A model generated the notes under the pieces. The model had not been told where the DNA came from. It did not search any database and saw only the letters and a list, made by a program, of their open reading frames with translations. Below are positions 1 to 64,000 of a stretch of 64,000 nucleotides of DNA, in pieces; positions within the stretch are counted from its first letter, which is position 1, and every line of letters begins with the position of its first letter. Source of the DNA: Bacillus sp. FSL H8-0547 (GTDB taxonomy: Bacteria > Bacillota > Bacilli > Bacillales > Bacillaceae); assembly GCA_038002745.1 (NCBI GenBank), contig JBBODD010000001.1:3224001-3288000 (forward strand), read 5' to 3'. A program made the position numbers and the translations under genes.

Positions 1-119
1 ATTCCAGACTGAATAGAGCGAAGATTCCACAAACTACGAATGTTTTAAAGAGAAGGCAGTTTTTTATTCGTTATTTGGCCGAAAAACAACAACTGCAGTG
101 TGCTTCTGTCCGTAAAATA

Positions 120-128
120 TGGTATGAT
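120..128 (+). promoter_or_regulatory. Extended -10 promoter for nusB
   Basis: TG at 120-121, one base, then TATGAT at 123-128, an extended -10 element. I see no good -35, which is usual for this promoter class. It lies 48 bases before the nusB start. Confidence 0.5.
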
Positions 129-175
129 CGTTCTATGACATTTCGACATTTTTGTACATAAAGGAGCAAGTAAGA

Positions 176-568
176 ATGAAACGAAGATTAGCAAGAGAAA
201 AAGCACTTCAGGCACTCTTTCAGATAGACGTAAGCGAGATTGATCCAAAGGAAGCTATGAATCATGCCCTGGACGGAGAACAGATGGATGAATTCATGAC
301 GGCACTCGTTCTTGGGACAGTGGAACATACAGAAGAAATTGATGAGCAAATTAAGCCTCACCTCGTAAACTGGAAGCTTGAACGGCTTGCAAACGTTGAC
401 CGCTCTGTTCTTCGTTTAGCTGTTTTTGAAATGATGTTTATGGAGGAAATTCCTCTTAACGTTACCCTTGACGAAGCCATCGAACTCGCCAAAACGTTCG
501 GGGATGATCAATCGCCGAAATTTATCAACGGAGTCCTCTCAAACATTAAATCAGCACTCGACAGATAA
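176..568 (+). CDS. nusB: Transcription antitermination factor NusB
   Basis: NusB (130 residues, normal length) binds boxA RNA together with ribosomal protein S10 (NusE) and supports antitermination of rRNA transcription. The sequence is all-helical in style and nearly collinear with B. subtilis NusB: N-terminal [20 protein letters not shown], central [21 protein letters not shown], and C-terminal [17 protein letters not shown]. The ATG at 176 is chosen because aaggag at 161-166 sits 9 bases upstream and the family starts at MKRR; an ATG at 152 in the same frame lacks a ribosome site. First gene of a tight run with folD, xseA, xseB and ispA. Confidence 0.97.
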
Positions 569-602
569 CTCTGTCAAACACCACCTGAGGAGGAACAAAA
601 CA

Positions 603-1469
603 ATGACAGCTTCAATCATCAGCGGAAAAGAATTGGCACAGGAAAAACGCAGACAGCTTGCCGAGGAAGTAAAAGGATTAAAAGAACAGGGAATTACTCC
701 TGGATTAACGATTATTCTTGTCGGTGACAACCCCGCATCTCTTTCCTATATTAAAGGGAAACAGAAAGCGTCCGAAGAAATCGGGGTTGCTTTTAAACTT
801 GAACATTTTTCAGAAAAGATGACGGAAGAAGAACTGCTTAATGTGATTGATACCTACAATGAGGACGACAGCTGCCATGGCATACTTGTACAGCTGCCTC
901 TGCCTGAGCACATCAGCGAAAAAGCAGTCATTGAAAAAATTTCTCCTGAAAAGGACGTTGACGGATTCCATCCTCTTAATGTCGGACAAATGATGGTCGG
1001 ACAGGACACTTTTCTTCCATGTACCCCTGCAGGAATCGTGGAAATGATTAAATCTGCCGGGATTGAAATTTCAGGAAAGCATGTCGTTGTTGTCGGAAGA
1101 AGCAACATTGTCGGAAAACCTGCCGGCATCCTGCTGCTTAATGAGCATGCGACAGTAACGTACTGCCATTCAAGAACGCCAAACTTAAAAGAAATGACCC
1201 GTCAGGCAGATATTCTGATTGCTGCTGTTGGAAAAGCGAACTTCATTACAGGAGACCATCTTAAAGAAGGCGCTGCTGTCATTGATGTCGGAGTCAACAG
1301 ACTGGACACCGGAAAGCTGTGCGGAGATGTTGTCTTTGAGGATGCAATGAACAAAGCCAGCCATATTACTCCTGTTCCAGGCGGCGTTGGTCCGATGACA
1401 ATCACTATGCTTGCGCATAACGTTGTAAAATCAGCCAAAAAATCTGCTGTTAAACAGCCTTCCAAGTAA
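603..1469 (+). CDS. folD: Bifunctional methylenetetrahydrofolate dehydrogenase/cyclohydrolase FolD
   Basis: FolD (288 residues) interconverts 5,10-methylene-THF, 5,10-methenyl-THF and 10-formyl-THF in the cytoplasm with NADP, supplying one-carbon units for purines and formyl-Met. Visible family motifs are SYIKGKQKA with the catalytic Tyr-x3-Lys, QLPLPEH, PCTPAGI, the Rossmann motif [12 protein letters not shown] and the signature [10 protein letters not shown]. The frame is open far upstream into nusB, but the start is the ATG at 603: gaggagga at 587-594 precedes it and family homology begins there. It follows nusB by 34 bases, so the two are probably cotranscribed. Confidence 0.97.
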
Positions 1470-1488
1470 GATAAAGGAGTTCAGGCGG

Positions 1489-2841
1489 ATGAGTGAAATC
1501 AAACATGTGACGGTAACCGCCCTCACAAAATACATCAAGCGGAAGTTTGATGCCGATCCGCATTTAAAGGATATTTGGGTCAAAGGCGAGCTTTCCAACT
1601 TTAAAATGCACAGCCGCGGCCACATGTATTTCACATTGAAGGATGAGGGAGCGCGTATTGCGGCTGTTATGTTTGCAGGCCAGAACGCTTCCTTAAAATT
1701 CATGCCTGAAAACGGGATGAAGGTGCTGCTGCGCTGTGAAATTTCCGTGTACGAACCAAGCGGAAATTATCAGGTCTATGTAAAAGAAATGCAGCCTGAC
1801 GGCATCGGAAGTCTGTATCTTGCTTATGAAGAGCTGAAAAAGAAGCTTGAAAAGGAAGGGCTTTTTGACGAAAGGCACAAACAGCCGATCCCGAAATATC
1901 CTTCTGAAATAGGTGTCATTACATCACCTACAGGCGCTGCTGTGCGTGATATTTTAACAACAATCAAACGCCGCTACCCGTCTGCAAAGGTAATCATTAT
2001 TCCTGCCCTTGTACAGGGAATAAACGCAGGCCCGTCTGTTGTGAAAGCAATCCGGCAGGCAAACAGCCTAGGAACACTTGATGTGATTATTGCAGGCAGG
2101 GGCGGAGGTTCCATAGAAGAACTGTGGGCGTTCAACGAAGAAATCGTCGCGCGTGAAATATTCAGCTCAAAAGTGCCGATTATCTCGGCTGTCGGACATG
2201 AGACGGATTACACAATTGCCGATTTTGTCGCTGATTTGCGCGCGCCGACGCCGACAGGTGCTGCGGAGCTTGCTGTTCCCCATTTTGCCGATCTTCTTGA
2301 GAGAACGGCAAACAAAAAGACCAGGCTTTTGAGAGCGATGCAGGAAAAGCTTACGGCGAAGAAAGAGCAGCTTGCCTATTACCAGAAATCATATGCGTTT
2401 AAATACCCGAAGCAGCTGTATCAGCAAAAAGAGCAGCAGCTTGATGTTCTCGTTGAATCCCTGCAAAAGGAGAGCATCCGCAACATCCAGATGAAAAAAG
2501 AGCGGTTTGCAGCATTGAGCAGCCGTTTGCTCAGGGTTCTTCCGGATGAAAAGATCAGCCGCGAAAAAGAACGCCACCAGCAGCTTGTCAAAAAAATGAC
2601 GCGTGATATGTCTGTGCTTCTGAAACAAAAACAGGCTGCGTTCGGGGCAATGGCTGCAAATCTTAATGCACTCAGCCCCCTTAAAATCATGGACCGGGGC
2701 TACAGTATTGCTTATAAAGATGACAGTCTTGTAAAAAGCATTTCGCAGGTGAAAAAAGGCGACGGTCTGAACATTCATCTGCAGGACGGACAAGTCATCT
2801 GCCAAGTTACAGGAGTGGAGGAGCGAAAGTCACATGAGTGA
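1489..2841 (+). CDS. xseA: Exodeoxyribonuclease VII large subunit
   Basis: XseA (450 residues) is the catalytic subunit of exonuclease VII, which degrades single-stranded DNA from both ends to oligonucleotides. The N-terminal OB-fold (about residues 1-105) binds ssDNA. The central nuclease domain shows [31 protein letters not shown] and [23 protein letters not shown]-type motifs. A long coiled coil (about 270-400) follows, where small subunits normally attach. Start ATG 1489 has aaaggag 10 bases upstream. The stop overlaps xseB by 8 bases, fitting coupled translation of the two subunits. Confidence 0.97.
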
Positions 2842-3067
2842 AAAAAAAGAGGTTACGTTTGAACAGGCTATGGAAGAGCTTGAGGAAATTGTGGAAAAGC
2901 TTGAAGAAGGCGATGTTCCGCTGGAAAAAGCGATTGCCTACTTTCAGGACGGCATGAAGCTGTCAAAGCTTTGCCACGATAAGCTTCAATCGGTTGAAAA
3001 GCAAATGGACCTTATTCTCCGCGAAGACGGGGAGCTTGCGCCGTTTGACCTTCAGGAGGAAGAATGA
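2834..3067 (+). CDS. xseB: Exodeoxyribonuclease VII small subunit
   Basis: XseB (77 residues) is the small helical-hairpin subunit that assembles in several copies on the XseA coiled coil. The typical [23 protein letters not shown] followed by a hydrophobic-patterned second helix is present, broken here by the acidic tail DLQEEE. It starts inside the 3' end of xseA and its TGA overlaps the ispA start, so xseA-xseB-ispA look translationally coupled. Confidence 0.95.
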
Positions 3068-3945
3068 TGAACCTCAGCCAGTTTCTTTCTTCGAGAAAAG
3101 AAATGATTGAAGCAAGGCTGCCTGAGTACATCAGCAGCCTTCATGCTCCCGCTGTTATTAAAGAGGCAATGTCCTATTCCCTGACAGCAGGAGGCAAGCG
3201 TCTGCGTCCCGCGCTGGTTCTCGCGGTTCTCAGAGCTTTCGGAAAAGAAGAAGAAATGGGCATTCCTGCTGCATGCGCGGTTGAAATGATCCATACTTAT
3301 TCTCTCATTCATGATGACCTCCCGGCGATGGACAATGATGATTTGCGAAGAGGCAAACCGACAAACCATAAAGTGTTTGGCGAAGCAATGGCGATTCTTG
3401 CGGGTGACGGTCTATTGACACACAGCTTCGGCGTCATATCAGACCAGCAGGACATCTCTGCAGAAATGCGTCTGTCTTTAATCAGTGAACTTGTGCGCGC
3501 ATCGGGTGCAGAAGGGATGGTTGGAGGGCAGGTTGCTGATATGCAGGGTGAGGGGAAAACTCTTTCCCTTACGGAGCTCGAATACATACATGAGCATAAA
3601 ACAGCAAAGCTTCTTGGCTTTTCCATCATGGCAGGAGCAATCCTTGCAGAAGCAGAAGCGGATGAAAAAGAAATGCTCAGAACGTTTTCCTATCATTTAG
3701 GTATCGCTTTTCAAATCCAGGATGATATTCTGGATATTGAAGGACAGCAGGCCAAGATCGGCAAGCCTGTCGGTTCAGATGAAGGAAATCAAAAAACAAC
3801 CTATCCTGCTCTTCTCACCCTCGAGGGAGCAAAAGAAAAGCTTGCAGGCCATATTGCACAAGCAAAAGGCATCCTTTCAGAAATGAAGATAGATTCGTCT
3901 CTTCTAGAGGAGCTTTGCGATCTGATTGCTTCAAGAGACCATTAA
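3064..3945 (+). CDS. ispA: Farnesyl diphosphate synthase IspA
   Basis: A short-chain trans-prenyl diphosphate synthase (293 residues) that condenses IPP with DMAPP and GPP to give FPP for undecaprenyl-P, menaquinone and heme O side chains. The first aspartate-rich motif is DDLPAMD (near residue 82) and the second is DDILD (near 222); GGKRLRP contributes the IPP-binding Lys/Arg. The ATG overlaps the xseB stop. The gene ends in a rho-independent terminator. dxs, which starts the MEP pathway, is the next gene, so isoprenoid functions are clustered. Confidence 0.96.
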
Positions 3946-3973
3946 AAAACGCGACGCCAGGTCGCGTTTTTTT
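3944..3973 (+). terminator. Rho-independent terminator after ispA
   Basis: Stem AACGCGAC / GTCGCGTT with loop GCCAG, followed by a T run. It begins at the ispA stop codon and closes the nusB-to-ispA run. Confidence 0.9.
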
Positions 3974-4017
3974 ATTGGAAAAGGGATAATAAATTATATA
4001 AGGCTACCGCATGAAAA

Positions 4018-4145
4018 AGATAACCTCGTCCAGCGCCCAGATCCTCTGTCAGAACAAATCCGGCAAAAAAGGCGGGACCCGGACTTTTCTGCCGGATTCT
4101 TATCTGCCTGTCGGAGCGGGTCTTGGCGCTTCCGCTTTTGTTATA
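4018..4145. repeat. Dispersed intergenic repeat, copy A
   Basis: This noncoding GC-richer stretch shares pieces with 13040-13213: TCAGAACAAA followed by TCC, CCCGGACTTTTC followed by CCGG, CTGCCTGTC, and GGCGCTTCCGCTTTT. CCGG-rich inverted segments suggest a folded RNA or DNA element. The copies are diverged, resembling the mobile intergenic repeats common in Bacillaceae genomes. Confidence 0.5.
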
Positions 4146-4158
4146 AACCTACGTCAAA

Positions 4159-4187
4159 TTGAGGTTTTTCATACGGTATGGTATACT
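4159..4187 (+). promoter_or_regulatory. Sigma-A promoter for dxs
   Basis: TTGAGG at 4159-4164, a 17-base spacer ending in TGg, and TATACT at 4182-4187, so both -35 and extended -10 elements are present. It starts a leader of roughly 140 bases before dxs. Confidence 0.75.
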
Positions 4188-4262
4188 ATCACCATATTTT
4201 ATACATATCTTAAGCAGACAGCGCGGTAAAGACTGCAAATAAAGCGATAATTAAACAATGGC

Positions 4263-4297
4263 GCCGTTATCACTTGCTGTGTTAGCGGCTCTTTTTT
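4263..4297 (+). terminator. Terminator-like hairpin in the dxs leader (possible attenuator)
   Basis: GCCGTTA (4263-4269) can pair with TAGCGGC (4283-4289) through one wobble, followed by TTTTTT at 4292-4297. It lies between the promoter at 4159 and the dxs start at 4339, so it would cut transcription before dxs unless read through. I see no recognisable aptamer in front of it. Confidence 0.55.
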
Positions 4298-4338
4298 AGC
4301 AAAAGACCTTGAAAATGAACTGAAAGCGAGTGATCCAT

Positions 4339-6231
4339 TTGGATCTATTATCCATTAAAGACCCGTCCTTCCTTAAGAAGCTTTCAAACCCTGAACTAGA
4401 ACAGCTGGGTGCGGAAATCCGCAAATTTTTGATTGAAAAGCTTTCTGTAACAGGAGGGCACATCGGACCGAATTTAGGTGTGGTTGAATTGACAATTGCC
4501 TTACATAAAATCTTCGACAGTCCGAATGATAAATTTTTGTGGGACGTTGGCCATCAGTCTTATGTACATAAAATTCTGACAGGCCGTGCGTGCGAATTCG
4601 ATACAATCAGACAGTACCAGGGATTGTGCGGATTCCCAAAACGCAACGAAAGCGAACATGACGTCTGGGAAACCGGCCACAGCTCGACTTCTCTTTCTGC
4701 TGCTATGGGAATGGCAATTGCAAGAGACTTAAAAGGCACAAAGGATCACATTGTGCCGATTATCGGAGATGGGGCGCTGACAGGCGGAATGGCACTTGAG
4801 GCCCTGAATCATATCGGTCATGAGCAAAAGGACATGATCATCATCTTGAATGACAACGAAATGTCCATCGCGCCAAACGTCGGTGCTCTGCACAACGTTC
4901 TTGGAAAGCTTCGGACAGCAGGAAAATATCAATGGGTGAAAGATGAACTCGAATATATCCTGAAGAAGATCCCTGCTGTAGGCGGCAAGCTTGCTTCCAC
5001 TGCAGAACGCGTGAAAGACAGTCTTAAATACATGCTTGTATCAGGCATCTTTTTCGAGGAGCTCGGCATTACTTATCTAGGTCCTGTCGACGGACATAAC
5101 TATGATGACCTTTTTGAAAATCTGCAGTATGCGAAGAAGACGAAAGGTCCTGTGCTGCTGCACGTCATTACGAAAAAAGGGAAGGGCTATCAGCCTGCTG
5201 AAACCGATAAAATCGGCACTTGGCACGGAACAGGGCCGTATAAAATTGAAACAGGCGACTTTGTGAAAGGGGAGGCAGCCGGTCCGGCATGGAGCGCTTT
5301 AGTCAGTGAAACAGTGCGCAAACTTGCCCGGGAAGACAAGCGGATTGTTGCCGTTACTCCTGCCATGCCTGTCGGCTCCAAGCTTGAGAAGTTCGCAGCG
5401 GAATTTCCTGACCGCATGTTTGATGTGGGCATCGCCGAACAGCATGCAACGACAATGGCCGCGGGTCTTGCAGCCCAGGATATGAAGCCGTTTCTTGCCA
5501 TTTACTCAACGTTCCTACAAAGAGCGTACGATCAGGTCGTGCATGATATTTGCCGCCAGAATTTGAACGTTTTTATCGGGATCGACCGCTCAGGCCTGGT
5601 TGGTGCAGACGGCGAAACGCATCAGGGTGTTTTTGATATTGCCTTCCTGAGACACTTGCCGAACATTGTGCTGATGATGCCGAAAGATGAGAATGAAGGC
5701 CAGCACATGGTTAATACAGCCATCAAATACAATGACGGGCCGATTGCCCTGAGATATCCGCGCGGAAACGGCATCGGAGTCAAGATGGACGCCGAACTGA
5801 AGGAGATTCCAATAGGCACATGGGAAGTGATCAGACCTGGAACCGATGCTGTGATCCTGACCTTTGGAACGACCATTGAAATGGCGCTTGAAGCTGCTGA
5901 AAGCCTCGCCAATAAAGACCTTTCTGTAAGAGTGGTCAACGCAAGGTTCATCAAGCCTCTTGATGAGAGCATGCTGTCAGAGATTTTTGAAGAAAAGCTT
6001 CCTGTTCTTACTATAGAAGAAGCTGTCCTTCAAGGAGGATTCGGCAGTGCCGTTCTGGAATTCGCGCAGGAAAACGGCTATTCAGATGCTGTCATTGACA
6101 GAATGGGAATCCCGGATCGTTTTATCGAACACGGAAGTGTAGGCAAGCTGCTTGATGAGATCGGGATGACAGCGGCGCATGCAGAAGACCGGATCATCAG
6201 CATTTCAAAAGAAAAAGAGAAAAGGGTTTAA
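4339..6231 (+). CDS. dxs: 1-deoxy-D-xylulose-5-phosphate synthase
   Basis: Dxs (630 residues) is the TPP-dependent first enzyme of the MEP isoprenoid pathway; it joins pyruvate and glyceraldehyde-3-P. The TPP motif starts at [15 protein letters not shown] and runs to [10 protein letters not shown]. The transketolase central domain has DVGIAEQHA and the C-terminal domain ends near [11 protein letters not shown]. The TTG at 4339 is preferred because family proteins begin MDLLSI. The GTG at 4330 lies inside the ribosome site aaagcgagtgatc, a 10 of 13 match to the 16S complement. It is 3 bases from tlyA. Confidence 0.96.
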
Positions 6232-6234
6232 TGA

Positions 6235-7074
6235 ATGAGTTCAAAAAAAGAAAGAATTGATATCCTCCTTGTAGAAAGAGGGTTAATTGAAACAAGAGAA
6301 AAAGCGAAGCGGGCCATTATGGCAGGGCTTGTGTATGCAAATGAAGAGAGAGTGGAAAAACCGGGTGAAAAGGTCGACACTTCTCTAAAGCTTACTGTAA
6401 AAGGAAATGTCATGCCGTACGTCAGCCGCGGTGGCTTAAAGCTTGAAAAAGCATTGAAAGAATTTGACTTAACGGTAGAGGGCAAAATTCTTTTGGACAT
6501 TGGATCATCAACCGGAGGTTTTACAGACTGTGCCCTCCAAAACGGGGCAAAAAGCTCCTATGCGCTTGATGTCGGGTATAACCAGCTTGCATGGAAGCTC
6601 CGGCAGGATGAACGGGTGACGGTGATGGAACGGACGAATTTCCGTTATTCAGAGCCTGCTGATTTTACAGAAGGTCTGCCTGAAGTTGCATCCATTGATG
6701 TTTCGTTTATTTCTTTGAGGCTGATTCTCCCTGCACTTAAGAAAATATTAGTCGCAGGGGGAGACTGCATCGCGCTCGTCAAGCCTCAGTTTGAAGCAGG
6801 CAAAGAGCTTGTAGGCAAAAAGGGCATCGTCAGAGAACCGAAAACACACAGACTGGTGCTTGAAGATATTACCCAATTCGCTCTCAAAGAGGGCTATGAC
6901 TGTGTCAATCTTTCCTACTCTCCCATTACAGGCGGAGACGGAAACATTGAATTTCTGCTGCATCTGAAGAACGCCATGGACCAGCCTGGTGAAAACCTGC
7001 TGCCGGAGAGCATTGATGCAGTAGTCGAAAAAGCACACAGTGAACTGAAAACAAAGAAACAGGAACAGGAATAA
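6235..7074 (+). CDS. tlyA: TlyA family rRNA 2'-O-methyltransferase (YqxC)
   Basis: A 279-residue TlyA/YqxC protein. An N-terminal S4 RNA-binding domain (about residues 4-65, RIDILLVERGLIETREKAKRA) is followed by an FtsJ-like methyltransferase domain with SAM motif LDIGSSTGGFTDC and the later segments LVKPQFEAGKE and GGDGNIEFLL. Family members methylate 16S/23S rRNA; the old hemolysin label came from heterologous phenotypes. Whether this one methylates one or both subunits cannot be told here. It begins 3 bases after dxs. Confidence 0.93.
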   Translation: MSSKKERIDILLVERGLIETREKAKRAIMAGLVYANEERVEKPGEKVDTSLKLTVKGNVMPYVSRGGLKLEKALKEFDLTVEGKILLDIGSSTGGFTDCALQNGAKSSYALDVGYNQLAWKLRQDERVTVMERTNFRYSEPADFTEGLPEVASIDVSFISLRLILPALKKILVAGGDCIALVKPQFEAGKELVGKKGIVREPKTHRLVLEDITQFALKEGYDCVNLSYSPITGGDGNIEFLLHLKNAMDQPGENLLPESIDAVVEKAHSELKTKKQEQE

Positions 7075-7100
7075 CGCTGCTGCCGTTATTCCTGTTTGTT
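7064..7100. terminator. Strong inverted repeat over the tlyA stop codon
   Basis: A perfect 13-base stem (7064-7076 with 7084-7096, loop CTGCTGC) that contains the tlyA stop. The tail TGTTCT is only moderately T-rich, so termination may be partial and argR could also receive read-through. Confidence 0.65.
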
Positions 7101-7225
7101 CTGCCGGGAGAAATGCAAATGCTTCTGACATTTCTGAGTATACTACCAGTAAATCAATGAACCGCCTGAACATGCAGGCTGACAAAAACATGTACATTTT
7201 TAGCGATTTCATATAACATATTCAG

Positions 7226-7231
7226 TATAAT
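7226..7231 (+). promoter_or_regulatory. Candidate -10 element for argR
   Basis: Perfect TATAAT at 7226-7231, 25 bases before the argR ATG. No convincing -35 element at the right distance. ArgR often controls its own gene, but I cannot point to a clear ARG box. Confidence 0.4.
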
Positions 7232-7255
7232 CATACAGTTAACAAGGGGTGCCCA

Positions 7256-7705
7256 ATGAATAAAGGTCAACGACACATTAAAATCCGCGAGCTGATCACA
7301 CATAATGAAGTGGAAACGCAGGATGAACTGGTGGACATGCTTAAGGAAGCTGCCTTTAATGTCACTCAGGCTACAGTCTCAAGAGACATTAAAGAGCTGC
7401 ACCTGGTAAAGGTCCCGATGCTTGATGGGCGGTATAAATACAGCCTCCCTGCAGATCAGCGCTTTAACCCGCTTCAGAAACTGAAACGGGCGCTAATGGA
7501 TGCCTTTGTAAAAATTGATTCAGCAGGCCATAACATTATCATGAAAACACTGCCCGGCAATGCAAATGCCATAGGAGCACTTATTGACAACCTGGATTGG
7601 AATGAAATATTAGGGACAATCTGCGGAGATGATACGATCTTAATTATCTGCAGAACACCAGATGATACCGAAACCATCTCCAAACGATTCCTGGATATGC
7701 TTTAA
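7256..7705 (+). CDS. argR: Arginine repressor ArgR/AhrC
   Basis: ArgR/AhrC (149 residues, normal length) is a hexameric arginine-responsive repressor of arginine synthesis and activator of catabolism. The N-terminal winged helix-turn-helix includes [17 protein letters not shown]. The C-terminal oligomerisation and arginine-binding domain has [29 protein letters not shown]. The ribosome site aaggggtg lies just upstream. It sits before recN as in B. subtilis, and the only arginine-type transporter genes in the window (31.4-33.6 kb) are plausible targets. Confidence 0.96.
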
Positions 7706-7734
7706 AGAATGAAATGGAAGGGGGATTCGGCCCT

Positions 7735-9459
7735 GTGTTAGCAGAACTTTCCATAAAGAACTTTGCCATAATCGAAGCACTGACTGTCTCTTTTGAAAAA
7801 GGGCTTACGGTCCTGACAGGAGAAACAGGAGCTGGAAAATCCATTATTATCGATGCCGTTCATTTGCTGGTAGGAGGAAGAGGGTCATCTGAATTTGTCC
7901 GCTACGGAGAAAAAAGGGCTGAACTGGAAGGTCTTTTTTTGCTGGATGATGACGCTCATCCGGTCCTTGAAAGATGCCAGGAATTTGGAATCGATACAAG
8001 TGACGGGATGATTGTCCTGAGACGCGATATTTCAGCAGCCGGCAAGAGTATTTGCCGTGTGAACGGAAAGCTTGTGACTATCGGAATTCTCAGGGAAATT
8101 GGCCAGCTCATGATTGATATTCACGGCCAGCACGATAATCAGGAGCTGATGAATGAAGAAAATCACTGGAAGCTGCTTGATCAGTACGGTTCGTCAAAAA
8201 TTAACCATGCTCTTTCGTCATACAGAGAGATTTACACTACATATGCTTCGCTCCAAAAGAAAATCAAACAGCTTTCTGAAAACGAACAGGAAATGGCCCA
8301 CAGGCTTGATCTGATTCAATTTCAGCTTGAGGAAATTGAAAAGGCTGATTTGAAACTAAAAGAAGACGAACAGCTCATGGAAGAAAAAAATGAAATCTCC
8401 AACTTTGAAAAGGTCTATGAATCCCTGCAGAACAGCTATAATTCCCTTCACGGAGAACAGCGCGGACTCGACTATATCGGCCATTCCATGAGCCATCTTG
8501 AAGAAGTGTCTCCGATTAATGACTCATTGAAAGAAATGTCAGAAACCGTCTCCAACTGCTACTACATGCTTGAAGATTTGTCGTTCCAGATCCGCAGTGA
8601 ACTTGACAGGCTTGAGTTTGACCCGGAGCGGCTGAATGAAATTGAAGCAAGGCTTGCGGAGATTACGCATCTGAAGAGAAAGTACGGTCAGAGTGTAGAG
8701 GAAATCCTTGAATATGCAGCGGGAATCGAAGAAGAGATTGATACGATTCAAAACCGCGACAGCCACCTTTATAAACTGAAAAACGAGCTTGATTCGGTTA
8801 CGAAGGATCTGGTGATTGAAGCTTCGAACCTGACGGCTGTCCGCAGAAAAAGTGCTGCCGAGCTGATAAAAAACATCCAGCAGGAGCTTAAAGAACTTTA
8901 TATGGAAAAAACAAAGTTTGAAGTTGTGTTCGGCGTCCGCAAGGGTCATGCAGACAGTGTCCAAATAGACGGTGTCCCTGCAAAATTCACTGAAAACGGA
9001 GTAGATGAAACGGAATTTTATCTATCTACAAATCCGGGTGAACCCCTTAAACCGCTTTCCAAAATTGCGTCCGGGGGAGAGCTTTCAAGAATCATGCTCG
9101 CGATGAAAAGCATTTTCTCCAAGCATCAGGGTGTGACGTCCATCATTTTTGATGAGGTCGATACTGGAGTGAGCGGGAGAGTGGCCCAGGCCATCGCAGA
9201 AAAGATCTATAAGGTTTCTGTCGGGTCCCAGGTGCTCTGCATCACTCACCTGCCTCAGGTGGCTGCCATGGCAGATACGCATCTTTTCATCTCCAAAGAG
9301 ACGGTTAAAGGCCGCACGAAAACAAGTGTCAAACCTCTTCTCGAGGAAGAAAAGATAAAAGAAGTCGGCCGGATGATTGCCGGTGTTGAAGTAACGGATT
9401 TGACAAAACAGCATGCCAAAGAATTGCTTGCTCTTGCAGAAGCTGCAAAGAGTTTCTAA
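7735..9459 (+). CDS. recN: DNA repair protein RecN
   Basis: RecN (574 residues from this start) is an SMC-like ATPase recruited early to DNA double-strand breaks. Walker A is GETGAGKS (near residue 30). Two coiled-coil stretches (about 150-230 and 300-380) flank the middle, and the C-terminal head has the signature region ASGGELSRIMLA and Walker B FDEVDTGVSG. The GTG at 7735 matches the family start (MLAELSIKNFAIIE) and has gaaggggga 10 bases upstream; an in-frame ATG at 7714 would overlap that ribosome site. Confidence 0.95.
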   Translation: MLAELSIKNFAIIEALTVSFEKGLTVLTGETGAGKSIIIDAVHLLVGGRGSSEFVRYGEKRAELEGLFLLDDDAHPVLERCQEFGIDTSDGMIVLRRDISAAGKSICRVNGKLVTIGILREIGQLMIDIHGQHDNQELMNEENHWKLLDQYGSSKINHALSSYREIYTTYASLQKKIKQLSENEQEMAHRLDLIQFQLEEIEKADLKLKEDEQLMEEKNEISNFEKVYESLQNSYNSLHGEQRGLDYIGHSMSHLEEVSPINDSLKEMSETVSNCYYMLEDLSFQIRSELDRLEFDPERLNEIEARLAEITHLKRKYGQSVEEILEYAAGIEEEIDTIQNRDSHLYKLKNELDSVTKDLVIEASNLTAVRRKSAAELIKNIQQELKELYMEKTKFEVVFGVRKGHADSVQIDGVPAKFTENGVDETEFYLSTNPGEPLKPLSKIASGGELSRIMLAMKSIFSKHQGVTSIIFDEVDTGVSGRVAQAIAEKIYKVSVGSQVLCITHLPQVAAMADTHLFISKETVKGRTKTSVKPLLEEEKIKEVGRMIAGVEVTDLTKQHAKELLALAEAAKSF

Positions 9460-9489
9460 ATACTGCCCACGCCGGCAGTATTTTTTTTG
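9459..9489 (+). terminator. Rho-independent terminator after recN
   Basis: Stem AATACTGCC / GGCAGTATT with loop CACGCC and an eight-base T run. Confidence 0.92.
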
Positions 9490-9645
9490 CCTGCAAAAAA
9501 AACACCTCATGACCTGTCCTGCGGCATTATACGCCAAAACAGCAACATTTTCTTTTTATATCAGTTATAAATGCTCCTCCAAAAGGCAAAATTAATGAAT
9601 GTAGCCGATGTATTGGTGTGGTAGGAGCGAGGAGAGTGTGTATAG

Positions 9646-10935
9646 TTGGGCTCAGATAAAATAAGAAAAATAATTGGTTGTATTCTCCTTGTTTCTTTAA
9701 TGAGTTTAGGATTTGTAAAACCTGTTAAAGAATACATTCTATTGCCAAATTCTTTAACTGTATTCGAAAATCAGCAATTATCAATGCAGACATCCCTGCA
9801 GGCTGATGCAGCTGCGGCGGATTCAGAGCAGGTATTTTCCATTAAAACAGGGAGTGAATCCCTTCAAATTGAAGGCAGGCAAAGCGGAGTCGGAGAAATC
9901 GTATTTGACCTTGCCGGCATTCCGATAAAAAAAGTGGACGTTAAAGTCCTTGAAGATTTCCGGGTGATTCCGGGCGGCCAGTCAATAGGCGTCAAACTGA
10001 ATTCACTTGGCGTGCTTGTTGTCGGACATCATCAAATTAAAACATCCGGAGGAAAAAAATCCCCCGGGGAAATAGCCGGAGTGCAAGTCGGTGATATGAT
10101 CACGAAAATTAACGGCACCACAGTTGAGAGCATGAGTGATGTGACGCCGTTTATTCAGGATTCAGGAAAGACCGGCAAGCCTCTTGACTTAGTGATCTCG
10201 AGGGACAACAAAGAGCTTAAGACAAAGCTTGTTCCGGTAAAAGATGAAAATGAAGGCGCATACCGGATTGGCCTTTATATCAGAGATTCAGCAGCGGGAA
10301 TCGGGACGATGACCTTTTATGATCCTAAATCAAAGAAATACGGCGCTTTAGGCCATGTTATTTCCGATATGGATACAAAAAAACCAATTGTCGTACAGGA
10401 CGGACAGGTTGTCAGATCGACTGTCACATCTATTGAAAAGGGAAGCAACGGGAATCCCGGAGAGAAGCTTGCCAGATTTTCAAGCGACAGACAGATTATT
10501 GGGGACATTACACGAAACAGTCCATTCGGTATTTTCGGCAGGCTGAACGGTGATATGACAAATGGTCTTTATGACCAGCCTATGCCAATTGCCCTTTCAA
10601 ATGAGGTAAAAGAAGGTCCGGCGCATATTCTGACGGTTGTAGACGGTGACAAAGTAGAGGAGTTTGATGTACAGGTGGTCAGTTCCACTCCTCAGAAATT
10701 CCCTGCAATAAAAGGGATGGTTATAAAAATTACAGATCCAAAACTGCTTGAGAAATCAGGCGGGATTGTTCAGGGGATGAGCGGAAGTCCGATTATCCAA
10801 AATGGCAAAGTGATTGGCGCCGTTACACACGTGTTTGTAAACGATCCGACTTCAGGGTATGGTGTTCATATCGAGTGGATGCTGAGTGAAGCGGGAATTG
10901 ATATCTATACGCAAGGTGCAAAGAAAGCAAGCTAA
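9646..10935 (+). CDS. spoIVB: Stage IV sporulation signalling protease SpoIVB
   Basis: SpoIVB (429 residues) is the forespore serine protease secreted into the intermembrane space, where it triggers SpoIVFB processing of pro-sigma-K. It has a signal anchor at residues 9-25, a PDZ domain at about 115-195, and an S55 peptidase domain. By alignment to the B. subtilis enzyme the catalytic His is His237 (GALGHV) and the Ser is Ser379 (GMSGSP). Start is TTG 9646 behind a ggag-rich ribosome site. Expression should be forespore-specific; a weak sigma-G-like candidate is GCATT at 9524 with CATTTTC at 9546. Confidence 0.96.
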
Positions 10936-10977
10936 AAGGGCAGCTGTTGAGAGGTGATTCTTGACAGCTCTTTTTTA
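10936..10977 (+). terminator. Rho-independent terminator after spoIVB
   Basis: AGCTGT (10942-10947) pairs with ACAGCT (10964-10969), extended by GGGC/GCTC-type partial pairing, followed by TTTTTT. It separates spoIVB from the spo0A control region. Confidence 0.8.
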
Positions 10978-11026
10978 TGTCTTTCTTTATTCCCGTTTTT
11001 TCGGTAGAATAGAGGGAAGAAGATTA

Positions 11027-11077
11027 TTCGACAAAACTGTTTAACTTTGGAAGCGATTGGTTGCGGGAATCGTCGAA
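11027..11077. promoter_or_regulatory. Two upstream 0A boxes of spo0A
   Basis: TTCGACA at 11027-11033 is a perfect 0A box (TGTCGAA) in reverse orientation. CGTCGAA at 11071-11077 matches six of seven positions in forward orientation. A TAGAAT at 11005-11010 may be the -10 of a vegetative promoter just upstream. Confidence 0.65.
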
Positions 11078-11139
11078 AATGTGAGGAAACTGGAGAAAAA
11101 ATTAGATATTTCATTTTTTTGGTATTTTTTAAAATAATT

Positions 11140-11168
11140 AGAGGAATTTATGTTGCATTGTCGAAATT
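11140..11168 (+). promoter_or_regulatory. Sigma-H promoter of spo0A with overlapping 0A box
   Basis: AGAGGAATT at 11140-11148 fits the sigma-H -35 consensus (RnAGGAwww) fully. After 11 bases GTCGAAATT fits the -10 (RnnGAATww) with one mismatch. A perfect 0A box TGTCGAA at 11159-11165 lies on the -10, so phosphorylated Spo0A would act directly on this promoter. Confidence 0.75.
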
Positions 11169-11238
11169 CTCATTTAGAATAAACAATAGAGATGCTAACC
11201 GGTTAAGGCGGAGAAATGAAGACTGAGGAGGAACTTTA

Positions 11239-12027
11239 GTGAAGAAGATAAAAGTATGTGTCGTTGATGATAATCGTGAGTTGGTCGGCCTTTTAGATGA
11301 GTTTATATCGAGCCAGGATGACATGGAAGTACTGGGAATCGCCTATAACGGGCAGGAATGTCTGAACATGCTGAAGGACAAAGATCCGGATGTCCTTGTA
11401 CTTGATATTATTATGCCGCATCTTGACGGCCTTGCTGTCCTTGAAAAAGTCAGGGAGATGGAAAAATCCAAACAGCCGAATGTCATCATGCTGACAGCGT
11501 TCGGACAGGAAGATGTCACGAAAAAAGCTGTCGACCTTGGTGCATCTTACTTCATCTTAAAACCGTTCGACATGGAAAACCTTGTCAGCCACATTCGCCA
11601 GGTAAGCGGAAAATCCGCTCCTATTCTTTCCAGATCCAGTTCCTCACTCAGATCCCAGCCTGAAAACAAAGGCAAGAACCTTGATGCAAACATTACCAGC
11701 ATCATTCATGAAATCGGTGTACCTGCTCATATTAAAGGGTATCTGTACTTAAGGGAAGCCATTTCAATGGTTTATAACGATATTGAGCTTCTCGGTTCGA
11801 TTACAAAAGTTCTCTATCCTGACATCGCAAAAAAATACAACACAACGGCAAGCCGTGTCGAGCGTGCGATCCGCCATGCGATTGAAGTGGCCTGGAGCCG
11901 CGGAAACATCGAGTCTATCTCATCTCTTTTCGGCTACACGGTGAGCATGTCAAAAGCAAAACCGACAAATTCAGAATTTATCGCAATGGTTGCCGATAAA
12001 CTTCGACTTGAGCATAAGGCTTCCTGA
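11239..12027 (+). CDS. spo0A: Sporulation master regulator Spo0A
   Basis: Spo0A (262 residues) is the phosphorelay response regulator that commits cells to sporulation. The receiver domain (1-125) has the acidic pocket Asp10/Asp11, phosphoacceptor Asp56 in VLDIIMP, Thr in MLTAFG and Lys in LKPFD. A linker leads to the C-terminal effector domain (about 150-262) with the DNA-recognition helix region [18 protein letters not shown]. Start is GTG 11239 with gaggaggaac upstream. The promoter region shows sigma-H and 0A-box control. Confidence 0.98.
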
Positions 12028-12051
12028 GAAGGAAAGAAGCTTTAAATAAAG

Positions 12052-12086
12052 AAAGAACCCGCTTTCGCCTGAAAGGGGTTCTTTTC
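12052..12086. terminator. Terminator between spo0A and yycC
   Basis: AAAGAACCC / GGGGTTCTTTT hairpin with loop GCTTTCGCCTGAAA. It serves spo0A and could also act for the convergent yycC-like gene. Confidence 0.85.
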
Positions 12087-12095
12087 ATTTAAGCA

Positions 12096-12233
12096 TCATT
12101 TCTCTTTTTTCTCGAGTTCGGCAAGCTTTGCAAGCAGAATGTGCTGAGGCATATGCATCAGCTGTTCAACCGGAACATTCAGTGCTTCGCTTAATTTTAC
12201 AGCCGTATCAGCTGAAATTGGCAGTGGTCTCAT
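12096..12233 (-). CDS. yycC: YycC-like small protein
   Basis: A 45-residue reading frame read leftward: it begins MRPLPISADTAVKLSEAL, continues NVPVEQLMHMPQHILLAKLA and ends in ELEKKEK. This closely resembles the small YycC family of Bacillales, whose function is not known. The ribosome site aaaggagga lies 7-8 bases before the ATG. It has no membrane segment or Cys pair and looks like a small helical cytoplasmic protein. It is convergent with spo0A and divergent from yqiK, whose upstream region overlaps its promoter. Confidence 0.78.
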   Translation of the reverse strand: MRPLPISADTAVKLSEALNVPVEQLMHMPQHILLAKLAELEKKEK

Positions 12234-12276
12234 GGGAAATCCTCCTTTATTCTATTTTAAGCGGGTGAGAAAGGCA

Positions 12277-13011
12277 ATGACGATAATATTTGGCCACCGG
12301 GGTGCAGCCGGCACGCATCCTGAAAATACGATGCCGTCTTTTCAGGCGGCAATTGATCTTGGTGCAGACGGAATTGAGCTGGATGTGCATCTTTCAAAAG
12401 ACGGCATTCCCGTTGTGATCCATGATGAAACGGTTGACCGAACCACAAACGGCACCGGCTATGTAAAAGATTTGACGTATTCAGAGCTTCAGCAGCTTGA
12501 TGCGTGCTATTTGTTTCCTGAGTGGAGTGGAAAAGCATCTGTGCCGTCTCTTGAGCAAGTGGCAGTCTGGATCAGACCGCTGAATGGCAAGCTGAATATT
12601 GAATTGAAAAATGACCGGATCCATTACGGGCAAATCGAAGAAAAAGTTATCAGCATCATTGAAAAGTACACCTTAGAGAGCCGCGTTATCCTTTCTTCGT
12701 TTAATCATGACAGCTTAGTAAAATGTTATCACATTTCACCTCATATTGAACGAGGGGCTCTGATTCACGAAAGGCTGTATCAGCCTTGGGCATATGCAAA
12801 AACCATCCCTGCAGCTTCCGTGCACCCCTACTATCTGTCGGCTGATCAAACAATGGTTGCGGAAAGTCAGGCGCACGGAATCATGGTCAGACCTTATACG
12901 GTCAACGATGAACAAATGATGAAGGACCTAATGAATGCCGGCTGTGCAGGTTTCTTCACGGATTACCCTGAAATGGCTGTTCGGATAAGAAAATCATTAG
13001 ATACTGTTTAA
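12277..13011 (+). CDS. yqiK: Glycerophosphodiester phosphodiesterase family protein YqiK
   Basis: A 244-residue GDPD-family enzyme expected to hydrolyse glycerophosphodiesters to glycerol-3-phosphate and an alcohol. Signatures are IIFGHRGAAGTHPENTM (catalytic His-Arg and the metal Glu), IELDVHLSKDG and VIHDETVDRTTNG near the N-terminus, with NIELKND and GFFTDYPEMA later. There is no signal peptide, so it should act in the cytoplasm. The ATG at 12277 is chosen from family alignment; its ribosome site is weak and an in-frame GTG at 12265 is the alternative. Same place as yqiK in B. subtilis. Confidence 0.88.
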   Translation: MTIIFGHRGAAGTHPENTMPSFQAAIDLGADGIELDVHLSKDGIPVVIHDETVDRTTNGTGYVKDLTYSELQQLDACYLFPEWSGKASVPSLEQVAVWIRPLNGKLNIELKNDRIHYGQIEEKVISIIEKYTLESRVILSSFNHDSLVKCYHISPHIERGALIHERLYQPWAYAKTIPAASVHPYYLSADQTMVAESQAHGIMVRPYTVNDEQMMKDLMNAGCAGFFTDYPEMAVRIRKSLDTV

Positions 13012-13039
13012 ATGATTGGATGAAGCGCACAGGTTGACT

Positions 13040-13213
13040 GGGCGCTTCCGCTTTTCTGCCTGTCAGGTCTGAACAGTCGGCTCCGCTTTTCGTGGTGTCC
13101 AGCTCCGCCTCCTAGCCCTTCCGTCAGAACAAAATCCCGAAAAAGTCTAAACCCGGACTTTTCCGGTGATTTCTTTTCTGCCTGTCAGGTCTGAACAGTC
13201 GGCTCCGCTTTTC
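13040..13213. repeat. Dispersed intergenic repeat, copy B, with an internal 41-bp direct repeat
   Basis: The 41 bases at 13051-13091 recur exactly at 13173-13213 (start CTTTTCTGCCTGTCAGG, end GGCTCCGCTTTTC), 122 bases apart. The segment between them (GTCCAGCTCCGCCTCC onward, then TCAGAACAAAATCCCG and CCCGGACTTTTCCGG) resembles copy A at 4018-4145. No gene is seen in 13012-13212. Confidence 0.75.
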
Positions 13214-13443
13214 TATTTCATAAACCTCTTCTGAACCTTTTTCCTCTTTGAGTCTCTGCGGAAGATGAATCCTGCGACAAAGCTTAATCCTCCTATAAAC
13301 AATAGCAGGCCTCCTATGAACTGCATCCATAATGCCGGAAATGGCGGCTGAAGAATGCCAAACAGCATATCGCGCATGAGTTTGATGCCATAGCCTGCCA
13401 AAACGCCAGGTATGACCATTATAATCAGAGCAACTATCCTCAT
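13213..13443 (-). CDS. yqzF: DUF2627-type membrane protein YqzF
   Basis: A 76-residue protein with two hydrophobic segments (about residues 4-22 and 40-62), the second followed by the basic tail FRRDSKRKKVQKRFMK. The central part GYGIKLMRDMLFGILQPPFP and location beside yqiK and bkdR match the small YqzF/DUF2627 membrane family of bacilli. Its function is unknown. Its TAG stop coincides with the end of the 41-bp repeat, so the dispersed repeat lies directly against the gene. Confidence 0.75.
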   Translation of the reverse strand: MRIVALIIMVIPGVLAGYGIKLMRDMLFGILQPPFPALWMQFIGGLLLFIGGLSFVAGFIFRRDSKRKKVQKRFMK

Positions 13444-13530
13444 ATTTCCCCTTGTCCTTTCCCTGTTCTTTCTAAATTGTCAAGTGAATGAGCCTTTTTG
13501 TCAAGTGAGCAAAAGTGGATGTTGAAATCG

Positions 13531-13568
13531 TGCAATTTTTTGCATAAATGGAACTGTTCGAGTACACT
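13531..13568 (+). promoter_or_regulatory. bkdR promoter with overlapping BkdR-like box
   Basis: TTGCAT at 13540-13545, spacer 17, TACACT at 13563-13568. The near-palindrome TGCAATTTTTTGCA (13531-13544) covers the -35. The same box occurs twice upstream of the bkd operon, which suggests BkdR represses its own gene. Confidence 0.6.
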
Positions 13569-13638
13569 AATGAGGGAATGGGATAGGCTTTTTATATGAA
13601 GTATTTTTTGATTTTATAAAAAACAAGGGGATAGATTG

Positions 13639-15699
13639 ATGCAAAAAGTGCTGCTGGTTGGTGCGGGCAAAGGCGGGACTGCACTCCTTAAAATGCTGCT
13701 TGAGATCAAAGCGATGGAAATTATGGCTGTTGTTGATATCGATTCAAAAGCACCGGGTATCGAATATGCCAAAAAAATAGGAATTCTGACCAGCTCAGAC
13801 TGGAAGCCGCTTCTGTCTGATCAGATTAACATTGTCATAGAAGCAACGGGGAGTTCTGAAGTGTTTGAAGAACTGCTTCAGCAAAGAAGCAGGAGCACAG
13901 TCATCATACCGGGCAGCGTGGCTCATATCATAACAAATCTGATTAATCAGAAAGAAGATCTGATTACAGCTCTTCAAGAAATTACATATAAGCATGAAAC
14001 CATTTTTGACGCAACGAATGACGGCATGATTGTCATCGACGACAAAGAGAGGCTCATTCTTTTTAATAAAATGGCCGAAGAAATGACAGGCTTAAAAAAG
14101 GAGGATGTCATCGGCAGGCTTGTCAGGGAAGTCATGCCATCAAGCAAACTGCCGAGAATTCTCCAAACGAAGGAAGTTGAAATGAACCAGGAGCAGGTTC
14201 TTGAGAACGGCCTGAAAATCATTACAACCCGAATCCCGATTTTTGATCACTCGGGCACTCTGATTGGTGCGCTTTCGCTTTTTAAAGATATAACGGAAAT
14301 TGTGAATCTTGCTGAAGAGATGACGAACCTGAAAGAAATTCAGACCATGCTTCAGGCAATTATTCAGTCTTCGGATGAAGCGATTTCTGTGGTGGACGAA
14401 GAAGGGAGAGGCATCATGATTAATCCTGCCTACTCCCGCATGACCGGCCTGACTGAGGGCGAGGTCCTCGGAATGCCTGCTACAGCGGACATCTCAGAGG
14501 GTGAGAGCATGCATATGAAAGTACTTGAAACAAGAAGGCCTGTCCGCGGAGCGAGAATGAAAGTCGGCCCTTCTAAAAAAGACGTCATCGTCAATGTGGC
14601 CCCGATTATCGTCGACGGCAAATTAAAGGGAAGCGTCGGCGTCATACACGATATGTCTGAGATTCAGACGCTGACTACAGAATTAAACCGGGCAAGGCAA
14701 ATTATCAGAACCCTCGAAGCGAAATATTCCTTTGAAGACATTGTCGGAGAAAGTGAAGAAATCAAGCTTGCGATTGAACAGGCAAAACTTGGGGCAAAAA
14801 CACCTGCAACCGTACTCCTGAGGGGAGAATCGGGGACGGGAAAAGAGCTATTTGCACACGCTATACATAATGCGAGCGACAGAAAATACAACAAATTTAT
14901 TAAAGTAAACTGTGCAGCTATTTCAGAAACCCTGCTTGAAAGTGAATTGTTCGGCTACGAAGAAGGAGCATTTTCAGGCGCAAAACGCGGAGGAAAGCGC
15001 GGGTTTTTTGAAGAGGCGAATAACGGAAGCATCTTCCTTGATGAAATCGGTGAACTGTCAGCCAGTGTACAGGCAAAGCTGCTTCGTGTTCTTCAGGAAA
15101 AAGAAATTGTCAGAGTAGGGTCGGCGAAATCGATTTCCATCAATGTAAGGGTAATTGCCGCGACAAACATCAATATTGAAAAAGCCTTGTCTGACGGTAC
15201 GTTCAGGGAGGATCTATATTACAGATTAAACAGGTACCCAATATCCATTCCTCCGCTGCGGAACAGGAAAAGTGACATTCCCATGCTTGCCGAACACCTG
15301 ATCAGAAAGCTGAATCAGGATTATGGACGGAGCATTGAAGGAATTGATGAATCAGCAGCAGCGGCACTGATGGGATACAGCTGGCCGGGTAATGTGAGAG
15401 AGCTTGAAAATGTTATCGGAAGAGCAATGATCTTTATGCATTATCATGAACTGAGAATCACAGCCCGCCATCTGCCTGAACTAATCCAGAGTTCTGAAAA
15501 AGAAAGACATACCGGGAATGTCCTTATAGAAGATTCCGGAAATATCACGCTAGCCGAAGCTGTAGAAGAAGTTGAAAAAAACCTGATACAGAACGCACTT
15601 ATTAAACACGGCTATAACCGGACAAAAACCGCTACTTCATTAGGTGTTTCATTAAGAAACCTGTATTATAAGATGGAGAAATACGGAATTGAAAAATAA
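13639..15699 (+). CDS. bkdR: Sigma-54-dependent activator BkdR
   Basis: A 686-residue activator of the bkd operon. Residues 1-95 form a Rossmann-like domain ([14 protein letters not shown]), typical of Bacillus BkdR/YqiR. Two PAS domains follow (about 115-220 and 235-345), then the AAA+ sigma-54 interaction domain with Walker A GESGTGKE and the loop GAFSGA in place of the usual GAFTGA. The C-terminus has a Fis-type helix-turn-helix ([20 protein letters not shown]). ATG 13639 is preferred over TTG 13636 for ribosome-site spacing. Target: the promoter at 15779. Confidence 0.94.
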
Positions 15700-15703
15700 T
15701 GCA

Positions 15704-15738
15704 TGCAATATCTTGCGTGATATGCAATATTTTGCACG
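15704..15738 (+). promoter_or_regulatory. Upstream activating sequence of the bkd operon (two BkdR-like boxes)
   Basis: Two direct repeats TGCAATATCTTGCGTG (15704-15719) and TGCAATATTTTGCACG (15723-15738), each a near-palindrome TGCAA-N4-TTGCA, with starts 19 bases apart. They begin 5 bases after the bkdR stop and 40 bases before the sigma-54 promoter. Confidence 0.7.
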
Positions 15739-15753
15739 GTAATAAAATGACAG

Positions 15754-15767
15754 ATGAAGCGGTTTCA
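15754..15767 (+). promoter_or_regulatory. Weak cre-like site between UAS and promoter
   Basis: TGAAGCGGTTTCA (15755-15767) matches the palindromic cre consensus TGAAAGCGCTTTCA apart from one missing A and one mismatch. CcpA bound here could block looping between activator and RNA polymerase, as known for the levanase operon. Confidence 0.35.
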
Positions 15768-15778
15768 CGTTTTTTCAT

Positions 15779-15795
15779 TTGGCACGCTTCTTGCA
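15779..15795 (+). promoter_or_regulatory. Sigma-54 (SigL) promoter of the bkd operon
   Basis: TTGGCACGCTTCTTGCA: -24 element GG at 15781-15782 and -12 element GC at 15793-15794, separated by exactly ten bases. This agrees with the presence of bkdR upstream. Confidence 0.92.
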
Positions 15796-15845
15796 TTATA
15801 AATAATCGGGTGCTGTGATTACATCAAGAAAGGGTTGAACGATAC

Positions 15846-16736
15846 ATGACATTAGACGACCTGCTGGAAAATGCGGCACAGCTGGAAAATAAGACGGTTG
15901 CTGTTGCAGCGGCAGAAGATGGCGAAGTTCTTGAAGCTGTGAAGCTTGCTCTAGAACGGGAAATGGCTGATTTTATGCTGTTTGGCAACAAAGAAGTCAT
16001 TGAAACAATGCTTCTTGAAAAACAAATGGATTCCAGAAGAGTCACAATCCATCACGCAAGATCCGCCGAACAGGCTTCAGAAGCAGCCGTAAAAGCCGTT
16101 TTTCAAAATGAAGCGGATGTTCTTATGAAAGGGAATGTTCCGACTGCTGTGATTTTAAAAGCTGTGCTGAACAAAGAGTTCGGTCTCCGCACGGGAAACA
16201 TCCTTTCACACGTGGCCGTTTTTGATGTGCCAGGCTACGACCGGTACACCATCGTGACAGATGCTGCTATGAACGTTGCGCCGGATCTTCAGCAAAAAAA
16301 GCAGATTCTTGAAAACTCCGTGACGGTAGCTAGGAAAATTGGCATTAAGATGCCGAAAGTTGCACCGCTTGCAGCGGTTGAAGTCATCAACCCGGCCATG
16401 CAGGCCACACTTGATGCTGCTGCACTAACGCAGATGAACACCCGCGGGCAAATCAAACATTGTCTTGTAGACGGACCGCTTGCTCTTGATAACGCCGTTT
16501 CCATTGAAGCTGCGGAGCATAAGGGCATAAAGAGCGGGGCTGCGGGACAGGCGGATATTTTATTGGTACCAACCATTGAAGTTGGCAATGTTTTATATAA
16601 ATCACTTATTTATTTCGCAGGGGCAAAGGTTGGGGCTGTCATTGCAGGAGCAAAAGCGCCAATCGTACTGACAAGCCGTGCAGATTCAGCTGAAAGCAAG
16701 CTTTATTCACTGGCGCTTGCCATTTGCACAAGCTGA
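15846..16736 (+). CDS. ptb: Phosphate butyryltransferase (branched acyl-CoA)
   Basis: Ptb (296 residues) exchanges CoA for phosphate on isobutyryl-, isovaleryl- or 2-methylbutyryl-CoA, giving acyl phosphates for Buk. The phosphate acetyl/butyryltransferase fold is recognised by GNVPTAVILKAVLNKEFGL, GNILSHVAVFD, ITDAAMN-like TDAAMNVAPDL, and NVLYKSLIYFAGAKVGAVIAGA near the C-terminus. First gene of the bkd operon, starting about 50 bases after the sigma-54 promoter, with agaaaggg as ribosome site. Confidence 0.95.
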   Translation: MTLDDLLENAAQLENKTVAVAAAEDGEVLEAVKLALEREMADFMLFGNKEVIETMLLEKQMDSRRVTIHHARSAEQASEAAVKAVFQNEADVLMKGNVPTAVILKAVLNKEFGLRTGNILSHVAVFDVPGYDRYTIVTDAAMNVAPDLQQKKQILENSVTVARKIGIKMPKVAPLAAVEVINPAMQATLDAAALTQMNTRGQIKHCLVDGPLALDNAVSIEAAEHKGIKSGAAGQADILLVPTIEVGNVLYKSLIYFAGAKVGAVIAGAKAPIVLTSRADSAESKLYSLALAICTS

Positions 16737-16778
16737 GAACAGAAAAAGCAAAAATGATACCACTAGGAGGATTTACAG

Positions 16779-17873
16779 ATGGAAATTTTCAAATACATGG
16801 AACAATACGACTATGAGCAGTTGGTTTTCTGCCAGGATAAACAATCAGGACTAAAAGCGATCATTGCCATTCACGATACAACGCTTGGACCGGCTCTTGG
16901 CGGAACGCGCATGTGGACATATGCTTCTGAAGCGGATGCCATTGAAGATGCCCTTCGTCTTGCACGTGGCATGACTTACAAAAATGCTGCAGCAGGACTT
17001 AACCTTGGCGGCGGGAAAACGGTCATCATCGGAGACCCTAGAAAAGATAAGAATGAAGAAATGTTCCGTGCATTCGGACGCTATATTCAAGGGCTGAACG
17101 GCCGTTATATTACAGCAGAAGATGTAGGGACTACAGTAGAAGATATGGACCTGATTCATGAGGAAACAGATTACGTAACAGGTATTTCTCCTGCATTCGG
17201 CTCTTCAGGCAACCCGTCTCCTGTCACTGCATTCGGTGTATACCGCGGAATGAAAGCAGCAGCTAAAGCAGCATTCGGAACAGATTCACTGGAAGGGAAA
17301 ACAGTAGCTGTACAAGGTGTCGGAAATGTTGCCTTTAACCTTTGCAGACATCTTCATGAAGAAGGTGCGCAGCTGATCGTAACAGACATCCATAAAGAAG
17401 CGGTTCAAAGAGCCGTTGAAGCATTTGGAGCAAAAGCTGTCGATCCTGATGAGATTTATTCTGTTGACTGTGACATTTATGCACCATGTGCACTTGGAGC
17501 GACAATTAACGATGATACTATTCCGCAAATTAAAGCAAAAGTCATTGCAGGTGCTGCGAACAATCAGCTGAAAGAAACGCGCCACGGCGATACGATTCAT
17601 GAAATGGGCATCGCTTATGCACCTGATTATGTCATCAATGCCGGCGGAGTTATCAATGTAGCTGACGAACTTCTTGGATACAACAGCGAAAGAGCGATGA
17701 AAAAAGTAGAAGGCATCTACCAGAACATTGAGCGTGTATTTGAAATTGCAAAGCGTGACGGCATTCCTACTTATATGGCAGCTGACCGTCTGGCAGAAGA
17801 GCGGATTGAAAGAATGAGAAACTCACGCAGCCAGTTCCTGCAAAACGGCCACCATATCTTAAGCCGCCGCTAA
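16779..17873 (+). CDS. bcd: Leucine dehydrogenase
   Basis: Bcd (364 residues) oxidatively deaminates leucine, valine and isoleucine to 2-oxo acids with NAD, feeding the Bkd complex. The Glu/Leu/Phe/Val dehydrogenase signature [15 protein letters not shown] carries the catalytic lysine. The NAD-binding domain has [17 protein letters not shown], followed by [12 protein letters not shown] and AGAANNQL. Ribosome site aggagg. Lies 42 bases after ptb. Confidence 0.96.
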
Positions 17874-17937
17874 TTTGGAAATACAAGGAGAAGGAGCTGC
17901 TTGATCAGATCCTTCTCTTACCTGGAGGTTATGAAAG

Positions 17938-19056
17938 TTGCAAGAAAAAGAATATCGGATACTCGTCATCAACCCTGGTTCAACTTCTACGAAAATTGGT
18001 GTATTTGATAATGAGCGTTCTATTTTTGAAAAAACAATCCGTCATGATGCAGAAAAGATTCAATCTTTCTCTCAAATCATTGATCAATACGAATTTAGAA
18101 AACAAACGATTCTTGAGACGCTTGATGAAGAAGGCATTAATATCTCTAAATTAAGTGCCGTCTGCGGAAGAGGCGGACTGCTTCGTCCGATTGAAGGCGG
18201 AACGTATCATGTCAATGAGCAGATGCTTCAAGATCTCCGGATAGGCTATGCAGGCCAGCATGCCTCAAATCTTGGAGGAATCATTGCCTATGAAATAGCG
18301 GGAGGCCTTAATATCCCTGCATTCATTGTGGATCCTGTCGTTGTAGATGAAATGGAACCGATTGCAAAAGTATCAGGCGTTGCTTCAATCGAAAGGAAAA
18401 GTATTTTTCACGCACTGAACCAGAAATCAGTTGCCAGAAAAGTGGCCAGGCAGTACGGGAAATCGTATGGAGAAATGAACCTGATCGTCGCTCACATGGG
18501 CGGCGGGATTACAGTAGGTGTCCATAAGCAGGGAAGAGTGATTGATGTGAACAACGGTCTTCATGGTGACGGACCGTTCAGCCCTGAAAGAGCGGGTACG
18601 GTTCCTGCAGGAGATCTTGTCAGCCTGTGTTTTTCAGGGAACTACTACCGCGAGGAAATTATGAAAATGCTTGTCGGCCGCGGAGGCCTTGTGGGCTACC
18701 TTGGAACAAATGACGGACAAAAGGTTGAACGCATGATTGCAGCAGGTGACGAGCGGGCAAAACTGGTTTTTGATGCAATGGCATACCAAATCGGCAAAGA
18801 AATCGGTGCTGCAAGTGCAGTCCTCAAAGGCAAAGTAGATGCCATTATCCTTACCGGAGGCCTCGCATACGGGAAGAGGTTTGTAAAAGAAATCTCGTCT
18901 TATATTGACTGGATTGCAGACATTACAGTATTCCCGGGTGAAAATGAGCTGCAGGCTTTAACAGAAGGTGCACTGCGCGTCCTTCGGGGAGAAGAAGAGC
19001 CGAAGGAATATCCTAACCCTTCACTTGTAAGTGCGAAACCGCTCAGCAGAGGCTGA
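17938..19056 (+). CDS. buk: Butyrate (branched-chain fatty acid) kinase
   Basis: Buk (372 residues) transfers phosphate from branched acyl phosphates to ADP, yielding ATP and the free acid. The acetokinase-family signatures are [16 protein letters not shown] at the N-terminus, [33 protein letters not shown] and [10 protein letters not shown]. The start is TTG 17938 with ggaggt 9 bases upstream; the ATG at 17931 is out of frame. Together with Ptb it gives substrate-level phosphorylation, or in reverse makes primers for branched fatty acids. Confidence 0.95.
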
Positions 19057-19097
19057 GCACAAAATAGATCTTCTTTTTAAGAGAGGAGCATGACCCT

Positions 19098-20519
19098 ATG
19101 GCAACTGAATATGATCTCGTGATTGTCGGCGGAGGCACAGGCGGCTATGTCGCAGCCATCCGTGCAAGCCAGCTCGGCTTAAAAACAGCTATTGTTGAAA
19201 AAGGGAAGCTTGGCGGCACATGTCTGCATGCAGGCTGCATACCAAGCAAAGCATTGCTTAGAAGCGCGGAGGTTTTTGCAACAGCTAAGCGAAGCGAAGA
19301 ATTCGGCGTCATCACTTCCGGAGTCGAGCTTGATTTTGCCAAAGTGCAGGAACGGAAGCAGTCCATTATCGATACACTACATAATGGAGTGCAGCATTTA
19401 ATGAAACAGGGGAAAATTGATGTATACGAAGGAACGGGCAGAATCCTTGGACCGTCGATTTTTTCTCCTATGCCTGGAACCATCTCCGTAGAAATGAACA
19501 ACGGGGAGGAAAATGAAATGCTGATCCCGAAGAATGTGATTGTCTCTACAGGCTCAAGACCGCGCAGCCTTCCCGGCCTTGAAATTGACGGAGAAGCAGT
19601 CCTTACTTCAGATGAGGCATTAAACCTTCCGTCTTTGCCGAAGTCCATCATCATTGTCGGCGGAGGCGTGATCGGCATTGAGTGGGCGTCCATGCTTTCT
19701 GATTTCGGCCTTGACGTAACGGTCCTTGAATATGCAGACAGAATACTCCCTACAGAAGATGCGGATATTTCAAAAGAAATGCAGCGCCTGCTGAAGAAAA
19801 AGGGCGTCACGGTCGTGACAGGTGCAAAGGTGCTTTCTGAAACACTTGAAAAAGGAGAAGCAGTCTCCATATCTGCAGAGCATAAAGGAGAAGTAAAAAC
19901 CTTCTCGGCAGAAAAAATTCTTGTATCCGTCGGCCGTCAGGCAAATGTTGAAGGCATCGGCCTTGAGAACACCGACATCCAGATTGAAAACGGATTTATT
20001 AAGACAAACGCATTTATGCAGACGAAGGAATCACATATCTACGCAATCGGGGATGTAATCGGCGGCATGCAGCTTGCTCATGTAGCTTCACACGAAGGCA
20101 TTACCGCCGTTGAACACATTGCCGGGAAAAATCCTTCTGCCATCACGTACAGAAACGTATCAAGATGTGTCTACAGCACACCTGAAATCGCAAGTGTGGG
20201 CTACACGGAAGCAGAAGCAAAAGATGCCGGTTTTGACGTGAAGACAGGGAAATTTTCTTTCCGTGCAATCGGCAAAGCGCTTGTTTTTGGAGAGTCGGAC
20301 GGGTTTGTCAAATTAGTGGCAGATGTTAAAACAAATGACCTTCTTGGCGTTCATATGATCGGACCGCACGTGACAGATATGATTTCAGAGGCCGGTCTTG
20401 CCATGGTGCTGGATGCAACCCCGTGGGAAATCGGGCACACGATCCATCCGCATCCTACGCTTTCTGAAGCAATCGGCGAAGCTGCTCTTGCAGTGGATGG
20501 CAGCGCAATACATTCTTAA
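19098..20519 (+). CDS. lpdV: Dihydrolipoamide dehydrogenase, E3 of the Bkd complex
   Basis: LpdV (473 residues) reoxidises dihydrolipoyl groups on BkdB using FAD and NAD. It has the FAD motif IVGGGTGGYVAAIRASQLG, redox disulfide GGTCLHAGCIPSK (Cys-x4-Cys), NAD motif IIVGGGVIGIEWASM, and the C-terminal His-Glu pair in HPHPTLSEAI. Position between buk and bkdAA identifies it as the branched-chain-specific E3 and not the pyruvate dehydrogenase one. Confidence 0.96.
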   Translation: MATEYDLVIVGGGTGGYVAAIRASQLGLKTAIVEKGKLGGTCLHAGCIPSKALLRSAEVFATAKRSEEFGVITSGVELDFAKVQERKQSIIDTLHNGVQHLMKQGKIDVYEGTGRILGPSIFSPMPGTISVEMNNGEENEMLIPKNVIVSTGSRPRSLPGLEIDGEAVLTSDEALNLPSLPKSIIIVGGGVIGIEWASMLSDFGLDVTVLEYADRILPTEDADISKEMQRLLKKKGVTVVTGAKVLSETLEKGEAVSISAEHKGEVKTFSAEKILVSVGRQANVEGIGLENTDIQIENGFIKTNAFMQTKESHIYAIGDVIGGMQLAHVASHEGITAVEHIAGKNPSAITYRNVSRCVYSTPEIASVGYTEAEAKDAGFDVKTGKFSFRAIGKALVFGESDGFVKLVADVKTNDLLGVHMIGPHVTDMISEAGLAMVLDATPWEIGHTIHPHPTLSEAIGEAALAVDGSAIHS

Positions 20520-20563
20520 GGGGAACGACTTCCCTTACATACTGATTTTTAGGAGGCAGCAAA

Positions 20564-21556
20564 ATGGCTGAAAATCGTCATCAAACTCTTGGTCTGACAG
20601 ATCAGGATGTTCTTGAAATGTATGAAACTATGGTTATGGCCCGTAAAATTGATGAGCGCATGTGGCTGTTGAACCGTTCAGGAAAAATTCCGTTTGTCAT
20701 CTCTTGTCAGGGCCAGGAAGCGGCACAGGTTGGAGCTGCTTTTGCCCTTGACCGCAAGAAAGATTACGCACTTCCTTACTACAGAGATATGGGCGTTGTT
20801 CTTGCATTTGGCATGACAGCCAAGCAATTGATGCTCTCAGGGTTTGCAAAAGCGGAAGACCCGAACTCAGGCGGACGCCAGATGCCCGGTCACTTTGGAC
20901 AAAAAGTAAACCGCATCGTAACAGGTTCTTCTCCTGTAACCACGCAGGTGCCGCATGCTGTCGGCATTGCCCTTGCAGGAAGAATGGAGAAAAAGGACAT
21001 CGTGACGTTCGTAACATTCGGAGAAGGCTCATCCAATCAGGGTGACTTCCATGAAGGCGCAAACTTTGCAAGTGTTCATAAACTTCCGGTTATTTTCATG
21101 TGCGAAAACAACAAATACGCGATCAGTGTGCCGTATGAGAAGCAAGTGGCGTGCGAAAAAATCTCCGACCGTGCAGTTGGATACGGCATGCCTGGCGTGA
21201 CAGTGGACGGAAACGATCCGCTTGAAGTTTATGCAGCGGTGAAGGAAGCAGCAGACAGAGGACGCCGCGGTGAGGGGCCGACTCTTGTTGAGGCCGTTTC
21301 ATACCGTCTGACACCTCATTCAAGTGATGATGATGACCGTTCATACCGCGGTCAGGAAGAGGTATCTGAAGCGAAGAAAAAGGATCCGATTTTAACGTTT
21401 GCCTCTTATTTGAAGGAGACAGGCGTCCTGACAGAAGAAAAGGAAAAAGAGATCCTTGATCAGATTATGAAGGTTGTCAATGAAGCGACGGATTACGCTG
21501 AAAATGCACCGTATGCAGAAGCGGAATCAGCACTCAAATACGTATACGCAGAGTAA
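20564..21556 (+). CDS. bkdAA: Branched-chain 2-oxoacid dehydrogenase E1 alpha
   Basis: E1 alpha (330 residues) holds TPP and decarboxylates the 2-oxo acids of Val, Leu and Ile. Conserved segments are YRDMGVVLAFGM, GGRQMPGHFGQK, SSPVTTQVPHAVGIALA, and the TPP-binding region FGEGSSNQGDFHEGANFA running to CENN, followed by SVPYEKQ and YRLTPHSSDDD, where the phosphorylation-loop position of mitochondrial homologues lies. Aggaggcagc precedes the ATG. It ends 12 bases before bkdAB. Confidence 0.96.
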   Translation: MAENRHQTLGLTDQDVLEMYETMVMARKIDERMWLLNRSGKIPFVISCQGQEAAQVGAAFALDRKKDYALPYYRDMGVVLAFGMTAKQLMLSGFAKAEDPNSGGRQMPGHFGQKVNRIVTGSSPVTTQVPHAVGIALAGRMEKKDIVTFVTFGEGSSNQGDFHEGANFASVHKLPVIFMCENNKYAISVPYEKQVACEKISDRAVGYGMPGVTVDGNDPLEVYAAVKEAADRGRRGEGPTLVEAVSYRLTPHSSDDDDRSYRGQEEVSEAKKKDPILTFASYLKETGVLTEEKEKEILDQIMKVVNEATDYAENAPYAEAESALKYVYAE

Positions 21557-21568
21557 GGGGGAAGTACA

Positions 21569-22552
21569 ATGCCAGTCATGTCTTATATAGATGCAGTAAC
21601 AATGGCCATTCGCGAAGAAATGGAACGCGACCCGAAGGTGTTTGTCCTTGGCGAAGATGTCGGCAGAAAAGGCGGAGTCTTTAAAGCTACAGCAGGACTC
21701 TACGATAAATTTGGAGAAGAACGCGTCATTGATACGCCGCTTGCAGAATCTGCGATTGCCGGAGTAGGTATCGGAGCGGCCATGTATGGCATGAGACCGA
21801 TTGCCGAAATGCAATTTGCTGATTTTATCATGCCGGCTGTCAACCAGATCGTATCAGAAGCGGCGAAAATCAGATACCGTTCCAATAACGACTGGAACTG
21901 TCCGATTACCATTCGTGCCCCTTACGGCGGCGGAGTGCATGGCGCTCTGTATCATTCCCAGTCAGTTGAAGCTCTTTTTGCCAATACACCGGGTCTTAAG
22001 ATTGTGATGCCGTCAACTCCTTATGACGTAAAAGGATTGCTGAAGGCAGCCATCAGAGACGAAGATCCTGTTCTTTTCTTTGAACATAAGCGGGCGTACC
22101 GTCTAATCAAAGGAGAAGTCCCTGAGGATGATTATGTTCTGCCGATCGGGAAAGCGGATGTGAAACGGGAAGGCGAAGATATCACCATCATCACATATGG
22201 CCTTTGCGTTCATTTCGCCCTTCAGGCTGCGGAAAAACTTGCCCAGGACGGCATTTCAGCTCATATTCTTGATTTGCGCACAGTCTATCCGCTCGATAAA
22301 GAAGCGATTATTGAAGCGGCATCAAAAACAGGAAAAGTCCTGCTTGTCACTGAAGACAATAAAGAAGGAAGCATCATGAGTGAAGTGTCAGCGATCATCG
22401 CTGAAAACTGCCTGTTCGATCTAGATGCTCCAATCATGCGTCTTGCAGGTCCTGATGTTCCTGCGATGCCTTATGCCCCGACAATGGAAAAGCATTTTAT
22501 GATCAACCCTGACAAAGTCGAATCAGCCATGCGGAAGCTTGCGGAGTTTTAA
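21569..22552 (+). CDS. bkdAB: Branched-chain 2-oxoacid dehydrogenase E1 beta
   Basis: E1 beta (327 residues) pairs with BkdAA to form the alpha2beta2 decarboxylase. Seen are FVLGEDVGRKGGVFKATAGL, DTPLAESAIAGVGIGAAMYG, PYGGGVHGALYHSQSVEALF and the C-terminal transketolase domain LLVTEDNKEGSIMSEV ending in PYAPTMEKHFMINPDKV. Aagggggaag precedes the ATG. Tight spacing with bkdAA fits equal production. Confidence 0.96.
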   Translation: MPVMSYIDAVTMAIREEMERDPKVFVLGEDVGRKGGVFKATAGLYDKFGEERVIDTPLAESAIAGVGIGAAMYGMRPIAEMQFADFIMPAVNQIVSEAAKIRYRSNNDWNCPITIRAPYGGGVHGALYHSQSVEALFANTPGLKIVMPSTPYDVKGLLKAAIRDEDPVLFFEHKRAYRLIKGEVPEDDYVLPIGKADVKREGEDITIITYGLCVHFALQAAEKLAQDGISAHILDLRTVYPLDKEAIIEAASKTGKVLLVTEDNKEGSIMSEVSAIIAENCLFDLDAPIMRLAGPDVPAMPYAPTMEKHFMINPDKVESAMRKLAEF

Positions 22553-22581
22553 GAAACGTTCTAGTTGAGGAGGGAACTTTC

Positions 22582-23889
22582 ATGGCAGTTGAACAGATGA
22601 CCATGCCCCAGCTTGGGGAGAGTGTAACAGAAGGCACCATCAGCAAATGGCTCGTATCCGTTGGAGATACCGTTAATAAGTACGACCCGATTGCAGAGGT
22701 TATGACAGACAAAGTAAATGCAGAGGTCCCGTCCTCTTTTTCAGGCGTCATCAAGGAACTGACAGCTGAAGAGGGAGACACGCTTGCTGTAGGAGAAATT
22801 ATCTGCAAAGTAGAAGTCGGAGGCAGTGCTGAAACAGAAGCACCGGCTCAAGCTGAAACACCTGAAGCTGAAAAATCAGTTCAGGAGCCAGCACAGGAAC
22901 AGGAACAGGATCAGTCTAATAAAAAGAGATATTCACCAGCTGTCCTTCGCCTTGCCCAGGAGAATGACATTGATCTTTCCCAAGTGAACGGCACAGGGGC
23001 AGGCGGCAGAATCACAAGAAAAGATGTTCAGCAGCTGATCGAAAGCGGAAATATCCCTAAAGCTGCAGAAGCAGGCAAGCAGGCTCCGGCTGCCGCAGAG
23101 AAGCAGGCGCCTTCAGCACAGAAGGAAACCACGGCAGCTCCTGCTCCGGCCAAACCTGCTCCGGGTGCATCTGTCTCCGCGCAGCCGGGAGACGTGGAAA
23201 TTCCGGTTACTGGCATCCGCAAAGCCATTGCAGCGAACATGCTTCGCAGCAAGCATGAAGCTCCGCACGCCTGGACGATGATGGAAGTGGATGCAACGAA
23301 TCTCGTTGAATACCGCAACAGTCTTAAAAACGAATTCAAACAAAAAGAAGGCTTTAACCTGACGTTCTTTGCCTTCTTCGTCAAAGCAGTTGCCCAGGCA
23401 CTGAAAGAATTCCCGCAAATCAACTCCATGTGGGCGGGCGACAGCATCATCCAGAAAAAAGACATCAATATCTCGATTGCAGTCGCAACAGATGATGCGC
23501 TTTTTGTCCCTGTCATCAAACATGCGGACGAAAAAACCATCAAAGGCATTGCCCGCGAAATATCAGAGCTTGCAGGAAAAGTCCGTGCCGGCAAACTGTC
23601 TGCAGACGATATGAAAGGCGGCACCTTCACGGTTAACAACACAGGATCATTCGGCTCTGTCCAGTCCATGGGCATTATCAATTACCCGCAGGCTGCCATC
23701 CTTCAGGTCGAATCCATCGTGAAGCGCCCGGTTGTCATGAACAACGGCATGATCGCTGTAAGAGACATGGTCAACCTCTGCATGTCCCTAGATCACCGCG
23801 TACTCGACGGATTGATATGCGGAAGATTTTTGGCGCGGGTGAAAGAAATCATCGAACAAACATCAAAAGAAACAACATCGATCTATTAA
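22582..23889 (+). CDS. bkdB: Branched-chain 2-oxoacid dehydrogenase E2 (lipoyl acyltransferase)
   Basis: BkdB (435 residues) is the E2 core. The lipoyl domain (1-78) carries the lipoylated Lys44 in MTDKVNAE. An Ala/Pro/Glu-rich linker leads to the E1/E3-binding domain (about 113-150, YSPAVLRLAQENDIDL), then a second Ala/Pro-rich linker and the catalytic domain (from about 205) with the active-site DHRVLDG near the C-terminus. It transfers the acyl group to CoA. Last gene of the operon, followed by a strong terminator. Confidence 0.97.
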   Translation: MAVEQMTMPQLGESVTEGTISKWLVSVGDTVNKYDPIAEVMTDKVNAEVPSSFSGVIKELTAEEGDTLAVGEIICKVEVGGSAETEAPAQAETPEAEKSVQEPAQEQEQDQSNKKRYSPAVLRLAQENDIDLSQVNGTGAGGRITRKDVQQLIESGNIPKAAEAGKQAPAAAEKQAPSAQKETTAAPAPAKPAPGASVSAQPGDVEIPVTGIRKAIAANMLRSKHEAPHAWTMMEVDATNLVEYRNSLKNEFKQKEGFNLTFFAFFVKAVAQALKEFPQINSMWAGDSIIQKKDINISIAVATDDALFVPVIKHADEKTIKGIAREISELAGKVRAGKLSADDMKGGTFTVNNTGSFGSVQSMGIINYPQAAILQVESIVKRPVVMNNGMIAVRDMVNLCMSLDHRVLDGLICGRFLARVKEIIEQTSKETTSIY

Positions 23890-23896
23890 AAAATAA

Positions 23897-23937
23897 GCAG
23901 GCAGGAAAACTTCGGTTTTTTCTGCCTGTTTTTTTGT
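23897..23937 (+). terminator. Terminator of the bkd operon
   Basis: CAGGCAGGAAAA / TTTTTTCTGCCTG stem with a CTTCGG-type loop, then TTTTTTTG. Confidence 0.93.
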
Positions 23938-23981
23938 TTTGAGAAGTGGGAGGCCAGCAGGGTTCTTTTGCAGATGTTAGA

Positions 23982-24206
23982 AAGTCCGGAAAGTGTTCTA
24001 AATGTGTTATAACAACACTTTGCAGTGACCAGAGAGCCCGGAAAGAGTTCTAACCTGGCTTTAGCAACATTTTGCAGAGGCCAGAAAGCCCAGGAAGTGT
24101 TCTAATCTGGCTTTAACAACATTTTGCAATGGACAAAGAGCCCGGAAAGTGCTCTAACCTGGCTTTAACAACACTTTGCAGAGGCCAAAAAGCCAGCAAA
24201 GTGTTC
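23982..24206. repeat. 52-bp tandem array 1 (about 4.3 copies)
   Basis: Units begin at 23982, 24034, 24086, 24138 and (partial) 24190, exactly 52 bases apart. A unit reads GAGCCCGGAAAGTGTTCTAA, then CCTGGCTTTAACAACACTTT, then GCAGAGGCCAGA. AAAGTGTT and AACACTTT inside the unit form an inverted repeat, perfect in unit 1 and decayed in the others. No reading frame or spacer variation is seen. The interval 23938-24240 holds nothing else. Confidence 0.9.
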
Positions 24207-24237
24207 CACCCCCCAACCCCTCCACCAAACCACCCTA

Positions 24238-24278
24238 CAAAAAAAGTGCTCCAACAGCAAAAGCTGCAGAACACTTTT
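24238..24278 (-). terminator. Terminator of bmrU
   Basis: Read leftward, AAAAAGTGTTC pairs with GGAGCACTTTTTT (one mismatch, 17-base loop) and ends in a T run. It overlaps the bmrU stop. The stem shares the AAGTG/CACTT motif of the neighbouring 52-bp array. Confidence 0.7.
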
Positions 24279-25180
24279 TAAATAACCGCTTTTGGAACCA
24301 GCATCCGAAAATGCTTATGCAGAATGCGGATGGATTCGGGAGTGGAGGAGTAGACTTCTCCGTCGGTGTCGCAGTTCATTTCGTCCTCTGTTTCAATTTT
24401 CATGATGCTTGTCCGGTAATGCTGGAGCTGTGAATCGAGATGATCCCAGTCGATGCTGTCTTTCATGGTGAAGATTTCTTTTAATACCGTGAAGCTAGCC
24501 TCTTTTATAATAAAGATATCTGCAAGGCCGTCATCTATTTGTATGTCAGGGTAAGGAAGCTCGTTTGTTCCGATCATCCGTCCGTTTGCAAGCAGGACCA
24601 TGATGGCTTCGTCTTCTATGACTCTGTCATCAAGCTCCAGTTTAAAGGTAAATGGCTTCATGCTTTTGATTGTTCTAAGTGCGCTTAGAAAGTAGCTGAC
24701 TCTGCCAAGCAGTGCTTTTTCGGTGTCGTTAATATTTTCGGATGTTTCGGCGATCAGGCCGATGCCCCAGAAATTGAGGAAATAACCGCTTGTGGATTCG
24801 GCTGCATCTACTCCGCGCACTTCGCCTTCAAACATGCTTTCTGCAGCTTTTCTCAGGTTTTGTGGAATGCCCAGTGTTCTGGAAAAATCGTTGCAGGTGC
24901 CTCCCGGAAGGATGGCAATGACAGGTCTGTTTACAAGTCCCCCAAGACCGTTTATGCACTCATGAACGGTTCCGTCACCCCCAAGAATGATGACGATATC
25001 ACTTTCTTCGCCATGCTCCCGGCAGAATTCCAGGGCGTCCAGTGGTTTTTTCGTCTGCAGCAGCAACAGCTGCTCCACATGCTGCGAGATAATGGGAACG
25101 CAAACGCCAAGCGTCTTTTCCGCATCTTTTTGACCGGCATTGCCATTGTAGATAAGAATGCCCTTTTTAAATTCAGCCAT
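24278..25180 (-). CDS. bmrU: BmrU-like diacylglycerol/lipid kinase
   Basis: A 300-residue protein with the DAGK catalytic domain (YegS/BmrU/DgkB type), expected to phosphorylate a membrane lipid such as diacylglycerol using ATP. Motifs are ILIYNGNAGQKDAEKTL at the N-terminus, the nucleotide-binding ILGGDGTVHECINGL (near residue 72) and ILPGGTCNDFSRTLGI, with NFWGIGLI and a C-terminal DTDGE. ATG 25180 has aagggg upstream; an ATG 21 bases earlier would overlap it. B. subtilis bmrU also lies beside the bkd genes but next to bmrR-bmr, which are absent here. Confidence 0.8.
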   Translation of the reverse strand: MAEFKKGILIYNGNAGQKDAEKTLGVCVPIISQHVEQLLLLQTKKPLDALEFCREHGEESDIVIILGGDGTVHECINGLGGLVNRPVIAILPGGTCNDFSRTLGIPQNLRKAAESMFEGEVRGVDAAESTSGYFLNFWGIGLIAETSENINDTEKALLGRVSYFLSALRTIKSMKPFTFKLELDDRVIEDEAIMVLLANGRMIGTNELPYPDIQIDDGLADIFIIKEASFTVLKEIFTMKDSIDWDHLDSQLQHYRTSIMKIETEDEMNCDTDGEVYSSTPESIRILHKHFRMLVPKAVI

Positions 25181-25208
25181 AAAAAAACCCCTTACGAGCA
25201 AAAGTCAT

Positions 25209-25385
25209 TTAAAAGTTAAAAAGATCTCCGACTGCCTTAAACACAGCACGGAGCAAATAATGGATGATGCGGAAAGGAAGAAGGATCAGCAATTCGGCCA
25301 GTTCAAGGAGATCGAACAGGAAATCAAGCCATTTGCTGCTTCTTTTTTTCCGCTTCTTTTTTAATCCGAATGGTCTCTTCTTCAT
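25209..25385 (-). CDS. Small basic/hydrophobic protein, unknown
   Basis: A 58-residue frame upstream of bmrU, probably in its operon (28 bases apart). The N-terminus is strongly basic (MKKRPFGLKKKRKKRSSKWL), followed by an acidic-hydrophobic stretch DFLFDLLELAELLILLPFR and IIHYLLRAVFKAVGDLFNF. The ribosome site agagagg lies 8 bases before the ATG. It could be a membrane-surface amphipathic protein. I recognise no family. The 49-residue protein at 59957 has the same layout. Confidence 0.6.
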   Translation of the reverse strand: MKKRPFGLKKKRKKRSSKWLDFLFDLLELAELLILLPFRIIHYLLRAVFKAVGDLFNF

Positions 25386-25469
25386 TAAATTATCCTCTCT
25401 TCTGTTAAATGAAACATCTTTCTTCCTATACGTTTCAAAACAAGCTCTGGTTTCAATTATGAATTACAT

Positions 25470-25498
25470 TTGCTGACTTCTGCAAGGTGTACTAAAAT
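25470..25498 (+). promoter_or_regulatory. Sigma-A promoter for mutA
   Basis: TTGCTG at 25470-25475, 17-base spacer, TAAAAT at 25493-25498, about 88 bases before the mutA ATG. Confidence 0.6.
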
Positions 25499-25531
25499 AA
25501 AAGAAACTAAGTTTTTATTATTTTCAAAAAT

Positions 25532-25545
25532 GTAAACGCATTCTT
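25532..25545 (+). promoter_or_regulatory. cre-like site in the mutA leader
   Basis: TGTAAACGCATTCT agrees with ten of the twelve defined positions of the CcpA consensus TGWAANCGNTNWCA. It is 35-45 bases downstream of the -10, a position where CcpA acts as a roadblock. Confidence 0.45.
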
Positions 25546-25585
25546 TTGCGTCGAGGGGGTGTGCTTCCTTCAGGGAAGCGGGAGA

Positions 25586-27445
25586 ATGAAGCAAAGAATC
25601 AGCAGGGAAAGATATGATTTTGAAAAAGCAACTGAACAAATGTGGGTGGAAGAAGCAGAAAGAGCGCTGAAAGGAAAAAGCATTGAGACCCTTTCAAGAA
25701 AAACATATGAAGGAATTACACTGCGTCCTGTTTATACAGAGCAAAACAGCCGGGGTGCGCATCAGATTCCAGGGCATCAGGAGAAGCAAAACGGCTGGGA
25801 AGTGAGCCAAAAACTTCAGAAATCAAAAACGCCTGAAGAACTGAAAGCGGAAATTCATGAGGCGCTGAAATGCGGGCAGGATGCCATTCATCTTGAGGAT
25901 GTCTCTTTTCTCAATACATATGAAGATATTCAAATTGCGTTTGAAAACACTGATTTAAGTGTAACCCCGTTTCACATTTCGCTTAAAGAAAACATCGGAT
26001 TTTTTCCGATTTTCACAGCCTTCCTGAAAAACCGGAATGGAAGCGGCCGGTTTGCTTTTGATCCGCTTGGGGAGTGGATTGAGAGCGGGGGAAGCCATAT
26101 GCCGCTTTCAGAAAAACTGGATGCTGCGGCTGATATGATGAAGGCGCTGGAAGAAGCAAACCTGCCGGACGTCAAAACCATCCTTTTGGACGGGCAGATC
26201 TACCGGAATGCCGGAGCTTCTGCAAAAGAGGAGCTTGCTTATACTTTTGCCAATGCCATTGACCTGTTTAATGCATTAAAAGAACGGGGTGTGCCTGTTG
26301 ATGTGATTGCCGGCAGAACGGCATTTTCATTTTCGGCAGCGGCGCCGTTCTTTATGGAAATTGCCAAGTTCAGAGCAGCTAAGAAACTGTGGGCTGCTGT
26401 TTTAAGCGGGTTTGGTACAGATCCTCTGAAGTTCCCGATTGATCTGCATGCGTCCACATCAATGATCACGAAAACGAGACACGATATTCACGTTAATATG
26501 CTGAGGGCAGCGACAGAAGCATTTTCTGCTGCTGTCGGTGGAGTCAGCAGCCTGTCAATTTCTCCATTTGATGAAGTGCTTGGCAAGCCCGGCAAAACCG
26601 GAGAACGGGTGGCGAGAAATACGCATTACGTGCTGAAAGAAGAAAGCCATCTTTCAAAGGTGCAGGACCCTGCAGCCGGCTCATGGTACATTGAAGAACT
26701 GACAAGTGAGCTTGCAGAGCAATCATGGAAGGAAATTCAGGCAATTGAAACGCTTGGAGGCTTTGCAGAGGCTGCAAAGACCGAGTATATCCAGAACCAT
26801 TTAAGCAGTCTGCTTGAGAAGCGCCTGGAGGATATCAGCAAACGGACCGTGCAGCTGATTGGAACGAACGTTTATGCCAATCTTCAGGAATCAGCTAACG
26901 AGGCAAAGGCAAAAGAAAGAGTGAATCCTGGGATAAGCACAACCAATTCTGCGCCTGACATTGCGAAATGGATACAGGAAGCTTATACATTCAAAGCAAC
27001 AGAAATCAATAGCCTGATGTACAGGGATGAACTTCAGGACGGGGTAAAACCGCTGCTTCAAAAGAGGCTTTCCGAGCCGTTTGAAGAGCTCAGGGCTGCT
27101 TCGTCAAGATTTAAAAAAGAAACAGGAAGCTTTCCTTTCATCCATGTGGTCGTGCTTGGTAATCCGATTGATTATAAAGCAAGACTTGATTTTACAGCAG
27201 GCCTGCTTGCTGCAGGAGGCGTGGAAGCAAAAATCACGGCCATGGATGAGGCAGAGGCAGAAAAGCCTGTCATCTTATGCGGAACAGACGAAGAATACGG
27301 ATTGCTGGACGTAAAAAGCCTGTCGGAAAAACATCCGCTCTTCCTTGCAGGGCGTTTTAAGACCGAATATGCTTCTGCCCTGTACAAGGGGATGAATGTG
27401 CATGAGTTTTTAAAAAATCTTCATAGTTATTTGGGGGTGAAGTAA
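25586..27445 (+). CDS. mutA: Methylmalonyl-CoA mutase small (beta) subunit
   Basis: MutA (619 residues) is the non-catalytic subunit of the heterodimeric B12 mutase that interconverts methylmalonyl-CoA and succinyl-CoA. It shares the TIM-barrel domain of MutB, with LHASTSMITKTRHDIHVNML and VQDPAAGSWYIEELT. Its C-terminal flavodoxin-like domain lacks the Asp-x-His-x-x-Gly cobalamin loop, as expected for this subunit. ATG 25586 has agggaag 9 bases upstream; a GTG at 25559 is the alternative. It abuts mutB. B. subtilis 168 lacks these genes. Confidence 0.93.
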   Translation: MKQRISRERYDFEKATEQMWVEEAERALKGKSIETLSRKTYEGITLRPVYTEQNSRGAHQIPGHQEKQNGWEVSQKLQKSKTPEELKAEIHEALKCGQDAIHLEDVSFLNTYEDIQIAFENTDLSVTPFHISLKENIGFFPIFTAFLKNRNGSGRFAFDPLGEWIESGGSHMPLSEKLDAAADMMKALEEANLPDVKTILLDGQIYRNAGASAKEELAYTFANAIDLFNALKERGVPVDVIAGRTAFSFSAAAPFFMEIAKFRAAKKLWAAVLSGFGTDPLKFPIDLHASTSMITKTRHDIHVNMLRAATEAFSAAVGGVSSLSISPFDEVLGKPGKTGERVARNTHYVLKEESHLSKVQDPAAGSWYIEELTSELAEQSWKEIQAIETLGGFAEAAKTEYIQNHLSSLLEKRLEDISKRTVQLIGTNVYANLQESANEAKAKERVNPGISTTNSAPDIAKWIQEAYTFKATEINSLMYRDELQDGVKPLLQKRLSEPFEELRAASSRFKKETGSFPFIHVVVLGNPIDYKARLDFTAGLLAAGGVEAKITAMDEAEAEKPVILCGTDEEYGLLDVKSLSEKHPLFLAGRFKTEYASALYKGMNVHEFLKNLHSYLGVK

Positions 27446-29599
27446 ATGAGCCGGATCAGTTTTGCAAATGTAGAATGGTCTGAACAAAAGAGTGCAGAAA
27501 GACAGACAGCCTCCACAGAAGCGTTTCTGTCAAACGAAGGGATTCCGCTTAAACCAGTCTATACAAAAGAAGACAGAAAAGAGATGCCATTTTTGGACAG
27601 CTATCCGGGCATTGCTCCTTTTCTAAGAGGCCCGTATTCCACGATGTATGTGAACCGACCGTGGACAATCAGGCAGTATGCCGGCTTTTCAACCGCTGAA
27701 GACAGCAACGCGTTTTACCGCCGGAATCTTGCCATGGGGCAAAAAGGCCTCTCGGTTGCCTTTGACCTTGCCACGCACAGAGGATATGATTCTGACCATC
27801 CAAGAGTCGAAGGAGATGTCGGGAAAGCGGGAGTTGCCATTGACTCAATCCTGGATATGAAAATTCTCTTTCAGGACATTCCGCTCGATCAGATGTCAGT
27901 GTCGATGACAATGAACGGGGCTGTGCTTCCAATTATGGCCTTTTATATTGTGACAGCGGAAGAACAGGGGGTCTCTAAAGAGAAGCTTGCAGGTACAATT
28001 CAGAATGATATTTTAAAAGAGTACATGGTGAGAAATACGTACATTTACCCTCCTGATACATCCATGAGAATCATAGGGGATATTTTTGAGTACACCGCAA
28101 AGCATATGCCGAAGTTCAACAGCATCAGTATTTCTGGCTATCATATGCAGGAAGCTGGGGCAACGGCGGATATAGAGCTTGCTTACACGCTTGCCGACGG
28201 ACTTGAATATATCCGTACGGGGTTGAAAGCCGGTCTTACAATCGATCAGTTTGCGCCGAGGCTTTCGTTCTTCTGGGCAATCGGCATGAATTATTTTATG
28301 GAAGTGGCCAAAATGAGAGCGGCGAGATTAATGTGGGCTCAGATTGTGAAACAGTTTGACCCGAAAAACCCGAAATCACTCGCGCTCCGGACACACTCCC
28401 AGACATCCGGCTGGAGCCTGACTGCGCAGGACCCATTTAACAATGTCATCCGGACATGCCTTGAAGCACATGCCGCTGCCATGGGCCATACCCAGTCTCT
28501 GCATACAAATGCGCTTGACGAGGCGATTGCCCTGCCTACTGATTTCTCTGCGAGGATTGCTAGGAATACTCAGCTTTATCTTCAGGCGGAATCAGGCATC
28601 TGCGATGTGATTGATCCATGGGGAGGATCCCATTATGTGGAGTCACTGACTAAGCAGCTGATGGATAAGGCATGGGAACACATTGAAGAGGTTGAAAATC
28701 TCGGGGGTATGGCAAAAGCGATCGAGACCGGTCTTCCTAAAATGAAAATAGAAGAAGCTGCCGCAAAACGCCAGGCGAAAATTGACTCAGGATCAGAAAC
28801 GATAATCGGCGTGAATAAATTTCAAGTCGAGGAAGAGGATCCGATAGAAATTCTTTCTATTGATAATACCGAGGTAAGGCGCAAGCAGATTGAGAGACTT
28901 CAAGTGCTTAAGGCATCGCGTGATCAGATGCAGGTGGATCAAGCGCTTCAGGCTCTCACAGAAGCCGTTAAGACGGGAGAGGGGAACCTCCTTGAGCTTT
29001 CGGTGGAAGCGGCGCGGGCCAGAGCCACTCTCGGTGAAATTTCAGATGCTGTTGAAAAAGCGTCTAAGCGCCATCAGGCAGTGATCCGGTCAATCAGCGG
29101 CGTGTACAGTTCAGAGTTTTCAAATGAAGAAGAAATTGAAAGCGTCAGAAGGATGACCGATGAATTTTCACAGCTGGAAGGAAGAAGGCCCCGTATTCTG
29201 ATTGCGAAAATGGGTCAGGACGGACATGACCGCGGAGCGAAGGTAGTCGCCACCGCTTATGCAGATTTAGGCTTTGACGTTGACATCGGCCCTTTATTTC
29301 AGACTCCTGCAGAAACGGCGGCACAGGCTGTTGAAAATGATGTGCATATCGTCGGGATGAGCTCGCTTGCAGCCGGACACAAAACCCTTCTGCCGCAGCT
29401 TGTTCAGGAACTGAAGGCTTTGGGAAGAGAAGATATCATGGTCATCGTCGGCGGCGTGATTCCGTATCAGGATTACGACTTCCTTCTGAGCAACGGTGCT
29501 TCTGCTATTTTCGGTCCTGGAACGGTGATTCCGAATGCTGCAAAAATCATGCTTGAAAAAGTGTATGAACGTCTTGGCTATGAGGCAGCAGAAGAATGA
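27446..29599 (+). CDS. mutB: Methylmalonyl-CoA mutase large (alpha) catalytic subunit
   Basis: MutB (717 residues) binds adenosylcobalamin and the CoA substrate. The barrel domain contains [56 protein letters not shown] and [13 protein letters not shown]. The C-terminal B12 domain has [10 protein letters not shown], supplying the lower-ligand His (Asp-x-His-x-x-Gly), then [15 protein letters not shown] and VGGVIP. It starts immediately after the mutA stop and its own stop overlaps meaB (ATGA). Links propionyl-CoA from Ile/Val and odd-chain acids to the TCA cycle. Confidence 0.97.
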
Positions 29600-30615
29600 C
29601 CGACGCTCCTAAACGAAGAAAAAAGGCAGGAGAAGCTGAAAAGAGTGCAAACGAGTATGCAGTCGGCGTGCTAAGCGGAAATAAAGTCGCGGTTGCCCAA
29701 GCCATTACGCTCGTAGAAAGCAATGCGGAAAAGCACTTCGAAACGGCCCAGGAGATGATTGAAGTGCTGCAGCAGCGGACAAGCAAGTCCGTCCGGATCG
29801 GGATTACAGGCGTACCTGGGGCCGGAAAAAGCACTTTCATAGATGCCTTCGGAACGTATTTGTGCACAAAGGGCCATAGAGTGGCTGTACTTGCTGTCGA
29901 CCCGAGCAGCAAGGTGTCCAAAGGCAGCATTCTTGGAGATAAAACGAGAATGGAGCGGCTGTCCAGAAATCCGGATGCCTTTATCCGCCCTTCCCCGTCT
30001 GGCGGAACCCTGGGGGGAGTAACCAGAAAAACGAGAGAATCTATCATTGTCTGCGAAGCGGCTGGCTATGACGTGATCCTGGTCGAAACAGTGGGTGTCG
30101 GCCAGGGGGAATTTGCAATCAGAGGCATGGTTGATTTTTTCCTTCTCCTCGTCCTTACCGGTGCAGGTGACGAGCTTCAGACGATGAAAAAGGGGATTAT
30201 GGAGCTGCCGGACCTGGTTGTCGTCAATAAAGCGGATGGAGATAACGTAAAGAATGCAGAGAGAGCAAGACATGAATATAATCAGATTCTTCACTTTCTG
30301 ACATCCTACACAAGAGGATGGGAAACAAAGGCTGTCACGGCTTCTGCCATTCAGGAAAAAGGAATTGAAGAAATCTGGGACACGGTTACGGCTTTTCTGG
30401 ACATAACAAAGAAAAGCGGCGTGTTTGAAAAAAGAAGACAGCTTCAGCAAAAAGAGTGGCTCTATGAGATGATTCAGGAACAGCTGAAGCATCACTTTTT
30501 TCAGCATCCTTCGATTAAAGGAACGATGCCTGTCCTCGAACAGGAGGTCATCAGCGGAAAACGCCCGGTTTCTGGAAGTGTCAAAGAGCTGATTGCAGCC
30601 TTTTTAGAAAGGTGA
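29596..30615 (+). CDS. meaB: Methylmalonyl-CoA mutase-associated GTPase MeaB
   Basis: MeaB/ArgK (339 residues) is a G3E GTPase that loads and protects the B12 cofactor of the mutase. G1 is [10 protein letters not shown], followed by [20 protein letters not shown], the switch/G3 motif ETVGVGQ and G4 VNKADG. The C-terminal helical part (about 270-339) forms the dimer arm. It overlaps mutB by four bases, a coupling seen in many mutase operons. The old ArgK transport-kinase name is not supported here. Confidence 0.95.
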
Positions 30616-30649
30616 GTCTTGCATTACAGTAGTTTTTTTCAAAATCTGC

Positions 30650-30658
30650 TGGTAGAAT
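30650..30658 (+). promoter_or_regulatory. Extended -10 promoter for brxB
   Basis: TGgTAGAAT, with TAGAAT at 30653-30658 and the transcription start expected about 25 bases before the brxB ribosome site. No clear -35. Confidence 0.45.
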
Positions 30659-30691
30659 AGATGTATAGTGTGTATAAAGGAGATGCAACCA

Positions 30692-31129
30692 ATGAATATT
30701 GATTTTAATATGTTTATGAACGATGTCGTTGCTCAGGCAAGAAAAGAGATTACGGCTGCAGGCTATACAGAGCTGAAAACACCTGAAGACGTTGAAGAAA
30801 CGTTCAAAAAAGAGGGAACAACGCTTGTTATGATCAACTCCGTCTGCGGATGTGCCGGTGGAATTGCAAGACCGGCAGCTGCGCATTCCGTGCATTATGA
30901 TAAACGTCCTGACCGACTTGTAACGGTTTTTGCCGGACAAGATAAAGAAGCGACTGCATACGCCCGAGACTTTTTTACGGGGTATCCGCCATCATCTCCG
31001 TCTTTTGCCCTGCTAAAAGATGGAAAACTCATGACTATGGTCGAGCGCCACGAAATTGAAGGACATGACCCGATGAGTGTTGTAGCAAAGCTTCAGGAAG
31101 CATTTGACCAATATTGCGAAGAAATCTAA
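30692..31129 (+). CDS. brxB: Bacilliredoxin BrxB (YqiW)
   Basis: BrxB (145 residues) is a thioredoxin-fold bacilliredoxin that removes bacillithiol from S-bacillithiolated proteins. The active site is Cys-Gly-Cys in [17 protein letters not shown], and the C-terminal half [23 protein letters not shown] is family-typical. The ATG at 30692 has aaaggaga 8 bases upstream, and the family starts at MNIDFN; an in-frame ATG 24 bases earlier is rejected. Single-gene unit with its own terminator. Confidence 0.94.
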
Positions 31130-31155
31130 ACTGCCGCTTATGCGGCAGTTTTTTT
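31128..31155 (+). terminator. Terminator after brxB
   Basis: Perfect stem AAACTGCCGC / GCGGCAGTTT with loop TTAT and a T run. Confidence 0.94.
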
Positions 31156-31237
31156 GTGTGTAATTATATTTTTCCATAGTTTAACATTCTTTCTTACTAT
31201 AATAATCTTGCATAAAAATAAATTATTAAAAGATATA

Positions 31238-31265
31238 TTGCATAATTATAAGTCTGTGTTAAAAT
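31238..31265 (+). promoter_or_regulatory. Candidate promoter of the art operon
   Basis: TTGCAT (31238-31243), spacer 16 ending in TGt, TAAAAT (31260-31265). A second candidate is TTGTAA (31300-31305), spacer 17, GATAAT (31323-31328). The AT-rich run 31207-31225 (CTTGCATAAAAATAAATTA) is a partial match to an AhrC box; a similar TTGCATAATTATAAG covers the first -35. Confidence 0.5.
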
Positions 31266-31374
31266 ACATTTATTCGGATATTTATTCGCGAAAAAAGTCT
31301 TGTAAATTATTATTCTATAGAAGATAATATTATTAAATTTAGAATTTTAAGAAAATAACAAGGGGGAAGTAGAA

Positions 31375-32151
31375 ATGAAGAAGTTTGCACTATTTTTGAT
31401 TTCGATTTTGGTGATTGGAGTTCTTGCTGCCTGCGGTTCTTCGGAAACATCAGGCAAAGAGGAGAAAAAAGTCCTAAAAATGGCAACATCAGCCGATTAT
31501 CCTCCATTTGAGTACATTGACACAGCAAAAGGAAGCGAAATTATCGGGTTTGACATCGATCTTGCAAAAGCAATCGGCAAAGAGCTTGGCTATGAAATTG
31601 AAGTTCAGGACATGGATTTCACAGGATTGATCCCTGCGCTTCAGGCCAACAAAGCTGACCTGGTTCTTGCAGGAATGACGCCTACTGAAGAACGTAAAAA
31701 GAGCGTTGATTTCTCAGACGTTTACTACACGGCAAAGCACATGATTGTGACTAAAAAGGGCAGCGGCATCAAGTCAGTTGAAGACCTTGAAGGCAAGACA
31801 GTAGGTGTACAGCTTGCATCCATTCAAGAAGGCAAAGCAGAAGAAATTGCTGAAACAGTGAACATCAAAGTAGAAAACCGCAACAGAATCCCTGAGCTGA
31901 TCCAGGAAATGAAAGCCGGCCGCTTTGATGCAGCGATTATCGAAGATACTGTAGCAAAAGGCTACTTCAAAAATGACAAAGAGCTTGAAGGCACAGTCAT
32001 TGAAGACGGTGAAACAGAAGAAGCAGGTTCAGCAATCGCATTCCCGAAAGACAGCAAATATGCTGAGGAATTCAACAAAGTGCTGAACGAAATGAAAGAA
32101 AACGGCGAACTTGAAAAGCTTGTCTTGAAATGGTTCGGCGGAGAAGAATAA
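31375..32151 (+). CDS. artP: Amino acid ABC importer substrate-binding lipoprotein ArtP
   Basis: A 258-residue family-3 solute-binding protein. The signal peptide ends in the lipobox VLAAC, with Cys20 expected to be lipidated. The binding domain has ATSADYPPFEYIDT, IIGFDIDLAKAIGKELG, GMTPTEERKKSVDFS and GKTVGVQLASIQEGKAE. With ArtQ and ArtR it imports a polar, probably basic amino acid; in B. subtilis the orthologous system (YqiXYZ) takes up arginine. A terminator after this gene should make the binding protein more abundant than the permease. Confidence 0.92.
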   Translation: MKKFALFLISILVIGVLAACGSSETSGKEEKKVLKMATSADYPPFEYIDTAKGSEIIGFDIDLAKAIGKELGYEIEVQDMDFTGLIPALQANKADLVLAGMTPTEERKKSVDFSDVYYTAKHMIVTKKGSGIKSVEDLEGKTVGVQLASIQEGKAEEIAETVNIKVENRNRIPELIQEMKAGRFDAAIIEDTVAKGYFKNDKELEGTVIEDGETEEAGSAIAFPKDSKYAEEFNKVLNEMKENGELEKLVLKWFGGEE

Positions 32152-32165
32152 GCAGTCCATTCAGG

Positions 32166-32200
32166 AAAACGTTCAACACAAGAATGTTGAACGTTTTTTT
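32166..32200 (+). terminator. Intercistronic terminator between artP and artQ
   Basis: Stem AACGTTCAACA / TGTTGAACGTT followed by TTTTTTTG. It lies inside the operon, so read-through must supply artQ and artR. Confidence 0.88.
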
Positions 32201-32230
32201 GTTTAACATGAGAAAGGAGTGTCGAAATCA

Positions 32231-32890
32231 ATGAATCTGGATTTTCCGGCGATAGCGCCCTCGATACCGTTTATCCTTCAGGGGATTCCGGTAACACTTA
32301 AGATTGTCGGCCTTTCTGCACTGCTCGGTTTTACACTGGCTGTCATTCTTGCTCTCTTTAAAATCAGCAGAATCAAGCCGCTGATGTGGTTTGCGGATGC
32401 ATATACATCCATTTTCCGCGGTACACCGCTTATCCTGCAATTATTGATTATTTATTACGGTGCGCCTCAGATACTGGGATTTGAAATTGATCCATATCCG
32501 GCTGCAGTCGCAACATTCGCTCTTAACTCAGGAGCCTATATTTCAGAAGTAATAAGAGCAGGCATCATGGCCATTGATAAAGGACAGCGTGAAGCGGCAA
32601 TGGCTCTTGGCGTTCCTTATTCAAAGATGATGAAAGACATTATTTTCCCGCAGGCCATCAAAAACATTCTGCCTGCTTTAATGAACGAATTTATCACCCT
32701 TACAAAAGAATCAGCCATCGTGACGATTATCGGAGTACAGGATATTATGAGAAGCTCCTACATTGTCGGCGGCCAGACGTACCGTTATTTCGAGCCGATC
32801 TTAATTGCCGGACTCATCTATTATGTCATGGTTATTATTTTAACCGTTCTTGGCAAACTTGTTGAAAGGAGAATGGCGCGCAGTGATTAA
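32231..32890 (+). CDS. artQ: Amino acid ABC importer permease ArtQ
   Basis: A 219-residue permease with about five membrane segments and the EAA loop [21 protein letters not shown] that contacts the ATPase. [14 protein letters not shown] is typical of the HisM/GlnP class. ATG 32231 is chosen since aaaggag (32213-32219) overlaps the upstream in-frame GTG. Overlaps artR by 8 bases. Confidence 0.93.
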
Positions 32891-33605
32891 AGTGGACAAC
32901 CTTCATAAATCATTCGGAAAATTAGAAGTGCTGAAAGGCATCTCTACACACATTGCAGAAAAAGAAGTTGTGGCCATCATCGGCCCGTCCGGTTCAGGAA
33001 AATCCACCTTTTTACGGTGCATGAACAGGCTTGAGGATCCGACAAGCGGCCATATCTATATTAAAGACCAGGATATTACTAATCCGAAAACAGACATCAA
33101 CAAAGTCCGCCAGAATGTCGGAATGGTGTTTCAGCATTTTCACTTGTTCCCTCATAAAACGGTTCTTGAGAATTTAACGTATGCTCCTCTTACCGTTAAA
33201 GGAACTTCAAAAAAAGAAGCAGAGGAACAGGGGCATGAACTGCTTAAGAAAGTCGGGCTCGCTGAAAAAGCGCATGAATATCCAAACCGACTCTCCGGCG
33301 GACAGAAACAGCGTGTTGCCATTGCAAGAGCACTGGCGATGAATCCTGAAGTCATGCTGTTTGATGAACCGACATCCGCTCTTGATCCTGAAATGGTCAA
33401 GGAAGTTCTCGAGGTCATGAAGAACCTCGCATTTTCAGGCATGACGATGGCGATCGTCACGCACGAGATGGGCTTTGCCAGAGAAGTTGCAGACAGGGTT
33501 CTTTTCCTTGATGAAGGAAGACTTGTAGAAGATGCTGCGCCAAAAGAGTTCTTTTCGAATCCAAAAACACAGCGTGCTCAAAACTTTCTTGAAAAAATGC
33601 TATAA
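32883..33605 (+). CDS. artR: Amino acid ABC importer ATPase ArtR
   Basis: A 240-residue ATPase with Walker [11 protein letters not shown]-loop [10 protein letters not shown], signature [16 protein letters not shown], Walker [15 protein letters not shown] and H-loop VTHEMGFA. Start GTG 32883 gives the family N-terminus [13 protein letters not shown] and lies inside the end of artQ; gaaaggaga is upstream. Drives ArtPQ import. Confidence 0.95.
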
Positions 33606-33615
33606 TAGCTTTTTA

Positions 33616-33647
33616 GAAAAAGATGATCATCATGATCATCTTTTTTA
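33616..33647 (+). terminator. Terminator of the art operon
   Basis: Near-perfect palindrome AAAAAGATGATCAT / ATGATCATCTTTTTT with a one-base centre and T run. It can act in both directions. Confidence 0.92.
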
Positions 33648-33725
33648 TCTTTGTGCCTTCAATTGGGCACCGTATGAAAAAAGGATATGAAACCTCATAT
33701 CACATGAAACGCAAGGGGAAGACAC

Positions 33726-34709
33726 ATGTTTAAAATTGGTTACCGCACACTCAAAACAGCACTTGGTGCAGCAATCGCCATCAGTCTTGCCGAGCTTTTC
33801 GGACTGCAGAATTTTGCATCTGCCGGCATCCTGACGATTCTATGCATCCAGGTGACGAAGAAAAAATCGCTTCAGACCTCATGGGCACGTTTTTTTGCCT
33901 GCCTGATCGCCATCTTATTTTCCTTTGTCTTTTTCGAAGGAATCGGCTATCATCCGTTAGTGATCGGCCTGCTACTCTTATTTTTTATTCCCGTTACCGT
34001 TCTTTTAAAAGCTAAAGAAGGAATTGTCACAAGCTCGGTCATTATTCTCCATCTCTACACAGCCTCGCACATTACATTTGATCTGGTCTTGAATGAGATT
34101 GCGCTGATTGCAACCGGCATAGGAGTAGCGCTTATCATGAACCTTTACATGCCGAGTGTAGATAAAAAGCTGAAAGAATATCAGCTGAAAATTGAGGACC
34201 GCCTCTCGAAAATCTTCCTTGAGATTGAGGAATACCTGCTTTCGCATGACAGTTCGTGGGATGGAAAGGAAATCACAGAAACAGCCGCCATCATCAACGA
34301 AGCAAAAACGCTCGCGTTCAGAGATGTAGAAAATCATTTTATGAGACATGAAAACCTCTACTATCATTATTTTAAAATGAGGGAAAAACAGTTTGAAATC
34401 ATTGAGAGGGTACTCCCAATCATTGCCTCAATCAAAGTAACGGTCGATCAGGCGGAGATTGTGGCGGACTTTATCCGGGAAGTGAGAGAAGCGATCCACC
34501 CCGGCAACACCGCTCACAAATTTCTTATAAAGCTTGCTGAGATGAGAAAAATGTTTGAAGAAATGCCGCTCCCGGAAACCCGGGAAGAATTCGAGGCACG
34601 GGCCGCGCTCTTGCATTTTGTCCGTGAGATGGAACAATATCTTGTGATAAAAAGTCAATTTAAAGGCATGTCCCGCAAGAATGAAATGAAGCCTGCAGGA
34701 GCATCATAA
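33726..34709 (+). CDS. yqjA: Aromatic acid exporter family protein YqjA (DUF939)
   Basis: A 327-residue membrane protein. Four to five hydrophobic segments fill residues 10-145 (for example SAGILTILCIQV, FFACLIAILFSFVFF, PLVIGLLLLFFIPVTVLL and IALIATGIGVALIMNLYM). A long soluble helical domain (150-327) follows. This layout and the N-terminus MFKIGYRTLKTALGAAIAIS match the YqjA/ArAE_1 family. Substrate unknown. A small inverted repeat GATATGA/TCATATC (33684-33701) lies just before the ribosome site aagggg. yqjB follows after 20 bases. Confidence 0.85.
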   Translation: MFKIGYRTLKTALGAAIAISLAELFGLQNFASAGILTILCIQVTKKKSLQTSWARFFACLIAILFSFVFFEGIGYHPLVIGLLLLFFIPVTVLLKAKEGIVTSSVIILHLYTASHITFDLVLNEIALIATGIGVALIMNLYMPSVDKKLKEYQLKIEDRLSKIFLEIEEYLLSHDSSWDGKEITETAAIINEAKTLAFRDVENHFMRHENLYYHYFKMREKQFEIIERVLPIIASIKVTVDQAEIVADFIREVREAIHPGNTAHKFLIKLAEMRKMFEEMPLPETREEFEARAALLHFVREMEQYLVIKSQFKGMSRKNEMKPAGAS

Positions 34710-34729
34710 TTCAAAAAGGGTGATAGACT

Positions 34730-35245
34730 TTGAAAATGCTGTTCCTGCTCATAATGTTCCTGTCTCCGCTTTGGCCGCTCGGACAAAATCCATCAGTCGG
34801 CGATCCGTACCTCATCATTAATAAGCAGACGAACGAACTTGCTTACATTGATAACGGGCAGATTATTAAAACCTTTGATGTGGCAACAGGAAAAAACGAT
34901 GATCTGACGCCTGAGGGAGAATTTACAATCACAGTTAAAGCGGCAGAGCCCTATTACCGGAAAAAAGATATCCCCGGCGGAGATCCGAAAAATCCTCTTG
35001 GCACAAGGTGGATCGGCTTTGACGCCGAAAACACAGATGGACGGATATACGGCATCCACGGCACAAACAACGAGGATTCCATCGGATCCTTCGTCACTCA
35101 GGGCTGTGTTCGCATGTACAACGAAGAAGTCGAGATCCTCTTTGAACACATTCCGGTTGGAACCAAAGTGTTTATCACAAAAAACGGCAAGTCCTTTGAA
35201 GAGATTGCAGCTGAAAAAGGGGCAATTAAAAAAGGTGATTCCTGA
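34730..35245 (+). CDS. yqjB: L,D-transpeptidase (YkuD-domain) YqjB
   Basis: A 171-residue secreted protein: hydrophobic signal sequence at residues 3-17, then a YkuD catalytic domain (about 26-155). The active-site stretch YGIHGTNNEDSIGSFVTQGC ends in the nucleophilic Cys and is followed by VRMYNEEVE. Family members form 3-3 peptidoglycan cross-links or attach proteins at diaminopimelate. The start is TTG 34730, with aagggtgat upstream; ATG 34736 is possible. No LysM domain is present, unlike YkuD itself. Confidence 0.88.
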   Translation: MKMLFLLIMFLSPLWPLGQNPSVGDPYLIINKQTNELAYIDNGQIIKTFDVATGKNDDLTPEGEFTITVKAAEPYYRKKDIPGGDPKNPLGTRWIGFDAENTDGRIYGIHGTNNEDSIGSFVTQGCVRMYNEEVEILFEHIPVGTKVFITKNGKSFEEIAAEKGAIKKGDS

Positions 35246-35259
35246 GAATCACCTTTTTT
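35228..35259 (+). terminator. Terminator after yqjB
   Basis: AAAAAAGGTGATT / AATCACCTTTTTT hairpin overlapping the yqjB stop codon. Confidence 0.92.
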
Positions 35260-35267
35260 GCGTCCTT

Positions 35268-35309
35268 TAATCTGACTTTCGGAGCTGAACGGGCGGCTCC
35301 GCTTTTCTT
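35268..35309. repeat. Fragment of the dispersed repeat (copy C)
   Basis: CTGAACGGGCGGCTCCGCTTTTCTT resembles the CTGAACAGTCGGCTCCGCTTTTC end of copy B at 13040-13213. Confidence 0.45.
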
Positions 35310-35310
35310 A

Positions 35311-35403
35311 TTAGAACCACATACTCATCCCAGCTAAAAGAGTAGTTGCCAGCATGACGAAGAGCATGAGATAGATAATGACTTTTTGAAATCGTTTAGA
35401 CAT
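35311..35403 (-). CDS. prli42: Prli42-like stressosome-associated membrane microprotein
   Basis: A 30-residue frame: MSKRFQKVIIYLMLFVMLAT followed by TLLAGMSMWF. The short basic N-terminus and a single membrane helix with Met-rich C-terminus match the Prli42 miniproteins of Listeria and Bacillus, which anchor the stressosome protein RsbR at the membrane. Tggagtgaaag precedes the ATG. The promoter at 35438-35466 is well formed. No stressosome genes are in the window, so function rests on the family resemblance. Confidence 0.75.
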   Translation of the reverse strand: MSKRFQKVIIYLMLFVMLATTLLAGMSMWF

Positions 35404-35437
35404 GTCTTTCACTCCATTTCAGAGGGTTTGTCCTTCT

Positions 35438-35466
35438 ATTCTAACGCGGATAGGAGGTACGGACAA
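35438..35466 (-). promoter_or_regulatory. Sigma-A promoter for the Prli42-like gene
   Basis: Read leftward: TTGTCC (35466-35461), spacer 17, TAGAAT (35443-35438). It gives a leader of about 30 bases. Confidence 0.65.
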
Positions 35467-35476
35467 GGGAGGAGAT

Positions 35477-35632
35477 ATGAACAAAGATGGACATTTTTGC
35501 CCGAAAAAGAAGGAATTTCGTCGATTGGCAAAGAAGTATGTCATGTTCACGATGTTAAGCGTTTTCATCATGAGGAGGGGAAGAAATGGTCAAAAAGGTC
35601 GATCACATTGGGGTAGCCGTCCATTCAATTGA
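35477..35632 (+). CDS. Small ORF overlapping mce, unknown
   Basis: A 51-residue frame starting MNKDGHFCPKKKEFRRLAKK and continuing YVMFTMLSVFIMRRG. An excellent ribosome site (gggaggaga) lies 5 bases before the ATG. It has a basic region, then one possible short membrane segment. Its last 47 bases overlap mce in another frame, which is unusual, so it may be a leader peptide coupling translation into mce or an older gene that lost its original end. No family recognised. Confidence 0.4.
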   Translation: MNKDGHFCPKKKEFRRLAKKYVMFTMLSVFIMRRGRNGQKGRSHWGSRPFN

Positions 35633-36002
35633 AGCGGTGCTTCCTTTTTATCAGGAAACACTCGGGTTAAAGCTTGAAGGAATGGAAACGGTAGAAGAAC
35701 AGGGAGTCAAAGTGGCTTTTCTGAAAGCAGGAGAAACGAAAATCGAGCTGCTTGAGCCGGTTTCAAAAGAAAGTGCTGTAGCCAGGTTCATTGAAAAGCG
35801 CGGAGAAGGCATACATCATTTGGCTTTGGCAGTAGATGATATAGGAATGAGGATTCATGAATTGAAAGAACACGGAATCAAAATGATAGATGAGACTCCA
35901 AGAAACGGTGCAGGCGGTGCCTCCATTGCTTTCCTGCATCCTAAAGCTGCAAATGGAGTGCTGGTTGAACTATGTGAAAAGAAAGGAGGAACGATATCAT
36001 GA
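35586..36002 (+). CDS. mce: Methylmalonyl-CoA epimerase
   Basis: A 138-residue VOC-fold epimerase (YqjC in B. subtilis) that converts (S)- to (R)-methylmalonyl-CoA, the form used by MutAB. Metal-binding positions are the His in KVDHIGVAVHSIEAVLPFY, the His in GEGIHHLALAVDDI and the Glu in VLVELCEKKGG near the C-terminus. Ribosome site gaggagggg. It overlaps mmdA by four bases, linking carboxylation and epimerisation. Confidence 0.93.
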   Translation: MVKKVDHIGVAVHSIEAVLPFYQETLGLKLEGMETVEEQGVKVAFLKAGETKIELLEPVSKESAVARFIEKRGEGIHHLALAVDDIGMRIHELKEHGIKMIDETPRNGAGGASIAFLHPKAANGVLVELCEKKGGTIS

Positions 36003-37552
36003 ACATCGATATCTTTGATAAAATCAACGAGCTGTATGACCGGAGACGGGAAGTTGAGATGGGCGGCGGGGATGAGCGCATTGAAAAGCAGCACGAAAAG
36101 GGCAAGCTGACTGCACGGGAGAGAATAGACCTTTTGGTTGATGAAGGCACGTTCGTTGAAATGAATCCCTTCATTGAGCACCGCTGCAATGATTTCGGGC
36201 TGAGCGGGAAAAAAGGACCGGGCGACGGTGTCGTTACCGGCTATGGTAAAGTAAACGGCCGTCCGATTTATTTGTTCTCACAGGACTTCACGGTTTTTGG
36301 GGGAGCACTCGGAGAAATGCACGCCAAAAAGATTGCTGCAGTCATGGATCTTGCCGCAAAAAGCGGAACGCCGTTCGTCGGCCTGAATGACTCCGGAGGT
36401 GCCAGGATTCAGGAAGGTGTGGTATCATTAGATGGCTACGGGCAGATCTTTTACCGGAATACCATCTATTCGGGAGTCATTCCGCAAATATCTGTCATTC
36501 TCGGCCCCTGTGCCGGGGGAGCCGTATATTCTCCGGCAATCACCGATTTTGTGTTCATGGTCGAGAAAACAAGCCAGATGTTCATTACAGGGCCTAAGGT
36601 CATTGAGACCGTGACCGGAGAAAAAATCAGCTCGGAGGATCTGGGCGGGGCCAAAGTACATAATACGATCAGCGGGAATGCCCATTTTTCCGGACAGACG
36701 GAGGAAGAAGTGCTTTCCCAGGTGCGAAAATTACTTACATATTTGCCGCAGAACAACCAGGAAAAAACGCCGGTTTTGCCGCATGAAGAAGAGTCTGACT
36801 ACAGGCCGAATCTGACGGACTGCATCCCGTTTGATGCTCTTAGACCCTATGATGTCAGAGTGGTTATTGAGGAAGTCGCGGATGCAGGATCTTTTTACGA
36901 GGTTCAAAAAGACTTTGCCAAAAACATTGTTGTCGGGTTTGCGCGCATTAAAGGAGAGGTTGTGGGCCTTGTCTGCAATCAGCCCAAATATATGGCAGGC
37001 GGGCTTGATATTGATTCATCCGATAAAGCATCCAGATTCATTCGCTTCTGCGATTCATTCCAGATTCCGCTTATTACATTTGAAGATGTAACAGGCTTTT
37101 TCCCGGGAATTAAACAGGAGCATGGGGGAATTATCCGCCACGGGGCAAAAATCTTATATGCATACTCAGAGGCGACGGTGCCAAAGCTTACGGTCATTCT
37201 CCGCAAAGCATACGGCGGAGCATATGTGGCGCTGAACAGCAAGTCGATCGGAGCGGATCTGGTTTTTGCATGGCCGAATGCCGAGATCGCTGTTATGGGT
37301 CCTCAGGGTGCTGCGAATATTATTTTTGCCAGAGAGATTGAAAACAGCGAGAATCCGGAAGAAACGCGGGCAGCCAAAATAGAGGAGTACCGCGAAAAAT
37401 TCGCCAATCCTTATGTTGCAGCAAGCCAAGGGATGGTCGATGACGTGATTGACCCCCGCGATACAAGAATAAAGCTTATTCAGGCTCTCGAGATGCTGCG
37501 CACAAAGCAAGAGCAGCGTCCTGCCAAAAAACATGGAAACATTCCGCTTTAA
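35999..37552 (+). CDS. mmdA: Acyl-CoA (propionyl-CoA/methylmalonyl-CoA) carboxyltransferase subunit YqjD
   Basis: A 517-residue carboxyltransferase of the PccB/MmdA family. Typical segments are GKLTARERIDLLVDEGTF, the oxyanion-forming GLNDSGGARIQEGV and GPCAGGAVYSPA, and in the second half DVTGFFPGIKQEHGGIIRHG with YGGAYVALNSKSIGAD and WPNAEIAVMGPQGAANI. It transfers CO2 from biotin to propionyl-CoA. The biotin carboxylase and carrier subunits are not in the window, so they must come from elsewhere, for example AccC/AccB-like proteins. Confidence 0.92.
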   Translation: MNIDIFDKINELYDRRREVEMGGGDERIEKQHEKGKLTARERIDLLVDEGTFVEMNPFIEHRCNDFGLSGKKGPGDGVVTGYGKVNGRPIYLFSQDFTVFGGALGEMHAKKIAAVMDLAAKSGTPFVGLNDSGGARIQEGVVSLDGYGQIFYRNTIYSGVIPQISVILGPCAGGAVYSPAITDFVFMVEKTSQMFITGPKVIETVTGEKISSEDLGGAKVHNTISGNAHFSGQTEEEVLSQVRKLLTYLPQNNQEKTPVLPHEEESDYRPNLTDCIPFDALRPYDVRVVIEEVADAGSFYEVQKDFAKNIVVGFARIKGEVVGLVCNQPKYMAGGLDIDSSDKASRFIRFCDSFQIPLITFEDVTGFFPGIKQEHGGIIRHGAKILYAYSEATVPKLTVILRKAYGGAYVALNSKSIGADLVFAWPNAEIAVMGPQGAANIIFAREIENSENPEETRAAKIEEYREKFANPYVAASQGMVDDVIDPRDTRIKLIQALEMLRTKQEQRPAKKHGNIPL

Positions 37553-37570
37553 GCCTAGGAGGAAACAAAC

Positions 37571-38695
37571 ATGATTAATCAAGAACGTTTAGTGAATGAG
37601 TTTTTAGAGCTTGTTCAAATTGATTCTGAAACAAAATTCGAAACAAAAATCGCCAAAGTCCTGACTGAAAAGTTTGAAGCACTTGGCGTGCGCGTTGAAG
37701 AAGATGATACAACAAGTATTACTGGACATGGTGCGGGCAACCTGATCTGCACGCTGGATGCTGTGCAGGACGGCATTGATCCGATTTATTTTACATCCCA
37801 TATGGACACGGTCGTTCCGGGAAAAGGAATAAAACCTTCTATTAAAGACGGATACATTGTAACAGACGGCACAACGATTCTTGGGGCAGATGACAAAACG
37901 GGATTATCAGCCATGCTTGAGGCTGTGCGTGTGCTGAAAGAAAACAACATCGCTCACGGGAAAATTGAATTCATCATCACAGTTGGAGAAGAATCCGGTC
38001 TAGTAGGCGCAAAAGCGTTGGACGGATCTAAAGTGACGGCTAAATTCGGCTATGCCCTTGATAGTGACGGAAAAGTAGGAACCATTATTGTGGCTGCTCC
38101 GACACAAGCAAAAGTGAGAGCGTCTATTTTCGGCAAGACCGCCCACGCAGGCGTTGCACCGGAAAAGGGCATTTCTGCGATTACAATTGCTTCAAAAGCC
38201 ATTGCAAAAATGCCGCTTGGAAGAATCGACCATGAAACAACAGCCAACATCGGCCGATTTGAAGGCGGCACGCAAACAAACATTGTGTGCGACCAAGTGA
38301 ATATCCTGGCTGAAGCGAGATCACTCGTTCCGGAAAAAATGGAAGCTCAAACAGCTAAAATGAAAGAAGCATTCGAAAGTGCGGCGGCTGAAATGGGAGG
38401 CCGTGCAGAAGTTGAAATCGAAGTGATGTATCCGGGCTTTAAGTTTGGAGAGGGAGATCACGTTGTAGAAGTGGCAAAGCGCGCGGCAGCAAACATCGGC
38501 CGTACAAGCGAACTTCAGACAAGCGGCGGCGGAAGCGACGCCAACGTGATTGCCGGCTTTGACATCCCGACTGTCAACCTTGCTGTCGGATACGAAGACA
38601 TCCACACGACAAATGAGAAGATGCCTATCGAAGAACTTGTCAAAACAGCCGAGCTTGTGGTATCAATAATTAAAGAAGTAGCTAAAAGCGAATAA
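37571..38695 (+). CDS. yqjE: M20-family peptidase YqjE (PepT-like)
   Basis: A 374-residue zinc aminopeptidase-like protein. Metal ligands are visible in SHMDTVVPGKG, LGADDKTGLSAMLEAV and VGEESGLVGAKAL, plus the C-terminal His in YEDIHTTNEKMPIEELV. The lid/dimer domain is about residues 180-290. B. subtilis YqjE sits at the same place. Peptide specificity cannot be told. Aggaggaaac precedes the ATG; 18 bases after mmdA. Confidence 0.88.
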   Translation: MINQERLVNEFLELVQIDSETKFETKIAKVLTEKFEALGVRVEEDDTTSITGHGAGNLICTLDAVQDGIDPIYFTSHMDTVVPGKGIKPSIKDGYIVTDGTTILGADDKTGLSAMLEAVRVLKENNIAHGKIEFIITVGEESGLVGAKALDGSKVTAKFGYALDSDGKVGTIIVAAPTQAKVRASIFGKTAHAGVAPEKGISAITIASKAIAKMPLGRIDHETTANIGRFEGGTQTNIVCDQVNILAEARSLVPEKMEAQTAKMKEAFESAAAEMGGRAEVEIEVMYPGFKFGEGDHVVEVAKRAAANIGRTSELQTSGGGSDANVIAGFDIPTVNLAVGYEDIHTTNEKMPIEELVKTAELVVSIIKEVAKSE

Positions 38696-38706
38696 TTGAA
38701 AAAATG

Positions 38707-38736
38707 GCAGGCACATAGATTGTGTCTGCTGTTTTA
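38707..38736 (+). terminator. Terminator after yqjE
   Basis: GCAGGCACA / TGTGTCTGC with loop TAGAT (one G-T pair), followed by TGTTTT. Confidence 0.6.
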
Positions 38737-38759
38737 CATCATAGAAAGAGGTGCAGATC

Positions 38760-39287
38760 ATGGGAAGAAGAGAAAAGGCAACATTTGCAGGAGGCTGTTT
38801 TTGGTGCATGGTGAAGCCGTTCGACGAACAGCCGGGCATTATTGATGTCGTTTCGGGCTATACGGGGGGAACACTTGAAAATCCGTCATATGAACAAATC
38901 AAAACAGGTGAAACAGGACACAGGGAAGCGGTTGAAATTACCTTTGATCCGGATGTCTTTTCCTATGACACCTTGCTTGAACTCTATTGGCCGCAGATTG
39001 ATCCGACAGATGACGGCGGCCAGTTCTTCGACCGCGGCAGCCAGTACCGCACTGCCATTTTCTATCACACAGAAGAGCAAAAGCTGAAGGCTGAAAAAAC
39101 AAAGCAGGAAATTGACGCAAGCGGACGCTTTCAAAAGCCTGTCGTGACAGAGATCCTGCCTGCTTCCCCATTTTATCCGGCAGAAGAATACCATCAGAAG
39201 TTCTATGCGAAAAACCCTGAAAAATACAAGCAGGAACGAGAAGAATCCGGAAGAGAAGAGTTTATCCGGAACAACTGGAAGAAATAA
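38760..39287 (+). CDS. msrA: Peptide methionine sulfoxide reductase MsrA
   Basis: MsrA (175 residues) reduces the S-epimer of methionine sulfoxide in proteins. The catalytic Cys is in FAGGCFWCM, followed by SGYTGG and the substrate pocket segment GHREAVEITFDP; DPTDDGGQFFDRGSQYRTAIFY is also diagnostic. There is no fused MsrB domain and no MsrB gene next to it. Start ATG 38760 with agaaagaggtg upstream; the in-frame GTG at 38751 is part of that site. Confidence 0.95.
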   Translation: MGRREKATFAGGCFWCMVKPFDEQPGIIDVVSGYTGGTLENPSYEQIKTGETGHREAVEITFDPDVFSYDTLLELYWPQIDPTDDGGQFFDRGSQYRTAIFYHTEEQKLKAEKTKQEIDASGRFQKPVVTEILPASPFYPAEEYHQKFYAKNPEKYKQEREESGREEFIRNNWKK

Positions 39288-39294
39288 AGCAAGC

Positions 39295-39327
39295 AAGCCC
39301 TCTGTTCATCTGGACGGAGGGCTTTAT
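39295..39327 (+). terminator. Terminator after msrA
   Basis: AAGCCCTC / GAGGGCTT stem with a 14-base loop and a short T-rich tail. Confidence 0.75.
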
Positions 39328-39395
39328 CGATGTTCGGCTCTGTGTTTGTATAAGGTCTGCAATGGGTATTTTCCATATTAAGGAGAGTGATTACA

Positions 39396-39572
39396 ATGAA
39401 TACATTCAATGAAAGTGCCATTGCATCGTACGTGAGAACAAGAGCCGAAGAAAACTGCAAACTCCTCCAGGAGAACATGGAAGAGCTGGAAAGAGGAAAA
39501 ATCCTCGGCAGAATGGAAGCCTACAATGAATTTCTGGAGCGGTTTGGATTTGATAAGGTAGAATGCAAGTAA
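39396..39572 (+). CDS. Small charged protein, unknown
   Basis: A 58-residue, highly charged, probably all-helical cytoplasmic protein: MNTFNESAIASYVRTRAEEN, then a coiled-coil-like CKLLQENMEELERGKILGR and a C-terminal EFLERFGFDKVECK. Excellent ribosome site aaggagagtgat 5-8 bases upstream. I recognise no family. It is a single-gene unit between the msrA terminator and its own terminator. Confidence 0.7.
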   Translation: MNTFNESAIASYVRTRAEENCKLLQENMEELERGKILGRMEAYNEFLERFGFDKVECK

Positions 39573-39586
39573 TCAGGGGCAAGCAG

Positions 39587-39620
39587 AGCACATCATTCTT
39601 GTAAGGGATGGTGTGTTTTT
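39587..39620 (+). terminator. Terminator after the 58-residue gene
   Basis: CACATCAT (39589-39596) pairs with ATGGTGTG (39608-39615) through one wobble, then TTTTT. Confidence 0.75.
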
Positions 39621-39658
39621 GAATTTCGGGAACGCGAGTCAATTTATAGTGAGAATCG

Positions 39659-40178
39659 TACCCTCGTAAATCAAGAAACGATGTGGGAGGGTAAGCAAAG
39701 AGGCAAATCCTACCCTCGGAAACCGAGAAACGATGTGGGAGGGTAAGCAAAGAGGCGAATCCTACCCTCGGAAACTGAGAAACGATGTGGGAGGGTAAGC
39801 AAAGAGGCAAATCGTCCCCTCGTAAATCAAGAAACGATGTGGGAGGGTAAGCAAAGAGGCGAATCCTACCCTCGTAAATCAAGAAATGATGTGGGAGGGT
39901 AAGCAAAGTGGCGAATCCTACCCTCGGAAACTGAGAAACGATGTGGGTGGGTAAGCAAATGGATGAATCGTCCCCTCGGAAACCGAGAAACGATGTGGGA
40001 GGGTAAGCAAATGGATGAATCGTCCCCTCGGAAACTGAGAAACGATGTGGGTGGGTAAGCAAATGGATGAATCGTCCCCTCGGAAACTGAGAAACGATGT
40101 GGGTGGGTAAGCAAAGTGGCGAATCGTACCCTCCGAAATTGAGAAACGATCTGCGAGGGTAAGCAAATATATAAACCG
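39659..40178. repeat. 52-bp tandem array 2 (10 copies)
   Basis: Ten units begin at 39659, 39711, 39763, 39815, 39867, 39919, 39971, 40023, 40075 and 40127, each exactly 52 bases. A unit reads TACCCTCGGAAACCGAGAAA, then CGATGTGGGAGGGTAAGCAA, then AGAGGCGAATCC. TACCCTC and GAGGGTA form an inverted repeat in several units. Two alternative cores (CGTAAATCAAG and CGGAAACYGAG) and two tails (AGAGGC-type, ATGGATG-type) are mixed. No promoter is evident. The interval 39621-40218 is otherwise empty. Confidence 0.95.
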
Positions 40179-40218
40179 TGTTCTGCTTAAAGTCTATAAA
40201 AATCATGAGGAGTATAAC

Positions 40219-40449
40219 ATGAAACATTTTTTTCTGGGGTTTTTAATTTCAGGGTTTGGATCATTTCTCCTGATCGTATTGGGCCTGGCGCTCTTTGCAG
40301 AATTTTATCCTAATGAAGACCCGTCCGTAGGTGCCGGAGTTGGATTTGCAGTGGCATTTGGTTTCGTGTTTTCAGCACCGGTTGCTGCCATGATCGGGAT
40401 TGTTGGAGGAGTGCTTACATATGGTTTCAAGGAGTACAATAAGAACTAA
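40219..40449 (+). CDS. Small membrane protein, unknown
   Basis: A 76-residue protein with two membrane segments (about residues 3-27 and 44-69) and the acidic link AEFYPNEDPSVGAG. The second segment is rich in Gly/Ala. Gaggag lies 8 bases before the ATG, directly after the tandem array. No family recognised. Confidence 0.65.
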   Translation: MKHFFLGFLISGFGSFLLIVLGLALFAEFYPNEDPSVGAGVGFAVAFGFVFSAPVAAMIGIVGGVLTYGFKEYNKN

Positions 40450-40450
40450 C

Positions 40451-40477
40451 AAAACCCCCGGAACATTTTCCGGGGGC
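40451..40477 (-). terminator. Terminator of gltT
   Basis: CCCCCGGAA / TTCCGGGGG stem; read leftward it is followed by TTTTG, so it mainly serves gltT but lies between convergent genes. Confidence 0.8.
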
Positions 40478-40486
40478 TCAACTTAT

Positions 40487-41749
40487 TTATGCACTTGCTT
40501 TCATAACTTCATCCGCTTTAATCCGGTTGTACTGGCCTTCGGATTTTGACATCACAATGGCAGCGAGTGTATTGCCGACAAGGTTGACGACTGTACGGGC
40601 CATATCCATGATGCGGTCAACACCTGCAATGAAGGCAAGTCCTTCTGCAGGAATACCAATCGTTCCGAGAGTGGCAAGCAGAACGACAAAGGATGTTCCA
40701 GGAACGGCAGCCATCCCTTTAGACGTAACCATCAAGACTAAGATCAGCGTTAATTGCTGAACGATCGTTAATTCAATGCCGTAGACCTGTGCGAGGAACA
40801 AGGCAGCGATGGCCTGATAAAGCACTGATCCGTCAAGGTTAAAAGTGTATCCGATCGGAACGACGAAAGACACAATTCCTTTAGGGCATCCCATTTTTTC
40901 AAGCTTTTCCATGATGCGGGGAAGGACGGTTTCAGAGCTTGACGTACTAAATGCAAGCAGCAGCTCGTCCTTAATGTAGCGCAGCAGCATAAAGATATTG
41001 ACGCCCGCCCATTTTGCCACTGCACCCAGCACGACAATCAGGAAGAAAATCAGTGCAGCGTATACTAATAGAACCAATTTTCCAAGAGACAGCAGTGAAT
41101 CAATTCCAAATTTCGAAACGGTTACTCCAATCAGGGCAAACACGCCGAGTGGAGCCACTTTCATTACGAGATTTACGACGTGGAACATCGCGTGTGAAAC
41201 ACCGTCAAAGAATTGCAGGACGGGCTTTCCGCGTTCTCCGATGGCTGCTACGCCAAGGCCGAAGAGGACGGAGAAAAAGATGATGGCAAGCATATCGCCT
41301 TCTACGACGGATTTAAAGAAGTTCGTCGGCACGATATGAAGGAACGTTTCGGCAACCGATTTTTCACTTTGCTCCTCAGATGTGTCGACATACTGCTGGA
41401 TATCTGTCTTTTGGGCAGATTCAAGGTCAACACCCTGTCCCGGCTGAAAGACGTTTGCAAGCAATACACCGAGGACAATTGCTACGGTTGTAATGATTTC
41501 AAAATAGAGAATGGTTTTTCCGCCGAGTCTTCCAACGTGTTTTCCATTCCCGGCACCCGCAACTCCAACAATCAGACTGGAGATAACAATCGGAATCACG
41601 ATCATTTTGATCAAACGGAGAAACAAGTCACCAAGCGGCTGCAGCACAGCTGCAAGGCGAGGGTCATTAAACCAGACGACACCAACTAAAATACCTAAAA
41701 TCAAACCAATGAAAATTTGGGAAGCCAGTCCCAAACGAAATTTCTTCAT
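40487..41749 (-). CDS. gltT: Glutamate/aspartate:proton or sodium symporter GltT
   Basis: A 420-residue DAACS (SLC1-type) transporter. Typical stretches are PLGDLFLRLIKMIVIPIV, the serine-rich hairpin AFSTSSSETVLPRIMEKLEK, the NMDGT-like NLDGSVLYQAIAALFLAQ, the hairpin-2 motif KGMAAVPGTSFVVLLATL and DRIMDMARTVVNLVGN. It is closer to B. subtilis GltT than to GltP. The ATG at 41749 has aggaggttcat upstream; the open frame to 41857 covers riboswitch sequence and is not coding. Controlled by a c-di-AMP riboswitch. Confidence 0.92.
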   Translation of the reverse strand: MKKFRLGLASQIFIGLILGILVGVVWFNDPRLAAVLQPLGDLFLRLIKMIVIPIVISSLIVGVAGAGNGKHVGRLGGKTILYFEIITTVAIVLGVLLANVFQPGQGVDLESAQKTDIQQYVDTSEEQSEKSVAETFLHIVPTNFFKSVVEGDMLAIIFFSVLFGLGVAAIGERGKPVLQFFDGVSHAMFHVVNLVMKVAPLGVFALIGVTVSKFGIDSLLSLGKLVLLVYAALIFFLIVVLGAVAKWAGVNIFMLLRYIKDELLLAFSTSSSETVLPRIMEKLEKMGCPKGIVSFVVPIGYTFNLDGSVLYQAIAALFLAQVYGIELTIVQQLTLILVLMVTSKGMAAVPGTSFVVLLATLGTIGIPAEGLAFIAGVDRIMDMARTVVNLVGNTLAAIVMSKSEGQYNRIKADEVMKASA

Positions 41750-41788
41750 AGATGAACCTCCTCTTTGATGTAAGAATTCTGAAAATAC

Positions 41789-41973
41789 AAAAAAAGACCA
41801 ATCTAAAGTAAGAAAGGTCTTTAATACACAATTAAAGTCTTTCTCCCAATAAAGCATACGAGGTTAACTGTCGGATTCGGGATTGAGAGTTCCCTTCCAT
41901 TTACGGATTCACCCCAAGGTAAGAGCCTTACCAAATGCATGATTCCCCCGCTCTGAAAAGATTAAGCTTATTA
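41789..41973 (-). promoter_or_regulatory. Cyclic di-AMP riboswitch (ydaO-yuaA class) upstream of gltT
   Basis: Read leftward the leader has the ydaO-class conserved blocks in order: GGGGGAATC, then GGGGTGAATCCG, GGGAA, and CCCGAATCCGACAGTTAACC followed by TCGTATGC. P1 is AATAAGC (41972-41966) with GCTTTATT. The expression platform is a terminator AAAGACC / GGTCTTTTTTT (41822-41793) with an alternative antiterminator using AGAAAG and CTTTAAT against ATTAAAG and CTTTCT. Binding of c-di-AMP should favour termination. Confidence 0.87.
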
Positions 41974-42009
41974 TGAAGTTTTGTCTGTTTATAAAATCAC
42001 ACAAGATAT

Positions 42010-42039
42010 AATTTACTCTGAATGCAGACAAGTTGTCAA
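42010..42039 (-). promoter_or_regulatory. Promoter of gltT
   Basis: Read leftward: TTGACA (42039-42034), spacer 18, TAAATT (42015-42010). An 8-base inverted repeat CTGAATGC (42018-42025) / GCATTCAG (42053-42060) encloses the -35 and most of the spacer. Confidence 0.65.
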
Positions 42040-42140
42040 TTGTTTTTTACTAGCATTCAGCCTGGACGATACGCTCAGTTGGTACTTCTCATTAGGGTTA
42101 TGGTAAACTTTTAACATAAAAGAGCCTTGAAAGAAGTTGA

Positions 42141-43388
42141 ATGGAAATGAACGGACGAAGCGGTCCAAGAGTGATTCTCCATGTGGATATGAACAGTTTT
42201 TACGCATCAGTTGAGATGGCGTTTGAGCCTGAGCTGAGGGGGAAACCGCTCGCCATTGCCGGAAATGTGGAAGAACGTAAGGGGATTGTTGTCACGTGCA
42301 GTTATGAGGCAAGAGCCAGGGGCGTGAAAACAACCATGCCGTTGTGGCAGGCGAAGCGCCATTGTCCCGAACTGATTGTCAGGAAGCCGAATTTTGACCG
42401 GTACCGGAAGGCATCAAGAGCGATGTTCGACCTGTTAAGAGAATTTACCGAGCTGGTTGAGCCTGTCTCTATTGATGAAGGGTATATGGATTTGACGGAA
42501 TATCTGAAGGAAGGCAATCCGCTTCAAGTGGCAAAAACGATTCAGCAGCGATTGCTTGAAGAGCTGCTTCTGCCATCAAGTATTGGCATTGCCCCGAATA
42601 AGTTCCTTGCCAAGATGGCTTCCAATATGAAAAAGCCACTGGGCATCACCGTCCTCAGAAAACGGGAGCTTCACGAGACACTGTGGCCGCTTCCAGCAGG
42701 CGAGATGCACGGAGTGGGAGAAAAAACGGCAGAAAAACTCCGCACCATTGGCATTCAGACGATCAAAGATCTGGCTGAAGCTGATCCGATTTCATTGAAA
42801 CAGCTCCTGGGCATTAACGGTGAACGGCTGAAAAAAAGGGCAAACGGTATAGACAGCAGGGAAGTCAACCCGGACAGCATCCATGATTTTAAGAGCATTG
42901 GGAATTCTACCACTCTCTCCAAAGATTCAAGTGATGTTCGCGTCCTGTACGATACTCTGAACCGCCTTTCCCAGTCCGTCAGCATGCGGATGAAACGGAA
43001 AGAGGTGCTTGGAACAAAGATCTTTATTACGATCCGCTACTCAGACAGAAGCACATTTACCCGCAGCCGGACAGTCAATAATCCACTTGGTGAAAAGGAA
43101 GAGCTGTACACTCACGCAAAAGAGATTTTTGACAGGCACTGGACGGGAGATCCCGTACGTTTGCTTGGGGTTACGTGCCAGGACCTTGTGCCAAAAGGAG
43201 CTGCCTATAAACAGCTGGATCTGTTTTCTTTTCAGGAGGATGCAAAAAAAGAGCCTCTATTTAAAACGATTGAGGACATTCAGAAAAAATTTGGAGAAAG
43301 TGTCATTAAACGCGGGATGAAAGCGGTCCGCCTGGAAGATGATAATACGGGCGGGACAAGTTTCAATAAAGATTTTTTAAGGGAATGA
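42141..43388 (+). CDS. polY1: Y-family DNA polymerase IV (PolY1, YqjH)
   Basis: A 415-residue DinB-type translesion polymerase. Catalytic acidic residues are in [14 protein letters not shown] and SIDEGYMDL. The palm/fingers (1-180), thumb with helix-hairpin-helix (about 180-250, [10 protein letters not shown]) and little finger (about 255-365) are recognisable. The C-terminal QLDLFSF is a beta-clamp binding motif. ATG 42141 has only a weak ribosome site (aaagaag). Divergent from gltT. Confidence 0.94.
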
Positions 43389-43492
43389 GACAAGGCGCTA
43401 TCCTTGATAAAAGCAAGGGCACTGTGTTATTTTACAGAAGGAATGCATATTCATGCGAACAACGATATTTGGGACAGAAAGGGAGTAAAAAC

Positions 43493-44905
43493 ATGTCTAA
43501 ACAGCAAATTGGCGTCATCGGTTTAGCCGTCATGGGCAAAAACCTCGCTCTTAATATAGAAAGCCGCGGCTATTCGGTATCCGTATATAACCGCTCTGCA
43601 GATAAAACAGAAGAAATGCTGAAAGAACACAGCGGCAAGAACCTGACAGGTACATACAGCATTGAAGAATTTGTTCAGTCTCTTGAAACACCGCGCAAAA
43701 TTCTTCTTATGGTAAAAGCCGGTTTTGCAACAGATGCAACAATCGAGCAGCTTCTTCCACATCTTGATAAAGGCGATATTCTGATCGACGGCGGAAATAC
43801 GCTGTACACAGATACACAGCGCAGAAACAAAGAGCTTGCTGAAAGCGGCATTCACTTTATCGGCACCGGCGTTTCAGGCGGAGAGGAAGGAGCCCTTAAA
43901 GGACCTTCGATCATGCCTGGCGGACAAAAGGAAGCATTTGAGCTTGTAAAGCCGATTTTTGAAGCGATATCTGCAAAAGTGGACGGAGATCCATGTACAA
44001 CTTATATCGGTCCGGACGGTGCCGGCCATTATGTGAAAATGGTGCATAACGGCATTGAGTACGGCGATATGCAGCTGATTTCAGAAGCGTATTTCATCCT
44101 TAAAAATGTTCTTGGCCTATCTGCACAGGAACTGCATGAAGTATTTGCCGAGTGGAATAAAGGCGAGCTTGACAGCTATCTGATTGAAATCACGGCTGAC
44201 ATTTTCACAAAAACAGATGATGAAACAGGCAAGCCGCTTGTTGATGTGATTCTTGATACAGCAGGACAAAAAGGAACTGGAAAATGGACAAGCAAAAGTG
44301 CCCTTGATTTAGGTGTTCCGCTTCCGATTATTACGGAATCCGTGTTTGCCCGCTTCATCTCTGCCATGAAAGATGAGCGTGTAAAAGCGAGCGGCATTCT
44401 TTCGGGTCCTTCTGTTACACCATTTGAAGGCGACAAAAAAGAACTGATTGAAGTTGTCCGCAAAGCGCTTTATATGAGTAAAATCTGCTCGTATGCACAA
44501 GGTTTTGCCCAAATGAGAGCAGCTTCTGAGGAATACAACTGGGATCTTCAGTACGGCGACATCGCGATGATTTTCAGAGGCGGATGCATCATCCGTGCAG
44601 CCTTCCTTCAAAAAATCAAAGATGCGTATGACCGCGACGGCGAGCTTGCGAATCTTCTGCTTGACCCTTACTTCAAAGAGATCGCAGAAAGCTACCAGGG
44701 AGCTCTACGCAAAGTGCTGACAGTTGCTATTGAGCAGGGTGTTCCGGTACCAAGCTTCTCGGCTGCCCTTTCCTATTACGACAGCTACCGCACGGCTACA
44801 TTGCCTGCCAACCTTATTCAGGCGCAGCGCGACTACTTCGGAGCGCACACTTACCAGCGTACAGACAAAGAAGGCATTTTCCATACAGAATGGATGTCTA
44901 AGTAA
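43493..44905 (+). CDS. gndA: 6-phosphogluconate dehydrogenase, NADP-dependent
   Basis: GndA (470 residues) oxidatively decarboxylates 6-phosphogluconate to ribulose-5-phosphate. N-terminal Rossmann motif [30 protein letters not shown] giving NADP preference, [19 protein letters not shown], catalytic [29 protein letters not shown] and the C-terminal tail [12 protein letters not shown]. Frame is open further upstream, but family homology and aaagggag place the start at 43493. Its usual partner zwf lies 8 kb away on the other strand. Confidence 0.97.
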
Positions 44906-44909
44906 AAAC

Positions 44910-44941
44910 AGAACACGGGGCCTTGTGCTCCGTGTTTTTTA
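44910..44941 (+). terminator. Terminator after gndA
   Basis: AACACGG / CCGTGTT stem with a T run. Confidence 0.88.
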
Positions 44942-45005
44942 CTGTTTCTAAACCGGTGAATCGGGGTAAAATGTTACGGATAAGAAAAGAACGGGGTGAA
45001 TAGTG

Positions 45006-45188
45006 ATGCTTTATTTATTGGCAATTTTACTGCCGCCTGTGGCTGTGCTGTTTGTCGGCAGACCGTTTCAGGCGCTGCTTAACCTGATTTTAACACTCAT
45101 TTTTTATCTTCCTGGAGCCATACACGCCGTGCTCGTCGTGAAGGATGCAAAGGATGAAAAGCGGATGAAAAAGTACGGAGTGAGGTAA
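45006..45188 (+). CDS. Pmp3/YqaE-type small membrane protein
   Basis: A 60-residue UPF0057 (Pmp3/YqaE) protein with two membrane helices (about 2-20 and 26-48) and the family pattern LPPVAVLFVGRPFQALLNL then YLPGAIHAVLVV. The C-terminus is charged (KDAKDEKRMKKYGVR). Eukaryotic and plant members affect membrane potential and salt tolerance; the bacterial role is not settled. ATG 45006 chosen over GTG 45003 for spacing to ggggtga. Confidence 0.82.
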   Translation: MLYLLAILLPPVAVLFVGRPFQALLNLILTLIFYLPGAIHAVLVVKDAKDEKRMKKYGVR

Positions 45189-45218
45189 CTTAAAAAAAAT
45201 GCTGACTTTGCAGGAAAT

Positions 45219-45256
45219 TAGCCCGCCTCTAGAGAAATAGAGTGGCGGGCTTAATT
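45219..45256 (+). terminator. Terminator after the Pmp3-like gene
   Basis: AGCCCGCC / GGCGGGCT stem, extended inside by TCTA/TAGA, with a short T-rich tail. Confidence 0.8.
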
Positions 45257-45295
45257 TGCTTCCTTAAAAAATGTGTGGCAAGCGAAAAGGAATCA

Positions 45296-45304
45296 TGCTA
45301 TGAT
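45296..45304 (+). promoter_or_regulatory. Extended -10 promoter for the VOC gene
   Basis: TGCTATGAT, one base from the ideal extended -10 TGCTATAAT. A poor -35 (TGGCAA) sits 17 bases upstream. Confidence 0.5.
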
Positions 45305-45351
45305 AATAACGAACAAGTGTTCTTGTTAAAATTATGACGATGAGGTGTAAC

Positions 45352-45780
45352 ATGATCACATCAGTAAATCCTTACATTGTAACAAATGGAAATGGTCAAG
45401 ATGCAGTGAAGTTTTATGTGGATGCATTAAATGCTGAACTTGTTTCGATTCAAACATTCGGGGAAATGCCGGAGGATCCGAATCATCCCATTCCCGCTGA
45501 TGCAAAGGACCGTGTGATGAATGCACAGTTTAAGACCGGCAATACACTCATGATGCTGTCAGATACGTTCCCTGGAATGCCTTATACTCTCGGTTCGCAG
45601 CTTTCCATCGCGATTCATATCGATTCAGCAGACGCAGCCAAAGATGTATTTGAAAAGCTTTCTGCAGGCGGAAATGTCACAATGCCTCTACAGGAAACAT
45701 TCTGGAGTCCGGCATACGGACAGGTTAAAGACAAATATGGTGTTGAATGGCAAGTATCTGCTGTTAAAGAAAACGAATAA
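45352..45780 (+). CDS. PhnB-like VOC/glyoxalase-fold protein
   Basis: A 142-residue VOC-superfamily protein with two beta-alpha-beta-beta-beta modules. SVNPYIVTNGNGQDAVKFYV at the start, MNAQFKTGNTLMMLSD in the middle, and the end ETFWSPAYGQVKDKYGVEWQV are typical of the PhnB-like group. Such proteins bind small molecules or confer resistance; the substrate here cannot be told. Start ATG 45352 with gaggtg upstream; the in-frame ATG at 45334 lacks a ribosome site. Confidence 0.85.
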   Translation: MITSVNPYIVTNGNGQDAVKFYVDALNAELVSIQTFGEMPEDPNHPIPADAKDRVMNAQFKTGNTLMMLSDTFPGMPYTLGSQLSIAIHIDSADAAKDVFEKLSAGGNVTMPLQETFWSPAYGQVKDKYGVEWQVSAVKENE

Positions 45781-45787
45781 TAAGCCT

Positions 45788-45827
45788 AAAAGAAAGCCCT
45801 TCTTGGTTAAGAAGGGTTTTCTTCTTT
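45788..45827 (+). terminator. Terminator after the VOC gene
   Basis: AAGAAAGCCCTTCTT / AAGAAGGGTTTTCTT hairpin with loop GGTT. Confidence 0.88.
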
Positions 45828-45923
45828 ATACAGGAATGATTAAAGCAAATCGTTTGACTGTACAGGCTGTAAGAGTATATATTTCTTTAGGTATACGAAA
45901 TAATAAACTGAAGGCGGGATAGT

Positions 45924-47291
45924 GTGTCAACGAAAATTGAAGAAAGACCGCCGGCAGTTCCTGGCTTAAAACATGAAAATAAAATTGTCTGGCTCTGGAG
46001 CTTAACAGTCTGGCTTGTCGTCATGAATACGACCATGTTTAACGTGGCGCTGCCGAGCGTACTGAGTGATCTGAGTCTCTCATCTGCTACAGCTTCATGG
46101 ATTGTCTCCGGATATTCCATTGCTTTTGCCATTTCGACGCTGACTTACAGCAGACTGTCGGATTTCATTCCCATTTCGAGGCTTCTCGCAATCGGACTTG
46201 CGATGCTTGGTGCAGCCTCTGTCATTGGATTTTTCTCTGAAAGTTTTTATCTTCTCTTGTTTGCCCGGGTTCTCCAGGCTGCAGGAGCGGGAGCCGTACC
46301 GGGACTTGCCATGGTTCTTGCCGGAAAATATATTCCGATTTCAAGAAGAGGCAAGGCGATGTCGCTGATTTCTTCTGCCGCATCGCTTGGTTTTGGACTT
46401 GGTCCGGTCATCGGTGGAGCCATTACCACCTATCTTGGATGGAATTATCTATTTGTGATCACGGCATTTGTTGTGCTGTTTCTACCGGTTTTCAAGAATC
46501 TTCTTCCAAAAGAAGATGTACAGAAGGTGCACTTTGATTCTGTCGGCGGATTGCTGACAGGTCTTGGAGTAACAGGCCTGCTGCTCTTTTTATCCACCTT
46601 GTCTGTGCCTCTTCTGATCGGTTCGCTTGCGGTCCTGTATCTCTTGTGGAGGCATGTCCATAAAGTAAGCATGCCGTTTGTACAGCCTTCGCTGTTCAAA
46701 AACAGACAGTATGTAAAGCTTGCCGCATCCGCCTTTGCAGGATTTATCCTGCACTTTTCAGCACTCTTTATGATGCCGATGATCTTAACGGAACTGTATG
46801 AAAAAGATCCTGCCGCCATTGGACTGATCATTTTTCCCGGTGCCATACTCTCGGCAGTTGCAGCACAGTTTATTGGCCGGCTGATTGACAAATTCGGAAA
46901 TATTCCGCTTATCTCCTTTGGTCATGTGATGCTGCTGATTTCACTGCTGATTTTGTCTTTATTCGCAGGATTATCACCATATGCCATTATGATTGCATAC
47001 ATGTTCATGAGCACAGGATTCTCAAGCCTGACGTCGAGCATTGCCAATGAGGCATCCCGAATTCTTCCTGAAGATGAAATTGGATCAGGCATGGGACTCA
47101 TGCAGCTGATCCAGTTTTTCGGCGGTGCCTTCGGAGTCGCGCTGTCAGGTTTATTGATAGGATGGCAGCAGAATGTCCCGGCTGCATCTGTTTATACGAA
47201 CATCTTTTGGGGAATGACGCTGCTGATCGGAGCTTCAAGCGTGCTTTTCTTATCGTATGTTCGAAAAGATAGAAAACTGCAGCACAGCTGA
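45924..47291 (+). CDS. MFS multidrug/tetracycline-type exporter (DHA2, TetL-like)
   Basis: A 455-residue major facilitator with about 14 hydrophobic segments. The order of motifs resembles TetA(L): SATASWIVSGYSIAFAISTL, then motif A-like SRLSDFIPISRLLAIGLAML, RVLQAAGAGAVPGLAMVLAG, YIPISRRGKAMSLISSAASL and motif C GLGPVIGGAITTYLGW. It probably exports a drug or cation by proton antiport. The start is GTG 45924 with aaggcggg upstream. No regulator gene is adjacent. Confidence 0.85.
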   Translation: MSTKIEERPPAVPGLKHENKIVWLWSLTVWLVVMNTTMFNVALPSVLSDLSLSSATASWIVSGYSIAFAISTLTYSRLSDFIPISRLLAIGLAMLGAASVIGFFSESFYLLLFARVLQAAGAGAVPGLAMVLAGKYIPISRRGKAMSLISSAASLGFGLGPVIGGAITTYLGWNYLFVITAFVVLFLPVFKNLLPKEDVQKVHFDSVGGLLTGLGVTGLLLFLSTLSVPLLIGSLAVLYLLWRHVHKVSMPFVQPSLFKNRQYVKLAASAFAGFILHFSALFMMPMILTELYEKDPAAIGLIIFPGAILSAVAAQFIGRLIDKFGNIPLISFGHVMLLISLLILSLFAGLSPYAIMIAYMFMSTGFSSLTSSIANEASRILPEDEIGSGMGLMQLIQFFGGAFGVALSGLLIGWQQNVPAASVYTNIFWGMTLLIGASSVLFLSYVRKDRKLQHS

Positions 47292-47336
47292 ATAGATGAT
47301 AGCGCTGTGCAGCGAGACTGAGAAATAGTTAAGATG

Positions 47337-47369
47337 AACGAACTAGGAAGTAACTAGTTCGTTTTTTTG
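47337..47369 (+). terminator. Terminator after the TetL-like gene
   Basis: AACGAACTAG / CTAGTTCGTT with loop GAAGTAA and a T run. Confidence 0.92.
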
Positions 47370-47403
47370 TCTTGATGGACTTTTAGGTTGTTGACCTGGA
47401 CCC

Positions 47404-47526
47404 TTAATTCTGATGCCACAGCCGGAGTGCCGCCACTTTATACAGAAGTGAATCCTCATTTGTGGCGTCATTCAGCGAAGTGTCACCTCTGAAAATTTCA
47501 AAATTATCTGCATTTAACGTGGTCAA
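47404..47526 (-). pseudogene. Possible gene remnant
   Basis: Leftward frame of 40 codons ending at 47404 with protein-like composition, for example NADNFEIFRGDTSLNDATN and EDSLLYKVAALRLWHQN. There is no ribosome site in front of its only candidate start (TTG at 47526), and it is closed by a stop just upstream. It may be the tail of a lost gene or chance. Confidence 0.22.
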
Positions 47527-47575
47527 TATGTGATAATATAAAGTGAAAAATCACAATGATCGCGTGGAGATACAT

Positions 47576-48226
47576 GTGGAATCTAACATTCAGTTGTACG
47601 AAAAAGAATCAAGGATGTTCCAGCCAGCCCGTCATTTTCATTTGTGTATGGAAGAAATGAAGGGCGTCTCGCAGCACGGTGCTGACATTGCTGAGAAATG
47701 GCTGGATGTATTTACCCGCATCCTGGCTAAAGAAGAATACCCTGTTGTCCACCCAATTGGCCAAGAAACATTTTCACTGTATGCGGAATATGAAACTGGA
47801 GTATTTGAATACGCTCTAGACATAGATGGAGCAACATCATATATAATTAAAAATGGACTTAAAGCAGAAATTTTTGAGCCTTCCCGCATCATCCACGCAG
47901 TTGATCAAGGGAATGTAAATACTGATCCTGCGCGGATAAAGCCCAATCACAAAAATCCTGTCATGATCCTTCAAAGCAGTTTGCTGACAAACGGTAAACC
48001 TTATTGCATAAATGGAAACCACCGTCTGACTGAAGCCTATAAATCGGGCTATCAGCATATACAGGTGTATGTTTTCAGAGAAATGGAAGTAGTTCCTCTT
48101 TTTTATGACACACTTAGTAAAGCTGCTTATTTTCTTGAGATTGACCGCAGACAAATTGCCGGGGACCTGCCAGCAGGAAAAAATGGGAAGTCTCCGATGG
48201 TCAATTACTTTCTCGGAAAAAGCTGA
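47576..48226 (+). CDS. ParB/sulfiredoxin-fold-like protein
   Basis: A 216-residue soluble protein. The segment about 110-165 has the ParB/Srx-like core: a DP-x-RIKPNHKNPVMILQSSLL lead-in, then KPYCINGNHRLTEAYKSGY, where GNHR takes the place of the nucleotide-binding GERR/GxHR loop, and a strand IQVYVF. The N-terminal helical part is unknown. GTG 47576 with tggag upstream is preferred; GTG 47564 and 47543 are in frame with no ribosome site. It could be a nucleotide-dependent enzyme or a DNA-binding protein. Confidence 0.6.
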   Translation: MESNIQLYEKESRMFQPARHFHLCMEEMKGVSQHGADIAEKWLDVFTRILAKEEYPVVHPIGQETFSLYAEYETGVFEYALDIDGATSYIIKNGLKAEIFEPSRIIHAVDQGNVNTDPARIKPNHKNPVMILQSSLLTNGKPYCINGNHRLTEAYKSGYQHIQVYVFREMEVVPLFYDTLSKAAYFLEIDRRQIAGDLPAGKNGKSPMVNYFLGKS

Positions 48227-48327
48227 AAATAGAAGGATTTCTTTATCTGGAAAGGATGAGTTCCATTGTAAACACACTTTCACTTACTACTTAAACATAT
48301 TTTAAGACAAGTGAAGGTGATTGACAG

Positions 48328-49566
48328 GTGAAAAACCATTCGTTTCATTTTTTGTGGATTGGCCAGGGTTTTGCCAATGCTGCAGATGTATTCTATATCG
48401 TAGCCTTGTTAAGTTACATGTATTCCGTCTCAGGCTCAATCGCAATGACAGCAGCTGTTCCGTTTGCTGTAACGCTGTCAAGGTTCGCAGGCGGGGTGAC
48501 AGCTCCGTTCATTATTGACCGATTCTCTTATAAAACCATTCTTGTATACTCTCAACTGATTAAGACGTTGTTCTTACTCATGCTTGCTGTTTGCTTAACT
48601 CTGTTTCCGGGGGAAAGGATCCTTACGGTTTTTCCTCTAATTTCAGTCATAGCTTTTTTCGACGGGTGGGCTGTGCCGATCAGAAATTCGCTCATTCCGT
48701 ATTTAGTTCCAGAGGACCGCATCGTCCGCGTGAATGGATTTATGGCGGTTGTAGATCAACTTGTTCAGCTTGGGAGCTGGCCGCTTGGAAGTATCGCGGT
48801 TTCGCTTGTCGGCGGAAAAGAAGTATTATATTTCTCTGTGCTGCTTTTTGCCGGATCAACCATTATGATGTCATTCATACAGATGCCGCATATCAATGAA
48901 GGCAGAAACGAAAAGAAAGGAAAAACGAAGTGGAGTTCCATGCAGGAGGGCTGGAAAGCGATTTGGAAAACCCCGTCCCTGCGGGTCATTTCTGTCGTTG
49001 ATTTCTTCGATTCTATAACACAAGTCGTATGGATTGCTGCTGTTCTACTTGTTTATGTGGAAGAAGTGCTGAGCAAAGGTGAAGCATGGTGGGGGTATTT
49101 GAACTCAGCATACTTTGCGGGTTTGATTTTAGGCGGGCTTTTATGTATAAGATTTGAATCCATTCTAAAAAAGTCAATTCGCTATGCAATCATTGCAGGT
49201 TCAACAGCCGGGGGGATCTTAACCCTTTTGTTCGGCTTCACAACAGCGGGGACCGCAGCGCTTCTGATTTCATTCCTTGTGGGAATAGGGAGTGAAATCA
49301 AGTTGATCGGACAAATCACGCTTATACAAAATCACTCAGAAAAAAAGCTTCTGCCGAAAGTGTTTGCAGCCAGAGACGCTATCTTAACTGGTGTTTTCGG
49401 CATTTCCAGTCTGCTGTACGGCATGATAGCTGAAGCTTACGGCATTACCATCCTGTTTGTGCTGTCTTCCGTTATATTGATTGGTACAGGGGTGTATTCT
49501 TTTACTTTGAGAAAGTATGTAAGATTTATAGAACCTGATAAGACTATTTCCTCTTCCTTCCTTTAA
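48328..49566 (+). CDS. MFS transporter (enterobactin exporter EntS/MFS_3-like)
   Basis: A 412-residue transporter with about 12 hydrophobic segments and a central cytoplasmic loop (about 195-215, EGRNEKKGKTKWSSMQ). The pattern FLWIGQGFANAADVFYIVAL at the start, AVPFAVTLSRFAGGVTAPFI, and SLIPYLVPEDRIVRVNGFMA are typical of MFS_3 exporters of peptides, siderophores or macrolides. Substrate unknown. Start GTG 48328 with gaaggtgat upstream. Confidence 0.8.
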   Translation: MKNHSFHFLWIGQGFANAADVFYIVALLSYMYSVSGSIAMTAAVPFAVTLSRFAGGVTAPFIIDRFSYKTILVYSQLIKTLFLLMLAVCLTLFPGERILTVFPLISVIAFFDGWAVPIRNSLIPYLVPEDRIVRVNGFMAVVDQLVQLGSWPLGSIAVSLVGGKEVLYFSVLLFAGSTIMMSFIQMPHINEGRNEKKGKTKWSSMQEGWKAIWKTPSLRVISVVDFFDSITQVVWIAAVLLVYVEEVLSKGEAWWGYLNSAYFAGLILGGLLCIRFESILKKSIRYAIIAGSTAGGILTLLFGFTTAGTAALLISFLVGIGSEIKLIGQITLIQNHSEKKLLPKVFAARDAILTGVFGISSLLYGMIAEAYGITILFVLSSVILIGTGVYSFTLRKYVRFIEPDKTISSSFL

Positions 49567-49579
49567 GGGTAATAATGAA

Positions 49580-49617
49580 TTAAAAAAGATGATTTCATTA
49601 TGAAATCATCTTTTTTG
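49580..49617. terminator. Bidirectional terminator
   Basis: Symmetric hairpin AAAAAAGATGATTTCA / TGAAATCATCTTTTTT between convergent genes. Confidence 0.92.
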
Positions 49618-49623
49618 GTCTTT

Positions 49624-50655
49624 TTATGCCAGCAGGCCGTCAGCCTCAAGCTGCTCGTTCTGATCAATCAAAGTCTCTTTAAGGCTTCTGTAAGTCATGC
49701 CCAATTCATTTATGCTTTTTCTGTTATCAAAGCGGGCGTTTACTCCAACGTTTTTGTTGACATACTTCCGAGTCAGACCTACTTTAGGTGCAATCAGCCA
49801 GATGAGCGGTTTTGGCACTTCTCGTTTAGGAAGAGAATAGTGATTTGGGCGGTTCTCTTCAAATATCCGTGCCATATCAAGCAGGGAGGCCTCTTCATTT
49901 GAAATCAGGTATCTGCCCTTTGCAGATTCTGTGAAGGCTGCAAGCACATGGGCTTTTGCGACATCGCGCACATCAACGGTTCCGTTGATTAAGTTGGGAA
50001 CACCGCTTTTAAATCCGCCTTTCAGAAGGTCGAGAATCGTACTGATGCTCGTTGAATCTGACCGTTTAGAAAGCGAAGGACCAAGAACAAAGGTTGGGTT
50101 AATAGTGACTAAATCAAAATGCTGCTTGTCCGCCATTTCCCAGGCCGCCTTTTCAGCGAGTGTTTTTGAGTAGCTGTATGGCTGATGGGAAACACTGCTT
50201 GTTGTGTTCCAATCCTTTTCATTAAACGAGGACCTGCCCTCCATATCCGCATTATCCCCAAAAATGGCCACTGCACTGCTCGTAAGGACAACCCGTTTCA
50301 CTTCAGGTGAACGTCTGACAGACTCCAGAACGTTTTTCGTGCCTTCCAAAGCCGGTTCAATCAAGTCCTTTTGAGCATCTTTAAATCCGCTGATGAAAAA
50401 AGGAGAAGCGGTATGAAAAACATATTCAGAGCCTTTCACGGCTTCATCAAAGCTTCCTTTTTTCAGTAAATCCGCCTCATAGACTGTCAGTTTTCCGGCA
50501 GATTGTTTCTCCGCATCCAGGAGATGCTGGTATTTCTCTGTCTTCGCTGCATCGCGGACAGTAATTCTTACATCATGGCCGCCATCAAGCAGCTCTTTAA
50601 CGACCCAGGCTGCAACATAGCCGGTTCCGCCTGTGACAAGTACGGTTTTCTTCAT
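49624..50655 (-). CDS. NAD(P)-dependent epimerase/aldehyde reductase, extended SDR
   Basis: A 343-residue extended short-chain dehydrogenase of the dihydroflavonol reductase/methylglyoxal reductase (Gre2-like) type. Cofactor motif VLVTGGTGYVAAWVVKELL at the N-terminus, Arg-rich VRITVRD favouring NADPH, VFHTASPF, VLTSSAVAIFG with the catalytic Ser, and the YSYSKTLAEKAAWEM pair (Tyr-x3-Lys). It probably reduces a small carbonyl compound. ATG 50655 with ggaagga upstream. A palindromic operator overlies its promoter, so it should be inducible. Confidence 0.85.
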   Translation of the reverse strand: MKKTVLVTGGTGYVAAWVVKELLDGGHDVRITVRDAAKTEKYQHLLDAEKQSAGKLTVYEADLLKKGSFDEAVKGSEYVFHTASPFFISGFKDAQKDLIEPALEGTKNVLESVRRSPEVKRVVLTSSAVAIFGDNADMEGRSSFNEKDWNTTSSVSHQPYSYSKTLAEKAAWEMADKQHFDLVTINPTFVLGPSLSKRSDSTSISTILDLLKGGFKSGVPNLINGTVDVRDVAKAHVLAAFTESAKGRYLISNEEASLLDMARIFEENRPNHYSLPKREVPKPLIWLIAPKVGLTRKYVNKNVGVNARFDNRKSINELGMTYRSLKETLIDQNEQLEADGLLA

Positions 50656-50677
50656 TACTAAGATCATCCTTCCAACT

Positions 50678-50731
50678 ACTATATGTTTAAGTGTTTAAAC
50701 ATATAGTAATATTTGTAGGTGGTTCTGTCAA
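50678..50731 (-). promoter_or_regulatory. Promoter and palindromic operator of the SDR gene
   Basis: Read leftward: TTGACA (50731-50726), spacer 17, TACTAT (50708-50703), close to consensus. A perfect 13-base inverted repeat ACTATATGTTTAA / TTAAACATATAGT (50678-50690 and 50695-50707, 4-base centre) starts in the -10 and covers the expected start of transcription. This is a classic repressor operator. Confidence 0.8.
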
Positions 50732-50901
50732 CGAATATGATTAAAGCCAGCTCAGCAAAAACAGTATGAGTGAGTTTATGGTAGTATATAAGTGTAATGA
50801 TTACCCAGAGGTGACACCCATACTAGTTTCTATGGTGTTTAAGGAATAAGGAACAATTTGAAATGCAGTTAAAAAATACTCAAAGAGAAAGGGTGAGAGA
50901 C

Positions 50902-50997
50902 ATGAGTGCACTTTTAACTCTTCTTGGAGATATTTTTTCAGCTATAGCAGCATCCTTTTTGAATAAAGAAAACAAACATAATAAGGATAATAAATGA
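50902..50997 (+). CDS. 31-residue amphipathic/hydrophobic peptide
   Basis: MSALLTLLGDIFSAIAASFL, then NKENKHNKDNK. A hydrophobic helix of about 20 residues is followed by a polar Lys/Asn/His tail. The ribosome site aaagggtgaga is strong and a terminator follows 14 bases after the stop, so it looks like a real single-gene unit. The layout recalls phenol-soluble-modulin-like or small toxin-like peptides, but no family is recognised. Confidence 0.5.
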   Translation: MSALLTLLGDIFSAIAASFLNKENKHNKDNK

Positions 50998-51010
50998 ATT
51001 TCAAGTAACA

Positions 51011-51043
51011 GAAGAAGGCTTTCCGATAAAGCCTTCTTTTTTA
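51011..51043 (+). terminator. Terminator after the 31-residue peptide
   Basis: AAGAAGGCTTT / AAAGCCTTCTT with loop CCGAT and a T run. Confidence 0.92.
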
Positions 51044-51107
51044 TAGAAAAGACGTTGTTAATTTTGTTGTGATTTGAAATAATTGGAATTGGATGGAGGT
51101 AAATCGA

Positions 51108-51533
51108 TTGGTGAAGAGAACAGAAGTAATGCTTGACGTTGAAATGGATGAACAAGAAATGATACACCAAGTATCTTCATATTATAAGGAGGGCTGCTTC
51201 ATATATGCAATTATCCCAGACTATGAAGCAGAACTTTTAAAAACACTCTCTGCAAATTTCATCTCAGTTAAAACCATTTCGTTATCCCGTTTTTTCAAGT
51301 GGGATACTGGTGAGGTGGGGTACGTAAAGGACCTTAGTAAGCAATCTATCTATGAATTTTACTTGAGGTCAACAACAATGGACTATATTGTTTTTTCTGA
51401 AACAGATGTGACATTGTACCTGTCAAAACTTAATAAGCGCGATGATTTTTATAACCTATTTGAGTTAAATGAAATCCCTCATATCACAATAGGTCCGGAT
51501 GGCCAGTGGTTAAACGTTATGGAGTATAAATAG
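51108..51533 (+). CDS. Hypothetical cytoplasmic protein
   Basis: About 141 residues with no membrane segment: MVKRTEVMLDVEMDEQEMIH, GCFIYAIIPDYEAELLKTLS, FFKWDTGEVGYVKDLSK and a C-terminal IPHITIGPDGQWLNVMEYK. Mixed alpha/beta pattern. Ggaggt (51095-51100) is 7 bases before TTG 51108 and 10 before GTG 51111; ATG 51093 would overlap it. No family recognised. Confidence 0.65.
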   Translation: MVKRTEVMLDVEMDEQEMIHQVSSYYKEGCFIYAIIPDYEAELLKTLSANFISVKTISLSRFFKWDTGEVGYVKDLSKQSIYEFYLRSTTMDYIVFSETDVTLYLSKLNKRDDFYNLFELNEIPHITIGPDGQWLNVMEYK

Positions 51534-51593
51534 GTTCTGGAGACTGACGTTTTAATCATCAGTACACTGGACTGGCACTATAGAAGAAGCTGA

Positions 51594-51618
51594 ATAAAAG
51601 GCCTCTAAATCGAGGCCA
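51594..51618 (-). terminator. Terminator of the lipoprotein gene
   Basis: Read leftward: GGCCTC / GAGGCC with loop GATTTA and tail TTTTA, 6 bases after the stop. Confidence 0.75.
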
Positions 51619-51623
51619 TAACA

Positions 51624-52040
51624 TTATTTCTGGTCAGATAATTGTTCGCCTGTCAGTATTTCAAACAGTTCTTCCGACTTGTTTTTGTCTAATTGAATAT
51701 ATTTACTTTCAGCATCAATTGAGAGTTCTACTTTGTCTTTATTTGGACTTACCCATAGTTCAAATAAAGCCACTTTGGCTTCTGGATTTGGGAAAGAAAA
51801 TTGGAAGTCAGCAGGACGTGCCATATCTACTTTTACATTTTCCCAATCAGCATCATCTACGATTTCTTCCGCTTTTTTTACTTTTTCATTATCTGTAATG
51901 ACTTTGAAATCCTCGTATTTATTTTCATCACCAATACGCTGTAGAACTTCAATGCTTTCAGCTGCTGTACCGTTTGAACAACCTGCAGCAAACAGTTGAA
52001 TTACTGCCATTAAAAATAGTAATAGCTTCATTTTTTTCAA
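51624..52040 (-). CDS. Putative lipoprotein, unknown
   Basis: A 138-residue secreted lipoprotein. The signal peptide MKKMKLLLFLMAVIQLF ends in the lipobox FAAGC. The mature part is acidic and mixes helix and strand: EVLQRIGDENKYEDFKVITD, ENVKVDMARPADFQFSFP, VALFELWVSPNKDKVELSI. Start is TTG 52040, with ggagagg 6-7 bases upstream; the TTG at 52046 is too close. Resembles small lipoproteins that bacilli often keep in accessory regions. Confidence 0.72.
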   Translation of the reverse strand: MKKMKLLLFLMAVIQLFAAGCSNGTAAESIEVLQRIGDENKYEDFKVITDNEKVKKAEEIVDDADWENVKVDMARPADFQFSFPNPEAKVALFELWVSPNKDKVELSIDAESKYIQLDKNKSEELFEILTGEQLSDQK

Positions 52041-52208
52041 GTTCAACCTCTCCTTTTAACATAATCAGACGTATATATCAAAAAAAAAGTTTCAAATTAT
52101 TCCATCACCTATTATGGCTTATTTTCAAATTCAACGATTTTTAATGAAACAGCGTTCTATCTAAATTATATGAAGGGTTAACATGATGAGGGAGGATTTG
52201 GCTGCAGC

Positions 52209-52243
52209 GGCTTAGAATTATGAAAGAGGAATAATTCTAAGCC
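52209..52243 (+). promoter_or_regulatory. Stable hairpin in the leader of the 187-residue gene
   Basis: Perfect 13-base stem GGCTTAGAATTAT / ATAATTCTAAGCC with a 9-base loop, 22 bases before the ATG and not followed by a T run. Could be an operator or a leader structure. Confidence 0.5.
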
Positions 52244-52264
52244 AACGAAACAGGAGAATGAACA

Positions 52265-52828
52265 ATGAAACGGCCAAATCCTTTTGCAATCAAAATCGAG
52301 AATCAATGCTGGCTTTGCAATGATGGATATGACGAACAAGACTTATGTTCTCACGGTGAAATTTTCTTGAGCGTTCATGATACGGTTATTACACAGTCGT
52401 CCGTGAACGAAGAATGGGGAATCAGTGAGTCCGCTTTGGCACTGCTGAGAACTCTTGAAAATGATTATTGCTGCGACCCTGAACATGATGAAGGCCTGAT
52501 CCTCCACGGATGCGGGGCGATCTTGATGATGGGCTGCCCCATTTCTATCCATTGGAGCGTCAAACATTTGGACGATCACGTAATTTTATCGGATTTTGTT
52601 AAAATTACTACAACCAATCCGGCTACGGGGAGTATCTATTATCCAGTTGCAGAAGTGAAAATAAGCAACGTCGATTATAAAGACCAGATTGTCTCTTTTG
52701 CCCTTCAGGCGAAAGAATTGTTTAATCATTCGAAAGAAAAACAGATTTCTGATGACTACGATAAAGAATTGTATGAAGAATTTTGGACTGAATACAACCA
52801 GCTGTTAACCAGGAATATGAAATTGTGA
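52265..52828 (+). CDS. Hypothetical Cys-rich cytoplasmic protein
   Basis: A 187-residue soluble protein with seven cysteines. An N-terminal QCWLCNDGYDEQDLCSHGEI has a Cys-x2-Cys and a Cys-His pair that could bind metal; ENDYCCDPEHDEG and HGCGAILMMGCP add more. A strand-rich middle and a charged helical C-terminus (YEEFWTEYNQLLTRNMKL) follow. Aggaga lies 8 bases upstream. No family recognised. Confidence 0.65.
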   Translation: MKRPNPFAIKIENQCWLCNDGYDEQDLCSHGEIFLSVHDTVITQSSVNEEWGISESALALLRTLENDYCCDPEHDEGLILHGCGAILMMGCPISIHWSVKHLDDHVILSDFVKITTTNPATGSIYYPVAEVKISNVDYKDQIVSFALQAKELFNHSKEKQISDDYDKELYEEFWTEYNQLLTRNMKL

Positions 52829-52854
52829 CGTTTTTAAGTTTCTCTGTTTTTATG

Positions 52855-52884
52855 CAATAAAAAAAAACACCGCTTAAAGCGGTG
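52855..52884 (-). terminator. Terminator of zwf
   Basis: Read leftward: CACCGCTT / AAGCGGTG followed by nine T. Confidence 0.92.
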
Positions 52885-52917
52885 CGATTGTACATATTCA
52901 TCGTTGAACTTTTTGAT

Positions 52918-54408
52918 TTAATCAACCATATCCGTAATTGGCCACCAGTGGAAGCCGTCTTTTTCAAGCAGTTCATCAGCGGCTTTGGGACCCATTGAGC
53001 CGGCTGCATAGTTAGGGAATTCTGCTTTGTTCGTTTCCCATGCTTTTGAGATTGTGTCCACATAGCTCCATGAGAGGGACACTTCATCCCAGTGAGTGAA
53101 GTTGGTGGCGTCTCCGCGCAAGCCGTCATAGATGAGCTTTTCATAGGCTTCAGGCGTGTTGAACTGATCTACGCAGTTGCTGCAGTAGTCAAGCTTGATC
53201 GGCTTGACGTAAGAGCCGCCGCCTGCTTCTTTAGCATTCAGGTGAAGCGTGATGCCTTCATCAGGCTGAATGTGAATGACAAGCAGGTTCGGATGCTTGC
53301 TGTCTACGTCATTTGAGTAGAGATTCATCGGCAGGTCTTTGAACTGTACAACAATCTTCGTTGATTTTGCCGTCATGCGCTTTCCTGTGCGGATATAGAA
53401 AGGCACGCCAGCCCATCTGAAGTTGTCGATCATCAGCTTGCCGGCAACATATGTTTCTGTGTTGGATTCAGGATCTACATTGCTTTCTTCGCGGTACCCT
53501 GGAACAGATACTTCTTCTGATTCGCCTTTGCCGTATTGTCCGCGTACGAAGTAATCAGGCACGTCCTTCTCTGTAAGAGGGCGGAGTGCGCGCATCACTT
53601 TCACTTTTTCAGAGCGGATCTCGTCTGTTTCAAGCTTGATCGGCGGCTCCATCGCAAGAAGGGCGACCATCTGCATTAAGTGATTTTGAACCATATCACG
53701 AAGCGCACCTGAATTTTCATAATAGCGTCCGCGGTCTTCTACACCCAGAACTTCGCTTGAAGTTACCTGAATGTTAGAGATATAGCGGTTGTTCCAAACC
53801 GACTCAAACAAAGCATTTGAGAAGCGGATGACTTCGATATTCTGCACCATCTGTTTTCCGAGATAGTGGTCAATGCGGTAAATTTGATCTTCAGAGAAAG
53901 CTTCGCGGATTTCATCGTTCAGCTCCTGTGCTGAAGGCAGGTCGTGTCCGAACGGCTTTTCAATGACAAGTCGGCTCCAGCCTTCTGTCGCTGTCAGCCC
54001 TTCGCTTTTTAAATTCCGGGCAATCGTTCCGAAAAATTCCGGCGCCATCGCCATGTAGAACATTCTGTTTCCAGGGATGCCGTATTTGCCGTCAAGGTCT
54101 GAAAGCATTCCTTTCAGCTCAAGGTAGGAAGATGGATTTGTCACATCAAATGGATGATAGTAAAAATGCGATGCAAATTCATCGAGTTCAGATGACTGCT
54201 TAATCGATGACTGAATCGAGTCGCTGACATTTGAGCGGAATTCTTCATTCGTCCACGGTCTTCTGCCCACGCCTACAACAGCGAAGTCACTGTCGATTTT
54301 TTTGCTGCGGTGCAAACGGTAGATGGAGGGGAAAAGCTTGCGCTTGGCAAGATCTCCTGTTGCTCCGAAAATTACGATTACTGCTTTTGGTTTATGTTCC
54401 GTATTCAT
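52918..54408 (-). CDS. zwf: Glucose-6-phosphate 1-dehydrogenase
   Basis: Zwf (496 residues) oxidises glucose-6-phosphate to 6-phosphogluconolactone and makes NADPH. Cofactor motif IFGATGDLAKRKLFPSIY, the active-site signature RIDHYLGKQMVQNI with the substrate Lys, then EVLGVEDRGRYYENSGALRD and the EKPFGHDL motif. It is separated from gndA by accessory genes, and the following rnz gene of B. subtilis is absent. Confidence 0.97.
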   Translation of the reverse strand: MNTEHKPKAVIVIFGATGDLAKRKLFPSIYRLHRSKKIDSDFAVVGVGRRPWTNEEFRSNVSDSIQSSIKQSSELDEFASHFYYHPFDVTNPSSYLELKGMLSDLDGKYGIPGNRMFYMAMAPEFFGTIARNLKSEGLTATEGWSRLVIEKPFGHDLPSAQELNDEIREAFSEDQIYRIDHYLGKQMVQNIEVIRFSNALFESVWNNRYISNIQVTSSEVLGVEDRGRYYENSGALRDMVQNHLMQMVALLAMEPPIKLETDEIRSEKVKVMRALRPLTEKDVPDYFVRGQYGKGESEEVSVPGYREESNVDPESNTETYVAGKLMIDNFRWAGVPFYIRTGKRMTAKSTKIVVQFKDLPMNLYSNDVDSKHPNLLVIHIQPDEGITLHLNAKEAGGGSYVKPIKLDYCSNCVDQFNTPEAYEKLIYDGLRGDATNFTHWDEVSLSWSYVDTISKAWETNKAEFPNYAAGSMGPKAADELLEKDGFHWWPITDMVD

Positions 54409-54437
54409 GTATTGAACCTCACTTTGTATCAGCGGAT

Positions 54438-54466
54438 TTATTAATATTGATATGTAACCTGTTCAA
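54438..54466 (-). promoter_or_regulatory. Promoter of zwf
   Basis: Read leftward: TTGAAC (54466-54461), spacer 17, TAATAA (54443-54438). Confidence 0.5.
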
Positions 54467-54661
54467 GTACTTAATTTTAATGCTAACCATGAAGTAAATC
54501 AAACATTTAAGATCAATTTCCTACATAAGTAGTATGAACCATTTCTATTGTATCCATAAAACGGAAATGAAAATGATTACAAGTAAAAGAAGAGATCGTC
54601 AAGAATGAAGATTTTTAGTACGATACAGAGGAAGATACTAGAAATAATCGGGGGTGTCTGT

Positions 54662-55363
54662 ATGAGTTTCATCTTTGAGAATGTCAGAAAAATATACCGT
54701 ACAGGTGAAGTAGAGGTGCCTGCATTAAATGACGTGAGCATTGCCTGCGGAAAAGGAGAAATCATTGTCATTCTAGGACCATCCGGCTCCGGGAAATCCA
54801 CCTTTCTGAACGTGGCCGGAGGCATTGACAGAGCGGACGGGGGACAGGTCACCGTCCAGGGAGAAAACCTTCATGAAATGAACGACAGGCAGCTAACGCT
54901 TTTCAGAAGAAAGCATGCGGGCTTTATTTTTCAGTCCTATAATCTTATTTCTGCACTGACTGTCAGGGAAAATGTTGAAACCGGCGCCGACATCAGCGAT
55001 GATCCTCTTTCCCCTGAAGAAATCCTGGATAAGGTCGGAATGAGTGAACACCAGCACAAATTTCCCCATCAATTAAGCGGGGGAGAGCAGCAGAGAACAG
55101 CCATTGCACGGGCAATCGTAAAAAATCCAAGTATCTTGTTCTGCGATGAGCCGACAGGAGCTCTTGATGAAGAGACCGGGAAAAAAATTCTTTCTCTTAT
55201 TCAGGAAATCAACCGCATATACGGTACAACCATTCTAATGATCACCCATAATCCAGGCATTGCCGATATGGCCCATACCGTTATGAAAATGAAAAGCGGA
55301 AAAATCATTGAAACCATTAAAAATGGGGCTCCAATACCTGCAGAGCAGGTGAAATGGGTATGA
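54662..55363 (+). CDS. MacB/LolD-type ABC exporter ATPase
   Basis: A 233-residue ATPase with Walker [11 protein letters not shown]-loop [19 protein letters not shown], signature [16 protein letters not shown], Walker [16 protein letters not shown] and H-loop ITHNPGIA. The N-terminus [20 protein letters not shown] is typical of the SalX/LolD group that works with FtsX-like permeases in peptide resistance or cell-envelope signalling. ATG 54662 follows gggggtg. Overlaps the permease gene. Confidence 0.9.
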
Positions 55364-57612
55364 AAATCAATGCCATGGCTCTGCGCACCATCAGGCAAAA
55401 GCCGCTGCAGTTTGGAGGTTCGGCGCTCCTTCTTGCGGTTGCCGTCATGCTTTTTGTAACGCTCTCAAGCACAATGGCACTGATGGATTCGAGCAATCAG
55501 CTGTTTAGAGAAGAGTATAAGCAGGAGGATTTTCAATTTACAGCAGGAGAGCGGCTGTCTGAGAACCAGCTTGCATCCATTGAAAAAGGATTTGGCGTAA
55601 ACCTGCAGGCCCGCCAATGGCTGGATATCGAATGGAAGGAGGGAGTTACTGCCCGGATTCTTTCCATTCAGCAAGGAATCAATGAACCGTATGTGGTAAA
55701 GGGCCGTTTGCCTGATGAAAAGAATGAAGCAGCCATAACCGCTTCTTTTGCAGATGCACACGGCCTGAAAGTGGGAGAGAGCTGGGAAACCGGTGGGAAA
55801 ACATACAGAATCACTGCCCATGTTTATCTTCCGGACTATATTTACGGCGTTCGTAACGAGAATGACCTGATGGCCGATCCAAAAACATTTGGTGTCGTAC
55901 TGATGGCAAAAGAGGATTTTCCGGGGGGAAATGAACCGCCCGTTTATTATTCCGGTAGATTCTTTGAAAACGGTGATTCTCTAAGCAGTCTCAAAAAGGC
56001 CGTTTCAGAAACAGTTCCTGTCCTGAAATGGACCGATGCAAAAGACAACGTCAGAATTTCATACATTGGCGCAGAAATTGAGTCCAATCAGTCATTTGGG
56101 AGTGTTCTTCCCGTCTTTATCGGACTTCTTGCGCTGTTTATGGTTGTTTTAATGCTTAAAAGGCAAATTGACGTGCAGTCCACTCAAATTGGAACCCTTC
56201 TTGCGCTTGGGTACACGAGAAAAGAAGTTTCGTTCTCCTTTATGATGTATCCTTTGATCATTTCCATTGCCGGCACGGTACTCGGCATAGCGTCGGGACT
56301 GATTGCAGCGGGGCCGCTGACAGAGCTCTACACCGCTTTTTACAATCTTCCCATCTTAAACCGGCTTGCCTTTGATCCGGTGACTCTGATTGCTGGATTT
56401 GCCGTGCCCATTTCCGTTCTTTGTCTGGCCGGTTTCCTGACAATCAGGAAAAAAGTCAACAAACCGCCGCTCCAACTGCTGCATTCAAGACCGTCTTTTT
56501 CAAGAAAAGGAGCGATAAAGCTCCCATTGAAATGGAGCTTTAAAAGAAGGTTCCGTCTGAAGATGCTGCTCAGCAGTCCATCCAAGAGCCTTGTACTCTT
56601 TACAGGAATTCTCTTCTCTTCCTTATTAGTCACCTTTGGATTCATTTCCATGAATTCAATGAACGTGCTGATGGAAAAAACATATGAAGATGCTTATCGC
56701 TATAACTATGCGGTTTATTATCAGGAAGTAAAAACGGAGCCTGTTTCGGCAGAGGAAAGTCCGTTTTCTGCAGCAGAAGCCATTATAAAAGGGAAAGACG
56801 GCAAAAAAGACGTTAAAACGCAGCTCTTTGGCATGGATTCCTCAACGCAGTTGCTGAAACTGATTGAAAGCAGCGGAAAAGAATTAAACAGCACATTGCC
56901 GGACGGGGCAGTCGTAACTCAGGCTTTGGCTGCAGCTGAAGGCCTTGAAGCCGGAGATTCCATCACGATTCAAAATCCTTGGACTAATCAGGAGCAATCC
57001 GTCACCATCACCGGTATCGCAGAAATCTTTATCGGTCATGCCATCTACATGGAGCGCGGGGACGTGAACCGCTTTCTGAACCTTGAAGAAGATGCATACA
57101 TCGGAAAATGGACGCTTGAAAAACCAGAAAAGGAATCTGGAGAAGCAATCGCTGCGATTGAAGACAAAAATGCCATGAAAAAAGGCATGCAACAGCTCCT
57201 TGAGCCAACCAACTATTCGGCAGCAGTCATCGGAGTCTTCGCATTCTTGATCGGACTCATCATCATCTACCTGATCACCAGCATGATGATGGATGAGCAC
57301 ACCGTGAACATTTCCCTGTTGAAAGTCATGGGCTATGACCGGAAAGAAATTTCATCCCTTCTACTGAATGTCTATACTCCGGTCGTCATAGCGGGATACG
57401 TACTCGGTGTTCCCCTTGCATTTATCAGCTATAAAGGACTGATGGCATCAGTTTCAGAATCGACCGGATTTTCACTTCCAATCGAACCTGACTATCTGAT
57501 GACAGCCGCCGGTTTTGTCATCATCTATGCATCATATGTAATCTCCCTGCAGCTCTCAAAGCGAAAAATCAGCCGCATTCCGCTGCAGGAAGTGCTGAAG
57601 CGCCAGGAGTAG
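55360..57612 (+). CDS. FtsX-like ABC transporter permease
   Basis: A 750-residue permease with two FtsX halves. One membrane segment at about 18-40 precedes a large extracytoplasmic domain (45-240), then three segments between about 250 and 360. A second single segment (about 405-430) precedes another outer domain (440-610), then three segments (620-740). The loops KRQIDVQSTQIGTLLALGYTRKE and MGYDRKEISSLL are coupling motifs. Start ATG 55360 with aggtga upstream. Such pairs often act on antimicrobial peptides, but no histidine kinase is nearby. Confidence 0.85.
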   Translation: MKINAMALRTIRQKPLQFGGSALLLAVAVMLFVTLSSTMALMDSSNQLFREEYKQEDFQFTAGERLSENQLASIEKGFGVNLQARQWLDIEWKEGVTARILSIQQGINEPYVVKGRLPDEKNEAAITASFADAHGLKVGESWETGGKTYRITAHVYLPDYIYGVRNENDLMADPKTFGVVLMAKEDFPGGNEPPVYYSGRFFENGDSLSSLKKAVSETVPVLKWTDAKDNVRISYIGAEIESNQSFGSVLPVFIGLLALFMVVLMLKRQIDVQSTQIGTLLALGYTRKEVSFSFMMYPLIISIAGTVLGIASGLIAAGPLTELYTAFYNLPILNRLAFDPVTLIAGFAVPISVLCLAGFLTIRKKVNKPPLQLLHSRPSFSRKGAIKLPLKWSFKRRFRLKMLLSSPSKSLVLFTGILFSSLLVTFGFISMNSMNVLMEKTYEDAYRYNYAVYYQEVKTEPVSAEESPFSAAEAIIKGKDGKKDVKTQLFGMDSSTQLLKLIESSGKELNSTLPDGAVVTQALAAAEGLEAGDSITIQNPWTNQEQSVTITGIAEIFIGHAIYMERGDVNRFLNLEEDAYIGKWTLEKPEKESGEAIAAIEDKNAMKKGMQQLLEPTNYSAAVIGVFAFLIGLIIIYLITSMMMDEHTVNISLLKVMGYDRKEISSLLLNVYTPVVIAGYVLGVPLAFISYKGLMASVSESTGFSLPIEPDYLMTAAGFVIIYASYVISLQLSKRKISRIPLQEVLKRQE

Positions 57613-57689
57613 TTGGATTGTTATTGCCCTGGAAATTTGAGGAGGATAGAGTTTTGTTTGAGGCGGGAAAATATCAATAGCACAATAAA

Positions 57690-57729
57690 ATGCAGGTTCA
57701 TTCGAATTGAATTGAACCTGCTATTTTTT
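57690..57729 (+). terminator. Terminator after the ABC exporter
   Basis: GCAGGTTCA / TGAACCTGC stem then TATTTTTTT. The rest of 57613-57999 is AT-rich without a supported gene; TATGAT at 57864-57869 may be a -10 element. Confidence 0.85.
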
Positions 57730-57999
57730 TAATACAAGGTTTAAAACTGTTTCTGCGCAGGAAAAGTTTCCTGGTCAAATGCTGTAAATACGATTATTGA
57801 TTATGAAACTTACCGTTAAAATTAATGGTATGAATCCTGCAACCTTCTGGGATTTTATGATAGTATGATAAAATAATAGATATACCATTAAAAGGGAATT
57901 TTGGATTTCGCGCTTTTTTTAAAGAGTCAGCAACTTGCCAATGGACTTTGTTGGAATGAATCTTAAACAAATGTATTAATTATGAACAGGGGCCTTTTC

Positions 58000-58410
58000 A
58001 TGAATAAAGATTCAAAGATGAGAAAGATTCAGCAAAAATACAGAAATGATATTGAATTCAAAAGCAGTAAGCGTAAAAATGGAGCAGAAGCAGTAATTAT
58101 TGTTTTTTTATTCATCTTCCTTTTATACTTTGGGACTCAATTTTCAGTTTCAGAACCTGGGGGTATTCAACCACTTCAAGCTAGTGATGTTGAGGGAAAC
58201 TGGATGGAAGTCACTATAGTAATTGATGATGCCTTGAAAACGAGTAATAAAGAATATACTGGGATAGCAATCGACTTTAATCCTAAACCTATAAGAATAA
58301 TCCTAAAGACTTCATTGAAAAATACTAATTTGCAGGGCGATGATCTAAATAAACTTATTGGGGCAGCTAATGAGTATGTTGTATCAAATAATCTGCCTGC
58401 TTTATTATAA
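58000..58410 (+). CDS. Single-span membrane protein, truncated by an in-frame stop
   Basis: 136 residues: basic cytoplasmic N-terminus (MNKDSKMRKIQQKYRNDIEF), one membrane helix (about 31-50, AEAVIIVFLFIFLLYFGTQF) and an outer domain (VEGNWMEVTIVIDDALKTSN and onward). After the TAA at 58408 the same frame continues with protein-like DTDTYEISVRSKNNEELARK to a second stop at 58492-58494. The gene was probably about 163 residues and has lost its C-terminus. Start ATG 58000 with agggg upstream. Family unknown. Confidence 0.55.
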   Translation: MNKDSKMRKIQQKYRNDIEFKSSKRKNGAEAVIIVFLFIFLLYFGTQFSVSEPGGIQPLQASDVEGNWMEVTIVIDDALKTSNKEYTGIAIDFNPKPIRIILKTSLKNTNLQGDDLNKLIGAANEYVVSNNLPALL

Positions 58411-58500
58411 GACACTGATACTTATGAAATTAGTGTACGATCAAAAAATAATGAAGAATTAGCTCGTAAAGAGTTTGATAATCAGGGGAGGTAAAATTTT

Positions 58501-58665
58501 ATGGAGTTTAAAAAAGTATTTGCCTTCGGATACATGGTATTTCTGATGATCCTTGCGTTCATTTACTTCATCATACCCTCAGAAAATACATGGATTGCAA
58601 TTATCATACTGTGTGTACTCTTTGGTATCTATCAAGTCGTTATCGCAGGAACGCTAAAAAAATAG
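58501..58665 (+). CDS. Small two-helix membrane protein, unknown
   Basis: 54 residues, MEFKKVFAFGYMVFLMILAF then IYFIIPSENTWIAIIILCVL and FGIYQVVIAGTLKK: two membrane helices joined by PSENT. The ribosome site ggggagg lies within the lost 3' end of the preceding gene, so both were likely one operon. No family recognised. Confidence 0.6.
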   Translation: MEFKKVFAFGYMVFLMILAFIYFIIPSENTWIAIIILCVLFGIYQVVIAGTLKK

Positions 58666-58881
58666 ACAATTGCCTCTTTCCAACTTTGAACCGAGATTCT
58701 TTTAAAACGGTAAGATACACGTAATGAGCTATTCGCAGTGATACATACAGAATGATTACAGGTTCACCCTACCAAAATGCAGTGAATTATTTGAAAAATG
58801 AAACTTTTATCTGCTGTTGACGTAAATAGAACAAATCAACTTTATTTTGGGTTTGCAATTGTTTTATAAGGGGGGCAAGGT

Positions 58882-59481
58882 ATGAAAAAGTATGCAATTA
58901 TCGCTTTGGTCATATTTCTAGCAATGATGATCATCAATAATCTAAATATGGGAGATGAGGCAGAGAAATTAAAGCAGGAAAGAGACAATCTGACTGAGCA
59001 GGTTGCAGCTTTGAAAGAAGACAATGCAAAAAAATCTTCAGTATTAGATGATACATTGAAAGAAAATGAACGATTGATTAATGATTTTACCAGCCTTAAA
59101 AATGAAATTGATGAATTAAGAACACCAGTTGAGTATCAAGATTTCCTGGATGCGGTTCAGACAGTCGAATCTTATAAAGTGGAAGGATCTTTCAGTGAGG
59201 CAAAAGAGTTGGTTGCAGCTACCACAGGCTTCTCCTCTTTAGACAGAGCGGGAAATTGTCCTTGCGGTTTTTCATTTGAAAACGGAAGAAACATCGAATG
59301 GAAGCCAAAATCTGTGCTTGATCTAAAGGAACTGGGGATCGAAGGAGAAAAAATTATACTTACCTATCAAACAGGAGAAATGATAAAGGACGATTATCAA
59401 TTTGTCATGACGAACACTGAAGGAGTTAATGATAAGACACTTAAGTGGAGAATCGAAGAAATTAAAACAACCAAGAGATAG
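58882..59481 (+). CDS. Membrane-anchored coiled-coil protein, unknown
   Basis: 199 residues: an uncleaved signal anchor (KYAIIALVIFLAMMIINNL), a coiled coil (about 25-80, AEKLKQERDNLTEQVAALKE) and an outer domain containing NCPCGFSF, a possible Cys-x-Cys redox or metal pair, then YQTGEMIKDDYQFVMTNTEG. Aagggggg lies upstream. 216 empty bases separate it from the 54-residue gene. Architecture resembles small secreted accessory proteins of bacilli, family unknown. Confidence 0.65.
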   Translation: MKKYAIIALVIFLAMMIINNLNMGDEAEKLKQERDNLTEQVAALKEDNAKKSSVLDDTLKENERLINDFTSLKNEIDELRTPVEYQDFLDAVQTVESYKVEGSFSEAKELVAATTGFSSLDRAGNCPCGFSFENGRNIEWKPKSVLDLKELGIEGEKIILTYQTGEMIKDDYQFVMTNTEGVNDKTLKWRIEEIKTTKR

Positions 59482-59534
59482 CGTATTTGTATCCATATAC
59501 AGCAGGCTGCACCGCTGTGAGAAGGGAGAAATTG

Positions 59535-59903
59535 ATGAAGAAACTATTTATTGCCGTCCTTTTATTAGGAGTATTGTCAGGATGCACGAATCAATTTATA
59601 AACTTTTCGGGAGAAAGCAAAAGCTGGACCGGAAAATACACAGCAACTATTGATGGAAATGAAGAGCATGGCAGCTACGAATTTCATTTTAAAGACGGAA
59701 ATGAGAGCACTCAATTTAACGCTCTTGACATAAACATATGCGATGGAAAGACGACTCAATCAGAAAAAAATGTTAAAGCCGCTACGATTACTCTGTCTTC
59801 CAACTGCAGAGGATGTTCTGTAACAGGAAAAGGGGAAAAGCAGAAGGTGACAATTAAATGGGACGATCAGAATGAGGAAACCTTCTATTTGCAGGAGAAG
59901 TAA
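59535..59903 (+). CDS. Putative small lipoprotein, unknown
   Basis: 122 residues. Signal peptide MKKLFIAVLLLGVLSGC ends in lipobox LSGC. The mature part is beta-rich with repeated polar strands (SWTGKYTATIDGNEEHGSYE, VKAATITLSSNCRGCSV, QKVTIKWDDQNEETFYL) suggesting a small beta-barrel or sandwich; extra Cys in INICDG and NCRGC. Start ATG 59535 with aagggagaa upstream. Confidence 0.7.
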   Translation: MKKLFIAVLLLGVLSGCTNQFINFSGESKSWTGKYTATIDGNEEHGSYEFHFKDGNESTQFNALDINICDGKTTQSEKNVKAATITLSSNCRGCSVTGKGEKQKVTIKWDDQNEETFYLQEK

Positions 59904-59956
59904 ATTTGACGAGCGAATTGATGTGACAGTTTACTTTGGAGGTCCGACAATCGAAT

Positions 59957-60106
59957 ATGAACAGAAGAAGTATAAGAAGAGACTCATTTAAAGAGAAATG
60001 CAGGGAATTTGGATTTGAAATTCTGTTTGAAGTTGTTTGGAATATCATCACGTTTGTTCCTAGGATGCTGTTTCGTCTTGTGAAAAGCATTTTTGATCAT
60101 AATTAA
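59957..60106 (+). CDS. Small basic/hydrophobic protein, unknown
   Basis: 49 residues: MNRRSIRRDSFKEKCREFGF, then EILFEVVWNIITFVPRMLFR and LVKSIFDHN. Basic N-terminus followed by an amphipathic or membrane helix. Ggaggt is 13 bases before the ATG, rather far. It shares layout and the pattern LFE/D...P-R-LFRLVKSIF with the 58-residue protein at 25209, so the two may be distant relatives. Confidence 0.45.
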   Translation: MNRRSIRRDSFKEKCREFGFEILFEVVWNIITFVPRMLFRLVKSIFDHN

Positions 60107-60273
60107 TGCTCCGTAATCATCTGAAATTAAAAGATAGATGGAGAGATTCATGGACATACAGTGCTTTAAAGTATGAATAGACACAAGGTTAACTCTAATT
60201 ACTGGGCTGGCAGATGTGGGACATATTGAAAAAATTGATAATAAATTAGTTGAAAATCGCTTGGAGTGATCGT

Positions 60274-60437
60274 ATGTCTAAATATATAAGTATCTTCTTT
60301 TTGGCTCTCTCTTCATGAGAGGGGGAAATGCTGCGGAAGAGGCTGTATACACATTCGGGGCCATCATCGTCATCTTACTTTCATTTTTAGTCTCACAAAT
60401 TTACCAATTAATTGATTTAATTCGAAAGAAATACTAA
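60274..60437 (+). pseudogene. Frameshifted small membrane protein gene
   Basis: ATG 60274 (ribosome site ggagtgat) reads MSKYISIFFLALSS and stops at 60318. From 60315 another frame reads MRGGNAAEEAVYTFGAIIVI then LLSFLVSQIYQLIDLIRKKY to 60437. Together they look like one two-helix membrane protein broken by a single-base change. Two overlapping genes (ATGA) are the alternative, but the second has no ribosome site of its own. Confidence 0.5.
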
Positions 60438-60470
60438 ACAGCCCTTTATTCCTAAAGAGGCTGTTTTTTT
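60436..60470 (+). terminator. Terminator after the frameshifted gene
   Basis: AAACAGCC / GGCTGTTT with a 15-base loop and T run. Confidence 0.85.
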
Positions 60471-60480
60471 CATGCATTCG

Positions 60481-60867
60481 TTATTTTTTCATCTCCTGGT
60501 AATATACCTCAAGAAGCTTTTCGACTGGAATATCGTCAATTGTCATACCTGCTATATCACAATCTGCGATGCGCATGTTTTTCAGGCTGCTGTTCGTAAT
60601 GGTCGTTCCCTGAAGGTCACATCTTTCAAAAGAGATTGGTTCTTCATCATCTCCGAGGTTTGTATCCATAAAGCGGGCTCCTGCAAGAGTGACTAATCTC
60701 ATTTTGCTGTAAGAAAGGTTTAAATCCGCGAAAAATGAATGTCTGAAATTAATATTCTGAAATTTTGAGTGACTGAGGTTACAGTTGCTGATATGAGTAT
60801 TCATTAAATTGCTGTTACTAAAGGAACTGCCTTCTGCGTTTACTTGATAGAACTCTGTTTGACTCAT
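60481..60867 (-). CDS. Pentapeptide-repeat protein
   Basis: 128 residues with about 15 repeats of the A(N/D)LxX type: FSNSNLMNTHISNCNLSHSK, FQNINFRHSFFADLNLSYSK, then CDLQGTTITNSSLKNMRIAD. This folds as a quadrilateral beta-helix. Some family members protect gyrase from quinolones or toxins; most have no known role. It follows the GNAT gene by 10 bases in the same direction. Confidence 0.8.
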   Translation of the reverse strand: MSQTEFYQVNAEGSSFSNSNLMNTHISNCNLSHSKFQNINFRHSFFADLNLSYSKMRLVTLAGARFMDTNLGDDEEPISFERCDLQGTTITNSSLKNMRIADCDIAGMTIDDIPVEKLLEVYYQEMKK

Positions 60868-60877
60868 ATTGCAGTTT

Positions 60878-61405
60878 TCATATTGAGTTTTCGAAAAATC
60901 TTGATTCTCTGTCAGCCTTTCTATCTATATCTGCAGAACTTTCTCTTCTCTTTATATAACAGTATTCATCTTCTGTTTTGAAAGTGGTTCGATACCCCAT
61001 CTTCTCGTAAAAATGGTGGTTATTCACTTGTCTGCTGGATGTCTCAAGGTCCCATGTTCTTACGGCCGGAAATTCCTCTTCCATTAACTCAATGACCTTT
61101 GAGCCAATTTTTTTTCCCTGATAATCGGGGGCCAGGAAGATCCGGTCTAATCTGCCGAAAGATTTACCCGTTATACTCACGATGATGCCGCCAACAATAT
61201 TGCTGTTATAGATGATTTTAAAGTAAATCAATTCTTCAATCATATATTTTGTCATTTCAACTGAAGAATATCCAGGAGGCTGGATGTTGTAATCAATCAT
61301 TTCCTGATTTGGAAGCCATCTTCTTGCTTCTTCATCAAATGCAGTTTTCATTATGTCTGTTAGCATTGCTGCATCTGATATGACTGCTCTTTCGATTGTT
61401 ATCAC
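60878..61405 (-). CDS. GNAT family N-acetyltransferase
   Basis: 175 residues. The acetyl-CoA site is in the segment GRLDRIFLAPDYQGKKIGSK (Q/R-x-x-G-x-G/A type), followed by WDLETSSRQVNNHHFYEKMG with the typical C-terminal Tyr. The start is GTG 61405 with aaagggag upstream; the open frame to 61495 has no ribosome site. Substrate unknown. Probably cotranscribed with the pentapeptide-repeat gene. Confidence 0.85.
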   Translation of the reverse strand: MITIERAVISDAAMLTDIMKTAFDEEARRWLPNQEMIDYNIQPPGYSSVEMTKYMIEELIYFKIIYNSNIVGGIIVSITGKSFGRLDRIFLAPDYQGKKIGSKVIELMEEEFPAVRTWDLETSSRQVNNHHFYEKMGYRTTFKTEDEYCYIKRRESSADIDRKADRESRFFENSI

Positions 61406-61576
61406 TGTTTTATTCTCCCTTTTTCCAAATAGAAATAAATTCTGTTCAACTATAAAAATCTTTAAGTTTGCAGGCTGCCAAGTATATAATATCATGAAAA
61501 GTAAACGTTACCATATATTTAAAATTAAGTGGAATATTAGATATGAGCAGATACATCTTTCATATTGAGCATAATT

Positions 61577-61603
61577 TTTCAACTTTTTCTACTAAAACAC
61601 GAC
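61577..61603 (+). promoter_or_regulatory. Candidate ECF-sigma promoter
   Basis: TTTCAAC (61577-61583), 16 bases beginning with a T run, then CGAC (61600-61603). The AAC plus CGAC arrangement is the usual autoregulated ECF form (sigma-X-like -10). A second CGTC lies at about 61620. Confidence 0.4.
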
Positions 61604-61665
61604 TTTTCAATACAACATACGTCTAAATAACAGGCACCCACAATCTAAGGAAGAGGACGATTCAT

Positions 61666-62202
61666 TTGGAAGATGCTAGAGAGACCGAAATAGAAGAATG
61701 GTACAGCCACTATCATCAGACCATTTTCAAGTACATTCTAATGATGACGAAAGATTATCAGCAGGCTGAAGACTTAACGCACGAAACGTTTTTAAAGGCA
61801 TTCAGGCAGCATCATACCTTCAGGCAGGAATCAAGTCCGAAAACCTGGCTGTTTCGAATTGCGCACAATGTGACGGTTGATTACGCAAGAAAGCAAAAGC
61901 CGGTTCGATTAATAATGGAACTCTTCCGTCAGAAGAAAGACTCCTGCTTGCTTCCGGAGCATTTCGTTGAGATGAAAGAGAGGTCACAGGAGCTTTATCA
62001 GGCCTTGGAAATGCTGAAGGATTCGCATCGTGAGGTTATTATTCTCCGTAAAATCAAGGGATTCTCAATCAGCGAGACGTCCGAAATACTCGGCTGGTCA
62101 GAAACCAAGGTGAAATCCACACTCTCAAGAGCCATTCTTGCCCTGGAAAAAACATTGATCAAGGAGGGTTATCAGGATGAACAAAGAAGTAAGTTACTAT
62201 GA
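61666..62202 (+). CDS. ECF-type RNA polymerase sigma factor
   Basis: 178 residues. Region 2 is DYQQAEDLTHETFLKAFRQH, then SPKTWLFRIAHNVTVDYARK. Region 4 is ALEMLKDSHREVIILRKIKG, then FSISETSEILGWSETKVKST, the helix-turn-helix. It is of the SigX/SigV/SigM size. Start TTG 61666 with gagga upstream. The downstream gene is its likely anti-sigma factor, with a 26-base overlap. Confidence 0.9.
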   Translation: MEDARETEIEEWYSHYHQTIFKYILMMTKDYQQAEDLTHETFLKAFRQHHTFRQESSPKTWLFRIAHNVTVDYARKQKPVRLIMELFRQKKDSCLLPEHFVEMKERSQELYQALEMLKDSHREVIILRKIKGFSISETSEILGWSETKVKSTLSRAILALEKTLIKEGYQDEQRSKLL

Positions 62203-62965
62203 CGAACTGCTGCAGAAGGTAGATGATCAAATAGAATGGAGTCCTCAACGTTCGCAAGTGGTTCGAAGAAAACTTCTTAAAAACATTCATAAAACAAATA
62301 TGATGTCAAAGCTACAGCGCGTTTATATTTTATCAATAAGCTCAGTATTAGCTGCTTTATTTCTGTTTGTGATGGCTGGTCAGATCAGCGGACAGCTGAA
62401 CCTGACCGAGTCAGGCATCTTTTCACCCGGTCACAGCAGCGGAAACAGCAAATTCATCGAAGGTGTCCATTATCAAATGGAGACAATCAACGGACAAAAA
62501 ACGGCGGTACTTACAAATGAAGGAATCGAGAATACGGTCTATCCAATGGATGCCAATGCAACCATCAATACCATTGCAGGAGAACCGGAAATCCATCTAA
62601 GTATTTCCAAGCAGGGTAAGAATGAGGTCTTCGAAACTCAGGCCATATACACAACAACTGCACCAGGACAGCACATATATATCGATACTCAAAGACACAA
62701 TGAACCAATCGGTACAAGAATAGAAATGCTGCTGCCGCATAAGAAATATCCAAGTTTATCCGATTCAGCATACGAAGTGAAAATATCAGGTCACAGAGCT
62801 GTTATGCAGGAAGAAAAAACAGGAATTGGCAAGACTGATCTGTATGTAGTTACTGAAAACTATATTTATCATATTTATTCTTCTGGAATGAGTAAAAAGG
62901 ATTCCATCATAGATCCGCAGGAACTGATTAGTCTTGCAAACTTACTTCGATTTGAAAAAGAATAA
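62177..62965 (+). CDS. Anti-sigma factor, membrane-bound
   Basis: 262 residues: an N-terminal cytoplasmic domain (1-47, MNKEVSYYDELLQKVDDQIE) to hold the sigma factor, one membrane helix (about 48-70, VYILSISSVLAALFLFVMAG) and an outer sensor domain of about 190 residues with no recognised fold. It lacks a zinc-type His-x3-Cys-x2-Cys motif. Aaggaggg lies 8 bases upstream inside the sigma gene, so the two are made together. The released signal is unknown. Confidence 0.8.
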   Translation: MNKEVSYYDELLQKVDDQIEWSPQRSQVVRRKLLKNIHKTNMMSKLQRVYILSISSVLAALFLFVMAGQISGQLNLTESGIFSPGHSSGNSKFIEGVHYQMETINGQKTAVLTNEGIENTVYPMDANATINTIAGEPEIHLSISKQGKNEVFETQAIYTTTAPGQHIYIDTQRHNEPIGTRIEMLLPHKKYPSLSDSAYEVKISGHRAVMQEEKTGIGKTDLYVVTENYIYHIYSSGMSKKDSIIDPQELISLANLLRFEKE

Positions 62966-63044
62966 AGTAAGAAGATGCGACCGGGACATTATATGTTTTC
63001 ATTCTGAAATGATTATTGTTATGAAGACAGGAGAGGAATATCAT

Positions 63045-63506
63045 TTGAAAATAAGGTTTGCTGAAGAAAAGGATATTGACCAATTAATAAAAATGAGATG
63101 GGATTTCACTATTGAACATGATGAGAGCAAGAAAAGCTCATCTTTTACAGACTTTGAGAAAGAATGCCGAAGTTTCTTGGAGCACGCTATTAAGGGTGAC
63201 AGGTGGATGATCTGGGTTGCTGAAGGAAATGGAAAACTGGTATCTCATATATACATAGAGCTAATTGAAAAAGTCCCGAGGCCAGGAAGAACAACCTATC
63301 CTTTTGCTTACATGACCAACGTGTATACCATTCCTGAATATAGAAATAAGGGGATTGGGAGTATGGTGCTAGGCTCGATTAATCAGTGGATTAAAGATAC
63401 TAAGTGTGAATTTGTTATTGTTTGGCCAAGTGATGATGCCATTGATTATTATAAGAAAAATGGGTATGCATATTGTGTAGAGCCGATGGAATATTTTCCT
63501 TCTTAA
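63045..63506 (+). CDS. GNAT family N-acetyltransferase
   Basis: 153 residues with IRFAEEKDIDQLIKMRWDF at the start, MTNVYTIPEYRNKGIGSMVL as the acetyl-CoA loop (R-N-K-G-I-G), and WPSDDAIDYYKKNGY near the C-terminus. The start is TTG 63045 with aggagagg 8 bases upstream; the open frame begins at 62934 but has no better site. Might be cotranscribed with the anti-sigma gene (79-base gap). Confidence 0.85.
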   Translation: MKIRFAEEKDIDQLIKMRWDFTIEHDESKKSSSFTDFEKECRSFLEHAIKGDRWMIWVAEGNGKLVSHIYIELIEKVPRPGRTTYPFAYMTNVYTIPEYRNKGIGSMVLGSINQWIKDTKCEFVIVWPSDDAIDYYKKNGYAYCVEPMEYFPS

Positions 63507-63525
63507 GTGAACGATTTAGTTCTTA

Positions 63526-63570
63526 CGTTTGCCTTTGTTCATCGACAGAAATCGATGGCTGGGGCAAACG
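63526..63570. promoter_or_regulatory. Nested hairpin between convergent genes
   Basis: CGTTTGCC (63526-63533) pairs with GGCAAACG (63563-63570), and inside it CATCGA (63540-63545) pairs with TCGATG (63552-63557). No T run follows on either side, so it may protect RNA 3' ends instead of acting as an ordinary terminator. Confidence 0.5.
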
Positions 63571-63578
63571 ATAAGCCT

Positions 63579-63878
63579 CTAACTGTACTTGGATTTCACT
63601 CTATGATAATAGCCAAAAGATAAAAGAACGGTTCCTATGACAGCAGCTGTTGAAATGTAAACGCCATCCCAATCCTCCGAACTCCCTGCCAGGATCCAGA
63701 CCTCATATGTGATAAAGATGAGTGATAAGACAATGACAATTCCCAACAGCATGGAACGGGCAATTTGTTTTGCTTCTGCAAGAGTCGTCTTTGGATTTGT
63801 TTTTTCACCTGAAACCATTTTACGGACTGCAAACAGCAAAACGAAAAGTCCCGCAGTAAGCAATAGAACATGCATCAT
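63579..63878 (-). CDS. Three-helix membrane protein, unknown
   Basis: 99 residues with three membrane helices (about 3-20, 41-63, 74-91): MMHVLLLTAGLFVLLFAV, a soluble link SGEKTNPKTTLAEAKQIA, SMLLGIVIVLSLIFITYEVW, AGSSEDWDGVYISTAAVIGT. Aaggaga is 7 bases before ATG 63878. No family recognised; it is the last gene in the window. Confidence 0.65.
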   Translation of the reverse strand: MMHVLLLTAGLFVLLFAVRKMVSGEKTNPKTTLAEAKQIARSMLLGIVIVLSLIFITYEVWILAGSSEDWDGVYISTAAVIGTVLLSFGYYHRVKSKYS

Positions 63879-64000
63879 ATCTGAATCTCCTTTCTTCATT
63901 ACTATTGGAAAATACTGATAAGATGAGTTTATCATAGGAAGGCTGAATTCAGATATATAAATTAGACCTCTCTGTTGAAAGAAATAAATGTTTCTTGAAT

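Follow-up and report, generated by a model that had tools for sequence, protein, structure and literature searches.

The gltT locus and its leader

Within the 64-kb window (the whole stretch of Bacillus sp. FSL H8-0547 DNA that was analysed), the gltT leader was located on the minus strand between a polymerase IV gene (42141, plus strand) and the carrier gene, and the features observed there are collected in Table 1. A longer open frame from 41857 crosses the expression platform; the ATG at 41749 was preferred as the gltT start because a ribosome binding site is found there and orthologues align from that position. Between msrA and gltT we also observed a 52-bp tandem repeat (39653-40167, 9.9 copies, 90% matches); a further array, likewise of about 52 bp, lies at 23967-24206.

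Table 1. Features of the gltT leader and gene, in positions of the window
Feature	Position	Strand	Evidence
Putative promoter TTGACA-18-TAAATT	42010-42039	-	10/12 consensus matches
c-di-AMP riboswitch aptamer (RF00379)	41838-41978	-	87.5 bits, E 4.7e-19, 52/56 conserved positions
Extended P1 helix, 3' strand (pairs with 41978-41966)	41843-41855	-	fold with aptamer pairs enforced
Antiterminator hairpin GAGAAAG.A.CUUUAAU / AUUAAAG.AC.CUUUCUU	41810-41845	-	best nascent fold, -10.4 kcal/mol
Intrinsic terminator AAAGACC...GGUCUUU plus T-run	41789-41822	-	hairpin plus T-run; folds
Ribosome binding site AGGAGG, 7 nt before ATG	41757-41762	-	sequence
gltT, 420-aa SDF-family (DAACS) glutamate/aspartate symporter	40487-41749	-	PF00375, 439.4 bits; orthology

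The carrier is 79% identical over 419 residues to an orthologue from B. spizizenii, which we take to be gltT. Its motifs include NLDGS and DRIMDMARTVVN, the second of which retains the Asp and Arg that contact the amino group and side chain in GltPh, and the solved structures matching it best are aspartate and glutamate transporters. The best NCBIfam model was GltP, at 568.2 bits below its cut-off of 638; since the B. spizizenii orthologue also fell short (554.4 bits), this equivalog model is no test for Bacillus GltT. The DctA model scored 449.8 bits, likewise below its cut-off (513). The gltT product is predicted to transport glutamate/aspartate. The gene name given in the initial annotation is right by orthology, and the naming of the B. 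spizizenii gene agrees with where gltT (BSU10220) maps in B. subtilis, at ~1.098 Mb (PMC4448311). The genome is that of a Metabacillus near M. indicus, whose strain LMG 22858 has the most similar orthologue from a named species (99%), and in a quick tree without bootstrap the protein groups with those of the B. subtilis group (node 100).

An Rfam cmscan placed RF00379 over the leader at full length (model positions 1-134), above the curated gathering score of 38 bits, and this was the sole Rfam match at gathering score in the whole window. Four highly conserved (upper-case) consensus positions differ. Of the 26 consensus pairs in which both partners carry letters, 25 are standard. A chance match is ruled out by the E-value. 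The ydaO-yuaA riboswitch proposed in the initial annotation was therefore recovered by the covariance-model search named there as its test. The span proposed for it (41789-41973) ended at the last T of the terminator run; its other end fell 5 nt inside the aptamer. The promoter-like sequence ends 31 nt upstream of the aptamer and is weak evidence, as the shuffled region yields a mean of 1.5 sites of equal quality. Three diadenylate cyclase (DAC, PF02457) domain matches over cut-off were found in the genome, so the host can make c-di-AMP, and one DarA-type receptor is encoded.

Expression platform

Behind the aptamer, a terminator and a competing hairpin were observed both in the sequence and in predicted folds, bearing out the suggested terminator/antiterminator pair. 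The terminator joins AAAGACC (41822-41816) to GGUCUUU (41799-41793), with the T-run extending to 41789; the antiterminator joins 41845-41839 and 41837-41831 to 41816-41810 and 41825-41819. Both structures need 41822-41819, 41816 and the upper terminator stem (41813-41811), and the antiterminator also shares the final 3 nt of the P1 3' strand. A simple terminator scan limited to loops of 3-8 did not list this terminator; we call it one because of its hairpin plus T-run and because this feature is present in 8/8 gltT leaders, the window's included, when the tail is kept unpaired.

Before the terminator 3' arm is made, the best fold of the nascent transcript is the antiterminator (Table 1). Once the aptamer pairs are imposed, P1, extended through GGGAG, and the terminator together make up the best fold (-35.0 kcal/mol, against -30.1 kcal/mol for the aptamer core held together with the antiterminator). 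The platform alone is nearly level, at -12.2 kcal/mol for the antiterminator fold and -11.7 kcal/mol for the terminator with its tail blocked. Compared with shuffles, the 86-nt platform folds only mildly better (z -1.64; 15/200 equally good). The unconstrained equilibrium fold of aptamer plus platform favours the terminator without ligand (-48.5 kcal/mol, versus -42.2 kcal/mol with the antiterminator enforced), and switching therefore depends on co-transcriptional order. Folding alone is no proof of switching at this leader; ligand-dependent switching would rest on folding order and on analogy with the B. thuringiensis kdp riboswitch.

Conservation of the switch before gltT orthologues

The best 80 of 128 relatives of the locus were taken, and the RF00379 scan was applied to the 31 from Bacillales, leaving aside 49 that were at most 43% identical. 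The survey of gltT leaders suggested by the initial annotation revealed a conserved association, with RF00379 before gltT in 7 of these 31 orthologues, from Metabacillus, Priestia and Rossellomorea (M. indicus, M. idriensis, strain F-D2, P. megaterium, P. flexa, P. aryabhattai and R. marisflavi); three of the seven genomes recur as G004, G006 and G001 in the wider sample below. None of the 24 orthologues from the B. subtilis group, the B. pumilus group and Aneurinibacillus carried a match; a repeat search relaxed to E 0.5 covered 8 of them, and the remaining 16 were scanned at gathering score only. On the strength of those 8 loci, a degenerate switch in B. subtilis-group and Aneurinibacillus leaders was rejected.

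Mean column identity among switch-bearing leaders was 78%, while aptamer and terminator persist. Pair counting gave no terminator covariation beyond shuffles (7 distinct rows, with P. flexa shifted by one column); cells of the terminator alignment were paired at 85.7%, versus at most 64.3% when slid. Because its register differs from species to species, the antiterminator was assessed through folding alone; it was predicted in the nascent transcript of 6/8 gltT leaders, with another fold in P. megaterium and P. flexa. In the same quick tree, B. subtilis-group GltT is sister to the switch-bearing proteins, whose grouping as one has modest support (82); its branching does not tell a gain of the switch from its loss in the B. 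subtilis group.

Other c-di-AMP riboswitches in the genome

Six RF00379 matches were observed in this genome, including that of gltT. Their targets are two SDF carriers, the second being of the NMDGT type, ktrAB (a TrkA/TrkH pair), the kdp region with two switches, and a second, type I, glutamine synthetase. The glutamine synthetase paralogue (505 bits, cut-off 429) is followed by a BcaP-type permease, and this locus lies at L007 4547-6122 (-) (G000:C1:2424546-2426121; RF00379 at 102 bits). The same pairing was found in G004, G008 and G024, with two switches in tandem in G008 and G024.

The two kdp switches each precede a short frame, of 129 and 127 aa (L007 7592-7981 and 8348-8731, +), ahead of KdpA, with kdpB and kdpC read from frames. 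Neither short frame has a Pfam or NCBIfam match, and relatives of both occur in other genomes. We also observed a KdpD of 383 aa with sensor and Usp domains and no kinase part (L007 14102-15686, +), followed by a frame that resembles the CBS protein of relatives. B. thuringiensis likewise has a truncated kdpD (PMC6488665).

RF00379 targets across 60 genomes

We extended the count to 60 genomes (this one included; 7 from the genus, a further 29 from the family and 24 from the order), using stricter filters that may lose weak matches. A total of 132 RF00379 matches were listed in 52 of the 60, of which 131 were over cut-off and one below. As the target of each we took the first downstream frame with 75 codons or more; frames were grouped by BLAST and tandem switches counted singly. 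SDF carriers formed the largest single target class, with 31 of the 132 switches in 27 genomes, followed by TrkA-type proteins (26), a KimA-like permease (23), KdpA (11, in 9 genomes) and TrkH (10). The remainder comprised a frame of about 128 aa (8, in 6 genomes), glutamine synthetase (7, in 5 genomes, one a remnant), a CBS protein (5) and others (11). The TrkA, KimA-like, KdpA, TrkH and CBS labels stem from one representative each; Pfam assigns the KimA-like group to AA_permease_2, and we presume it to be KimA. Potassium genes together still make up the majority, and the counts are not independent events because the genomes are related.

The SDF-linked switches lie 75-219 nt before the SDF match, and 31 were observed where about 0.04 were expected by chance; these coordinate links used the best 126 of 229 SDF matches, and a gene-by-gene count gave the same 31. 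They fall into three subfamilies, the GltT type, the NMDGT type and a group from G016, G033, G035 and G043, and well-supported branches of the quick tree force at least 4 label changes. In 27 of the 31 leaders the hairpin plus T-run reached -8 kcal/mol or better; the four that fell short, those of G016, G033, G035 and G043, did no better than shuffles. The gltT leader terminators of G001 and G004 were equalled by 1 of 20 shuffles, and the SDF-linked match of G007 is weak (51 bits) and on inspection lacks the conserved CCUCG block.

Several arrangements were observed besides. In G005 (L173 8887-9546, +), RF00379 precedes a frame of 130 aa, apparently a remnant, whose resemblance to the switch-linked glutamine synthetase is confined to the N-terminal part of that enzyme. 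Three aptamers in a row stand before kdpA at G005:C1:3357947-3358515 (-) and G002:C1:4401795-4402369 (-), with a 128-aa frame between them and kdpA in G005. At G029:C1:930613-931646, two divergent switches lie within about 1 kb, one before a frame of the 128-aa group and the other without a clear gene within 890 nt.

Discussion

Our analysis points, with a probability of about 0.86, to a ydaO/yuaA-class c-di-AMP riboswitch acting on gltT by transcription termination as an OFF switch, bringing potassium and glutamate uptake under one signal. When potassium is sufficient and c-di-AMP high, the aptamer would close and the extended P1 would occupy the tail GGGAG, hindering the antiterminator; the terminator would then form and keep gltT off. 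At low potassium and low c-di-AMP, the tail would instead pair with the terminator's 5' portion, and transcription of gltT would proceed alongside that of ktrAB, kdp and the second SDF carrier, so that potassium and its main counter-anion are taken up under one signal. We infer ligand binding, the OFF direction, the transport substrate and this physiological purpose at gltT. The arrangement of P1 tail, antiterminator and terminator is that of an OFF switch, and the direction is likely the same by analogy to B. thuringiensis kdp.

Three other readings were weighed. That nitrogen supply, through GlnR/TnrA, is the main signal at gltT and the riboswitch a minor layer appears unlikely: with TGTNAN7TNACA taken as the GlnR/TnrA motif, no site at one mismatch or fewer was found within 41750-42140, and the two nearest matches lie at 41193, inside gltT, and at 42433, inside the polymerase IV gene. 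This reading draws on the listing of gltT of various Bacillaceae as GlnR-associated (PMC3412718). The aptamer might also be an ON switch, or bind c-di-AMP too weakly to matter, such that gltT is not co-induced with potassium uptake. The four deviating aptamer positions, an inferred direction and equilibrium folds that do not switch by themselves speak for this; we hold it very improbable, as a terminator behind the aptamer and a P1 tail overlapping the antiterminator form the layout of known OFF members (PMC6488665). Moreover, the element is retained in Priestia and Rossellomorea, which is not expected of a dead switch. A carrier of C4-dicarboxylates or another substrate, with no counter-ion link, can be given next to no weight against the 79% identity to the B. 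spizizenii protein and the Asp and Arg kept in DRIMDMARTVVN, even with the GltP and DctA scores both below cut-off.

A termination-type OFF switch, the reading we prefer, has close parallels. The B. subtilis kimA and ktrAB switches share its aptamer class, terminator platform and presumed OFF logic (PMC7857571), while the target here is a glutamate/aspartate symporter and not a potassium transporter. The B. thuringiensis kdpFABC switch is also of the termination type; there c-di-AMP promotes termination, and its fall under potassium limitation leads to read-through (PMC6488665). Its target gene differs from ours, although this genome has switches at its own kdp region too. In Lactococcus lactis, c-di-AMP affects glutamate/aspartate pools together with potassium, as predicted here, but acts through KupB, potassium and GlnPQ activity, whereas at gltT it is predicted to act directly on the mRNA (PMC8092236).

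Part of the physiological rationale first offered for this wiring was that uptake through GltT-type carriers is known to harm cells devoid of c-di-AMP. This does not agree with B. subtilis, in which suppressors hit AimA and never GltT or GltP, and in which a strain without both c-di-AMP and gltT still does not grow with glutamate, as far as the available part of the source goes (PMC7857571). An OFF switch would moreover turn gltT on when c-di-AMP is missing, and the wiring therefore fits joint uptake of potassium and its counter-ion and not protection of such cells. Speaking against the preferred reading, in B. subtilis, whose relatives scanned here have no RF00379 before gltT, the gene is up about two-fold with potassium when glutamate is absent (PMC7857571).

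Amino acid transporters are already listed as ydaO-class targets (PMC7266159, PMC9960051), and over half of the genes of this class in Bacillales and Clostridia seem to be ion, osmoprotectant or amino acid transporters (PMC9960051). The connection of potassium to glutamate homeostasis through c-di-AMP is likewise established (PMC7857571, PMC8092236), and a B. subtilis segment beside gltT figures among the candidates of an entropy-based computer screen (PMC4448311). We did not find a c-di-AMP riboswitch on gltT named in the passages of the literature searched, which did not extend to the original gene tables of the class. Neither the class nor its placement before amino acid transporter genes is thus new, and gltT is a further case; what is added is that SDF carriers are the largest single target class in the sample.

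By these counts (31 for SDF carriers, versus 26 for TrkA-type), this RNA class seems to target SDF carriers in these genomes no less regularly than it does any one type of potassium transporter. A wider reading, which we hold tentatively and at slightly less than even odds, is that the Bacillaceae c-di-AMP riboswitch regulon is a potassium-glutamate module, in which the same RNA class governs potassium import, the uptake of acidic amino acids through several separate SDF subfamilies and, in certain species, a dedicated second glutamine synthetase of type I. If this is true, a single messenger would govern, at the transcript level, the supply of both the cation and its counter-anion. Species with the switch on the transporter gene itself offer a simple test of control of potassium and its counter-anion by one messenger.
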